Source of the DNA: a virus
Length of the DNA: 38,522 nucleotides
Direction: 5' to 3' (one strand)
Virus record (IMG/VR): IMGVR_UViG_3300007542_000063
Coordinates: 1-38,522 of that record
The stretch's first letter is position 1; every line of letters begins with the position of its first letter. This document shows positions 1-38,522 of this stretch, piece after piece. The translations under genes were made by a program, and so were the position numbers. The notes beneath the pieces are model-generated. The model was not told the origin of the DNA, made no database searches, and saw only the letters and a list, made by a program, of their open reading frames with translations.

Positions 1-27
1 AACTCGCCTTATTACAGGGCCGTCTAA
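1..27 (+). CDS. 3' end of an upstream late gene (partial)
   Basis: Frame 1 is open from the window edge and reads NSPYYRAV before a TAA stop. The stop overlaps the ATG of the next gene by one base (TAATG), as expected inside a tail operon. The product cannot be identified from eight residues; by position it is probably a tail or tail-fibre protein. Confidence 0.5.
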   Translation, partial: NSPYYRAV

Positions 28-512
28 TGTACTACCACCCAACCTACCAACCAACCCCAGGCCCATTGCCTAAATCCTATGACGACGGTACGGCCCTGCA
101 CACCAACGTACCCCGTCGTTCCGCTGATTGGCTATTGGCCAACGGTTGGCGACCTGTCGTCAAGGAAACATTGCCCCCCGGTGTTTATGCCTGGGGCACT
201 CCGACCGATAACGGCACCCAGTATTACTATCCCGCCGGTAATGTCGAACTGGACCGTTACAAAGCGGACAGAAAAGCGCAGATCAACAACGACTGCCGGG
301 AGCGTATCACCGCCATTTGGCCGGTGGAGGAACAGTCCTCCTGCCTGATGGGCATCTATTCCCAAGCCGAACAAGACGACTGCTCCGCCTGGATAGCGGC
401 AAATATCGCAGCCAGCAATACGGCTACTGACGCCATTGATGCAGCAGTTGACGCAACAGCGGTTGCTGCGGTCAGTGTTAGCTGGCCTGTTTATAGCGGG
501 GTGAAAAGCTGA
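27..512 (+). CDS. Hypothetical tail-associated protein, 161 aa
   Basis: No family was recognised with certainty. The N-terminal part is rich in Tyr, Pro and Gly. A central segment (about residues 75-115) is Lys/Arg/Asp-rich, and the C-terminal third is a low-complexity Ala/Thr/Val/Asp helix ending in SWPVYSGVKS. This build resembles small fibre-assembly or chaperone-like proteins encoded beside tail fibres, but that is inference from position. The start overlaps the stop of the preceding gene and its own stop overlaps the next ATG (ATGA), so the three genes are translationally coupled. Base composition is clearly richer in G+C than the genes that follow from about 800 onward. Confidence 0.6.
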   Translation: MYYHPTYQPTPGPLPKSYDDGTALHTNVPRRSADWLLANGWRPVVKETLPPGVYAWGTPTDNGTQYYYPAGNVELDRYKADRKAQINNDCRERITAIWPVEEQSSCLMGIYSQAEQDDCSAWIAANIAASNTATDAIDAAVDATAVAAVSVSWPVYSGVKS

Positions 513-706
513 TGGCCCATAAACATAACCCAACAACCTATTCCGACAGGCAGGCTGTGATAACCGCCGCCCGTAACGCCATTGCCCGGCTGCAACAAAT
601 CGAGGCGAACGTGGAAGGCGCGAATACGGCGCAGACACAGACTGCAATAAAGGACATGGCTACGTACGAGCGACATTTGATCCGGCTGGTTGTTGGAGGC
701 ATGTAA
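512..706 (+). CDS. Small hypothetical protein, 64 aa
   Basis: Starts on the ATGA overlap with the gene before and stops directly before the GTG of the next gene. The sequence is mostly helical (residues 10-60, with Ala-, Gln- and Arg-rich faces: ITAARNAIARLQQIEANV) without a membrane segment or Cys. A short helical protein in a tail operon could be a fibre chaperone or structural adaptor; no homology is claimed. Confidence 0.6.
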   Translation: MAHKHNPTTYSDRQAVITAARNAIARLQQIEANVEGANTAQTQTAIKDMATYERHLIRLVVGGM

Positions 707-1564
707 GTGGCTGACGCGCCCAACCACGTCCTATTCGGCGGCGCGGGTGCTGAGAGCGTCGGCGGGACTGCGGTCGCTGGGCTTTGGCCGAAGGATGCAG
801 TAACTTCCTCCCCAATTCCAATAACTGCCACCTCTGTTTCCTATACCATCGCAGCAAACGTAGCGGGGGTAAAGGCAGACACAACCTTTACTGCATCTTC
901 TACAGCCCTATCCCTAGCTAACAATAGTGCTACGGTTAAGGCTGACACTTCCTTCACAGCTACTAATAGTTCCCATACACTAGCATCTAACACTGCTACA
1001 GTAAAGGCTGATACATCTTTTACAGCTACTCCTGCCTCCTATACTATAACGGAGAATGCTGCTGACGTATCCATTGGTGTGGAGGTATCTGCTACATCCA
1101 CTGCCTTCACCATCACCACATATCAGGCGGATGTTTCAGCTCCCATAGGGATTGACGCTACTTCCACCGCCCTCACTATCACCCCCTATGCGGCTACGGT
1201 GAAGGCTGATGTGGAGTTCACTACCACTTCTGCCGCTTTAACTATTACTCCCAACGCTGGAGATGTTAAGGCCGACACTAGTTTCCCAGCTACGTCAACC
1301 CCCTTCACACTCACCACCTACCAAGCTACTATTCCAGGTAGTACAGATATTGATGCAACTTCTATCTCGTACACCCTTATAACTAATAGTGCTTCGATTA
1401 GCATAGGTGCTGCTAGTAGTGGTACAAATGTTTGGTCTGCTTGGAAACCGGGTAAGATAAGTAACGAAATGCTTCTTAAGCTTCACTATGAAGATGAGAG
1501 GCTCCTTAACTTCTTCTATGATAACATTGACACTATAGATGAAATGCTCCTTGGAATTAAGTGA
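707..1564 (+). CDS. Repeat-containing tail/fibre-like protein, 285 aa
   Basis: GTG start immediately after the preceding TAA. Residues 1-40 form a Gly/Ala-rich leader. Residues 41-238 are nine tandem 22-residue repeats of the type ATSTALTITPYAATVKADxx, with alternating Thr/Ser/Val/Ile typical of a beta-solenoid or stacked beta-strand stalk. The last 47 residues are a different, acidic helical segment (NEMLLKLHYEDERLLNFFYD). This architecture, and the place at the end of the late operon, suggest a tail-fibre or head-decoration stalk; the adhesin role is inference. Base composition becomes A+T-rich within the gene, from about 800, marking a junction with the preceding genes. Its 3' end overlaps the next start by 26 bases. 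Confidence 0.65.
   Translation: MADAPNHVLFGGAGAESVGGTAVAGLWPKDAVTSSPIPITATSVSYTIAANVAGVKADTTFTASSTALSLANNSATVKADTSFTATNSSHTLASNTATVKADTSFTATPASYTITENAADVSIGVEVSATSTAFTITTYQADVSAPIGIDATSTALTITPYAATVKADVEFTTTSAALTITPNAGDVKADTSFPATSTPFTLTTYQATIPGSTDIDATSISYTLITNSASISIGAASSGTNVWSAWKPGKISNEMLLKLHYEDERLLNFFYDNIDTIDEMLLGIK
827..1420 (+). repeat. Nine tandem 66-bp (22-codon) repeats
   Basis: The coding units begin at residues 41, 63, 85, 107, 129, 151, 173, 195 and 217 of the enclosing protein, each exactly 22 codons with no indels. Units 1-3, 6 and 7 carry a VKAD motif at the same offset; units 4, 5, 8 and 9 carry variants there (VSIG, VSAP, IPGS, ISIG). The nucleotide sequences have diverged more than the amino acid pattern, so the array is old and under selection. 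Confidence 0.85.
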
Positions 1565-2057
1565 AGTAGTAGATGGAAAGAAGTTGTTAGTTGTGGGGAA
1601 TGGAGATCGAGCAACCCATCTATCCCACCACTACTATGAAAATGTAGACCATATTGTTAAGTTCAATGAAGGTGTGAAAGTAGCACCTCATACTATTTGG
1701 GCTCCAACAGGGATATTTCCCAAGAAAAAGATAAAACCACTCGTAGATAAATACACCACCGAATCCACCTTCTATTTTAATTTTGAGGGCAGGTGGTTCC
1801 CCGACAAATGCCAACATATAGTGGCCCCACTCGATTGGGTGACAGCTGCTAAAGAAGATCTGCAATCAAAAATGCTGTTCTCTGGGACACTGTTCCTATG
1901 GTGTCTTCTCAATAGGTGTTCCTGTACAAGTATTGAGATAGTAGGTTTTGATTGCTATAGGAATAACACCCTCCCCAACCCCCACCAGAAGTGGAAAGCA
2001 AAAGATAGGGCATGGCTTCTTAAAGAGATAAGAAACCTCCACCTCACTCCTCTATGA
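1539..2057 (+). CDS. Sialyltransferase-like (GT29-like) glycosyltransferase
   Basis: 172 aa. The N-terminal part reads LLVVGNGDRATHL followed by DHIVKFNEG, which resembles the L-sialylmotif of GT29 enzymes (VVGN...H..VIRMN). The segment FSGTLFLWCLL, ending in EIVGFDCY, resembles the S-sialylmotif (sTG...a..LC..v.lyGF). A His-containing stretch (HQKWKAKDRAWLLKEI) follows where the VS motif would lie. The protein is shorter than cellular GT29 enzymes and has no membrane anchor. The expected role is sugar transfer onto a glycan or phage structural protein; donor and acceptor are unknown. It overlaps both neighbours and is followed by a second transferase and a methyltransferase, so the three look like one glycan-modification cassette. 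Confidence 0.5.
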   Translation: MKCSLELSEVVDGKKLLVVGNGDRATHLSHHYYENVDHIVKFNEGVKVAPHTIWAPTGIFPKKKIKPLVDKYTTESTFYFNFEGRWFPDKCQHIVAPLDWVTAAKEDLQSKMLFSGTLFLWCLLNRCSCTSIEIVGFDCYRNNTLPNPHQKWKAKDRAWLLKEIRNLHLTPL

Positions 2058-2848
2058 AAGTTTTCTTGTTCCCAACCACCAATATCATACTCACTGAAGA
2101 TGATAGCATGTATGCAATGGAGGCTGTTAAGCTTGGCTTATCTTCCCTTGGCATACAGGTGGTAGATAATATAGGCTTTGCAGATATTGGGATAGCATGG
2201 GGGTGGAAGCATCCTGATGTACTTAAATGCAAGAAGGATGTTCTTGTTTTAGAGAGGGGGTATATAGGAGATAGACATCAGTGGACTTCTGTTGGGTTTA
2301 ATGGCATCAACAGAATGGGAGATTTTATAAAGAGGGATATGCCAGGAGATAGATGGAATAGGCATTTTGGGGAGATGGCTGAGTGGGGTAATAAGGAGGA
2401 CGGTTACTTCCTAATAACAGGCCAAAATCTTAAGGATGCAAATACCAGTGGAATTAGGCTAAAGGAAGAGTATACCAAGTTATATAATATCTGCTCTAAA
2501 CAAAGGCCCACTCTCTTCCGCCCCCATCCTGGTAGAATGGGTGTTGGTGCCATCCCTGATAATGCAACCGTCACTCAGGGGGATTACATGGAGGAGCTGA
2601 AAGGTGCTTACTGTGTGGTTTCCTTCTCATCTAACAGCATGGTAGATGCTATACTAGCCGGAATACCCGTTGTAAGCCTCGATAAGCGTTCGATGGTATA
2701 TGACATTACAGGGCATACCATTGATGATATAAGACGCCCAGAGAGGCTCCAGTGGGCTTACAACATCATGTATAGGCAGTGGCTGTTGGAGGAGATAGTG
2801 GATGGGAGTATGTTAAGATTTGTGTTGGGAGAAAAGTATGGGAACTAG
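2054..2848 (+). CDS. GT-B-type glycosyltransferase, capsule-synthesis-like
   Basis: 264 aa, ATGA overlap with the preceding gene. The C-terminal half reads LFRPHPG (about residue 155), then GAYCVVSFSSNSMVDAIL and AGIPVVSLD. This is the donor-binding signature seen in capsule polysaccharide (KpsC/KpsS-like) and CDP-glycerol transferases (RPHP...SSt.vdAll.GiPVv). The N-terminal half is a plausible Rossmann domain opening with MKVFLFPTTN. It probably acts with the sialyltransferase-like protein before it and the methyltransferase after it. The exact sugar and acceptor cannot be read from the sequence; a host-surface or virion glycan are the two options. Confidence 0.5.
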   Translation: MKVFLFPTTNIILTEDDSMYAMEAVKLGLSSLGIQVVDNIGFADIGIAWGWKHPDVLKCKKDVLVLERGYIGDRHQWTSVGFNGINRMGDFIKRDMPGDRWNRHFGEMAEWGNKEDGYFLITGQNLKDANTSGIRLKEEYTKLYNICSKQRPTLFRPHPGRMGVGAIPDNATVTQGDYMEELKGAYCVVSFSSNSMVDAILAGIPVVSLDKRSMVYDITGHTIDDIRRPERLQWAYNIMYRQWLLEEIVDGSMLRFVLGEKYGN

Positions 2849-3356
2849 ACTGATAAACAAATATAAAAAACTACACAAACAAAAACCCTATGGCGTCTCA
2901 TCCCCGCAATATAAACCTGAATTAGAGCATATAATAGAAAAGTATAGTATCTCCTCTTGTCTTGATTTTGGATGCGGTCAATCCACTTTACTAGATGAAT
3001 TGAATGTCAATGAAAAGTATTGGTATGATCCAGCTATCATCGGTAAAGACTTCTTGATAGACAAGAGTGTTGATCTGATTATATGTACAGATGTATTAGA
3101 GCATATCCCCGAGAATGAAATAGAAAACACTCTAACACTCATTGGGGATAGGGGGAAGATGGTATATTTCCAAATCGCACTATTCCAGCACGGTGGAAGA
3201 TTTGATGACGGAAGTCCACTGCATATTACAGTGAAACCTAGAGAGTGGTGGAGGGAGCAGCTGAAGAAGCACTTCCATGTGCTACAAGACCTTCCTGTAT
3301 TTAAGAAGCCAAGACAGAAAAAAGAGTGGGCTGGGTGGCTTTGTTTTACATGTTAA
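2838..3356 (+). CDS. Class I SAM-dependent methyltransferase
   Basis: 172 aa from the ATG chosen here, which has a GGGAG ribosome site seven bases upstream; an earlier ATG 18 bases upstream is less well placed. Motif I is CLDFGCGQSTLLDEL (about residues 40-54), an acidic residue follows in YDPAIIG, and motif IV/post-I is VDLIICTDVLEHIPE. These are hallmarks of small Rossmann methyltransferases that often modify sugars or small molecules. The 11-base overlap with the GT-B-like gene suggests it methylates the same glycan. It is the last rightward gene; its stop overlaps the stop of the converging leftward operon by three bases. Confidence 0.75.
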   Translation: MGTRLINKYKKLHKQKPYGVSSPQYKPELEHIIEKYSISSCLDFGCGQSTLLDELNVNEKYWYDPAIIGKDFLIDKSVDLIICTDVLEHIPENEIENTLTLIGDRGKMVYFQIALFQHGGRFDDGSPLHITVKPREWWREQLKKHFHVLQDLPVFKKPRQKKEWAGWLCFTC

Positions 3357-3544
3357 TCATTACTTTCCATAAGTTTAGCCACCTTCTTCGCTACTTCGAA
3401 CATATCCTTCCCATATACTTCTATGACAGTCTCCCTGTCCCCTGATAAGACACAGCAAACTTTAGCCGCAGGGTCATACCACACCCCCGGATACTCTGTA
3501 TACCTGTATCCTTCATCAAACAGTTCATCATTTATTCTCATCAT
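3353..3544 (-). CDS. Hypothetical protein, 63 aa
   Basis: Last gene of the leftward operon. It contains a compact alpha/beta-like sequence (PGVWYDPAAKVCCVLSGDRE, then a helix FEVAKKVAKLMES). No family recognised. Overlaps the preceding gene by 17 bases and converges tail-to-tail with the methyltransferase gene. Confidence 0.55.
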   Translation of the reverse strand: MMRINDELFDEGYRYTEYPGVWYDPAAKVCCVLSGDRETVIEVYGKDMFEVAKKVAKLMESND

Positions 3545-3740
3545 TCAGCCTGTTCTTTAGCCTTTCAAATGCATTCTTAGATAGTGCATTCATATAAACA
3601 TAAGGGCTGACTTCTGATGCATCAAACTCCCCATTGTACTCTTCTTTATCTCCATCAAGCTGAATATACCCCCTAACTTTCCAATTGACCCCGTCCTCTG
3701 ATCTAGCGGAGTTATATGTTTTCTGTACCATCTTAAACAT
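3528..3740 (-). CDS. Hypothetical protein, 70 aa
   Basis: Starts on TAATG, overlapping the previous stop by one base. The N-terminal half looks beta-rich (WKVRGYIQLDGDKEEYNGEF) and the C-terminal half is a helix (AFERLKNRLNDENK). No Cys clusters or membrane segments. Function unknown. Confidence 0.55.
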   Translation of the reverse strand: MFKMVQKTYNSARSEDGVNWKVRGYIQLDGDKEEYNGEFDASEVSPYVYMNALSKNAFERLKNRLNDENK

Positions 3741-3937
3741 TAATGCACCTCCGATTTAACTCTTGATAGATGCAGGTGGTGGAAGACATCCCCAACAGGG
3801 GCTTCAACAGGAATATCTGTATCATCAGCCACCATCATACCAAATGCCCCCTCCATTTGTTCTATATTATCTGGTTTCTCTATCATGCCAAATGACTCTG
3901 TTCCATCAGACCATTGTAATAGTATTGGAACAATCAT
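3740..3937 (-). CDS. Hypothetical protein, 65 aa
   Basis: Overlaps the ribonucleotide reductase gene by four bases (ATGA), so it is probably co-translated with it. The sequence is acidic with a Met-rich middle (EQMEGAFGMMVADD). It has no recognised domain; it is too short and lacks the CxxC motif expected of a glutaredoxin partner for the reductase. Confidence 0.55.
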   Translation of the reverse strand: MIVPILLQWSDGTESFGMIEKPDNIEQMEGAFGMMVADDTDIPVEAPVGDVFHHLHLSRVKSEVH

Positions 3938-5847
3938 AAGATTTCACATGCTCCTCCGGTGCAAGATAGTTCCTGAACACCTACAGTGTTGTCAGTATTC
4001 TCAAACATACCTAATAGGCTCCAATCCACTTTAGTCGGCATTCTATTCACCCATTCTAAATAAGCATCTTCTTCAATTTCCTGATAGGGGGCTTGTTGGT
4101 AGGTGTGTTCTGAATAGGGAAGAAAGGATACCCCACTCACCTCATCAAAGTGTTCCCATACCCAGGCACCCACCGCCATCCATTCATCTTGCTTGACGTT
4201 GATAGTCACCGATGGTTTATGCTCGCACCAATGACGTTGATATAGGAGCCACAAGTCCAACTGTTGTAGTGCTGTTCTATCTTCCCTATTGATAGAGCCT
4301 TTGGGAGATTGAACCGGGAAAGTGAATACATATGTACTGTCTGGTTTCATCACATCATCTTCCACTGGGAACCCAGCATCAACCATATACTTAGCCAATG
4401 GATCTTTCTTGTCGGCCCTGACAGTACGTAGGTAGTATGGAGAGTGGCGAGTATGGATTCCAGAGGCACTGTCAACCAGTTGGGAAACTGTACCAGAAGG
4501 CTTCACACAGGTAATGGCTGCTGATGGATTAACTCCTATCTTCTCTGCCCACTCTCTATTCACTGCAATGGCATGACCCCTAAGCTCCTCCAAGATCCAA
4601 CCTAGCTCTTCCATGTTCCATGCTCCAGACATAATCTCATTGTCCATAATGCCAGTGAGAGAAACACCTAGCAGAGCCTCCTCCTTAGTGTTCTCTTCCC
4701 ATTTCTTGCTGAGATAGCGGAAGTTAGTTAGGGAGGATTGCAGTGTTCCCAATATTGTTGCCACCCTAATCTTCTCTTTCAGCGTCTCAACTGTATCTTC
4801 CCTCCTAACTACCACCTCACTGAGGTTACATACCTGCCTATCCCTTAGTATGATTTCAGAGCAGGGATTACATCCCCATTCCGTATAACCAGCCTCCTTC
4901 CTCCTTTCCGGTATGGTTTTTGATGCAGCCTCTCGATTGAATATACCCCTCTCACCGCTCTTACTCTCAACTAGGGAGAGCCATTCCCGCATGAACACTT
5001 CCATGTCAGGACGCTCTGTATATGCTACAGAATTATTGGAGAGGGCATACTCGGGATGTTCCACCCACCACTGCCCAGATTTAGCATGGCGCATCCTATC
5101 ATCGCTAAGGTTAGAAAGGCTAATAAGGGCTGAACGGCGTACACCACCCACCACCACAATCTCTGCAATCTTACATACCAGTCCATGTACCTCGATACTT
5201 GTAAGGCGACGACCCACTGCATTGCGGAAAAGATTAACGCTATAATTAAACAGATCATTGAGGGGTTCAGGTCCACTAGCCCTTCCTCCAAAAGTGTTTA
5301 GTGGTGCTCCAGCAGGGCGAATCTTAGACATATCCCACTTGGGGATTTTACCAGAATAGAGAAGAGAGATTAGTTCTCGGAAAGAAGAAGCCCACCCAAT
5401 CTTACTATCAGCCACCTTAATGACTGTATCAGATGGGTACATCTCTTCTGCCACTTCTGGGAGTTGCTGGACATACTGACGCTCACAAGAGAACCCCACC
5501 CCAGTTCCACAAAGGAGGATATACATTAGCTCATCAAAAGCCCTCTGCCTGTTGATAGCCAAGTAGGAGCAATTGAACCCCGCCATCTCATCACGCTCCA
5601 ATGCCTTTCCAGCAGTCATAAGGGTGCGCATGGAGGGCATCACTTCCAGATTGTATATAGACTGTCTAACTACATCTAGTTCTCCATTTAGTTGGGGGAA
5701 CCTCTCTCTCCAAAAGCCAACCAATCTATCTACTACTTCCCCCCAACTCTCCCTCCTCCCCTCTCCCGGAAGCCACCTGCTGTATCTAGACAGCTGTATA
5801 TACTGTGAATACTGTGGATTGCTCACTAATCCTTCAAAGTCACTCAT
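3934..5847 (-). CDS. nrdJ: Class II (adenosylcobalamin-dependent) ribonucleotide reductase
   Basis: 637 aa, in the size range of the short monomeric RTPR type. It reduces ribonucleotides to deoxyribonucleotides using a cobalamin-generated thiyl radical. Visible residues: the redox pair C93 (FNCSY) and C340 (RQVCNLSE), the radical Cys 329 with E331 in NPCSE, and the C-terminal shuttle pair C629 and C634 in SCTGGACEIL. The phosphate-binding PSGTVSQL is present. There is no N-terminal ATP cone. No small subunit or activase gene is nearby, consistent with class II. The start overlaps the phosphatase gene by eight bases. With ThyX upstream it supplies dNTPs for replication and depends on host cobalamin. 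Confidence 0.93.
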   Translation of the reverse strand: MSDFEGLVSNPQYSQYIQLSRYSRWLPGEGRRESWGEVVDRLVGFWRERFPQLNGELDVVRQSIYNLEVMPSMRTLMTAGKALERDEMAGFNCSYLAINRQRAFDELMYILLCGTGVGFSCERQYVQQLPEVAEEMYPSDTVIKVADSKIGWASSFRELISLLYSGKIPKWDMSKIRPAGAPLNTFGGRASGPEPLNDLFNYSVNLFRNAVGRRLTSIEVHGLVCKIAEIVVVGGVRRSALISLSNLSDDRMRHAKSGQWWVEHPEYALSNNSVAYTERPDMEVFMREWLSLVESKSGERGIFNREAASKTIPERRKEAGYTEWGCNPCSEIILRDRQVCNLSEVVVRREDTVETLKEKIRVATILGTLQSSLTNFRYLSKKWEENTKEEALLGVSLTGIMDNEIMSGAWNMEELGWILEELRGHAIAVNREWAEKIGVNPSAAITCVKPSGTVSQLVDSASGIHTRHSPYYLRTVRADKKDPLAKYMVDAGFPVEDDVMKPDSTYVFTFPVQSPKGSINREDRTALQQLDLWLLYQRHWCEHKPSVTINVKQDEWMAVGAWVWEHFDEVSGVSFLPYSEHTYQQAPYQEIEEDAYLEWVNRMPTKVDWSLLGMFENTDNTVGVQELSCTGGACEIL

Positions 5848-6514
5848 ATTTTTCCCACTCCGAATTGAGAGATTTAGAAGAGAAGGTGTCCTCTACACTG
5901 TCATACACCAACACTTTCTTCTTCCTACTAAGACAATCTACATTATAATTTCCCTTTCTTTTTCTTATTCCATGATTCTCTCCTAGATGAGCGTGCTCAG
6001 TGTGTCCAAACACTTGCCTGAGTCCTGCTATCGGAATGAATTCTACGTTGTAGTCACACCAAAACATCCCGCCACATGGAGATAGTCCGCCTCTATAATA
6101 TCCTATTACTTTTCTATAGGGCGACTTGAGGTAGTTTTTGACATCCTTTAGCTCATTACATACAGATTTAGAAACACCAGCATGTGTTACTAGAACATCA
6201 TCATTAAGCCATACATGCTCCTTAAATTTATCCTTTATCAACCCTTTCCTGAGGAGAACAGCATCATGTGTACGCTCTTTGTATCCTGAACAGCGCATTA
6301 CTGGGTCTAAGTAGGAGAGCTCATGATTACCATATAGCACATCTACACTATCTGGGGCATCTAACAGTAAATCAAGACACTCTATTTGTTCATCAACACT
6401 TCTATCATAGCTATCTAATATGTCTCCAACAAAAACTGTTGGATAACCAAGCTCCAACACCCTCTTAACTACATCGACTCTACCGTGTATATCTCCAACT
6501 ATTACGGTTTTCAT
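5840..6514 (-). CDS. Calcineurin-like serine/threonine phosphatase
   Basis: 224 aa with all PPP-family metal-binding motifs: GDIHGR (residues 7-12), GDILDS (30-35), GNHE (62-65), THAG with H111, and GHTEHAH near the end. Similar small phosphatases occur in lambda and many lytic phages and can remove phosphate from host proteins or from 2',3'-cyclic ends; the substrate here is unknown. It sits directly upstream of the reductase gene with an eight-base overlap. A second, unrelated metallophosphoesterase lies at 12038-12829. Confidence 0.88.
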   Translation of the reverse strand: MKTVIVGDIHGRVDVVKRVLELGYPTVFVGDILDSYDRSVDEQIECLDLLLDAPDSVDVLYGNHELSYLDPVMRCSGYKERTHDAVLLRKGLIKDKFKEHVWLNDDVLVTHAGVSKSVCNELKDVKNYLKSPYRKVIGYYRGGLSPCGGMFWCDYNVEFIPIAGLRQVFGHTEHAHLGENHGIRKRKGNYNVDCLSRKKKVLVYDSVEDTFSSKSLNSEWEKYE

Positions 6515-6517
6515 TAT

Positions 6518-6700
6518 TCAACAGCCCTCATTATATGCAATATCCTCATTACTCCTACAACATTCCCACTGCGTACAGTGAAACTTCTTACTAACTGATA
6601 GTAGGTTGTTATCATATGTACATCTTCCATCTAAAACAGATGATACATCCTCAATATAATATCTACAGTTGTTACAGTTTTCTTTTTTAGTCTCTTTCAT
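6518..6700 (-). CDS. Small cysteine-rich protein, 60 aa
   Basis: Seven cysteines are spread over the sequence (NCNNCRYY near the start, RCTY in the middle, FHCTQWECC and a terminal GC). The CxxC and CxxxxCC spacing suggests zinc binding or, less likely, an iron-sulfur centre. Overlaps the preceding gene by 14 bases. No function assigned. Confidence 0.6.
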   Translation of the reverse strand: MKETKKENCNNCRYYIEDVSSVLDGRCTYDNNLLSVSKKFHCTQWECCRSNEDIAYNEGC

Positions 6701-6974
6701 TACTGTTCCCTTTATATTTTGGAGGAAGATCTGCTAATCCATAATGCCCTTCATCATATTCAATGGCATCTATACTATGATTAGGATCTATCTTATCTAG
6801 AATGTAGTCTGTAATTTTGGCTACGGGTCTACGCCAAGGTATCTCCCCACCCCACTTCACCTTAATCCTCCCAAGACGGGAAGAGATTGTCTCATCTGGG
6901 TCTCCTAATAGGAGGGAATTTCCAAACTGATCTAAACTAATTAGGATGTTTAACAGATAGCGACCTGGTTTCAT
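6687..6974 (-). CDS. Conserved-type phage protein with DPDETISSR motif, 95 aa
   Basis: The segment LLGDPDETISSRLGR (residues 21-35), after a hydrophobic N-terminus (LLNILISLDQF), recalls a family of small phage proteins I have seen beside lysis genes in several phages; this is from memory, without a search. The middle contains a Trp/Pro-rich patch (GGEIPWRRP). It follows a 32-aa membrane peptide with an ATGA overlap, which fits a lysis-associated or membrane-proximal role, but none is demonstrated. Confidence 0.6.
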   Translation of the reverse strand: MKPGRYLLNILISLDQFGNSLLLGDPDETISSRLGRIKVKWGGEIPWRRPVAKITDYILDKIDPNHSIDAIEYDEGHYGLADLPPKYKGNSNERD

Positions 6975-7072
6975 CAGTACCTCTTACAGTTTGTTGATAG
7001 ACAGATCATGATAGTGAATAGTATTCCAAAGATGATTCCACCTATCATGTATATAATTTCATTCTCTAACAT
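6974..7072 (-). CDS. 32-aa single-span membrane peptide
   Basis: MLENEIIYMIGGIIFGILFTI followed by MICLSTNCKRY: a short acidic head, one transmembrane segment of about 20 residues and a basic Cys-containing tail. The stop overlaps the next ATG (ATGA), and a GGGG-containing ribosome site precedes the start by about five bases. Topology (N-out or N-in) and role are unknown; a holin accessory or membrane anchor are options. Confidence 0.5.
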   Translation of the reverse strand: MLENEIIYMIGGIIFGILFTIMICLSTNCKRY

Positions 7073-7172
7073 ACTTACCCCAGTAGTTGATAGTGCCGGT
7101 TATGCTTCCGGCGACAGCATCACGGTCTGCCCATTCGCAGGGTGAACCCCACAGTTTTTCCCGATCCTACCC

Positions 7173-7340
7173 TTAGGAATAAAGAACTCCCCCGCGTTTG
7201 AGCATGTCGGGTTGCGGCAGAGGCTTGGGGAGATCGTGAATAATCTTATTCACCTCATCTACCAGTTGCGCGTAGTCCCTGGCGTAGCCTTCTTCACGCT
7301 CCCGACATTCACAGGTTTGGTTAGTGCAATGACAGGTCAT
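7173..7340 (-). CDS. Small Cys-rich protein, 55 aa
   Basis: The ATG chosen forms an ATGA overlap with the preceding gene and has a GGAG site seven bases upstream; a start 12 codons earlier would lie inside the neighbour. The N-terminus MTCHCTNQTCECRERE has four Cys and one His, a possible metal site, followed by an amphipathic helix and a Pro-rich tail (PKPLPQPD). A second frame across its 3' end also looks coding (see findings). Confidence 0.5.
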   Translation of the reverse strand: MTCHCTNQTCECREREEGYARDYAQLVDEVNKIIHDLPKPLPQPDMLKRGGVLYS

Positions 7341-7552
7341 AGGACAACTCCAAGCGCCCAATACAGCGCCGCACAAGTGCCGCCGACAACCGCAACGACG
7401 ATATGTATCAACAGTCCACTAACAAAATTGTTTTGGTAGTTGTCGTATCTCTTATCAAGAATAGCGCCAACCAAAGGGACAACTATCGCAATGTAAAACA
7501 TCGCCAGTACCGCCCAGGCAATAGGCTCTTTGTATTCGACGATATTAACCAC
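7337..7552 (-). CDS. Two-span membrane protein, holin candidate
   Basis: 71 aa. Two hydrophobic segments, about residues 10-32 (IAWAVLAMFYIAIVVPLVGA) and 44-70 (FVSGLLIHIVVAVVGG...), are joined by a charged turn DKRYDNYQN. Size and topology match class II holins, but no endolysin gene is visible nearby, so holin is only a candidate function. Overlaps both neighbours (8 bases upstream, 4 downstream). Confidence 0.55.
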   Translation of the reverse strand: MVNIVEYKEPIAWAVLAMFYIAIVVPLVGAILDKRYDNYQNNFVSGLLIHIVVAVVGGTCAALYWALGVVL

Positions 7553-7835
7553 GGTGCAACTTCCTCAGCCGCCTATTTAGCTCCAGCATTGCTTCGGCCT
7601 TTGGATCATAGGTCACCGCGAAGAATGGCTGCTCACGGATAACATCCTTAGCCCATTCTTTGCGGGTCGTCATCCGGCATTGGTCCAAGCCGATGTACAG
7701 AAGGACATTTGGCTTCGGTGTGTAGGTGCCGCCCCAGGCGCAGGTTGGTTTCAACTGAGGCCACTCAACCACTTGCCCTGAAATACCTCCGCTACCAGCC
7801 ATCTCCAGGAAAGCCATCTTGTATTTGTCAGTCAT
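7545..7835 (-). CDS. Hypothetical protein, 96 aa
   Basis: Contains a Gly/Pro/Trp-rich N-terminal half (MAGSGGISGQVVEWP, CAWGGTYTPKPN) and a basic helix at the C-terminus (LNRRLRKLHRG). No family recognised. It belongs to a block (about 7.08-8.4 kb) whose base composition is visibly richer in G+C than the flanking genes. Confidence 0.55.
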   Translation of the reverse strand: MTDKYKMAFLEMAGSGGISGQVVEWPQLKPTCAWGGTYTPKPNVLLYIGLDQCRMTTRKEWAKDVIREQPFFAVTYDPKAEAMLELNRRLRKLHRG

Positions 7836-7854
7836 TTTTCATTGTCCTTCCTTA

Positions 7855-8031
7855 TTACAACTTCATCTGTTCTAAGCACACCGCTACTTCAGCGGCGATC
7901 TTATTCCAAGTGGACAGATCAACGACTGTTTTTATATTAACCTTCGCAGTTACCTCGTCGAACAGAACAACCGTGAACAGCAAATCACTTGCCTCGTCGG
8001 TGGCTTCAAACATGGTTGGGTATACGTTCAT
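7855..8031 (-). CDS. Hypothetical protein, 58 aa
   Basis: Start set at the ATG two bases after the preceding gene's TAG; a start 11 codons earlier would overlap that gene. Sequence MNVYPTMFEATDEASDLLF, then VVDLSTWNKIAAEVAVCLEQ. It is acidic with a C-terminal helix. No family recognised. Confidence 0.5.
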   Translation of the reverse strand: MNVYPTMFEATDEASDLLFTVVLFDEVTAKVNIKTVVDLSTWNKIAAEVAVCLEQMKL

Positions 8032-8033
8032 AA

Positions 8034-8372
8034 CTAAAAAACCCCGACAAATTTGCCATGGCATTTATAAGAGCAAAAAGCATATCTCCCTTCACCACGG
8101 GCTTCGTTTTCAGGCACTTCCTTTCCGCACTCCGCACACTCAACGAAGCCAGAAAACGGTCTATAAGTGCCAAGACCCTTGCTTGGAAACTGATTCTTTG
8201 TTGGATCTACAATGCCCCCAGATGCATCAGTAAGCCACCAATGCTCTTCTTCGCAGTTCCAGATTGGGCAGTAATACCAACCACGAACTAATGTTAGAGA
8301 TGGGTCATTTCGGGCCATTGCGCTGGCAATTTCCTGACACTTGCCTCGATACTGCAAATAATCGTTTTTCAT
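8034..8372 (-). CDS. Zinc-ribbon protein, 112 aa
   Basis: The C-terminal segment VECAECGKEV...YAFCSYKCHGKF gives a CxxC and a CxxxC pair about 17 residues apart, a typical treble-clef or zinc-ribbon arrangement. The N-terminal half is rich in Trp and Tyr (GWYYCPIWNCEEEHWWLTD). Start overlaps the stop of the small HTH-like gene (ATGA). Role unknown; nucleic-acid binding is plausible. Confidence 0.6.
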   Translation of the reverse strand: MKNDYLQYRGKCQEIASAMARNDPSLTLVRGWYYCPIWNCEEEHWWLTDASGGIVDPTKNQFPSKGLGTYRPFSGFVECAECGKEVPENEARGEGRYAFCSYKCHGKFVGVF

Positions 8373-8515
8373 GTGAATCTCTCCAAACGTGCGATTATTC
8401 TCTTTATAGTTGGTTTTGGGATAAAATTAACAATGTGTGAGGCTACAGGACGGGAGACTCCACGTTGTTCGGCTATATATCTGACTACCATCCGACGCTG
8501 TTTCTTTGTAATCAT
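8369..8515 (-). CDS. Small basic helix-turn-helix-like protein, 48 aa
   Basis: MITKKQRRMVVRYIAEQRGV followed by SRPVASHIVNFIPKPTIKRIIARLERFT. The stretch YIAEQRGVSRPVASHIVN matches the helix-turn-helix spacing (helix, Gly turn, recognition helix). Thirteen Lys/Arg and only two Glu make it strongly basic. A GAGG site lies seven bases before the ATG, and the stop overlaps the next ATG. It could be a small transcription regulator acting on the phage operon; this is inference. Confidence 0.55.
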   Translation of the reverse strand: MITKKQRRMVVRYIAEQRGVSRPVASHIVNFIPKPTIKRIIARLERFT

Positions 8516-8549
8516 ATTTAGCCTCACGTTGTAACACGGGTTAGTTGGG

Positions 8550-8680
8550 TGACCTGTGGAGGATTCGAACCTTCAGCGGAGTCGCGAATAAGAGTTACTA
8601 GCTAGCTTTCGCTCTTACCCCTTCCCGCTTTCACCTTCAACGTATTACGCTGACGTGCTATCCACTACACCACACAGGTC
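8550..8680 (-). tRNA. tRNA-like gene with abnormal ~60-nt insertion
   Basis: Read on the minus strand the ends pair as GACCTGTG/CACAGGTC (eight pairs). There is a D-arm GTGT-AGTGGATA-GCAC, an anticodon arm TCAGC-GTAATAC-GTTGA, and a T-loop GGTTCGAATCC. The anticodon position reads AAU (Ile type), unusual because A34 is rare in bacteria. Between the anticodon arm and T-arm lie about 60 nt that fold on themselves (AGCGG with CCGCT, TAAGAG with CTCTTA). The TGAAGGT heptamer borders both sides of this segment. CCA is not encoded. It may be a defective tRNA, a long-variable-arm tRNA or a tRNA with an insertion; aminoacyl identity is not safe. Confidence 0.55.
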
Positions 8681-8685
8681 ATATT

Positions 8686-8919
8686 TTATTCGGTAAATGT
8701 AAAGTACGTATTACTTTCTAAGTAATTTGCAAAGGCTCCGCAAGCTGATAAATCTGGATCATCTATATATTGCAAAATGTACTTCTGAAAACGTGCTGGG
8801 AAGGAGGTAATTTCAAAATGTTTGCACCCTCCTAACCCACCCATTTGCGATTGTATTGCTGCGTCGGCGCAATTGCTAAAAAATTCTTCCATATCAGCGA
8901 CGAAGTATTCCTTTTTCAT
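8686..8919 (-). CDS. Hypothetical protein, 77 aa
   Basis: The ATG used has a strong GGAGAGAT ribosome site, better than a start 12 codons upstream. The sequence MKKEYFVADMEEFFSNCADA and FQKYILQYIDDPDLSACGAF suggests a helical, acidic protein with scattered Cys. No family recognised. Its 3' end abuts the tRNA-like gene. Confidence 0.55.
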   Translation of the reverse strand: MKKEYFVADMEEFFSNCADAAIQSQMGGLGGCKHFEITSFPARFQKYILQYIDDPDLSACGAFANYLESNTYFTFTE

Positions 8920-8935
8920 AATGATCTCTCCAAAT

Positions 8936-9199
8936 CTATTCGCCAACCCTCTCAAGTTCCCGTTTGAGATACCAGATAGCCTTCTCTAAATCTTCAGAGG
9001 CTTTTCCAATGTCTCCTCCCCCTTTCAACCCAGCCCTCCAGATATACTTCACTGCATTACCTAGACAGAAATTCATGTGCTCTGTCACCTGAATACATTC
9101 TATCCCGGAGGGGTGAGAGGTGTAGTGGTTAGGGTGATTAACTACATCCTCACTTTCACCCTCATACTCTCTTCGAAGTTTTACCCAATCAGTTCTCAT
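8936..9199 (-). CDS. DUF3310-family phage protein
   Basis: 87 aa. VNHPNHYTSHPSGIECIQV is the family signature, followed by NAVKYIWRAGLKGG and DLEKAIWYLKREL, as in DUF3310 (SaV-like) proteins common in phage replication and nucleotide-metabolism regions. In some phages the domain is fused to a nucleotide kinase; here it stands alone. Biochemical role is not established. Confidence 0.85.
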   Translation of the reverse strand: MRTDWVKLRREYEGESEDVVNHPNHYTSHPSGIECIQVTEHMNFCLGNAVKYIWRAGLKGGGDIGKASEDLEKAIWYLKRELERVGE

Positions 9200-9290
9200 T
9201 TAGCCACCAAATAGTAATTAGTAAGCCCAGGACAACAAATGTTAGAAGGGTTAGTATAGCGATCACTTCATCAAAGGTCATTGGTATCAT
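9189..9290 (-). CDS. 33-aa single-span membrane peptide
   Basis: MIPMTFDEVIAILTLLTFVV plus LGLLITIWWLNEN: a short acidic N-terminus followed by one hydrophobic helix and Trp residues at the interface. The first ATG has GGGAG nine bases upstream; a second in-frame ATG is three codons on. It overlaps the genes on both sides. Function unknown. Confidence 0.45.
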   Translation of the reverse strand: MIPMTFDEVIAILTLLTFVVLGLLITIWWLNEN

Positions 9291-9456
9291 ATTTCCCACT
9301 CCCCCATTCTGACAGTCTCCACGCTAAATTCTCTACAGCCTCTGGTAATTCTTTCCAGAAGTGTATTCTATCCATGCACCGATATGCATAAGGGGGTTGA
9401 TTCAGCCTGTTGAAACGCATCCTACCATTCCAGTGCCAATAAGGTTTGCTAGTCAT
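9271..9456 (-). CDS. Hypothetical protein, 61 aa
   Basis: Trp/Arg-rich sequence (YWHWNGRMRFNRLNQPPYAY, then FWKELPEAVENLAWRLSEWG). No domain recognised. Overlaps the preceding small gene by eight bases and the following membrane peptide by 20. Confidence 0.5.
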   Translation of the reverse strand: MTSKPYWHWNGRMRFNRLNQPPYAYRCMDRIHFWKELPEAVENLAWRLSEWGSGKYDTNDL

Positions 9457-9592
9457 GTGGCAACTTAATCCTCTTTATGTAGTAGTCAATCTCTAACGAT
9501 GGTCTGATGTATGCTAGTGTAATAATAGATACTAAACCATCAAATACTGATAGCCAAGATGCTATCCAATGATGAAACTGAGTATACCTCAT
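9449..9592 (-). CDS. 47-aa protein with one hydrophobic segment
   Basis: MRYTQFHHWIASWLSVFDGL followed by VSIITLAYIRPSLEIDYYIK: one amphipathic or transmembrane stretch (about residues 9-30) with a basic tail. The start overlaps the thyX stop by four bases (ATGA). Unrecognised; the coupling to thyX supports translation. Confidence 0.5.
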   Translation of the reverse strand: MRYTQFHHWIASWLSVFDGLVSIITLAYIRPSLEIDYYIKRIKLPHD

Positions 9593-10470
9593 AGCATTTG
9601 CCTATACTGTATCCATCCCTGGAAATTACCAGACCAGAACAATCCATTCCTATCAAAGTGAGTCACTCCGTCTTGATTAAGGTAGTGGTGAACTCCACCT
9701 AGCTTTACTATTTTTCCATTTCCTTCCATTGGAGTGCCTTGATGTTCGAAGGGGGACATATGTCCAGCCTCTAGGAGTCTGTCTGCCAGCTCTATGTCCT
9801 TCTCAAGGGATGGGGCTGACTTATCGTGATTAAGATAGGAGACACGGGCACAGCGAGCAACAGAAGCCTTCTGAAGCTCCTCTAGTGTAGTACCACTTTC
9901 CAAGCTAGCAATCTCATCCATGCTAACAAAAGGCAGGTGCCATTCTCCTGGATGTATTTCTAATGGAGAGCTTCTACTAACAGCAATCTTCATTGTCTTC
10001 GCCAGCCTTTGTATTTCAGGCTGTGCATCCTCATGGTCTCTGAGGGTGTAGAAGTTATCCCATTCAGTAGCAGTCACTACAACACTGATGTGAGAATATG
10101 GTTCCAACACTCTATTGGCTGTCTGTTTATGCACTTCTAGGCTGTTTAATTGAGAGGCTATATAGACGGCCCCCTCCATACCCTGTTTCCAAATCTCCTC
10201 TGCTACCGGCTTATCTGCTGGAGAGAGTTCACCAAGCGCCTGCATCCCCGCCGTGTTCTTCCCCCAATAAGATGGTATTGCCCAATCTCGTTTAAGAGCT
10301 GATAACATCTTCATCAGGGGTATCGCACGAGAGCTACTAGCATTCCTACTGAACATCCTATGAGTCATGAACTCGGAATGAATGAACCGTGGATATTGCA
10401 GTTGCAGCGTTATCAATTCCTTTCCGGCAGGGGAGACACTATGGGCTACTACCTTAGCGGAAATTGTCAT
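9589..10470 (-). CDS. thyX: Flavin-dependent thymidylate synthase ThyX
   Basis: 293 aa. Converts dUMP to dTMP using methylene-tetrahydrofolate and FAD. The ThyX motif region is THRMFSRNASSSRAIP (about residues 36-51), matching the HR..SRN..S.R core, preceded by a typical ThyX N-terminus (LQLQYPRFIHSEF). MSPFEHQGTP and a Trp/Gln-rich end (WIQYRQML) match the rest of the fold. It is longer than the common 210-250 aa enzymes, through extra helices between residues 60 and 110, as in several phage ThyX proteins. With class II RNR it forms the dNTP supply, and with the uracil-DNA glycosylase it keeps uracil out of phage DNA. Confidence 0.93.
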   Translation of the reverse strand: MTISAKVVAHSVSPAGKELITLQLQYPRFIHSEFMTHRMFSRNASSSRAIPLMKMLSALKRDWAIPSYWGKNTAGMQALGELSPADKPVAEEIWKQGMEGAVYIASQLNSLEVHKQTANRVLEPYSHISVVVTATEWDNFYTLRDHEDAQPEIQRLAKTMKIAVSRSSPLEIHPGEWHLPFVSMDEIASLESGTTLEELQKASVARCARVSYLNHDKSAPSLEKDIELADRLLEAGHMSPFEHQGTPMEGNGKIVKLGGVHHYLNQDGVTHFDRNGLFWSGNFQGWIQYRQML

Positions 10471-10472
10471 TT

Positions 10473-10646
10473 TTATTTAGTTTCCTCACGGGATAGATAG
10501 GACACATCTTCACAGGGAGAGGCTATCTCCCACTCGTAGGTAGCTACAGCCTCGCTCCACGACACTGAATCTGGGTAGGTGGTGGTGTCTCCCGCAGAGA
10601 ACCCTACCCCCACGGCTAAAGCTGCTACTGATAGTAATGCTAACAT
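10473..10646 (-). CDS. Small secreted/periplasmic protein, 57 aa (paralogue A)
   Basis: Start chosen at the ATG with GGAGG eight bases upstream; a start 23 codons earlier would overlap the neighbour. MLALLSVAALAVGVGFSAG is a signal-peptide-like N-terminus. The mature part ends with PCEDVSYLSREETK. The motif PCEDVSYL is shared with the adjacent upstream gene, so the two are tandem paralogues. Possible periplasmic or membrane-anchored role, for example exclusion of other phages; not demonstrated. Confidence 0.55.
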   Translation of the reverse strand: MLALLSVAALAVGVGFSAGDTTTYPDSVSWSEAVATYEWEIASPCEDVSYLSREETK

Positions 10647-10647
10647 A

Positions 10648-10839
10648 TCACTTCGCCTCCATACAATCATCCCAATAACCGTTAACCCCGCACCACTCAT
10701 CAATGTCAGTCTCATCTACTGCTAGGTAAGACACATCCTCGCAAGGGTATAGATCTTCCCATTCAATTGCGGCATGTGAACCGCTGATGAAACCACAGAG
10801 AAACAATCCAACTGCAAACCCTACTACTGCTTTATACAT
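10648..10839 (-). CDS. Small secreted/periplasmic protein, 63 aa (paralogue B)
   Basis: MYKAVVGFAVGLFLCGFISG with SHA-A just after is a good signal peptide with a likely cleavage site after SHA. The mature 40 residues contain PCEDVSYLAVDE and three further Cys (EWCGVNG, DDCMEA), so disulfides are possible outside the cytoplasm. Its stop lies two bases before the start of paralogue A. Confidence 0.6.
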   Translation of the reverse strand: MYKAVVGFAVGLFLCGFISGSHAAIEWEDLYPCEDVSYLAVDETDIDEWCGVNGYWDDCMEAK

Positions 10840-10842
10840 ATT

Positions 10843-11067
10843 TCATTCTCCTGTAATGTCTTCTATATGTTTAATATCTACTGTGTCAATAAAAAATAAT
10901 GGATCTGAGGATTCTTCATCATCTCCGAATCCCAATATCCAATTTGTATTGATTCCATCCCACCCAAGGTGGTCTACTTCTTTAACCAATGTCTTTCCAT
11001 CCTTGAACGTGAACTTGTACTTCTTTGTACTTACTTTCTTTTTGCCACCATCAATAGATCTTAGCAT
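10843..11067 (-). CDS. Hypothetical protein, 74 aa
   Basis: Basic N-terminus (GGKKKVSTKKYKFTFKDGK) and acidic C-terminal half (GFGDDEESSDPLFFIDTVDI) suggest a small beta-rich fold. No family recognised. Start overlaps the preceding stop by one base. Confidence 0.5.
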   Translation of the reverse strand: MLRSIDGGKKKVSTKKYKFTFKDGKTLVKEVDHLGWDGINTNWILGFGDDEESSDPLFFIDTVDIKHIEDITGE

Positions 11068-11417
11068 TAAACAATAACCTCAGCTACTTCGCACTTCAAA
11101 TCTCTTAACTTATTCGATAGCATCATAGTCTCTTTATCTTTATTTTTTCTTATCAGAATAAAGAGGTTTCCATATTTAGCTAGCTTCTTTATCCTTGTAT
11201 CAGACGGACGGCTATTGAAGAACCCCCTTATAGGGATGCTGTTAAACATAGCCCACTGCTCGCCAACTATATCGACATCGCCAACTCTACCACTGACAAC
11301 TTCTTTCACATCCCACTTCCAGTCAAATCCCAGTTCATTTAGAGTGTCATCAATGAGTGAGAAAACTGTATCCCGATTGATGTCAATCCGTTTTGTACCA
11401 GTAATCACTAGTTTCAT
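11067..11417 (-). CDS. SLOG-domain (YspA/DUF2493-like) protein
   Basis: 116 aa. MKLVITGTKRIDINRDTVFS resembles the first strand and loop of the cpYpsA-related SLOG family (vi.TGsR...d...v...l). KEVVSGRVGDVDIVGEQWA matches its second signature (vvsGga.GvD.lgerwA), followed by NSIPIRGFFN and a NLFILIR strand. SLOG domains bind nucleotides or nucleotide-derived signals; phage copies are of unknown function and may sense or neutralise a host signal. ATGA overlap with the preceding gene. Confidence 0.7.
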   Translation of the reverse strand: MKLVITGTKRIDINRDTVFSLIDDTLNELGFDWKWDVKEVVSGRVGDVDIVGEQWAMFNSIPIRGFFNSRPSDTRIKKLAKYGNLFILIRKNKDKETMMLSNKLRDLKCEVAEVIV

Positions 11418-11608
11418 TTTATAATCCCCTTTACTAAGAGTTCTTGGTGCAGCTTAATCATCTCTGGTGATAGTGGGGCATTCCATAGATTCAATCCGGG
11501 GAATCTAAAGTCAGGCCATTCTACTCTCAGAGATCTTTTCCGCTTTCCGGGGAAATGAGTATCATCATTAGTCCAGCATCTTTCGCTGATAGAAGCGATA
11601 GTCCGCAT
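11414..11608 (-). CDS. Hypothetical protein, 64 aa
   Basis: Aromatic/Pro-rich middle (VEWPDFRFPGLNLWNAPLSP) and a C-terminal helix. Its 5' 82 bases overlap the end of the preceding gene in another frame, unusually long for this genome, so the start is uncertain. Stop overlaps the SLOG gene start by four bases, which supports translation. Confidence 0.45.
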   Translation of the reverse strand: MRTIASISERCWTNDDTHFPGKRKRSLRVEWPDFRFPGLNLWNAPLSPEMIKLHQELLVKGIIK

Positions 11609-11874
11609 CCAATTATAGCCTCTTGCTCTCCAGCACCATCAATCAGTTCCTCTGGACGTGAATAGCAAGCCCAGATTATCTCCCTAGTAACCTCATCTAT
11701 TGAGATCTCTTTTTCTACTGCCACCACCTTTGTTAAGTAGGGTGTTGGTAAGCCGGCCTTTGGGGCTGATGGTACTGGATAGACGTGGTAGTGTTTGGCA
11801 TCTTTACTACCTATCATTATACCAGATACTATGGACAAAAGCAAGGCCATATACCAGAGAAGGGTTATCTTCAT
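11527..11874 (-). CDS. Membrane-anchored hypothetical protein, 115 aa
   Basis: N-terminal hydrophobic segment (MKITLLWYMALLLSIVSGIM) followed by a Pro-rich linker (YPVPSAPKAGLPTPYL) and a soluble helical domain. The pattern fits a signal-anchored periplasmic protein. Roles such as spanin or receptor-blocking protein are possible, but no diagnostic motif is visible. Confidence 0.55.
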   Translation of the reverse strand: MKITLLWYMALLLSIVSGIMIGSKDAKHYHVYPVPSAPKAGLPTPYLTKVVAVEKEISIDEVTREIIWACYSRPEELIDGAGEQEAIIGCGLSLLSAKDAGLMMILISPESGKDL

Positions 11875-12041
11875 TAATTCATACTCTCAGGTCCGTCTAC
11901 TTCTTCCATAACTAACACAACATTATAAAGCCTATCTCCGCCAGAAATCAGGAGTGTGAAGTTCTCTATTTTTAAGGCCATCATCCTACCAAGCAGAGAC
12001 TTAAGCGGGGTTTGAAGGATTTCTTGTAGATCTTCTTTCAT
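11874..12041 (-). CDS. Small hypothetical protein, 55 aa
   Basis: MKEDLQEILQTPLKSLLGRM continues as MALKIENFTLLISGGDRLYN and a Val-rich strand. An AAGGA site lies about seven bases before the ATG. The start overlaps the phosphoesterase stop (ATGA) and its stop overlaps the next gene's start, so it fits cleanly between two genes. No family recognised. Confidence 0.55.
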   Translation of the reverse strand: MKEDLQEILQTPLKSLLGRMMALKIENFTLLISGGDRLYNVVLVMEEVDGPESMN

Positions 12042-12829
12042 AGGTAGTTCCTTAAGATATAGTTTAAGCTGTAAGTTTGGTAATCAAATCTCCCATTACC
12101 ATAAGAGTTAAGCATGACAAGCCCAGACCACCAGTTCTTTGAGCCCTGACTACCCTTTGCATAGTTTGGTATATTGTGCCCATACCACCCCACATTAAGG
12201 GCCAATGTCTGCCTATCTTCTTCCCCGTGTCTAGCATAAGTTTCGAAAGCAAGACGATGGGTGTGTCCAAATACAACAGAGTTAACATGATCCCTGGCTG
12301 CTGTTTGCATGTAACGCATACCACGCATTGGGTTGTTGCTCCCATCCATAGGAACATGCGTAAACCCTATCCCATTTATGTAAGCATAGTGTCGATAGGG
12401 GACTAGCTGCCAGCCGTATTTATTTAATCCTATCTCATCATATATATCAACTAAGTCGATAAGTTGTGGGTTGGATTCTCCATAAATGAACCAACGTCTC
12501 TCGTGATTCCCCTCTATGAAAATCTTTTTAGGTTGGTATTGTTTCTTCTTTATATTCTGCCGTCTTGAATTGTGCTCCAATAGTGGGTATTCAATGCGGG
12601 ACATTGCATCTTCACCAGCAACAAGCTCATTCTTAAACCTTCTGTTTTCTAAAAGAGCTCTTTTGTTTAAGTCCCATTTAGATAGTGCATCTATAGAAAG
12701 GAAGTCTCCTATACAAACAATATATTCTGGTTGGTTTTCTAGAATGAAATTGCCTAGTGCATCAAATCTATATAACTCTTGACCTTCTTCTACATGCGGA
12801 TCGCCTATAACTAAGATTTTTTCAATCAT
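12038..12829 (-). CDS. Calcineurin-like metallophosphoesterase
   Basis: 263 aa from the ATG used here; a TTG five codons earlier is less likely. Metal-site motifs: GDPHVEEG (residues 9-16), GDFLS (41-45), GNHERR (about 108) and GHTH (about 190). The first motif has Pro in place of the usual second residue of GDxH, as in many phage and DNA-repair phosphoesterases. It lies among exonuclease, HNH nuclease and primase genes, so a nucleic-acid end-processing role is plausible. Confidence 0.85.
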   Translation of the reverse strand: MIEKILVIGDPHVEEGQELYRFDALGNFILENQPEYIVCIGDFLSIDALSKWDLNKRALLENRRFKNELVAGEDAMSRIEYPLLEHNSRRQNIKKKQYQPKKIFIEGNHERRWFIYGESNPQLIDLVDIYDEIGLNKYGWQLVPYRHYAYINGIGFTHVPMDGSNNPMRGMRYMQTAARDHVNSVVFGHTHRLAFETYARHGEEDRQTLALNVGWYGHNIPNYAKGSQGSKNWWSGLVMLNSYGNGRFDYQTYSLNYILRNYL

Positions 12830-13007
12830 CAAAATACCCGCCAAGATCTTCCGTCACCTGTTTATACTCCTTTTCTAGGAAATGCTTATAGTCATTTACA
12901 ATATCACTCACAGTCTGTATTGTAAGAACCATATGGTCATGTCCATTAGGGCAACTGTATCTATCTTCTAACACTTCTCCACAAGTGACACATATCATTT
13001 TATTCAT
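12822..13007 (-). CDS. Small zinc-binding protein, 61 aa
   Basis: CVTCGEVLEDRYSCPNGHDH (residues 6-25) has CxxC, then Cys and His residues, a zinc-ribbon-like arrangement. The rest is a helical acidic tail (NDYKHFLEKEYKQVTEDL). Start overlaps the HNH gene stop by four bases. Function unknown. Confidence 0.6.
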   Translation of the reverse strand: MNKMICVTCGEVLEDRYSCPNGHDHMVLTIQTVSDIVNDYKHFLEKEYKQVTEDLGGYFDD

Positions 13008-13408
13008 TTCACTTTTCTATCCTCTCTTTCTTTAGCTGTCTTCTTCTTATGGCACTCCTTACATAGCACCTGGAATGAGTCTGAATCTTCTGGAATAAGT
13101 CTTTCTATAAATGGAATTAAGTCATCAAAGGTCTTTAAGCTCCCCACCGGGATGATGTGATCAACTTCAACCTGCTTATCTGGAAACCACCCATCACAGC
13201 TATTACACTGATACTCCCATTTCTGACGACCACCCCCCTTATATTCCCTTCGTGCTTTGTACTTTGCTGCAATAAGAGGTTTCCAGTACCTATAGTGACG
13301 CCTTAAAGCAGATCTTAAACCCGAAAAAAATTGACTCTCTGTTTGTGTTCCACCATTTCTATTTTTAATAGTCAGTGAACAATCCCCTCCCCATCGCATG
13401 TCTGGCAT
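13004..13408 (-). CDS. HNH endonuclease
   Basis: 134 aa. CNSC, EVDHIIPVG with the catalytic His, and CKECHKKKTAKE complete a zinc-bound HNH fold in the C-terminal two thirds. A basic N-terminal helix precedes it (SALRRHYRYWKPLIAAKYKA). In T7-type gene sets an HNH or endonuclease VII-type enzyme near the primase resolves branched DNA or degrades host DNA, but a homing nuclease cannot be excluded. The 5' part overlaps the preceding gene by 37 bases. Confidence 0.85.
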   Translation of the reverse strand: MPDMRWGGDCSLTIKNRNGGTQTESQFFSGLRSALRRHYRYWKPLIAAKYKARREYKGGGRQKWEYQCNSCDGWFPDKQVEVDHIIPVGSLKTFDDLIPFIERLIPEDSDSFQVLCKECHKKKTAKEREDRKVK

Positions 13409-13569
13409 ATATCGCCCATTACATACCCAGACCCATTACAGATAGGACATAGCTTAGGTCTTGAAAAAGATCTGGGGTGATAGTGTCCTTTCTTTTTCCA
13501 CCTATCATCCTCGATCAATGCTGTATTCCTCTTATTTAGAGGATGTAATGTTTGTTTCCTGGTACCCAT
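13372..13569 (-). CDS. DnaJ-type zinc-finger mini-protein, 65 aa
   Basis: The C-terminus CPICNGSGYVMGDICQTCDG contains two CxxCxGxG-type knuckles as found in DnaJ cysteine-rich domains. The N-terminal half is basic (KQTLHPLNKRN, WKKKGHYHP). It overlaps the exonuclease gene by 34 bases and the HNH gene by 37, so the three are coupled. Confidence 0.6.
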   Translation of the reverse strand: MGTRKQTLHPLNKRNTALIEDDRWKKKGHYHPRSFSRPKLCPICNGSGYVMGDICQTCDGEGIVH

Positions 13570-14384
13570 TTATCTTCTCTATTTCTTAACATCCATAAAA
13601 GATTACCGACCTCCTCTATTTTATCTGCCTCATCCCCATAAGCAAGTAAACAATGCTCATACATCTCCTCTTCCGTCATCATCTCATCAATTGGATTGAG
13701 GTGTTTAGCTTTGAATACTTTTCTCCCTGTAATCTTATATAGACCCGGGATATTGTCCGTTGTATCCCCAGATAGGAGCTGCTTATAAAAGCTTCTACAA
13801 CCCTCTAGCGGTGTGATAAGAGCCTTTCTTTTCTTGTTGGGCCAATATCTCCACCCAGGCACCATATTTAAGTCTTTATCATTGGTACATATAATGGTAG
13901 AGTGTTCTTCATACAAGGGCCACTGCCCCATTGACATCCCATCATCAGCCTCTGCACTCATTATTATCTCACTTTCCCAGTTGTTTGTCAAGTATTCCTT
14001 TATCTCTGAGTAGTAGATTGGTTTGTGAGCCTCATCACGGTTGCCCTTGTAAGGCAGGATTGATGCTAACCCCAGCCTAAAGTTGTTTGGACCAGTAAAG
14101 AATCCTATAGGGCGATGAGCACCACTCATTTTTAGGATGGTTAGGATGTAGTTACGGGCATTAGATAGGGCAATATGGAGGGTTTCAGATTCAATCTCTG
14201 GAACTATTGTCATATCTTCTTGATCATTCACCCACTCTACTGCCTGCTTCTTGTACTGAAAGGAGGCTATATACTCCTCCTCTCCTTCTAGATAGACACG
14301 GTAGGTGGTATGTTGTGAACTAAAACCAGCTTGATAAACAACTTCATCAAAGTCTATTAAGGCTGTTACTACACCACTCGCCAT
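13536..14384 (-). CDS. 5'-3' exonuclease (T7 gp6/FEN-like)
   Basis: 282 aa, close to T7 gp6 in size. Acidic metal ligands of the PIN/FEN fold are visible: D11 and E14 near the N-terminus, YKGNR (112-116), EADD (145-148), TNDKD (167-171) and SGDTTDNIPG (205-214), the helix-hairpin-helix entry. It removes RNA primers and degrades DNA 5' to 3'. It sits with the primase-helicase and HNH genes in a leftward replication block. Confidence 0.92.
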   Translation of the reverse strand: MASGVVTALIDFDEVVYQAGFSSQHTTYRVYLEGEEEYIASFQYKKQAVEWVNDQEDMTIVPEIESETLHIALSNARNYILTILKMSGAHRPIGFFTGPNNFRLGLASILPYKGNRDEAHKPIYYSEIKEYLTNNWESEIIMSAEADDGMSMGQWPLYEEHSTIICTNDKDLNMVPGWRYWPNKKRKALITPLEGCRSFYKQLLSGDTTDNIPGLYKITGRKVFKAKHLNPIDEMMTEEEMYEHCLLAYGDEADKIEEVGNLLWMLRNREDKWVPGNKHYIL

Positions 14385-14980
14385 ATTAAGATCGCTCTGT
14401 CTTTATGTTCTTTCTTATGTAAGATTTGGATTAACCCTACATCCCTAGCAAACCAGTAGTTATAAAAATGCTGCTTACCTGGAATATTATGCTCTACGAG
14501 AGAGGTGCGAAACACATCCTCATATTTCCCCCACTTATTATAATGCCTGAGGGTCATATAAGTCCAATCAAACTGCTCATTGATAATAGAGTTATAGTTG
14601 AATATCTCACTGCTACCTATAATTATTTCATCTGGAACAGGAGAAGAAGTTATAACAGGAATGGGAGGCCACTCATAGATAGCATCATATTTTCCCTCAC
14701 TCTGTACAGCATTAATTTCCCCAAAGTAGGGCTTCTCTACTCCATTAATAACCTCAACATAGTTATGCCACCCTGGACAAAACTCTTCCTGGATAGGGCT
14801 ACATTGCTGATGTACGTACATTCTTCCATATTTATTAATAATCTCCTCCATCTTGAAGATTCTATCCCCAATCAACTCTCTGTTACCAGCATCCACTTCT
14901 GTTACAAAACTATCTTTAATATCTACATCTGTATAAGCCATCCTAAAAAGGCTTTTATATTCTTTGAAGTATGACATCAT
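14369..14980 (-). CDS. Hypothetical protein, 203 aa
   Basis: No family recognised. The protein is rich in Tyr, Trp and Ile, with a central Pro/Glu segment (EWPPIPVITSSPVPDEIIIG). No clear catalytic motif, membrane segment or Cys cluster. Starts on ATGA with GAGGG upstream and overlaps the exonuclease by 16 bases, so it is made together with replication proteins. Confidence 0.6.
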   Translation of the reverse strand: MMSYFKEYKSLFRMAYTDVDIKDSFVTEVDAGNRELIGDRIFKMEEIINKYGRMYVHQQCSPIQEEFCPGWHNYVEVINGVEKPYFGEINAVQSEGKYDAIYEWPPIPVITSSPVPDEIIIGSSEIFNYNSIINEQFDWTYMTLRHYNKWGKYEDVFRTSLVEHNIPGKQHFYNYWFARDVGLIQILHKKEHKDRAILIWRVV

Positions 14981-15213
14981 ATAACCCTCAACTCATATGG
15001 TGTAAAGATTATTTCATTATTATCTATCACCATAAATTGATCATCAGTACATTGGTTAAAGTAATTCAGACCAAATGGAGTTAACTTTTCTGAATGATCA
15101 TTGATGCTTATTTCTTTAGAAGAAGTTTCACTCAGAATTACCCAAGCATAATTATGGTTTGGGAACTCACTACTCATTGCAACCACATCGCCAATCTTTA
15201 CTTTAAGAGTCAT
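14977..15213 (-). CDS. Hypothetical protein, 78 aa
   Basis: MTLKVKIGDVVAMSSEFPNH and later strands suggest a small beta-barrel-like fold (alternating hydrophobics, KVKIGDVVAM, YAWVILSE). It lies two bases after the primase-helicase stop. No function assigned. Confidence 0.55.
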   Translation of the reverse strand: MTLKVKIGDVVAMSSEFPNHNYAWVILSETSSKEISINDHSEKLTPFGLNYFNQCTDDQFMVIDNNEIIFTPYELRVI

Positions 15214-15215
15214 TT

Positions 15216-16916
15216 CTATTCTTCCCAGTTATTCTCATTAACACCCAAAAGGAAGCTATTGACATCTTCCACCTCACCCAATCTACCAGTCTCTTTATCA
15301 TAGAAGAGGTGGGTGGCTACTCCAGTGCTACCTGAATATCTATTCTTCAAGACTCTCATCTTAGTGAGGTTCTGTCTCTTCTCATCTTCATCTTGCTGGT
15401 TACGTTCACCCGCTATTGATATGTCTGCTAAGTGGGCTATACTACCAGAGCCACGAAAGTGTGACAGTTCCACCTCCGCGCCCTTCTCGTGACCTTTACC
15501 GGATGGTCGTTTCAGGTGTGTTACAATAAACATACCGGCTCCAGTCTCTTCAACAAGACTCCTGCATCTTGTCATTATAGTGTCAATTGCAATTCGTTCA
15601 TTCTCACTAATCTCTCCACTATCTGAGACAACAATAGAGATGTGGTCTAGGAAAATCCATTTGCATTCCATAGCCTTTATCATATAACGGATCTTAGAGA
15701 GAAGGTTCTCTTCCGAAGTAGATCCCCAATGATCATAAGCAACAAACCTTCCAGTCCCTATCGTCTTATCCCAAAGGCTTTTTACTTCTGCGGTTGTGAT
15801 GTTACGGTCTTTACGTTCTTCCCTAATGTGGAGAGGAGCATTGGCTTCTATAGAGAGAATGCCCCAGTTGGTACGACCAACATTCTCTTCTAGAGCTAGA
15901 ATACCAATATTATCCTCTGTGTTTTTGAATAAATGGTATTGAAGTTCCCTCATAATAGAAGATTTCCCCAATCCACTACCGCTTCCTATCACAACTATCT
16001 CTCTAGGACGGATACCATAGAGCTTCTTATTCAGTCCACTCCAGGGGTAGGGAATAGATAGTGTGTTGTCACCTTTCCACAGCTCATCCCATGTCTGAGA
16101 TAGACGAACAATACCATCAGGTCTGTGTTCCTTTGCAGAGTTAATTGCCTGTAGGAACTCTGTCTCTTTGTCAGAAAGGAGTAGTTCGTTTGCATCCTTC
16201 CCTGACTTGTAAGATGCTATCTTAACCTTACCGGGGGACAAGACTTCTGCAACATCTTTTGCAGCTTGCTTACCGGGATCATCCATATCAAAAGCCAAGA
16301 CAACATTAGAGAACGATTCAACAAACTCCATATTATCCTGTACTGCACGTTTTGCACCCGATGCCCCATTAGGTATAGAAACTACAGCATAGTTTTTACT
16401 CTTCCTAAAGAGCATCTCTTTAGCTGCTAATGCATCAAACTCTCCCTCAGTTATGATGAGAAGCTTATTGCCAGCTTGTACATTCTGTTGTCCGAACAGC
16501 TCTGCATTACGAATATCCCCAACAGCCCAGAACCTCTTCTCTTCGAGAGATCTTACTTTCCAACCAACAATTTCTCCCTCTTTGAAGTATGGAAAGTATA
16601 CTGTCTTTGGCAGTCCATTATTCTCATCACACTCTACCTTGCATCCAAATATCTTCATGACATCCTCACCTATCCCCCTTGATGGGATGTCTAAAGATCG
16701 CAATGAGCTTATGTTAAGTTCTGGCATAGTTGTTTGGATTATAGTGTCCTCTGGTTTTTCCACATCCCTGATGCTTTTCTTACATGAGAAACAGTAGAAG
16801 TTAACCCTCCCATCCTCATGCTCATAGATTGAGCCAGCATCACTGCTACCACATGCATCACAGGATGTGTGCTTAATAAATTTAGACTGGGATTTCGTGG
16901 TAGTCGCAACCTTCAT
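15216..16916 (-). CDS. T7-type DNA primase-helicase
   Basis: 566 aa, the size of T7 gp4A. N-terminal zinc-binding domain CDAC...CFSC (residues 19-45), then a TOPRIM primase core with EGEFDA (about 157-162) and FDMDDPG (about 209-215). Next comes the RecA-like helicase: Walker A GSGSGLGKSS (about 311-320), a Walker B-type FLDHI, and a conserved THLKRPSGKG element. It makes RNA primers and unwinds DNA as a hexamer. The ATG chosen has AAGGA nine bases upstream; a TTG three codons earlier is too close to that site. The gene just upstream overlaps it by 35 bases. Confidence 0.93.
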   Translation of the reverse strand: MKVATTTKSQSKFIKHTSCDACGSSDAGSIYEHEDGRVNFYCFSCKKSIRDVEKPEDTIIQTTMPELNISSLRSLDIPSRGIGEDVMKIFGCKVECDENNGLPKTVYFPYFKEGEIVGWKVRSLEEKRFWAVGDIRNAELFGQQNVQAGNKLLIITEGEFDALAAKEMLFRKSKNYAVVSIPNGASGAKRAVQDNMEFVESFSNVVLAFDMDDPGKQAAKDVAEVLSPGKVKIASYKSGKDANELLLSDKETEFLQAINSAKEHRPDGIVRLSQTWDELWKGDNTLSIPYPWSGLNKKLYGIRPREIVVIGSGSGLGKSSIMRELQYHLFKNTEDNIGILALEENVGRTNWGILSIEANAPLHIREERKDRNITTAEVKSLWDKTIGTGRFVAYDHWGSTSEENLLSKIRYMIKAMECKWIFLDHISIVVSDSGEISENERIAIDTIMTRCRSLVEETGAGMFIVTHLKRPSGKGHEKGAEVELSHFRGSGSIAHLADISIAGERNQQDEDEKRQNLTKMRVLKNRYSGSTGVATHLFYDKETGRLGEVEDVNSFLLGVNENNWEE

Positions 16917-17088
16917 ATATCTCAATCCTTGTTGGGAATCTTATAGACTTTATACTTGCCCATCCCCCTTCAACCAGATAAACTCTTGTTTGGGAGATTT
17001 TCTTTATATGTGAGATACGCCTCCCATTGGTGAAGTTTATCCCATTCTTTTTTATTACCGCCCTTCCAACTAGATTGACGTTTTGCAT
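16882..17088 (-). CDS. Hypothetical protein, 68 aa
   Basis: Basic, beta-rich sequence (MQNVNLVGRAVIKKNGINFT, RVYLVEGGWASIKSIRFP). The ATG used follows a GGTGGGGG tract that serves as ribosome site and is also the 3' arm of a strong hairpin. A GTG four codons upstream is possible. No family recognised. Confidence 0.5.
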   Translation of the reverse strand: MQNVNLVGRAVIKKNGINFTNGRRISHIKKISQTRVYLVEGGWASIKSIRFPTRIEIYEGCDYHEIPV

Positions 17089-17093
17089 AGTAA

Positions 17094-17115
17094 CCCCCAC
17101 CAGAGACGGTGGGGG
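17094..17115 (-). promoter_or_regulatory. Strong hairpin over a ribosome-binding site
   Basis: On the minus strand CCCCCACC, loop GTCTCT, GGTGGGGG: eight perfect pairs, all but one G-C. The 3' arm is the ribosome site of the following 68-aa gene (ATG five bases after it). There is no U-tract, so it is a poor rho-independent terminator and more likely limits translation or ribosome entry, or shields mRNA ends. Confidence 0.6.
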
Positions 17116-17124
17116 CCTCCTAAG

Positions 17125-17703
17125 TTAGACGTTATCTAAAGCAACGGACAGTGGCGATCCCTCAAAATCCACTGCTTCAGTACACACCTCCCTCATCCAA
17201 TTGGGAAGCATCTCATACATATTCAAATCAGGATCGTAGAAGTCGAAGAGGATTACCTCGTTTTCCAGTGCAGGAACATCCAGTTCATCTGGTGCTGGAG
17301 AGATGTTGATGATGGAAGTACCGCCGTTACTGTTCTTCCCTAAGACACACATAACAGTCTTATCAACAAGTGTGCTATAGTCACAATCATCCATCAGACT
17401 ATCAAGCATCTTAAAGACATTACTGTTCTCATATCCATACTGACCGGACCCGATCACCTTGAAGCGTTTACTCAGCCACTTGGGCTTACTCTCCCCATCA
17501 ACTTCAACACGGAGTTTAGGGAACTCCACCATAACAAAGAACTCTTCTTTCGGTGGCTTTTGCGGCTCTCCCTTCCAAGCCATCTGCTTCTGCTTTCCAG
17601 TAAGCACTACACCAACAATCCTACCCATGTAGGTACCGGGTTTGATTTCAGGTCCAGAGGGACGGCGGGCTGCATCTTTCCTGTCTTTCATGTTAAAGGT
17701 CAT
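17125..17703 (-). CDS. Replication-region protein, single-strand-binding candidate
   Basis: 192 aa with an AGGAGAA site upstream. The sequence is beta-rich after residue 20 (PGTYMGRIVGVVL, EEFFVMVEFPKLRVEV) and ends in an acidic region (ENEVILFDFYDPDLNMYEML, then ESPL-like EGSPLSVALDNV). Its place directly after the polymerase gene in the map, and this fold pattern, match where T7-type phages carry their OB-fold SSB (gp2.5), but no diagnostic motif is seen. It could also be an unrelated replication accessory protein. Confidence 0.5.
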   Translation of the reverse strand: MTFNMKDRKDAARRPSGPEIKPGTYMGRIVGVVLTGKQKQMAWKGEPQKPPKEEFFVMVEFPKLRVEVDGESKPKWLSKRFKVIGSGQYGYENSNVFKMLDSLMDDCDYSTLVDKTVMCVLGKNSNGGTSIINISPAPDELDVPALENEVILFDFYDPDLNMYEMLPNWMREVCTEAVDFEGSPLSVALDNV

Positions 17704-17713
17704 TCATTTTCTC

Positions 17714-19069
17714 CTAATGAGTGTCTTTCCAATTAGCCCCAATCTTTGCATCAGCATCTAGGGGTACGTTCATGTTGAAATATTTTCCAGCTTCTCTTAT
17801 GCTTTGTATAGCTAGAGCAGCATACAAATCAGCTTGCCCAGGATCGACGTCTGCCTGGGCCTCATCGTGCATATCAATTACTTTCACTGCATCTATGTTA
17901 TATTTCCCTACCCGTTTGTGCAACCACACCATCGACTGCTTCATCACAATGGCACCATCGGATTGGAATCGGTAGTTCAGCAAATCACTCTGCTTCCTGA
18001 TATAAATCTTTCTACCATCCAATCCTCTTATCCACCCATATTTTTTCCAAAACCTCTCTAGTCTAGCTTTCAGTACAGCTAATGGATTGTCACTACTCCA
18101 AAAGCTGTCAAATATCTCTTTGGCTTTCCTCTTTGAGATGTTCAGTGTTTTACTTATCTTATCAGGATATGCCCCATATGTCAAGGCATACTTACCACTC
18201 TTCGCTATATCCCTCGATACTCCCCACTTCTCAGCATTTGGTGTATGTACATCTCCTGTTATCAGGTTGGTAGCATAGTCACTGTTGATGCTAAACGTCT
18301 CATGAGCCTCCATTCTAGCCTCAAGACCCTTAGCATCATGTCCTACCAACACCCTCCCCCTTCTTGCCCTGAATAGGCTTCTACACTGTTTACCGAAGTA
18401 GACACTCTTGCTGGCTTTAGGGACATTCACAACCCCACTGTGTCTCATTCTAGCTGTTGGTGTTCCCAGTGAGTTTGCAGAGGCGGCTATTGTACCATCT
18501 TCTCTCACCCTTGACAACCACCCTCTTATAGAGGATAGCCTCATAGAAGCTTTGAGGTAGAGGGAGATAGTTGGCCCTATGCCTATTGTTAGACTGTCAT
18601 AAGAAGATTCTGTAAGTTTAGGGGAGGTTGGTATAGGTTGCTTATTTTCATCATATATCACCTTCCCACTCTTATCCTTTTTATAATTCCACTCATCAGG
18701 TTTCCATCCAAGCTTGAACAACTGTTCCTTCAACTGCTTCTCACTGTCAAGCTTGGGCTCCAGAAACAATACTCTACTGAATGGACCACTAACCACCTTA
18801 GATTCCTCTTCTCCCCCCATCCACTTTACTGTTAGGGCGGTGTAATTGCCATCTGCTTTGAATGGCTTCACTGGTTTGTCATAGGGAGAGACGACGTTGA
18901 AAGATAGGTGGGTTCTCACTTGTTCATACAACACCTCACACTTCTTTTCCAGATAGGATATGTACCTCTCTGCCCTACGCTTGTCAAAGTAAACCCCAAC
19001 ATCCTCTTGATCAGCTATTATTGCTGCTACATACTGTTCAAGAAGGAGTGGTCTCCACCAATTCACCAT
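17714..19069 (-). CDS. Family A DNA polymerase, polymerase domain only
   Basis: 451 aa. Motif A is VGHDAKGLEAR with D245. Motif B is RDIAKSGKYALTYG (R286, K290, Y294, Y298), with Tyr at the position of T7 Y526. Motif C is DMHDEAQ (D402, E403). TPTARMRHS matches the template/primer grip. The sequence begins about where the T7 polymerase domain starts (EQYVAAIIADQEDVGVYFD resembles LLAKQERNGFPFD) and lacks any 3'-5' exonuclease domain. That domain is encoded separately at 19797-20258, and a uracil-DNA glycosylase gene separates the two. Own ATG with an AGAGAGG site, 12 bases upstream. Confidence 0.92.
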   Translation of the reverse strand: MVNWWRPLLLEQYVAAIIADQEDVGVYFDKRRAERYISYLEKKCEVLYEQVRTHLSFNVVSPYDKPVKPFKADGNYTALTVKWMGGEEESKVVSGPFSRVLFLEPKLDSEKQLKEQLFKLGWKPDEWNYKKDKSGKVIYDENKQPIPTSPKLTESSYDSLTIGIGPTISLYLKASMRLSSIRGWLSRVREDGTIAASANSLGTPTARMRHSGVVNVPKASKSVYFGKQCRSLFRARRGRVLVGHDAKGLEARMEAHETFSINSDYATNLITGDVHTPNAEKWGVSRDIAKSGKYALTYGAYPDKISKTLNISKRKAKEIFDSFWSSDNPLAVLKARLERFWKKYGWIRGLDGRKIYIRKQSDLLNYRFQSDGAIVMKQSMVWLHKRVGKYNIDAVKVIDMHDEAQADVDPGQADLYAALAIQSIREAGKYFNMNVPLDADAKIGANWKDTH

Positions 19070-19170
19070 CTGTTGTAAGCCTCTCTAAGCTATTGTGGAC
19101 AGCTACCCGCTACCCTGGTATAGGGTGAACACTGTAAACGCCTTACAGGGGCTTACAGAGGGTCTTAGGG
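19070..19170 (-). other. Spacer between ung and polymerase gene with origin-like element
   Basis: Longest gap in the replication block. Read leftward it contains TGTAAGCCCCTGTAAGGCG followed by TTTACAG; the outer CTGTAA and TTACAG can pair. Eighteen of 19 bases of the first string recur in the iteron region at 30170-30188. No gene is visible in it. Confidence 0.6.
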
Positions 19171-19800
19171 CTACCAATTGATGATACCTTTGCCCCTTAG
19201 CATCAGCTGGTTATTGATTTCGGAGAAAGGACGGCTTCCGAACCACCCCCTACTAGCAGAAAGCGGGGAGGGGTGGACAGTGGAGACGACATAGTTACCT
19301 CCCTCTAACAGCTTCTCTTTTTCTTTTGCTACATTTCCCATAAGGAGGAACACAATGTCGGGGTTGAAAAGAGAGAGGGAACGTAAGAGCCCATCTGTCG
19401 CCTCTCTCCACAATTCTGTATGTGAACCAGGAACACCAGCTAGACAAGTGAGGGAGGAGTTGATGAGGAAGACTCCCTGTTCCACCCATCTTTCTAAATC
19501 CCCACTATACTCTCTCTCCTCATAGTAGTAGATGTCCTCATCCAGTTCCTTGAAGATATTACGGAGAGAAGGGGGGAGTTTGTTAGAGGGGCTACTGAAA
19601 GCTATACCATCTGCTACAGCAGGATTAGGATAGGGGTCTTGTCCTACTACTACCACCTTAATGTCAGCAGGCTTAAGCATCCCGAAGACCCGGAATATTT
19701 TATCATGTGTTGGAGAGATTGTCAACCCCTCTATCTGTTTCAATATAGGGGAACATTGTTCCTCCGTAATGAAGTCTTCCCAACCCTCTAACTCTTTCAC
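19171..19800 (-). CDS. ung: Uracil-DNA glycosylase, family 1
   Basis: 209 aa, typical UNG length. Water-activating motif VVVGQDPYPNPAVADGIAFS (D55 catalytic; the usual GQDPYH has Pro instead of His). The uracil-binding VFLINSSLT and the DNA-intercalation loop HPSPLSASRGWFGSRPFSEI are also present. It removes uracil from DNA. The gene sits exactly between the proofreading-exonuclease and polymerase genes and starts on the exonuclease stop (ATGA). A phage-encoded UNG implies that this phage uses thymine DNA and removes dU, in line with ThyX. Confidence 0.93.
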   Translation of the reverse strand: MKELEGWEDFITEEQCSPILKQIEGLTISPTHDKIFRVFGMLKPADIKVVVVGQDPYPNPAVADGIAFSSPSNKLPPSLRNIFKELDEDIYYYEEREYSGDLERWVEQGVFLINSSLTCLAGVPGSHTELWREATDGLLRSLSLFNPDIVFLLMGNVAKEKEKLLEGGNYVVSTVHPSPLSASRGWFGSRPFSEINNQLMLRGKGIINW

Positions 19801-20258
19801 TTCTTACACTCCTCAATGCACTTTGAATATAGCCTCTCTGTTATGAGGACATCCTGTTCACATCTGTGCAGCATATTAGGCTCCCATACATCCCATTGCT
19901 CTTGCTCGGGCTTCTTCACTCCAAACCGCATTCCCCAAGCCTCTATTGAGTGGGGCTTTGCTTTCCCCTTCCACCCATTAGGCACCTTTAGCTGAGGCCA
20001 AAGCATCTTGGAGAGGATGAGGGTGTCTATGACCATGTGTATTGGGATGGAGATGTCTGCCACTTTCTTCAACAGCCACCTATCATATTGGATGCCATTG
20101 TGCATCACTAGTGTTGAGTTAGGTGGAATTGAGATGCCATCCCCATAATTGAAACGAATGATGGTGTCGGTTCCATATTCCTTTAAAACACCGCACCATA
20201 TCCTATCCGCATCCGGGCGTAATCCATTAGCCTCAAAGTCAGCTATAAATATTGTCAT
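19797..20258 (-). CDS. 3'-5' proofreading exonuclease, stand-alone T7-polymerase-type domain
   Basis: 153 aa. Exo I FIADFEANGL (D7, E9), Exo II VMHNGIQYDRWLL, then IDTLILSKMLWPQL and SIEAWGMRFG as in T7 gp5, and Exo III HRCEQDVLITERL with the third Asp. The protein ends where T7 gp5 passes from its exonuclease into its polymerase domain. It very probably partners with the separate polymerase protein at 17714-19069. Overlaps the acidic mini-protein gene by 20 bases and ung by four. Confidence 0.88.
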   Translation of the reverse strand: MTIFIADFEANGLRPDADRIWCGVLKEYGTDTIIRFNYGDGISIPPNSTLVMHNGIQYDRWLLKKVADISIPIHMVIDTLILSKMLWPQLKVPNGWKGKAKPHSIEAWGMRFGVKKPEQEQWDVWEPNMLHRCEQDVLITERLYSKCIEECKK

Positions 20259-20382
20259 CTTCTGGGTCTACATCTTCGTAGTCATCCCACAGATTTTCAT
20301 CCTGACGATAATAATCAAGGAAAGAACACTCTTCTTCCTTATTAAAATCTAATTCGGAAAATTCGTCTTCAATATTAAACAT
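20239..20382 (-). CDS. Extremely acidic 47-aa mini-protein
   Basis: MFNIEDEFSELDFNKEEECS begins the protein and DDYEDVDPEDDNIYS ends it. Nineteen of 47 residues are Asp/Glu against two Lys/Arg. The ATG overlaps the stop of the 343-aa protein, so it depends on coupling (no good ribosome site). It is the last gene of the amidoligase cluster and overlaps the exonuclease start. Options: DNA-mimic inhibitor (Ocr/Gam-like idea), peptide substrate for the ligases, or a replication accessory. Confidence 0.55.
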   Translation of the reverse strand: MFNIEDEFSELDFNKEEECSFLDYYRQDENLWDDYEDVDPEDDNIYS

Positions 20383-21406
20383 TAGAGGTTGGCCCTATGT
20401 AATTTAGATAATAGATGTTACCTTCTTGTACTTCTTCGTACAACTCTGGGTTGCTCCAATCAGCGAACCTCTCTAACTCACCGTCTCTAACCAGCATAAT
20501 TTTTCCATACAGACAACGCCACCTACTTTCACTATGCTTAGTAAAAACCCGATAGTCTTCTATATTCATCACCCGGAAACGACCTTGTAAGGTGTGGTTG
20601 CAGATGTATTCCCCCGGAAAGAATCTTGTCCAAGAGTCATCAATAAAAAATATCTTACAGCCTTTCGTTAGAAAAGCCCTGATATTTTCTGCAAACTTAT
20701 TCTTGGGGCTTGTGAATACACCCTCACCAAAGGACGCAACAATACCAGAATTATGATGCACAGCATCGCTATCATAGATGTCAACACCAGCTGGATTGTC
20801 CACTCCATCTGTAATAAGAGATGCATTGTTAACCATCCAACTTACTGTTACATGCTTAGTGATGTCGTTCCATGCATCTCTATCTTGTCCATAAATGTTC
20901 TCTTCTACAAAGTCCTGAAGTGTAGATCCAGTTCCATTATAGGAAAGAAGACGCAAGAGAAGGGTGAGAAGGCTTATGTATATTGTGTATGATTGCCAGA
21001 AGGCATCGGCTTCTACAATTATACCACCTTCTATATCCCCCACAATCCTTACATCTGTGTCGTTACAGATGTTCACCTCCTCTTCTAAGAGATATAGGTG
21101 AGCTTTTATATTCTCAATCTGGCTTTTTGGGCCAGTGAGCATAAGCCTTGTAGCATCTTTATCAAGGGGGTAATTTGCTACATCATAGGAGAAACCATGC
21201 TTCTTTTCTGGGAAAGGAAGTACACTATTTGGCTTATAGTTTTCCACTAAGACCTCATTGAAGAAGTCTTTACAGAGAACTGAGGAGTGCAGTTGCACAT
21301 AGCTATCGTCCCCTTCCTTGGAGACAAAAGCCATTCGAATTGCTTGAACCTGGCCGATCTCAATAAGGTTAAGGCTGCCATCTGTGTACTTAGTAAGCTG
21401 CAACAT
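20375..21406 (-). CDS. Unknown protein of the amidoligase cluster, 343 aa
   Basis: No family recognised. N-terminal third is mixed alpha/beta (TRLMLTGPKSQIENIKAHLY); a hydrophobic patch (SYTIYISLLTLLLRLLSYNG, about residues 138-157) may be a buried helix or membrane contact. The C-terminal third has aromatic strands and conserved-looking motifs (FFIDDSWTRFFPGEYICNHT). Overlaps the ATP-grasp gene by 17 bases. It is a candidate novel enzyme or the target of the ligases. Confidence 0.6.
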   Translation of the reverse strand: MLQLTKYTDGSLNLIEIGQVQAIRMAFVSKEGDDSYVQLHSSVLCKDFFNEVLVENYKPNSVLPFPEKKHGFSYDVANYPLDKDATRLMLTGPKSQIENIKAHLYLLEEEVNICNDTDVRIVGDIEGGIIVEADAFWQSYTIYISLLTLLLRLLSYNGTGSTLQDFVEENIYGQDRDAWNDITKHVTVSWMVNNASLITDGVDNPAGVDIYDSDAVHHNSGIVASFGEGVFTSPKNKFAENIRAFLTKGCKIFFIDDSWTRFFPGEYICNHTLQGRFRVMNIEDYRVFTKHSESRWRCLYGKIMLVRDGELERFADWSNPELYEEVQEGNIYYLNYIGPTSNV

Positions 21407-22187
21407 AATCTTTCACCTCTTGCAAATACTTCTCAAGTGTGGTACCATATAGTCCTGGTGCAGTATTGATTTCCAATATGTACCAAGCATCATAATGCTG
21501 ATTATATATAACATCTACTGCACCGAATGTCAACCCAAGGAGAGCAACGCTATCAACACACCAGCCCTTAACGTGATCAGGGACATCGACTCCTTCACGG
21601 CAATACACCCAACCCGTGCTATGGTTCCTCACTTGATAGTCAGCTTTCTCTGCTGCTATTCGCTTCTTCTTTTGTGCAACATCTATCACCTTATCACCAA
21701 ATACATGCACCCTATATTCATCCTTCTTCTTGATGTATTTGGTATAGAGGGGGGCTATCGGAAACTCTTCTCCTTCAACTCCATATTCCACACCCCCATA
21801 GATGAGCTTTATGCCATCCCCCGTGTGTCCTTTCAGTTTCGTCCTAGCTAACCATTCCAACTTGTAGTCAGCTCCAAGAGAATCTAAAACATCTTGGGGG
21901 TTAGTGGTGTACTCTGGCATTGGAACATCTTCTGATATGATTTGATAGGTATTGAGTTTATTTGCTGCCATATCTACTGACAGGGGATCATTCAACCATA
22001 ACTCAACCTTATTTTCATCATACCACAGTGGTGTAGTAGTGCATCCCCAATTTAAGATGAGGTGATTGGAGAAATGCTTGTATTTTCCATCAGGCTTAAC
22101 TCTCTTTGTGTTGAGCCTTTCAGCTAACGCCTTAGCACTACTACTGTACAGTTTGTACGGGTACAGGATAATTTTCTTCTTCACCAT
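21390..22187 (-). CDS. ATP-grasp ligase
   Basis: 265 aa if the third of three consecutive ATGs is used; AGGAG lies directly against the first, so the third has the best spacing. Visible ATP-grasp elements: a Gly-containing loop RTKLKGHTGDGI (115-126), EYRVHVFGDKVIDVAQ (157-172), and the metal-binding pair in GAVDVIYN (222-229) and LEINTAPGL (238-246). Family chemistry is ATP-dependent joining of a carboxylate to an amine via an acyl-phosphate. Overlaps the class II amidotransferase gene by 47 bases and works presumably in the same pathway. Confidence 0.85.
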   Translation of the reverse strand: MVKKKIILYPYKLYSSSAKALAERLNTKRVKPDGKYKHFSNHLILNWGCTTTPLWYDENKVELWLNDPLSVDMAANKLNTYQIISEDVPMPEYTTNPQDVLDSLGADYKLEWLARTKLKGHTGDGIKLIYGGVEYGVEGEEFPIAPLYTKYIKKKDEYRVHVFGDKVIDVAQKKKRIAAEKADYQVRNHSTGWVYCREGVDVPDHVKGWCVDSVALLGLTFGAVDVIYNQHYDAWYILEINTAPGLYGTTLEKYLQEVKDYVAAY

Positions 22188-23403
22188 CATCATCTCCTAA
22201 ACGGTCATGACAGTCTTTACAAATAGGCTCACTGCCCAGATCACTATACAACCAATGGACAACATCCCCATCAAAAAAGGAAGAAGAGCATATACAACAC
22301 CCGTCCTTGGTGAGATCAAGCCACTTCTTTTTTGTAACCTCACCAGACGGCCCCATATACTTCTTCTGTTTGGTGACACTCCTCACAAACACCTGTCGTT
22401 CTATATCATCGACATATTGTATGCCCTGCACAATACCTTCAAGTGTATCGCCAAGGGAGACATTAAAGCCCTTATCTACCCCGTGTGCTACGACAGTGGT
22501 GGCGCTTTCAGTCGCTCCATAGAGAGACTTTTTTCCTTTATTCTTCCCTTCTTCTACCCGAATGACATCAAACTTGACACTATCGCCAGTTAGAATGACA
22601 TCATCTTTATCCCACTTCTCGCTCTTAGTGTAGGAATTACTCCACTTACCCCGAGACCAGTTGTACCCATATGATGGTTTCTTCTCCATCATATTGTACT
22701 TAATGGAGGTGAAGTCTTTAGGATCTTCAGGCTTAAACTCATGGATATAGCCGGATGAGAGGTCATAAGTCTCTTCAACTGTAAGCTTATTCCTCTCTAT
22801 CACCCACTCCAACATCTTATCTTCACTACCAAAGATAACCAAATCCAGCTTTTGTATGAAGACTACATACATAGGCCGGTCGTCGTTGCGGGCCATTCGT
22901 AGTATGCCATCTCTTTTATCCCACCATACTATCGAGTAGGCACCACCGATAGATTCTAACACTTTAGAAGCATCCTCAGAACTAAGGGCTTCGATAAGAT
23001 TCTCACTATCGACCCCGCTCTTTGAATGACCTAGTACAGATATGGAATCCAGTGTACCATTATGAACGCCAACAACATCCCCAAACTCAAATGGATGTGC
23101 ATTCTTGTCTATAACAGAACCCTTCGTGGCCCACCTGTTGTGGCCTATACAAACATCATAATTCCCCACTTCTGGTAGAATTCTCCTAGAGAAGACACTA
23201 GTGTTGAGGAAGTCTTGAGCTGGGATTGCTCTCTTATAGGAAAGCATTTCCTCCTTATTGATCACATTTGGTGAAGCCAATGCTATACCAGTGGAATCAA
23301 AACCACGGAGGGCATCTACATAAAGCAGCTGCTGTAATATAGCCTTAACCTCAGTGTTATACTGATATCCCTTATTCCGAATGTAGCCTACAATACCGCA
23401 CAT
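22141..23403 (-). CDS. Class II glutamine amidotransferase (Ntn) with C-terminal zinc site
   Basis: 420 aa. Cys2 in MCGIVGYIRN is the N-terminal nucleophile after Met removal. RGFDSTGIA (33-41), GHNRWATKG (87-95), NAHP (101-104) and VHNGTLDS (113-120) are the glutamine-binding motifs of GATase_6/7-type domains. No asparagine-synthase or PRPP domain follows; instead a beta-rich region ends in CCICSSSF...PICKDCHDRL, a zinc-binding module, and an acidic tail. It would release ammonia from glutamine for one of the ligases. Confidence 0.88.
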   Translation of the reverse strand: MCGIVGYIRNKGYQYNTEVKAILQQLLYVDALRGFDSTGIALASPNVINKEEMLSYKRAIPAQDFLNTSVFSRRILPEVGNYDVCIGHNRWATKGSVIDKNAHPFEFGDVVGVHNGTLDSISVLGHSKSGVDSENLIEALSSEDASKVLESIGGAYSIVWWDKRDGILRMARNDDRPMYVVFIQKLDLVIFGSEDKMLEWVIERNKLTVEETYDLSSGYIHEFKPEDPKDFTSIKYNMMEKKPSYGYNWSRGKWSNSYTKSEKWDKDDVILTGDSVKFDVIRVEEGKNKGKKSLYGATESATTVVAHGVDKGFNVSLGDTLEGIVQGIQYVDDIERQVFVRSVTKQKKYMGPSGEVTKKKWLDLTKDGCCICSSSFFDGDVVHWLYSDLGSEPICKDCHDRLGDDDGEEENYPVPVQTVQ

Positions 23404-23405
23404 TG

Positions 23406-24455
23406 TTAAAGACCCTCCTCAAGTTCATGTTCAGGCATCTCTTCATCTTCTTCCTCTCCCATATACTCCTCCTCCTCTCCATTAGTTTCCTCAATAAGCT
23501 CATCAATAGGACTATAATCTAAACCATTCTTCTTGGCATAGATCTTGATGAGCTTAAGTTCATCTGGAGTATTAAGATACCTATTATGGTTGAAGTAGGC
23601 AGAGCTTCTGTTAACGATGGTTGCAGAGAATAGGAAATCCTGAGCTATCCTCGCACCCTGTAGTAAATCTTCTATATAACCTGGGTAGGAGACATAGTCT
23701 GCCATCTCCCCAAAACAATCTTTCACCCATCGTTCAAAACCAATGGAAGATATATCTGATGGGAGATTGGTAGTGTCCATCACTTTGGAAGACTCTTTTA
23801 GCTGGATGAGAGTCTTCACCCAATTCTTGATACGAGTGGCATCTGCTGTGCCCTCATGGTGGCGGAGTTCAACTGTTCCAAACTTCTCCAGGGAGGATGA
23901 GTTGAAGGCTGAATATTTTGGGGTGTTTAGGTAGGCTTTTACAGCAAAGTTTCGTAGTATTCTTGTCTCGAACAGGGGGAGGAAATCCTCCCTATGTGTC
24001 GTCCCTATTGGGAGACAATAGATGTTATTATCCCTCTCTCCAGATACCTTGAACAATATCTTCTCTACACATATATACAATGTGAGGAAAGATATGAATT
24101 CCTTAAGGGTCATATAGTTCATGCTCAAATGAACATGGACACTGGTTCTTTCGCTGAGAGATGGCTCCCCATCCCACTCTTTAATAGCCTCTTCGAATAC
24201 ATCAAAGGCTACCTGCAAGTCCTTCCCATAGAATCCCTTCGAGGTTTTTATTTCCATCCCATTATCCCTTAATGATCCATCATCGGAAATCACCCAATAT
24301 TTGTTAAAGATTGGATTCCTTGGATGGAAACCCCTCATGTTTTCCAACTCAATCTCAACCCCAACTTTAGTCTTTGTTGGGAATTCTTCACAGACTGAGA
24401 GTGCATACTCCTCCCTCTCAATCTTTCCGTATATATCAGCCATATGATTAGACAA
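23406..24455 (-). CDS. Amidoligase_2-type COOH-NH2 ligase
   Basis: 349 aa. VGVEIELEN (31-39), WVISDDGSLRDNGMEIKT (54-71), TSVHVHLSMN (104-113) and ELRHHEGT (196-203) match the glutamine-synthetase-like amidoligase fold (acidic metal ligands, HxH, E-x-RxxEGT). The C-terminus is a long acidic tail (EETNGEEEEYMGEEEDEEMP). The start is a TTG with GGGAGG six bases upstream; an ATG four codons later is too far from it. Expected chemistry is ATP-dependent amide bond formation. Confidence 0.82.
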   Translation of the reverse strand: MSNHMADIYGKIEREEYALSVCEEFPTKTKVGVEIELENMRGFHPRNPIFNKYWVISDDGSLRDNGMEIKTSKGFYGKDLQVAFDVFEEAIKEWDGEPSLSERTSVHVHLSMNYMTLKEFISFLTLYICVEKILFKVSGERDNNIYCLPIGTTHREDFLPLFETRILRNFAVKAYLNTPKYSAFNSSSLEKFGTVELRHHEGTADATRIKNWVKTLIQLKESSKVMDTTNLPSDISSIGFERWVKDCFGEMADYVSYPGYIEDLLQGARIAQDFLFSATIVNRSSAYFNHNRYLNTPDELKLIKIYAKKNGLDYSPIDELIEETNGEEEEYMGEEEDEEMPEHELEEGL

Positions 24456-25086
24456 TTAACACCTCCCGACCGAATTCAGCTAGCTGCTCTTGCATAAACA
24501 TCATATCCTGTGTGAGGATAATCTGCCCCGCTCTGTTGATATGAGAGACAATATGCCTTCCCTTATGGATACAGATTCTATTTGGAGCAGCTTTAATCCC
24601 CAAATGCCACTCCCTGTCTATAGAAGCAGCAACTCTCAGATTGTTCTTCACCAACCATAGGGCTTTATCAAACCCGTAGTGGGTGTTATTGAACAATGAC
24701 TCAAGAAAGGAGTAGTTGTGAATGCCCCTATCCAATTGTGGCACCCCCAATATCTTCCTCTCTAGTAAGTATGGATCTATGGTGCAGATGCTATCAGCTT
24801 GCAGTGTGGTTCTCCACTGCTTTTGCCTCCTCCTCTCCACCCAAAGAACCAACCCAGTTTCGGTATTGATGGCCCCTAATTCGGGGTAGTCTAGGATGAG
24901 ACTCTCATCTCCAACATCCAATTCAATCTGTTTCTCTTCTCCATTCTCAAACAGATTGCACATAAATGTCATGTCATCAGTACAGTTTGTTATGAGGACC
25001 GGGAGAAGCTTCCCATCTTCTCTTTGATAGGCTACATATGTACCCCGATGCCTTATGTTGTAGTCATGCGGAGTTAGGTTGTACAT
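24448..25086 (-). CDS. Unknown protein of the amidoligase cluster, 212 aa
   Basis: No family recognised. N-terminal half is beta-rich (GTYVAYQREDGKLLPVLIT); the second half has HNYSFLESLFNNTHYGFDKA and a His/Arg-rich tract (GRHIVSHINRAGQIILTQDM). No nucleophile or metal motif stands out. It lies between the two COOH-NH2 ligase genes and overlaps both, so a partner or substrate role in the same pathway is likely. Confidence 0.6.
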   Translation of the reverse strand: MYNLTPHDYNIRHRGTYVAYQREDGKLLPVLITNCTDDMTFMCNLFENGEEKQIELDVGDESLILDYPELGAINTETGLVLWVERRRQKQWRTTLQADSICTIDPYLLERKILGVPQLDRGIHNYSFLESLFNNTHYGFDKALWLVKNNLRVAASIDREWHLGIKAAPNRICIHKGRHIVSHINRAGQIILTQDMMFMQEQLAEFGREVLIV

Positions 25087-25865
25087 GGCACCTCTATCCC
25101 CAACTTATTCATAATGGATGCTGCCCTGTCAAGTGAGTGAGTGTTGATGATGGTGGGAATATCCTCATCCCATTCCACTTCATGTCGCCTATCCATAGCC
25201 TCTTTTGTAGCCTTATACACCCATTCTGTCAGGGCCTTATTCCCCACCCAGAAGTTGGAGAGGCTACGATATTCAATCCCGTGAACACCGGGAAAATATT
25301 CTTTTGTACGGAAGCATCCAGCCTTCCCATAGAGGCTACGTCTACGCTGATCCTTGTCGAGAAAGAGGGAGGGGAGTCCTAAGAAAGCATCCATTGCCTT
25401 GACAGCCGGGACTACTTCTGCCAACTCATTGCCTCCTTCAAAGGAGACATGAATATGGCCGCCAGCAGTACGGAGGGGGGAGGATGAAATGTTCGGTTTT
25501 TCGTTAACCGCCAACACCCAAATATCGAAGTCTGGTTCACACCCCGCAATGAGGGCGCTCGGGTGGGACAATTCTTCTTCTTCATACTCAGCACTCCCTA
25601 GTGCCACATATGATAGGCCGTGTACAGCAAGATGATTGCTAACATCGTCCAATACGGAATGGACGGATTTGACAAATTCATTTTCTCCTCCTTCAACTAA
25701 ATCAACTGGAGAAGAATTGAACTCCACCAGCACGTTGTCTACCTGTATCCAACCATGTTCAGTTTTTGATGGGTTGGATTTAGTACCATCAATCAACCCA
25801 ATGACCGACCGAGGGATACCATTACCATCTACAGCAATCAACTCAACATCTGTGCCTATCTTCAC
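25074..25865 (-). CDS. phiEco32-like COOH-NH2 ligase, type 2
   Basis: 263 aa from a GTG start that has AGGAG seven bases upstream and forms GTGA with the preceding stop; a start nine codons upstream is less well supported. Motifs: GTDVELI (4-10), DNVLVEFN (43-50), CEPDFDIW (109-116), TAGGHIHVS (133-141), KDQRRRSLYG (171-180) and GIEYRSLSNFW (196-206). This matches the glutamine-synthetase-like ligase class named after phage phiEco32. Family prediction is ATP-dependent peptide/amide ligation; substrates are not known. Confidence 0.85.
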   Translation of the reverse strand: MKIGTDVELIAVDGNGIPRSVIGLIDGTKSNPSKTEHGWIQVDNVLVEFNSSPVDLVEGGENEFVKSVHSVLDDVSNHLAVHGLSYVALGSAEYEEEELSHPSALIAGCEPDFDIWVLAVNEKPNISSSPLRTAGGHIHVSFEGGNELAEVVPAVKAMDAFLGLPSLFLDKDQRRRSLYGKAGCFRTKEYFPGVHGIEYRSLSNFWVGNKALTEWVYKATKEAMDRRHEVEWDEDIPTIINTHSLDRAASIMNKLGIEVPCTT

Positions 25866-26521
25866 TTGATGTCTCCTAGCTTCTTCACCCATTCATGTAC
25901 AACTAACCACCCCAAATCACTCCTCTTCATCCATTCGGGATGCCATTGTACTCCCAAACTTTTAGTATCCTTCCAGTAGACAGCCTCCACCTCTCTACTT
26001 TCTGGAAGAACACTCACACCCATCTCTTTTTCATCTCCTCCAATATAGCGAGAAGATCTGTTTTTGGAGGAGAAAGCAAACACCTTAAAGCCCTCTCCAC
26101 CGGGAACCATCATCTGATGGTGGGATGATGTCACCTTAAAGTGTTTACCGTTCTGGATCTCAACACCATGGTTCTCCATTCCGTGGCCTGTTACGTCCTG
26201 TATCAGTTTGCCCCCATTCATTGCACACAGGAATTGAGCCCCCCTACAGATACCAAACATCGGGATGCCTGCATCTTTAGCCATATAAAAAACCCTGGCT
26301 TCCTTCTTATCCCTTTCAATGTTCACGCCGGAACAATGGCGGGATTGTGCCTCATTGTATAGGGCTGGTGCCAGATCCCCTCCACCGATAAAGTGGACTA
26401 AACTATACCCATCTACTTTTTCAGGTGTGAGTGTTTCGTGTACTTCAAATCCACACTCAGCGATAAATGTTGAATAACCTTGATATCGCTGATTGGTTAC
26501 TACCAATGCTTTCTTCTTCAC
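25862..26521 (-). CDS. Class I glutamine amidotransferase-like hydrolase (peptidase C26)
   Basis: 219 aa. GGGDLAPALY (46-55), nucleophile elbow GICRGAQ with C92, SSHHQM (132-137) and the catalytic dyad GVQWHPEW with H194 and E196. This is the gamma-glutamyl-GABA hydrolase (PuuD-like) branch, which cleaves gamma-glutamyl amides. In this cluster it could deprotect or recycle a gamma-glutamyl intermediate, or supply ammonia. ATGA overlap with the preceding gene and GTGA with the next. Confidence 0.88.
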   Translation of the reverse strand: MKKKALVVTNQRYQGYSTFIAECGFEVHETLTPEKVDGYSLVHFIGGGDLAPALYNEAQSRHCSGVNIERDKKEARVFYMAKDAGIPMFGICRGAQFLCAMNGGKLIQDVTGHGMENHGVEIQNGKHFKVTSSHHQMMVPGGEGFKVFAFSSKNRSSRYIGGDEKEMGVSVLPESREVEAVYWKDTKSLGVQWHPEWMKRSDLGWLVVHEWVKKLGDIK

Positions 26522-27126
26522 TTGTCAAGACCCTCTAGGTGCTTTACAGCATCATCAAATTTGTTTTCTTGGAGTTCATCGCTTTCCATTATACGGTAAA
26601 CGTATTCGTTGGGGACTTCTCCAACTGTATGGATTGTCTTAACGCCCCTCATCAGAGAGTCTCTGGAGACCCTAGAGATGCTATATGGGATGCATACATG
26701 CCCATGTCTGCTCATCAATATCGGTTTCTTTGTTTCCCTATTGAAGTAGTGAGCCAGCACAAAAGAGGTGTTAGGCCCAAACCCATCTACACTCTCAAAA
26801 GAAAGAATCCGATCAACAAGGGATGGTTGCTCCCATTTATACCTAATGGGAGAGAAATACCAAAGGGCCTTTTGAATACTCCAGCTATTGACATAGAAAG
26901 GAACTTCAAAAGTCCATCTTGGTTTAAGAACAAAAGACATCTCCGGGAATAGCGTAGTACACCGCTTCAAGAAAAGTCGATAGGGTGTGTTGGGTGTTCT
27001 GGCTTCACTTGATGCGGGGTATGCCGTAACACCACTCGGAACCGGAAAACCACGGAGGGGGGCTAAACATGCCTCGTTACAGAGTACTTTTCCGTTTGGA
27101 AAACGGATGTTAATATCATCATTCAT
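26518..27126 (-). CDS. Unknown protein of the amidoligase cluster, 202 aa
   Basis: First gene of the cluster in transcription order. N-terminal part FPNGKVLCNEACLAPLRGFP has two close Cys and Pro-rich turns. The middle is aromatic (FEVPFYVNSWSIQKALWYFS) and the C-terminal part has SRHGHVCIPYSISRVSR. No family recognised. Upstream 60 bases contain no gene and only a weak ribosome site. Confidence 0.6.
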   Translation of the reverse strand: MNDDINIRFPNGKVLCNEACLAPLRGFPVPSGVTAYPASSEARTPNTPYRLFLKRCTTLFPEMSFVLKPRWTFEVPFYVNSWSIQKALWYFSPIRYKWEQPSLVDRILSFESVDGFGPNTSFVLAHYFNRETKKPILMSRHGHVCIPYSISRVSRDSLMRGVKTIHTVGEVPNEYVYRIMESDELQENKFDDAVKHLEGLDK

Positions 27127-27188
27127 TGGGGAAAACCTTGGAAGAGGGATAAGCGTGAGGGAGGGGGGCCTTCCTTGGCCGGTGGGTA

Positions 27189-27317
27189 TTAGTCCTCATC
27201 TCCGAGGGCTTGGAGGAACACCAATTCGTCTAAACACGGCCCGGGGTCTTGAGCATAGAGGTACTCATCCTCTTCCTCATAGTCCGGGCTGAGATAGCTG
27301 AAGAGATACTCGGCCAT
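27189..27317 (-). CDS. Acidic mini-protein, 42 aa
   Basis: Start chosen just after the preceding stop (TGAGATGG); a start 22 codons upstream would overlap that gene. MAEYLFSYLSPDYEEEDEYL, ending LDELVFLQALGDED: about a third of residues are Asp/Glu and none is basic. It precedes the amidoligase cluster as the 47-aa acidic protein follows it. Function unknown. Confidence 0.45.
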   Translation of the reverse strand: MAEYLFSYLSPDYEEEDEYLYAQDPGPCLDELVFLQALGDED

Positions 27318-27318
27318 C

Positions 27319-27585
27319 TCAATCAAACTCAGCAACCAGGTAATTGTTGCCACGGTCGCTATATGACCAGACATCTCCACCAACTGTAACGGCCTTCTTC
27401 TCTCCGCCGCCGGTGACGACGAAGTGGGAGACCTTCTGAATCACGGGGACAACACTGCCCTTGCTAACCCGAAGCCCGGTCTCAATCACCAGCGGCTTGA
27501 CGGGGATAGATTTGAAAACACCCCGGTACTTTGGAAAATGCTTTCTGTGGAGCCCTGCTTCAATCATCGCTCGATGCAGATTCAT
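27319..27585 (-). CDS. Hypothetical protein, 88 aa
   Basis: Basic N-terminus (MNLHRAMIEAGLHRKHFPKY) and beta-rich Gly/Val C-terminal half (VVTGGGEKKAVTVGGDVWSY). No family recognised; early position and small size suggest a host-takeover or regulatory protein. Higher G+C than the cluster downstream. Confidence 0.55.
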   Translation of the reverse strand: MNLHRAMIEAGLHRKHFPKYRGVFKSIPVKPLVIETGLRVSKGSVVPVIQKVSHFVVTGGGEKKAVTVGGDVWSYSDRGNNYLVAEFD

Positions 27586-27638
27586 ATTGATGTCCTCGAC
27601 GTAGGGCCCATCTTCATTTCCATAATGAAAAAATGAGC

Positions 27639-27683
27639 AAAAAAAATACTACGGTGTGGGGTTGAGAGTCCATTCCCAACCCC
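27639..27683 (-). terminator. Hairpin plus distant U-run, weak terminator
   Basis: Leftward RNA forms GGGGTTG/CAACCCC (seven pairs, 12-nt loop) just after the stop of the 192-aa gene. A run of eight T follows only about 11 bases after the stem, farther than in a standard intrinsic terminator. It may attenuate transcription into the operon rather than end it. Confidence 0.4.
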
Positions 27684-27690
27684 AGTTAGC

Positions 27691-28269
27691 CTAGCCGGCA
27701 GCCTTCAACAGTTCCTCGACGCTCCCGAGGCCTTTATCGTTAGCCGCCTTAACAGCCTTCTGCTTCCATTCCTGGAACTTCTTGCCGTTGATCACGGTGG
27801 CGTATGCCTTCCTGAAATCAGCCAACACCTCATCATCGGAGGGGATTGGATCTCCCAAGAAAGCCCGCTCCGCCACCACCTTTGCGTAGTTGTTGATGGA
27901 CGGCTGCTCCGGCACCTTGAACAGGTCAGACACCACCTTGTGGTGCCAGCCTACCTTTCGAAGGTTCTCACGCCACTTGGCGTTGTAGATGCCATCTTCC
28001 GGCTTCTTGGTGACATCACCGTTCTTGCCGATGTTCAGCAAGCAAACGTCAGTGATCCACCGCTCCACTCCAATGGTGGTCAACGCCGTAGCATTGATGT
28101 CCCGCCTCACCTTCACATACTGGCTGAGAAAATCGAGTTGATCCCGCATCACACAATGAGGCACCAACTTTCCCAAAGCCTTATGCAAGCCTTCGTGAGA
28201 CTTGTCAACCAATGCAGCAGCAGTCAAGGCTTCCGCCAACATCAGTTCACCAGCTTTCTGTTTTGCCAT
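27691..28269 (-). CDS. Early protein, 192 aa, function unknown
   Basis: No family recognised. Mostly helical: MAKQKAGELMLAEALTAAAL, then a central basic segment (VKVRRDINATALTTIGVERW) and a Lys-rich C-terminal helix (QEWKQKAVKAANDKGLGSVE). AGGAGAAA-type ribosome site upstream. It is flanked by hairpins on both sides, which suggests an independently controlled, possibly abundant early product. Confidence 0.6.
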   Translation of the reverse strand: MAKQKAGELMLAEALTAAALVDKSHEGLHKALGKLVPHCVMRDQLDFLSQYVKVRRDINATALTTIGVERWITDVCLLNIGKNGDVTKKPEDGIYNAKWRENLRKVGWHHKVVSDLFKVPEQPSINNYAKVVAERAFLGDPIPSDDEVLADFRKAYATVINGKKFQEWKQKAVKAANDKGLGSVEELLKAAG

Positions 28270-28360
28270 TTGCTTTCTCCTAAAGTTAACTTTCGAGGAT
28301 GCAGACTGAAACAGTCAACATCCCGCAAAGATGAGCGTTAACCTTTTGGAGTAGTTAGTC

Positions 28361-28385
28361 CACCCTTCTATCACCAGAAGGGGTG
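28361..28385 (-). promoter_or_regulatory. Hairpin between the first two leftward genes
   Basis: CACCCTTCT and AGAAGGGGTG pair around a six-base loop with one bulged G. No U-tract, so it is more likely an mRNA processing or stabilising element than a terminator. Confidence 0.4.
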
Positions 28386-28405
28386 ACACGTCCCTGTGCG
28401 CCTTT

Positions 28406-28621
28406 CTATCCTTCCTTATGGAAGTAGCGGTAGAACTCGTCAAAACCACCCATCAGTGTGACTCCGCTGGCCTTGTGTTTCAGCACGATTGCGCCGTATT
28501 TGCTAACTTCAGCTTGCCAATCGAGATCCCACAGCCGACCAACAACATCACGGAGCATGAGATACACAACCGTCTTAACGTCAGCTGAGGTGTTGTACAC
28601 TTTCACGCTGCCTTCTTCCAT
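28406..28621 (-). CDS. First leftward early gene, 71 aa, unknown
   Basis: ATG chosen has GAGG eight bases upstream; a GTG eight codons earlier is possible. MEEGSVKVYNTSADVKTVVY and GAIVLKHKASGVTLMGGFDE look like a small alpha/beta fold. No family recognised. It is the promoter-proximal gene of the leftward operon. Confidence 0.55.
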   Translation of the reverse strand: MEEGSVKVYNTSADVKTVVYLMLRDVVGRLWDLDWQAEVSKYGAIVLKHKASGVTLMGGFDEFYRYFHKEG

Positions 28622-28724
28622 TTTTCCATCCTCGTCTAGTGACACAAGGGTGGACTAACTAGGCTAACATGGCATCCAGCGTTGTGGTGGTCCATCTTCC
28701 TCTATGTATGTGGGGGATCTACAA

Positions 28725-28757
28725 TGCAACATACGCCCCCACAACGGATATGTTGCA
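28725..28757. promoter_or_regulatory. Operator-like inverted repeat
   Basis: TGCAACATA and TATGTTGCA are perfect 9-bp inverted copies separated by 15 bases. Arm and centre spacing (24 bp, just over two helical turns) suit a dimeric or tetrameric DNA-binding protein. The location before the leftward early genes suggests regulation of their promoter. Confidence 0.55.
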
Positions 28758-28787
28758 CAAATGAGACACAGGCCCCAAAGCGGCACA

Positions 28788-28820
28788 GGGGGAGACAAGG
28801 GGGAGACAAGGGGGAGCATC
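28788..28820 (+). repeat. Three 11-bp tandem repeats
   Basis: Two perfect GGGGGAGACAA units followed by a third beginning GGGGGAGC. One unit is close to one helical turn, as in iterons or arrays of activator sites. The G-runs could also form a quadruplex on the displayed strand. Confidence 0.6.
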
Positions 28821-28846
28821 AAGCCCCCGACCATGCCGGCCGCCCC

Positions 28847-28870
28847 GGCCCCCCCGTACCACCGGGGGCC
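28847..28870. promoter_or_regulatory. G+C-rich hairpin
   Basis: GGCCCCC and GGGGGCC pair around a 10-base loop. No T-run follows on either strand, so it is not a standard intrinsic terminator; it may separate the divergent transcription units. Confidence 0.4.
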
Positions 28871-28963
28871 TATATTACTGTGCCGGGTGATTGCCATTAA
28901 CTTTGTTAATAGCTATAAATGAAGTTTATGGAAACTTTCGGTGTATGAAAAGATATGGGGGGG

Positions 28964-28972
28964 TGCTATACT
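28964..28972 (+). promoter_or_regulatory. Extended -10 promoter candidate for the orphan gene
   Basis: TGCTATACT gives a TGn extension and a -10 box TATACT (one mismatch to TATAAT), about 50 bases before the ATG of the rightward gene. No good -35 lies 17 bases upstream, which is tolerated for extended -10 promoters. Confidence 0.45.
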
Positions 28973-29024
28973 TTCCCTTGAGCCCCCCTGATTGGCAGGG
29001 GGGGAGAACAGAGAGAGAACAAAG

Positions 29025-30083
29025 ATGAAAACTCAATACCAAGCGAACCTAAACGCCCTTTCGTTTGTTCCCTATTGGGATATAGGCGTTTGGCAGTATC
29101 CGGGAAACACTCAATTCAACCCTGAATTCATAGAAGGGGTAAAGGAATGGGGCAACAGAAAGCCCGAATACGGATTTGTGGACTTGCCCCCCCGGGGATT
29201 CAATTGGAACAAGGAAGCATTCACTCTGCCCGAATATGGGGTGTTCAGGGAATGGCAAGCCCCAATAGCGGACGAAGGGTTTTGTTATTTGGCATCCCCT
29301 AAGAGGCATTTGATTTCCGACATTCGGGCATTGGCAAATAAGGGGGAGATGGAATTCAATGATTGGTATGCTTATGGAAAAGCGAATAGCGATGCTCTGG
29401 GGAATGATCCCGGAATGGATAATAGGGTGATAGAAAGATGGGAAAGGAATATCCCGAATGAGGAAAAGATTGAACGGGTATTGGAGGGGCACCCAAACGC
29501 CGATGCTATTCGGGGAGTGTTGAATAGCTGGCATGAGGGAACAGAGATCAATGCAGGCTGGGCCATTGTGCCGGTTGAGGGGGCAAACGAATGGAACACG
29601 CTAACGGATAGGCTCACTCTCTCGCTCTCTCGTTCTGACGATGAAAACGAATGGATGGATGATTGGGTAGAGAGAGAAGAATTGACAGATCGGGAGCATA
29701 GGCCGGAATCGGGGGGAATGCGGCTTTCTGGACTTGGAAGCGATTTCTCTAACGCTAAGTATGGGGTAGATAAGCTGGCCCGGTGGAATTGCCCCATTGA
29801 ACCAGATGCAAGACATCCGGAACCCCGATTGAATGAGAGCGGGAATCCATTGATGGGGTTCAATGGAGTGAAGGCGGAAAAGGGATGGGAGACAGTTAGA
29901 AGAGCTAGAACGTGGGGAATGATGGGGCTGAACGAAAAGCAAATAAAGAGCCTTCGAGTGAAGGCGGCGAAAGTGAAGTCTACGAAGAAGAACGCCGAAA
30001 GGGTTGGCAATGAAGTGAAGAAGATCGGGAGAGGGAAGCGGCAAAAGGTCGATTTTAATGCTGTGTTCAATTCAATGAAGTAA
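29025..30083 (+). CDS. Orphan protein with basic tail, 352 aa, unknown
   Basis: The ATG chosen has GAGAGAGAA upstream; a TTG 11 codons earlier is a weak alternative. The protein is rich in Trp, Asn, Glu and Gly (FNWNKEAFTLPEYGVFREWQ) and ends in a Lys/Arg-rich segment (LRVKAAKVKSTKKNAERVGN, KKIGRGKRQKVDF) suitable for nucleic-acid binding. No family recognised. It is a one-gene transcription unit: own promoter before, strong terminator after, next to the origin-like region. It might be a replication initiator or host-takeover protein; both are guesses. Confidence 0.65.
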   Translation: MKTQYQANLNALSFVPYWDIGVWQYPGNTQFNPEFIEGVKEWGNRKPEYGFVDLPPRGFNWNKEAFTLPEYGVFREWQAPIADEGFCYLASPKRHLISDIRALANKGEMEFNDWYAYGKANSDALGNDPGMDNRVIERWERNIPNEEKIERVLEGHPNADAIRGVLNSWHEGTEINAGWAIVPVEGANEWNTLTDRLTLSLSRSDDENEWMDDWVEREELTDREHRPESGGMRLSGLGSDFSNAKYGVDKLARWNCPIEPDARHPEPRLNESGNPLMGFNGVKAEKGWETVRRARTWGMMGLNEKQIKSLRVKAAKVKSTKKNAERVGNEVKKIGRGKRQKVDFNAVFNSMK

Positions 30084-30090
30084 TCCCATT

Positions 30091-30114
30091 AGCCCCCAAT
30101 TGGGGGCTTTTTTT
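30091..30114 (+). terminator. Rho-independent terminator
   Basis: AGCCCCCAATTGGGGGCT is a perfect palindromic stem followed directly by seven T (TTTTTTT shared with the stem end). It closes the orphan gene's transcript eight bases after the stop codon. Confidence 0.92.
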
Positions 30115-30162
30115 GCCTGGAATTCAGGGGGGCAATGCCTCGCGTTCAGGAATGTGGCTACA

Positions 30163-30260
30163 AGCCCCTGTAAGCCCCTGTGAGGCGTTTGTAGCTCTCA
30201 TGGCTACCCTAGCCCCTGTAAGCCCCAGAAAGCCCCTGTAAGCCTTTGTAAGCCCCCTAT
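30163..30260 (+). repeat. Iteron-like 10-bp repeats AGCCCCTGTA
   Basis: Exact copies start at 30163, 30211 and 30231. One-mismatch and degenerate copies start at 30173 (AGCCCCTGTG), 30221 (AGCCCCAGAA), 30241 (AGCCTTTGTA) and 30251 (AGCCCCCTAT). The five units from 30211 are strictly in tandem, one per helical turn. The first pair is enclosed by GCTACAA/TTGTAGC, a 7-bp stem. A copy occurs in the ung-polymerase spacer at 19070-19170. Confidence 0.8.
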
Positions 30261-30415
30261 GAGCCTATGTGGGGGTATTCACCCCTGATTTTTGAGCGGC
30301 ACAATGGAATCAAGGGGATGGGAGGGAGGGGGAGAGTTTGGGGCTTTTGGGGGCCCTTGGAGCCCCCCCCGGTAGCTTTCAGCCCCCAGATTGCAACCAG
30401 GTCGCCCCCTGTTTA

Positions 30416-30550
30416 GTTCCTATTGACTAATTTCCTAGTTGGTTAGCTACTAAGAAGCTCCCGATCAAGGCAATCTGGTTCCTATTGTCTAGTTTCCTAG
30501 GATGTTGGGAATGAGAGAGTAGGCTTCCTGTCTGTCTGTTTCCTAGGATG
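30416..30550 (+). repeat. Direct repeats with TTTCCTAG core
   Basis: Two 23-base copies (30416-30438 and 30478-30500) match at 21 positions; both begin GTTCCTATTG and end TTTCCTAG. A third partial copy, GTTTCCTAGGATG, is at 30538-30550 and is identical to 30492-30504. CCTAGG is itself palindromic. Likely protein-binding sites. Confidence 0.75.
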
Positions 30551-30654
30551 CTAGCGAGGGGGGCAGGGGCCGGGGGTAGGCCATCGCGGGGGGATGTACC
30601 CCCTTCTCCATTTTGTCCATTTTTGCTTGTGCCACTTCCCTCCTCCATAAAAGC

Positions 30655-30683
30655 TTGACATTGCCCCCCTGTTATGGTATAAT
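30655..30683 (+). promoter_or_regulatory. Perfect-consensus sigma70 promoter
   Basis: TTGACA, 17-base spacer, TATAAT: no mismatch and ideal spacing. It drives rightward transcription toward the terminase genes about 350 bases downstream. The spacer end and -10 region ATGGTATAATATAGGG are repeated at a second promoter at 35323-35351. Confidence 0.88.
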
Positions 30684-30734
30684 ATAGGGTACAAAGGAGT
30701 GAGAAAGGCCCTCTGATACCCGGAGGATGGGAAT

Positions 30735-30875
30735 ATGACACGGAAATGGGGTTTGAGACTACCCCTGTATCCCAAACAGGCTGAAGACGAAAGTCTTCCA
30801 ACACTTAAGAGACCTCGGGGAAAACAATCCCTAGTGAGAGTAGCTAGCTCTCCGCACCCAGAGTGCCAATTCTAG
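30735..30875 (+). CDS. Possible 46-aa leader frame
   Basis: MTRKWGLRLPLYPKQAEDES and a basic remainder. GGAGG lies eight bases before the ATG, which is good. The same stretch contains a GNRA hairpin and other pairings, so the region may instead be a non-coding structured leader. Coding status uncertain. Confidence 0.3.
   Translation: MTRKWGLRLPLYPKQAEDESLPTLKRPRGKQSLVRVASSPHPECQF
30783..30798 (+). ncRNA. GNRA-tetraloop hairpin in the late leader
   Basis: GAAGAC-GAAA-GTCTTC: six perfect pairs capped by a GNRA loop, a hallmark of structured RNA. Further short pairings flank it (GGG/CCC, CACT/AGTG, GAGAG/CTCTC) within 30805-30860. The leader could be regulatory RNA or a small phage RNA. Confidence 0.45.
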
Positions 30876-31043
30876 CGCCTGATAAAGCCCAAGTCTCCCT
30901 GGTGCTGACGCTGCGTATGCAGGAAGCTATATAGTATATAGTTTTCCCCAGGTATATGGGTTTCTTTTGCCTCTTAAAAAGCTTCTGTTAGCTTCTGGGG
31001 GCATTAAGTAGCCCCTTATCATTTAGATTCTTAACTGAATAGC

Positions 31044-31499
31044 ATGAACTCTACTCTACCATTAGACCTTCGAGGGAAGCTAGAGAGGATGAGGGGGAGA
31101 CCTCTCACTGATCGGCAGGCCACCTTCCTATCTCTCTATTACAAGCATGACTTTGATGTTAAGGCTGTCAAGAGGGAGATGGAATTAGACAGTGGGGCTC
31201 TCCCAGACCTCATCCGCACCCTCAAGAAAGAGATGGTGGAGATGCTGGAGTTGAAGTTAGTTGAGCAGGCTGGGAGTGCTATAGGGGCTATTAACGAGAT
31301 ATTGATTAGCGATAAGCCTGTCCCCAATATTTCCACCAAACTACAAGCTGCTCAAACTGTATTGGATAGGATTGGGATAGTTAAGAAGGAGAAACTGGAA
31401 GTGGAGCATACAGGACAGGTTGGTTTATTTGTTCTTCCTCCCAAGAGTGATGTAGTGATAGAGGGTGATATAGAGGATGCCACGTACTCCGAAGCTTAA
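31044..31499 (+). CDS. Terminase small subunit-like protein
   Basis: 151 aa, directly before and overlapping the large terminase gene. RPLTDRQATFLSLYYKHDFD is a helix-turn-helix-like DNA-recognition start, and STKLQAAQTVLDRIGIVKKE is typical of the oligomerisation end of TerS proteins. It recognises the packaging start site. No ribosome site precedes the first ATG; an ATG 15 codons later has GAGGGA upstream, so the true start is uncertain. Confidence 0.75.
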   Translation: MNSTLPLDLRGKLERMRGRPLTDRQATFLSLYYKHDFDVKAVKREMELDSGALPDLIRTLKKEMVEMLELKLVEQAGSAIGAINEILISDKPVPNISTKLQAAQTVLDRIGIVKKEKLEVEHTGQVGLFVLPPKSDVVIEGDIEDATYSEA

Positions 31500-33228
31500 T
31501 AATGTCCCCCCCGAGGGAATAGAACAACTTCGGAAGCACCTCGATGAGGGGATGTCCAGGCGTTCTGCTTGTGCATGGCTTTCTGCTGAATATGGGGTAG
31601 ATATAGGAAGCAGCACGTTGCAGAGGTGGTATAGTGGTAGTCAGAAGGTGGACTATGTAGGCCCCCACCAACCACCTACATTAAAGATGGTGTTAGAGAA
31701 GAAACTAGAAAAGACAGCTGGTGGAAAAATATTGGGGGCTGATGGGAAGGTTAAGTCCCTTGCGAAGAGGAGACTTGATAGGGCTGGAGATATTAAGATA
31801 GGGAAGAAGGTTGTTTCCAGTGAAGACATTCTTGATGATGAGAGTTATGATGATTTACGTAATGAGGAAAATAAGAGAAACGTAGCTTGGAAACCCTTCC
31901 CCAAACAATCTGAATTTCTCTCTGCTTCTGAAACTGATGTTCTCTTCGGGGGTGCTGCTGGTCCCGGTAAGAGTGAAGCCCTTATAATTGACCCCCTACG
32001 TCTCTGTACAAATAAGAAACATCGTGCTCTCATTCTTCGTCGTTCCCTTAAGGAGCTTCGTGAGCTTATGGAGAAAGCCCGTGACCTCTACCCCATGGCA
32101 TTTCCTAAGGCTGTGTGGAGGGAGAGTGAGAAATTATGGAGGTTCCCTTCTGGCGCCCGTATAGAATTTGGATATTTGGAAAAGGATGGGGATGTCTATC
32201 AGTATCAGGGGCAGGAGTTCACTTGGATAGGATTTGATGAGCTTACACAGCTCCCAACAGAATTCCCCTGGAACTATCTATTCACCCGTCTTCGTACTAC
32301 AGACCCCGATCTCCTCCCCCACTTAGCAATGAGAGCCACCACCAACCCCGGTGGACCCGGTCACGTTTGGGTGAAGGAGAGGTATATAGATAAGGCTCCT
32401 TGGGGACAAGCTTTTGTGTTCAACAAGGATAGATTTGGACGACCCCTCACTAGACGCTTTATTCCAGCAGCCCTAGCTGACAACCCCATACTGTGGAAGG
32501 ATGGTAGATATGAGGCCACCCTACAGAGTATGCCTGAGATAGAAAGGAGAAGACTCCTTGAGGGTGACTGGGATATTCTGGAAGGACAGGCTTTTCCTGA
32601 GTTCGAGAAAGCTATCCACGTTATAGAGCCCTATCGTATCCCCCGTGTATGGAAGCATTTCAGGGGGGTTGACTATGGGTTTAGTGCCCCAGCCTGTGTT
32701 CTATGGGGGGCTGTAGATCCTACAGATGGCACTCTGATTATTTATAGGGAGCTTTATAAGAAGGGGTTGACAGGAGAAGCTCTGGCAGAGGCTATCACGG
32801 AAGCAGAGAAAGAAGACCCCCCTATGGGAGGGGTGGTAGATACAGCTGTATTTAATAAGGTGGGGTTTCAGAATACAATAGGGCAGGCTTTGAATTCTGT
32901 TGGTTTGAAACTCATACCTGCTAATAAGGATAGGAAGGCTGGAAAGGTACAGATACATGAGAGACTATCCACCCGGAATAAGGACAGACCTGGTGTTCAA
33001 ATCTTCTCCACCTGTCACAATCTCATCCGTGAACTCTCCACCATCCCCCTTAAGGATAATGATCCAGAAGATGTAGATACACATGCTGATGATCATGCAT
33101 ACGATGCCCTACGGTATATGTGTATGAAAGAGCCTAGACAGCGTACAGTGGACGATTGGCTCCTCTTTGCAAAGAAGCAGGTGTCATACAATGATTATAT
33201 TCCAGCCGATCCTTTAATTGGGTATTGA
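31477..33228 (+). CDS. Terminase large subunit
   Basis: 583 aa. Residues 10-53 form an extra helix-turn-helix-like N-terminal domain (GMSRRSACAWLSAEYGVDIG). ATPase: Walker A GGAAGPGKSEA (158-168), Walker B WIGFDE (250-255), coupling motif TTNPGGPG (288-295). RNase H-like nuclease: GVDYG with D399, VVDTA with D455, and DDHAYDALRY with D538/D539. It cuts and pumps DNA into the prohead through the portal. Overlaps the small subunit gene by 23 bases. Confidence 0.95.
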   Translation: MPRTPKLNNVPPEGIEQLRKHLDEGMSRRSACAWLSAEYGVDIGSSTLQRWYSGSQKVDYVGPHQPPTLKMVLEKKLEKTAGGKILGADGKVKSLAKRRLDRAGDIKIGKKVVSSEDILDDESYDDLRNEENKRNVAWKPFPKQSEFLSASETDVLFGGAAGPGKSEALIIDPLRLCTNKKHRALILRRSLKELRELMEKARDLYPMAFPKAVWRESEKLWRFPSGARIEFGYLEKDGDVYQYQGQEFTWIGFDELTQLPTEFPWNYLFTRLRTTDPDLLPHLAMRATTNPGGPGHVWVKERYIDKAPWGQAFVFNKDRFGRPLTRRFIPAALADNPILWKDGRYEATLQSMPEIERRRLLEGDWDILEGQAFPEFEKAIHVIEPYRIPRVWKHFRGVDYGFSAPACVLWGAVDPTDGTLIIYRELYKKGLTGEALAEAITEAEKEDPPMGGVVDTAVFNKVGFQNTIGQALNSVGLKLIPANKDRKAGKVQIHERLSTRNKDRPGVQIFSTCHNLIRELSTIPLKDNDPEDVDTHADDHAYDALRYMCMKEPRQRTVDDWLLFAKKQVSYNDYIPADPLIGY

Positions 33229-33229
33229 T

Positions 33230-35326
33230 ATGTTATCATCTGATGAGAAAGAAATTGCTGTAGAGTTTAAGAATGCTTTGGTGGCTGATGTCCACCACAA
33301 ATTTAGCAGGGCAGAAATAAATCGTACATCAAGGGAAAATAGGTGGTCTAAATCCTACCATAACTATCGTGGTCAGTATTATAAGGATGTTCGATTCACG
33401 GATGAAGAGAAGAGTAAGGTGTTTGTTAAGATTACAAAGACCAAGGTGTTGGCCGCATATGGACAGCTAATAGATTTGTTGTTCTCTGCTGGTAAGCTCC
33501 CCATCAGCATTAAACGCACTCCTGTTCCCACCACGTCCTCCCAGTCTGCTCCTCCTGTTGATTTTGGGATGGAGGACGTTATGGGGGAAGGAGAAACTTC
33601 TCTTCCATTTGATGTGGGGTATAGTGGAGATGGAATGGAGGTTCCAAAAGGGGCTGGATTCGATGTAATGTCACAGGCCCGTAAGCAAACACCCCCTCAG
33701 GGGCCACAGGAGGCTCCAGGAGCCATTCCGGGGATGCCCCCTATGCCAGGGCCTACCCCCATGCCCCCGACGCCTGAGAAGCCCTTAGAAGACGAATTAG
33801 ACGTAAAGGCCCGTCGTTTAGAGAAGTTGATATTCGATCAGCTGGGAGAGAGTGATGCAACAAAGGTGGTGAGGAACAGCTTGTTTGAAACTTGTCTCCT
33901 TGGTACTGGTGTTGTAAAGGGGCCATTCAACGACTATAAAACCTCCAATAGTTGGACATCTGAGGGTGGACAGAGGAGTTTGCAGCAAAAGGAAATACGT
34001 GTTCCCAAGATTGAGTTTGTTTCTGTGTGGAACTTCTATCCAGATCCGGAGGCTCAGTCGATTGAGGAATGTGATTGGGTGATACAGCGTCATCGTCTTT
34101 CTAAAACCCAGATGATTGCCCTCAAACGATCTCCTCACTTTAACTCTGACAATATTGATAAGGCTATTAAGGGTGGCCCTAACTACCAGTCTAGAGATTT
34201 TGAGCATACGAAGCAAGCCGAAGACTCCACCATCCAGGATAATAGCAATCGTTGGGAAGTGTTTGAGTATTGGGGGATGATGGATGTTGACACTATTCGT
34301 AGTTTTGATGCAGATCTAGTAGACTTTGCTGGAGATCCGGAGGTGATGGATGTCCAGATCAATGCATGGGTGTGTGGTGGTGAGGTGTTGCGTGTCAATC
34401 TCAATCCATTCCAGCCTGTTCGAATTCCGTATATGATGTACCACTATGAGAAAGACCCCTATAGCATCTGGGGTGTAGGTGTTGCTGAAAATATGGAGGA
34501 CATGCAGGCCCTGATGAATGGCAATGCCCGCATGGCTGTTGATAACATCGCTCTTGCTGGTAACCTGATATTTGATATTGATGAAGCTTCTCTTGTCCCC
34601 GGACAGGATTACAAAATCTATCCAGGTAAGAAGTTTGTCAGGCAGGCTGGTGGCCCCGGTCAAAGCATATATGGGTTGAAGTTCCCCAATACAGCCCCTG
34701 AGAATATGCAGATGTTTGATAGGTGGCGGCAGTTGGCAGATGAGGCAACCGGCATTCCATCCTACTCACATGGCTACACAGGTGTTACTGGCATGACACG
34801 GACAGCTTCTGGTATGTCCATGCTGATGTCAGCTGCCAATCTCAACATCAAAACCGCTGTAAAGAATATTGATGATGCTCTGTTGGAACCACTAGCCAAA
34901 TATATGTTCTATTGGAATATGCAGTTCTATGAGGGAGATTTGGATGTAGTTGGTGATTTGGAAATTAAAGCTACAGGAACACAGTCTCTTGTTCAAAAGG
35001 AAGTGAGGAGTCAGAGGTTGATGACATTCCTCCAGCTTGCTTCTAACCCCCAGATTGGGCCAATGGTGAACGTCTCCTATCTCATTTCTGGTATTGCAGA
35101 GTCTCTTGACCTGGATGTTGATAGGGTGCTAAACAATATGGATATGGCTGCTCAACAGGCTCAGATAGTGGGAATGCAGAACCAGATGATGGGGGGTGGG
35201 GGTGGCCCTGCTGGGATGCTTGGTGGTTCTACTGGGACGGGAGATGGAACTATTGCTCCAGGGAATGCAGCACAGCCGGGTATGGAAGAGTTTGCAGGAA
35301 ATGATCAGATGCCAGAAGGGGCTTGA
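33230..35326 (+). CDS. Portal protein
   Basis: 698 aa from the ATG that overlaps the terminase stop region; a TTG four codons upstream is less likely. Central portal-type strands with WNFYPDPEAQSIEECDWVI, PYMMYHYEKDPYSIWGVGVA and EATGIPSYSHGYTGV, as in podovirus portals. It carries a Pro/Gly-rich insertion (about residues 145-190, PMPGPTPMPPTP) and a Gly/Met-rich tail (NQMMGGGGGPAGMLGG), both probably flexible. It forms the 12-fold DNA entry ring. Confidence 0.88.
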   Translation: MLSSDEKEIAVEFKNALVADVHHKFSRAEINRTSRENRWSKSYHNYRGQYYKDVRFTDEEKSKVFVKITKTKVLAAYGQLIDLLFSAGKLPISIKRTPVPTTSSQSAPPVDFGMEDVMGEGETSLPFDVGYSGDGMEVPKGAGFDVMSQARKQTPPQGPQEAPGAIPGMPPMPGPTPMPPTPEKPLEDELDVKARRLEKLIFDQLGESDATKVVRNSLFETCLLGTGVVKGPFNDYKTSNSWTSEGGQRSLQQKEIRVPKIEFVSVWNFYPDPEAQSIEECDWVIQRHRLSKTQMIALKRSPHFNSDNIDKAIKGGPNYQSRDFEHTKQAEDSTIQDNSNRWEVFEYWGMMDVDTIRSFDADLVDFAGDPEVMDVQINAWVCGGEVLRVNLNPFQPVRIPYMMYHYEKDPYSIWGVGVAENMEDMQALMNGNARMAVDNIALAGNLIFDIDEASLVPGQDYKIYPGKKFVRQAGGPGQSIYGLKFPNTAPENMQMFDRWRQLADEATGIPSYSHGYTGVTGMTRTASGMSMLMSAANLNIKTAVKNIDDALLEPLAKYMFYWNMQFYEGDLDVVGDLEIKATGTQSLVQKEVRSQRLMTFLQLASNPQIGPMVNVSYLISGIAESLDLDVDRVLNNMDMAAQQAQIVGMQNQMMGGGGGPAGMLGGSTGTGDGTIAPGNAAQPGMEEFAGNDQMPEGA

Positions 35327-35351
35327 CTTTTATTCCTCAATATGGTATAAT
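35323..35351 (+). promoter_or_regulatory. Sigma70 promoter inside the head operon
   Basis: TTGACT, 17-base spacer, TATAAT: one mismatch. It overlaps the portal stop codon. The predicted start site is only about five bases before the next ATG, so transcripts from it would be nearly leaderless for that gene and mainly serve the scaffold and capsid genes beyond. Confidence 0.8.
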
Positions 35352-35362
35352 ATAGGGGTAGC

Positions 35363-35557
35363 ATGGAAAATAAAATTGAAATTAATGCTGCAAAAGCTTT
35401 ACAAGCTCACAAAGTAGTGTTCACTGAATACCTTGACCTCCTAGAGAGGAATAGCCTCAAGACACTTGTGAGTGATAAACAAAATGCAGACGAGCTTAGG
35501 GGAAAGATTAAATTCATCTGGACTCTACAAGGTTTGCTAAAAGCACAGCTACCCTGA
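35363..35557 (+). CDS. Small helical head-region protein, 64 aa
   Basis: MENKIEINAAKALQAHKVVF, then helical segments with Leu/Lys faces (EYLDLLERNSLKTLVSDKQN). AGGGG lies five bases before the ATG. Between portal and scaffold it may be a head-assembly accessory. No family recognised. Confidence 0.6.
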   Translation: MENKIEINAAKALQAHKVVFTEYLDLLERNSLKTLVSDKQNADELRGKIKFIWTLQGLLKAQLP

Positions 35558-35602
35558 TTACAGGCCCTGTTGCACTGAAGAAGATGCTAGCTGGCTAACC
35601 AC

Positions 35603-35617
35603 CTCACGTTTCGTGAG
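35603..35617 (+). promoter_or_regulatory. Hairpin before the scaffold gene
   Basis: CTCACG-TTT-CGTGAG, six perfect pairs, extended by weaker pairing of flanking CTAAC and TAGTTA. It lies 20 bases before the ribosome site of the scaffold gene; no T-run. Likely an mRNA stability or processing site. Confidence 0.45.
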
Positions 35618-35639
35618 CCTTAGTTAAAGGGGATTAAAA

Positions 35640-36452
35640 ATGGCAGATATGGAAGAACAAGGACTTATGCGAGCTGTGGCCCTTAAGAAAGAGACCGCTC
35701 CCACTGTTGTGGATACTAGTGGTCAACCTTCTAAAGATACCCAAGAACCTGAAGGGGAGCCTTCTGGCGAATCGCAAAAGTACACAAAAGTTGATTGGGA
35801 AAAGCGATATTCAGATCATCGTTCGTGGGCGTCTAAAGAGATCAACAGTCGTGAAGATAGGATTAAGGAACTAGAGAGTCAGATAGCAGAGTCGAGGCCG
35901 CGTTATACGCCACCCAAGACTGCTGAAGAGCTTGAAAGGTTTCGTGAGGATAATCCAGACATCTATGCGGTTGCCGAAACTGTAGCCCACAATAGAGTGA
36001 GCAATGAGCTGAAAACTCTTCAAGAAGAGATTAAGAGCCTTAAGAAGGTGAGAGAGGATAATCTTCGTTCAGCCGCTTTTGCTGAATTGAAGAAGTATCA
36101 TCCAGACTTTGAGGCAATTAAGAATAGTCAAGAGTTTCAGAATTGGGCAGAGAATCAGCCTGCTGAAATTCAAGAATGGCTCTTCAAAAGGGTTGATGCA
36201 AAGTTAGCTGCTCGGGCAATTGATCTGTTTAAGAGCGAATACCAGCGTAGCCAATCTGCTAATACTAAGGGCACTAGAGATGCACACAATGCCGATACAG
36301 TGAAAACTAAAGGTGCTGTTGAAACTGCATCTGCTGGTAACGAAAAGGTCTGGACTCAATCCGAAATTAAAAAGATGTCTATCAAAGAATACGAAAAATA
36401 TCGAGAGGATATTGATAAGGCATTTGTTGAGGGTAGGGTTAGGCCAAATTAA
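35640..36452 (+). CDS. Scaffolding protein
   Basis: 270 aa, directly before the capsid gene. N-terminus is disordered and acidic; residues 60-140 are a coiled-coil-like stretch (INSREDRIKELESQIAESRP, LKTLQEEIKSLKKVREDNL); the C-terminus is Lys/Glu-rich (SEIKKMSIKEYEKYREDIDK). Size, composition and position are typical of podovirus scaffolds, which guide prohead assembly and then leave. AAGGGGA ribosome site. Confidence 0.8.
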   Translation: MADMEEQGLMRAVALKKETAPTVVDTSGQPSKDTQEPEGEPSGESQKYTKVDWEKRYSDHRSWASKEINSREDRIKELESQIAESRPRYTPPKTAEELERFREDNPDIYAVAETVAHNRVSNELKTLQEEIKSLKKVREDNLRSAAFAELKKYHPDFEAIKNSQEFQNWAENQPAEIQEWLFKRVDAKLAARAIDLFKSEYQRSQSANTKGTRDAHNADTVKTKGAVETASAGNEKVWTQSEIKKMSIKEYEKYREDIDKAFVEGRVRPN

Positions 36453-36468
36453 TTTGAGGTGATAAAAA

Positions 36469-37458
36469 ATGGCTAACACTGCATGGCAAAACCCGACTGC
36501 CAATTGGAACTTTGACACAGATACAGCTGGTCAAACCAATGCCTATTTCCTTCCCGAGATCTTCTCGAAGAAGGTGCAGATTGCTTTCCGTAATTCTGCA
36601 GTATGTCAGGCGATCACTAACACCGACTATATGGGTGAGATTGCCTCTTTTGGTGATACGGTAAACATCATCAAAGAGCCCACGATTTCCGTGAGTCAGT
36701 ATCTGCGCGGTACTACTTCTCTGTCTTCGACTGATCTGACTGACCAGGAGCTTCAGCTGGTGGTTGATCAGGCTAACTACTTCCAGTTTGAGGAAGATGA
36801 CCTGGAGAAGAAGTTCTCTCATGTGAACTGGCAGGAAATCGCTGCTGACAATGCTGGTTATCAGCTGAAGAATGCGATGGATGCAGAGGTGCTGGACTAC
36901 ATGATTGGGGCAGTGTCTGCTTCTTCACCCGATCATATTCTGGGTGCTGATGCTTCCCCCGCAGGTCCGACTGGTACTGGTACGGCTCTTGAGTCCATCA
37001 CTGGTGCGATTGATGTCGGCTTTGGTAGTGCCGAATACGATCCTCTGACTGTCATGGCTCGTATGGCTCGTCTGCTTGACCAGCAGAATGTACCCTCTGA
37101 AGGTCGTTGGTTTGTGGCTTCTCCCGATTGGTATGAAGTTTTGGCTTCTACTAGCTCCAAGCTCATGACCACTGACTACAATGCGGGTATGGGTAGCCTC
37201 CGCAACGGTCTGGTGCAGGATGGTAAGGTGCGTGGTTTCTCCATGTACGTTTCCAACAACCTGCCCACTACCACTTATGCTGGTGGTGTGTGTATGGCCG
37301 GTCACATGAGTGCTTGTGCTTCTGCTGAGCAACTCATGACCATCGAAACTCTTCGTTCCACCGCTACTTTCCGCGACATCGTTCGTGGTCTTCATGCGTA
37401 TGGCCGTAAGATGCTTCGAGACAACGCCGCTGTTGTCGCTTACTACACGATTGACTAA
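36469..37458 (+). CDS. Major capsid protein
   Basis: 329 aa, HK97-like coat by position and sequence character: YFLPEIFSKKVQIAFRNSAV at the N-terminal arm, then IIKEPTISVSQYLRG, QLVVDQANYFQFEEDDLEKK and a Ser/Thr-rich A-domain. Codon use is more G+C-rich and uniform than neighbouring genes, consistent with high expression. GAGGTGAT ribosome site. A stable hairpin follows the stop. Confidence 0.9.
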   Translation: MANTAWQNPTANWNFDTDTAGQTNAYFLPEIFSKKVQIAFRNSAVCQAITNTDYMGEIASFGDTVNIIKEPTISVSQYLRGTTSLSSTDLTDQELQLVVDQANYFQFEEDDLEKKFSHVNWQEIAADNAGYQLKNAMDAEVLDYMIGAVSASSPDHILGADASPAGPTGTGTALESITGAIDVGFGSAEYDPLTVMARMARLLDQQNVPSEGRWFVASPDWYEVLASTSSKLMTTDYNAGMGSLRNGLVQDGKVRGFSMYVSNNLPTTTYAGGVCMAGHMSACASAEQLMTIETLRSTATFRDIVRGLHAYGRKMLRDNAAVVAYYTID

Positions 37459-37467
37459 CGTGTAACC

Positions 37468-37487
37468 GGAGGGGGGCAACCCCCTCC
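37468..37487 (+). promoter_or_regulatory. Hairpin after the capsid gene
   Basis: GGAGGGGG and CCCCCTCC pair around the loop GCAA (a GNRA loop). Very stable, but without a T-run, so it probably protects the capsid mRNA 3' end or partly terminates rather than fully ends transcription. Confidence 0.55.
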
Positions 37488-37508
37488 ACCCGCCTTAGGA
37501 GTTTAGAA

Positions 37509-37664
37509 ATGTACTCTTGGTTACTTTCTGTTCTCTCTACATTGGCAGCTAAGAAACTTCTTCTTACTCTCGCTGTCGAACTTGCAAAGCGAACTGATAA
37601 TAGTCTTGATGATGTTATTGTTGCACAACTGCAAGAAGTTTTGTTTCCAGCTGAGGAAAAATGA
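37509..37664 (+). CDS. Small helical protein, 51 aa
   Basis: MYSWLLSVLSTLAAKKLLLT followed by LAVELAKRTDNSLDDVIVAQ. AGGAG lies seven bases before the ATG, and the stop overlaps the next ATG (ATGA). An amphipathic or weakly hydrophobic N-terminal helix is present. Possible head-tail joining accessory; no family recognised. Confidence 0.6.
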   Translation: MYSWLLSVLSTLAAKKLLLTLAVELAKRTDNSLDDVIVAQLQEVLFPAEEK

Positions 37665-38434
37665 GTACATCAACCTATATGGATGTTGTAAATAATATCC
37701 TTGTTGAATTAAACGAGGTGAAACTTACTTCGTCCACTTTTTCCAATGCTGTAAACATCCAAGAATTTATTAAAAATGCTGTCAATCGGGCTCTATATGA
37801 TATAAATCAAGAGCACTATCAGTGGCCCTTTCTAGCTGTTTCTACATCCACTGATCCCTACTTGGGGAATACATACATTGAAACAGTTGCTGGAACTAGG
37901 TGGTATCTACTTAATAGTGCTTCCACTGGCGTTGATGACGATTACGGGTATGTTGATTGGGAAAAGTTTACTCTTACTACTGAGGGTGTTGATGGGGAAG
38001 TATCCCCATATACTGTAGATAGTTTAGCTCCTGTATCGCTTGAGAAGTGGAAGATGCATTATGCAAGTACAGAAGCTAAAGATGAGGCTGAGGATCAAAC
38101 AAGAGGACAGCCTCAGAGAGTAATACGAAACCCTGATGGAAGATATTTTGGACTCTCCCCTATCCCTGATAAGGTGTATAGGGTTTATTTTTATGCATGG
38201 AACCAGATGTCTCCTGTAGTTAATTACAATGATACATTTCCATTTCAAGAGCAATATGTTCAGAGTGTATTGATCCCCCGTGTACGATATTATGCATGGG
38301 CATTTAAGGAGAATAAAGATAGGAGTTTGCTTGCTCAGGAAGATTGGAAGAAGGGAAATCGTAGGATGCGTGAACAGCTTATAGATGATAAGGCTAAGAG
38401 GGAGTTTAGAGCTGGTACTATAAGGAATATCTGA
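37661..38434 (+). CDS. Head-tail connector / tail tube A-like protein
   Basis: 257 aa. VNNILVELNEVKLTSSTFSN, then FIKNAVNRALYDINQEHYQW matches the helical start of podovirus adaptor proteins (T7 gp11, P22 gp4 type). FGLSPIPDKVYRVYFYAWNQ is the typical beta-rich core. It would bind under the portal. Positioned directly after capsid as expected. Confidence 0.75.
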   Translation: MSTSTYMDVVNNILVELNEVKLTSSTFSNAVNIQEFIKNAVNRALYDINQEHYQWPFLAVSTSTDPYLGNTYIETVAGTRWYLLNSASTGVDDDYGYVDWEKFTLTTEGVDGEVSPYTVDSLAPVSLEKWKMHYASTEAKDEAEDQTRGQPQRVIRNPDGRYFGLSPIPDKVYRVYFYAWNQMSPVVNYNDTFPFQEQYVQSVLIPRVRYYAWAFKENKDRSLLAQEDWKKGNRRMREQLIDDKAKREFRAGTIRNI

Positions 38435-38522
38435 TGTCTAGAGGGATTGGATATTCTGAGTTCCTCGTAACCCGATTTCCAGGTTGGGATGACATGAGGA
38501 GTCCTGCCACGGCAGTTAATCC
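38434..38522 (+). CDS. Next tail gene, 5' part only
   Basis: Opens on TGATG overlapping the preceding stop by one base and runs off the window after MSRGIGYSEFLVTRFPGWDD. It is probably a tail tube B-type (T7 gp12-like) protein by position, but 29 residues are not enough to confirm. Confidence 0.55.
   Translation, partial: MSRGIGYSEFLVTRFPGWDDMRSPATAVN

Follow-up and report, generated by a model that had tools for sequence, protein, structure and literature searches.

The nine tightly packed open reading frames (ORFs) described here raise the question whether a virus carries in them a new kind of amide- or peptide-ligase cluster or a variant of a known one, and what such a cluster could make. 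The window, by which we mean the whole 38.5-kb IMG/VR virus record that was analysed, has podovirus-like genes for terminase, portal, major head protein, a split exonuclease and polymerase, and primase-helicase. At positions 27126-20239 it carries, on the minus strand, nine ORFs whose ends overlap or abut, transcribed in the order P9, C26, LIG1, U212, LIG2, GAT2, GRASP, U343 and a 47-aa acidic ORF (Table 1). The overlaps amount to 4 bp (P9/C26), 31 bp (C26/LIG1), 13 bp (LIG1/U212), 8 bp (U212/LIG2), 17 bp (GRASP/U343) and 8 bp (U343/mini-ORF); GAT2 and GRASP overlap by 53 bp as called, the real GRASP start possibly lying a few codons further in, and a 2-bp gap separates LIG2 from GAT2. The ORF call thus agrees with an earlier note on this DNA, which had described these nine ORFs, nearly all with overlapping junctions, and five motif-supported enzymes among them, four of which are recognised by Pfam and the fifth, the ATP-grasp, through its PHROG family. 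That note had also read strong selection from the share of the window that the run occupies (about 18%), but this share (17.9%) says nothing on selection. No membrane segments were detected in the cassette by hydropathy, and eight proteins matched none of the families of the PADLOC anti-phage defence models, and the idea of a known defence system was dropped.

Table 1. Predicted genes of the nine-ORF run, in order of transcription
Gene	Description	Coordinates	Strand	Basis
P9	Orphan, 202 aa, first gene	26518..27126	-	ORF; homologue search negative
C26	Gamma-glutamyl-hydrolase-like class I glutaminase fold, 219 aa	25862..26521	-	Pfam Peptidase_C26 3.4e-22
LIG1	phiEco32-type COOH-NH2 ligase, 272 aa	25074..25892	-	PF14395 5.9e-9; phrog_3815 3.8e-65
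U212	Conserved core protein between both ligases, 212 aa	24448..25086	-	phrog_11055; AlphaFold model
LIG2	Amidoligase_2, 349 aa	23406..24455	-	PF12224 5.3e-8; phrog_7469
GAT2	Class II glutaminase (Cys2 at the N-terminus), 420 aa; C-terminal region zinc-ribbon-like, with four cysteines	22141..23403	-	GATase_6 1.4e-13
GRASP	RimK-like ATP-grasp ligase, 267 aa	21390..22193	-	phrog_2599 9.4e-65; Pfam weak (0.095)
U343	Family of the window's arrangement	20375..21406	-	Invariant Cys45, nearly invariant His217 (alignment)
Mini-ORF	Putative 47-aa acidic orphan ORF, net charge -17	20239..20382	-	ORF; computed charge

Elsewhere in the window, a uracil-DNA glycosylase gene (19171-19800, minus strand; UDG superfamily, 9.7e-18) is flanked by the genes for exonuclease and polymerase, and such a gene is also found near the cassette of the crAss-like phage cr108_1 (L010). 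A ThyX-like thymidylate synthase (9589-10470, minus strand) and a B12-type ribonucleotide reductase (3934-5847, minus strand) are encoded as well. The left end holds three overlapping plus-strand ORFs (1539-3356) that look like a small modification module, the third of them having a methyltransferase-like match (7.3e-6), and a perfect sigma-70 consensus promoter (30655-30683, plus strand; TTGACA-17-TATAAT, 12/12, extended -10) stands upstream of the rightward structural genes.

The run is almost certainly a divergent member of a phage cassette attributed to Iyer 2009 and Hardies 2013, who, as cited in PMC5498523, predicted it to modify peptidoglycan. By tblastn with LIG1, 313 phage records were obtained, all below 60% identity (42.2% for the first row), and the best LIG1 relative in the alignment is 44% identical. 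Scans of viral contigs with alignment queries yielded at least 580 places with LIG1 relatives, and 501 relatives, which the scan with LIG1 as a single sequence (zero relatives) had missed; together with the phage records these include laboratory coliphages and Pseudomonas phages. The four core enzymes were present in all 23 loci compared (22 phage loci fetched with their surroundings, and the window), so that the kinship to phiEco32-type clusters suggested earlier is borne out by both sequence relatives and gene neighbourhood. Their wide conservation is likewise seen in 158 of 183 loci, a set that includes fragmentary loci and contigs present twice. The window itself encodes a PF14395 ligase, a PF12224 ligase, an ATP-grasp enzyme and a glutamine amidotransferase; a gamma-glutamylcyclotransferase (GGCT) is absent from the 38.5-kb record, and C26 is there instead; as this record is possibly a fragment, the virus may carry a GGCT elsewhere. 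Related records lack GGCT in 60 of 100 cases too, so that its presence is no defining feature of the family.

Four arrangements were distinguished: A, PEC-C26-GAT2-LIG1-U212-LIG2-GRASP, in which PEC is our label for the family of a 466-aa protein of Erwinia phage Pecta (a Pfam search with this family gave no lead); B, the type of the window, C26-LIG1-U212-LIG2-GAT2-GRASP-U343; C, the LUZ24/Kuravirus type, LIG1-U212-LIG2-GAT2-GRASP-GGCT; and D, a crAss-like order without U212. The seven genes of the window from C26 to U343 recur with the same content and order in about 20 other viral loci, and the run is far beyond chance, because many viruses of only distant kinship repeat its content and order. 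The cassette is therefore an already described kind and not a new kind of cluster, and the novelty implied by the earlier note is not supported: descriptions of the cassette as a module predicted to modify peptidoglycan go back to 2009. New here are an alternation between C26 and GGCT, the assignment of U212 to the core, and the near-confinement of the cassette to viruses. Regarding the latter, 84,980 species genomes of bacteria and archaea were scanned by a pattern-based search, which returned just 15 contigs, all titled metagenome-assembled, of which 12 carry other cassette genes (six of these also a phage-type primase) and three a distant LIG1 relative alone; within reach of this search, hardly any cassette lies outside viruses.

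In 97 of the 132 loci with enough sequence, the cassette lies directly upstream of the primase-helicase gene, a position that would suit hypermodification of phage DNA bases by amide chemistry. We consider this quite improbable: none of the cassette proteins was recognised as a known base-modifying enzyme, and in Pseudoalteromonas phage HP1 the cassette is transcribed immediately, ahead of the takeover and DNA genes (PMC7082346). This timing favours an early host target and speaks somewhat against DNA modification, despite the adjoining replication genes. Another reading, in which the cassette serves auxiliary nitrogen metabolism by aiding ammonium assimilation of the host, was claimed for the cassette-bearing phage ZRK32, whose record is presented as that of a chronic phage of planctomycetes carrying genes for nitrogen metabolism (PMC10945688). 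It appears very improbable to us, as conserved, dedicated ligases and a deglutamylase point to a specific product. Moreover, the genome in the ZRK32 record is partial and unverified. Over most of the compared region, cassette included, Poriferisphaera phage ZRK32 (L003, OP650935.1) and Pseudomonas phage SCYZ1 (L002, MH518298.3) share 80-87% identity, and the host assignment or cassette reading of ZRK32 may for this reason deserve a second look.

The cassette enzymes look active, because their catalytic residues are conserved across homologues. Kept in at least 93% of the aligned homologues are C92, H194 and E196 in C26 (118 aligned homologues); E17, E57, H146, R184, E207 and R209 in LIG1, in which D15 and D52 are conserved too; E34, E36, H107, H109, E196 and R198 in LIG2; C2, R90, N115, G116 and D132 in GAT2, in which C369 and C372 are conserved too; and K79, R117, E159, R161, K175, D227, E241 and N243 in GRASP. 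Loss of catalytic residues among homologues, of which the earlier note had warned, was thus not seen at this threshold, which supports the amide/peptide-ligase chemistry it had claimed. No credible solved relative of LIG1 or LIG2 was found by sequence in the PDB. For C26, a sequence search of solved structures gave Lin1909, PuuD and a probable glutamine amidotransferase as closest relatives, and among named families its sequence places it closest to gamma-glutamyl hydrolases, namely gamma-glutamyl-CDP-amidate hydrolase (42.5 bits, NCBIfam cut-off 250) and PuuD (32.8 bits, cut-off 266), both scores lying below the cut-off. The C26 class also includes folate gamma-glutamyl hydrolase; a companion gene that would fit action on folate polyglutamate was not seen in the cassette. 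The nearest solved relatives of GAT2 are GlmS, PurF and AsnB; with the GlmS family it reached 51.1 bits against a cut-off of 418, residues 2-121 alone being matched. In the relatives that carry a GGCT, E96 of this enzyme is conserved and YtfP-like proteins are the nearest solved structures.

The closest solved relatives of GRASP are RimK-type ligases, with a weaker likeness to ATP-grasp peptide maturases, and its scores stay below the family cut-offs (26.0 bits against 143.4 for RimK TIGR00768; 40.2 against 350 for MptN). This resemblance could suggest that a host protein, for instance a ribosomal one, receives amino acids from GRASP and the ligases, with C26 or GGCT editing the tag, and early expression would be consistent with such a host takeover. 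Nevertheless, we hold protein tagging to be unlikely, given the distance of GRASP from the RimK cut-off, the fact that three ligases and a glutaminase are much for one tag, and the failure to find a precursor peptide conserved across all arrangements.

Of 100 whole records in which cassette genes occur, 58 have C26 alone, 22 GGCT alone, 18 both and two neither, where about 14 records with neither would be expected from the margins under independence; apart from the window, which may itself be incomplete, other viral records in this tally may be incomplete too. Both exceptions are weak, as one contig (L049) stops just upstream of the cassette and LIG1 was not found in the other locus (L177). 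In Vibrio phage 1.293.O (L020), GGCT occupies exactly the slot of C26, between PEC and GAT2. Fisher's test on the tally gave 2.6e-9 with kinship ignored. A quick FastTree tree of 97 records shows about five changes of C26 and 14 of GGCT; a Pagel-type dependent model fitted better (p 0.011), and independent-pair sign tests gave no significance because too few independent C26 changes are available. These patterns lend moderate support to gamma-glutamyl removal as a shared step that would be performed by two unrelated enzymes, C26 and GGCT, with the 18 records carrying both as a warning against strict equivalence. The earlier guess that one glutaminase releases NH3 and the other trims a gamma-glutamyl group hereby gains real support: GAT2 is nearest to ammonia donors of the GlmS/PurF/AsnB type, C26 is nearest to gamma-glutamyl hydrolases, and GGCT replaces C26 in many relatives.

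The three unknown proteins of the earlier note do exist, but they are not equal in standing: U212 belongs to the conserved core, U343 is specific to a subclass and P9 is an orphan. The U212 family occurs in 136 of the 161 loci that carry both ligases, with 53 of 56 aligned members matching phrog_11055, and U212 is a core cassette component. Its AlphaFold model (pLDDT 92.3) had a 51-residue Tudor/SH3-like barrel as sole match in a PDB fold search, a full-length match among the solved structures there not being found; in BFVD, 11 strong matches were obtained, the three named ones coming from CW02, Vp_R1 and an uncultured phage, of which CW02 and Vp_R1 are cassette phages of the present set. U212 may dock LIG1 and LIG2, whose genes flank its own. 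U343 has 36 members in the 183 loci, adjoining GRASP or GAT2 in most of them; Pfam and PDB fold searches were negative and PHROG gave one weak match in 30 members. Homologues of P9 were absent from the 183 loci, the PDB and the phage records. A further conserved protein of about 72 aa lies between GAT2 and GRASP in LUZ24/Kuravirus-type loci (L002, L004, L009, L013, L015-L018 and L023); the idea of a LysW-like carrier protein was rejected for it, as it lacks a cysteine ribbon and is confined to this one arrangement.

Taken together, we propose that the cassette would act in the cytoplasm, early in infection, where the ATP-dependent ligases LIG1, LIG2 and GRASP would couple an amino acid, glutamate or another, to a substrate taken from the host and GAT2 would supply amide ammonia from glutamine. 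A gamma-glutamyl group might be attached en route and removed later, by C26 in the virus of the window or by GGCT in its relatives. For this attach-and-remove step we see the case as evenly balanced: C26 resembles gamma-glutamyl hydrolases and GRASP resembles glutamate ligases, while about five independent C26 changes, the 18 records with both enzymes and the distance of C26 from the named-hydrolase cut-offs weigh against it. GAT2 could itself be an EgtC-like hydrolase, a match weaker than that to the ammonia donors. GGCT and PuuD-type enzymes have gamma-L-glutamyl amines as substrates and not obviously D-Glu-mDAP links, which makes a small molecule or precursor at least as likely a target as finished peptidoglycan. 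A cell-envelope precursor and a soluble metabolite seem to us equally plausible targets, neither reaching an even chance, followed by a protein as a less likely and DNA as the least likely one.

The substrate preference of these enzymes also bears on the published reading, according to which unusual peptidoglycan side-chain linkages made early in infection block superinfection, with GGCT and the glutamine amidotransferase as peptidoglycan-degrading partners. According to PMC5498523, PMC6256558 and PMC11945000, this reading goes back to Iyer 2009 and Hardies 2013. It fits the immediate expression in phage HP1 (PMC7082346), but a muropeptide or adsorption experiment was not found in the papers searched, and we regard it as possible though rather doubtful. 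Peptidoglycan may also be the target of the gamma-glutamyl chemistry, in which case both readings would not exclude each other. In the literature searched, where Iyer 2009 and Hardies 2013 are represented by citing papers, we found neither an experiment identifying the substrate of any cassette member nor a paper showing the cassette product. More speculatively, and with still greater doubt, the cassette could be a virus-specific pathway in which a gamma-glutamyl group serves as removable handle and a soluble amide metabolite, not peptidoglycan, is released in the infected cell, with C26 and GGCT as interchangeable unmaskers and U212 as a new docking fold for both ligases. The alternation of C26 and GGCT turns the vague label of amide metabolism into a concrete test, and U212, hitherto labelled as of unknown function, is drawn into the pathway.

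Compared with named systems, the cassette of the window shares with those of phages phiEco32, LUZ24, PaP3, tf, CW02, PA11, RIO-1 and PSA-HP1 the four core enzymes, the position of U212 between the ligases and a tight same-strand run beside replication genes. It differs from known cassettes by a LIG1 at most 44% identical, the addition of U343, the orphan P9, and C26 where LUZ24 and Kuravirus relatives have GGCT. With PuuD and gamma-glutamyl-CDP-amidate hydrolase, C26 shares the fold and the catalytic C92, H194 and E196, whereas its scores are far below their cut-offs; similarly, GRASP shares the ATP-grasp fold and catalytic residues with RimK-type glutamate ligases but falls below the family cut-offs. 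In butirosin biosynthesis, the ATP-grasp enzyme BtrJ takes part and the GGCT BtrG removes a gamma-glutamyl mask. Although a carrier protein and a decarboxylase were not recognised in the cassette, which has extra ligases and a glutaminase, both systems could possibly follow a common logic of ATP-grasp ligation and subsequent gamma-glutamyl removal.
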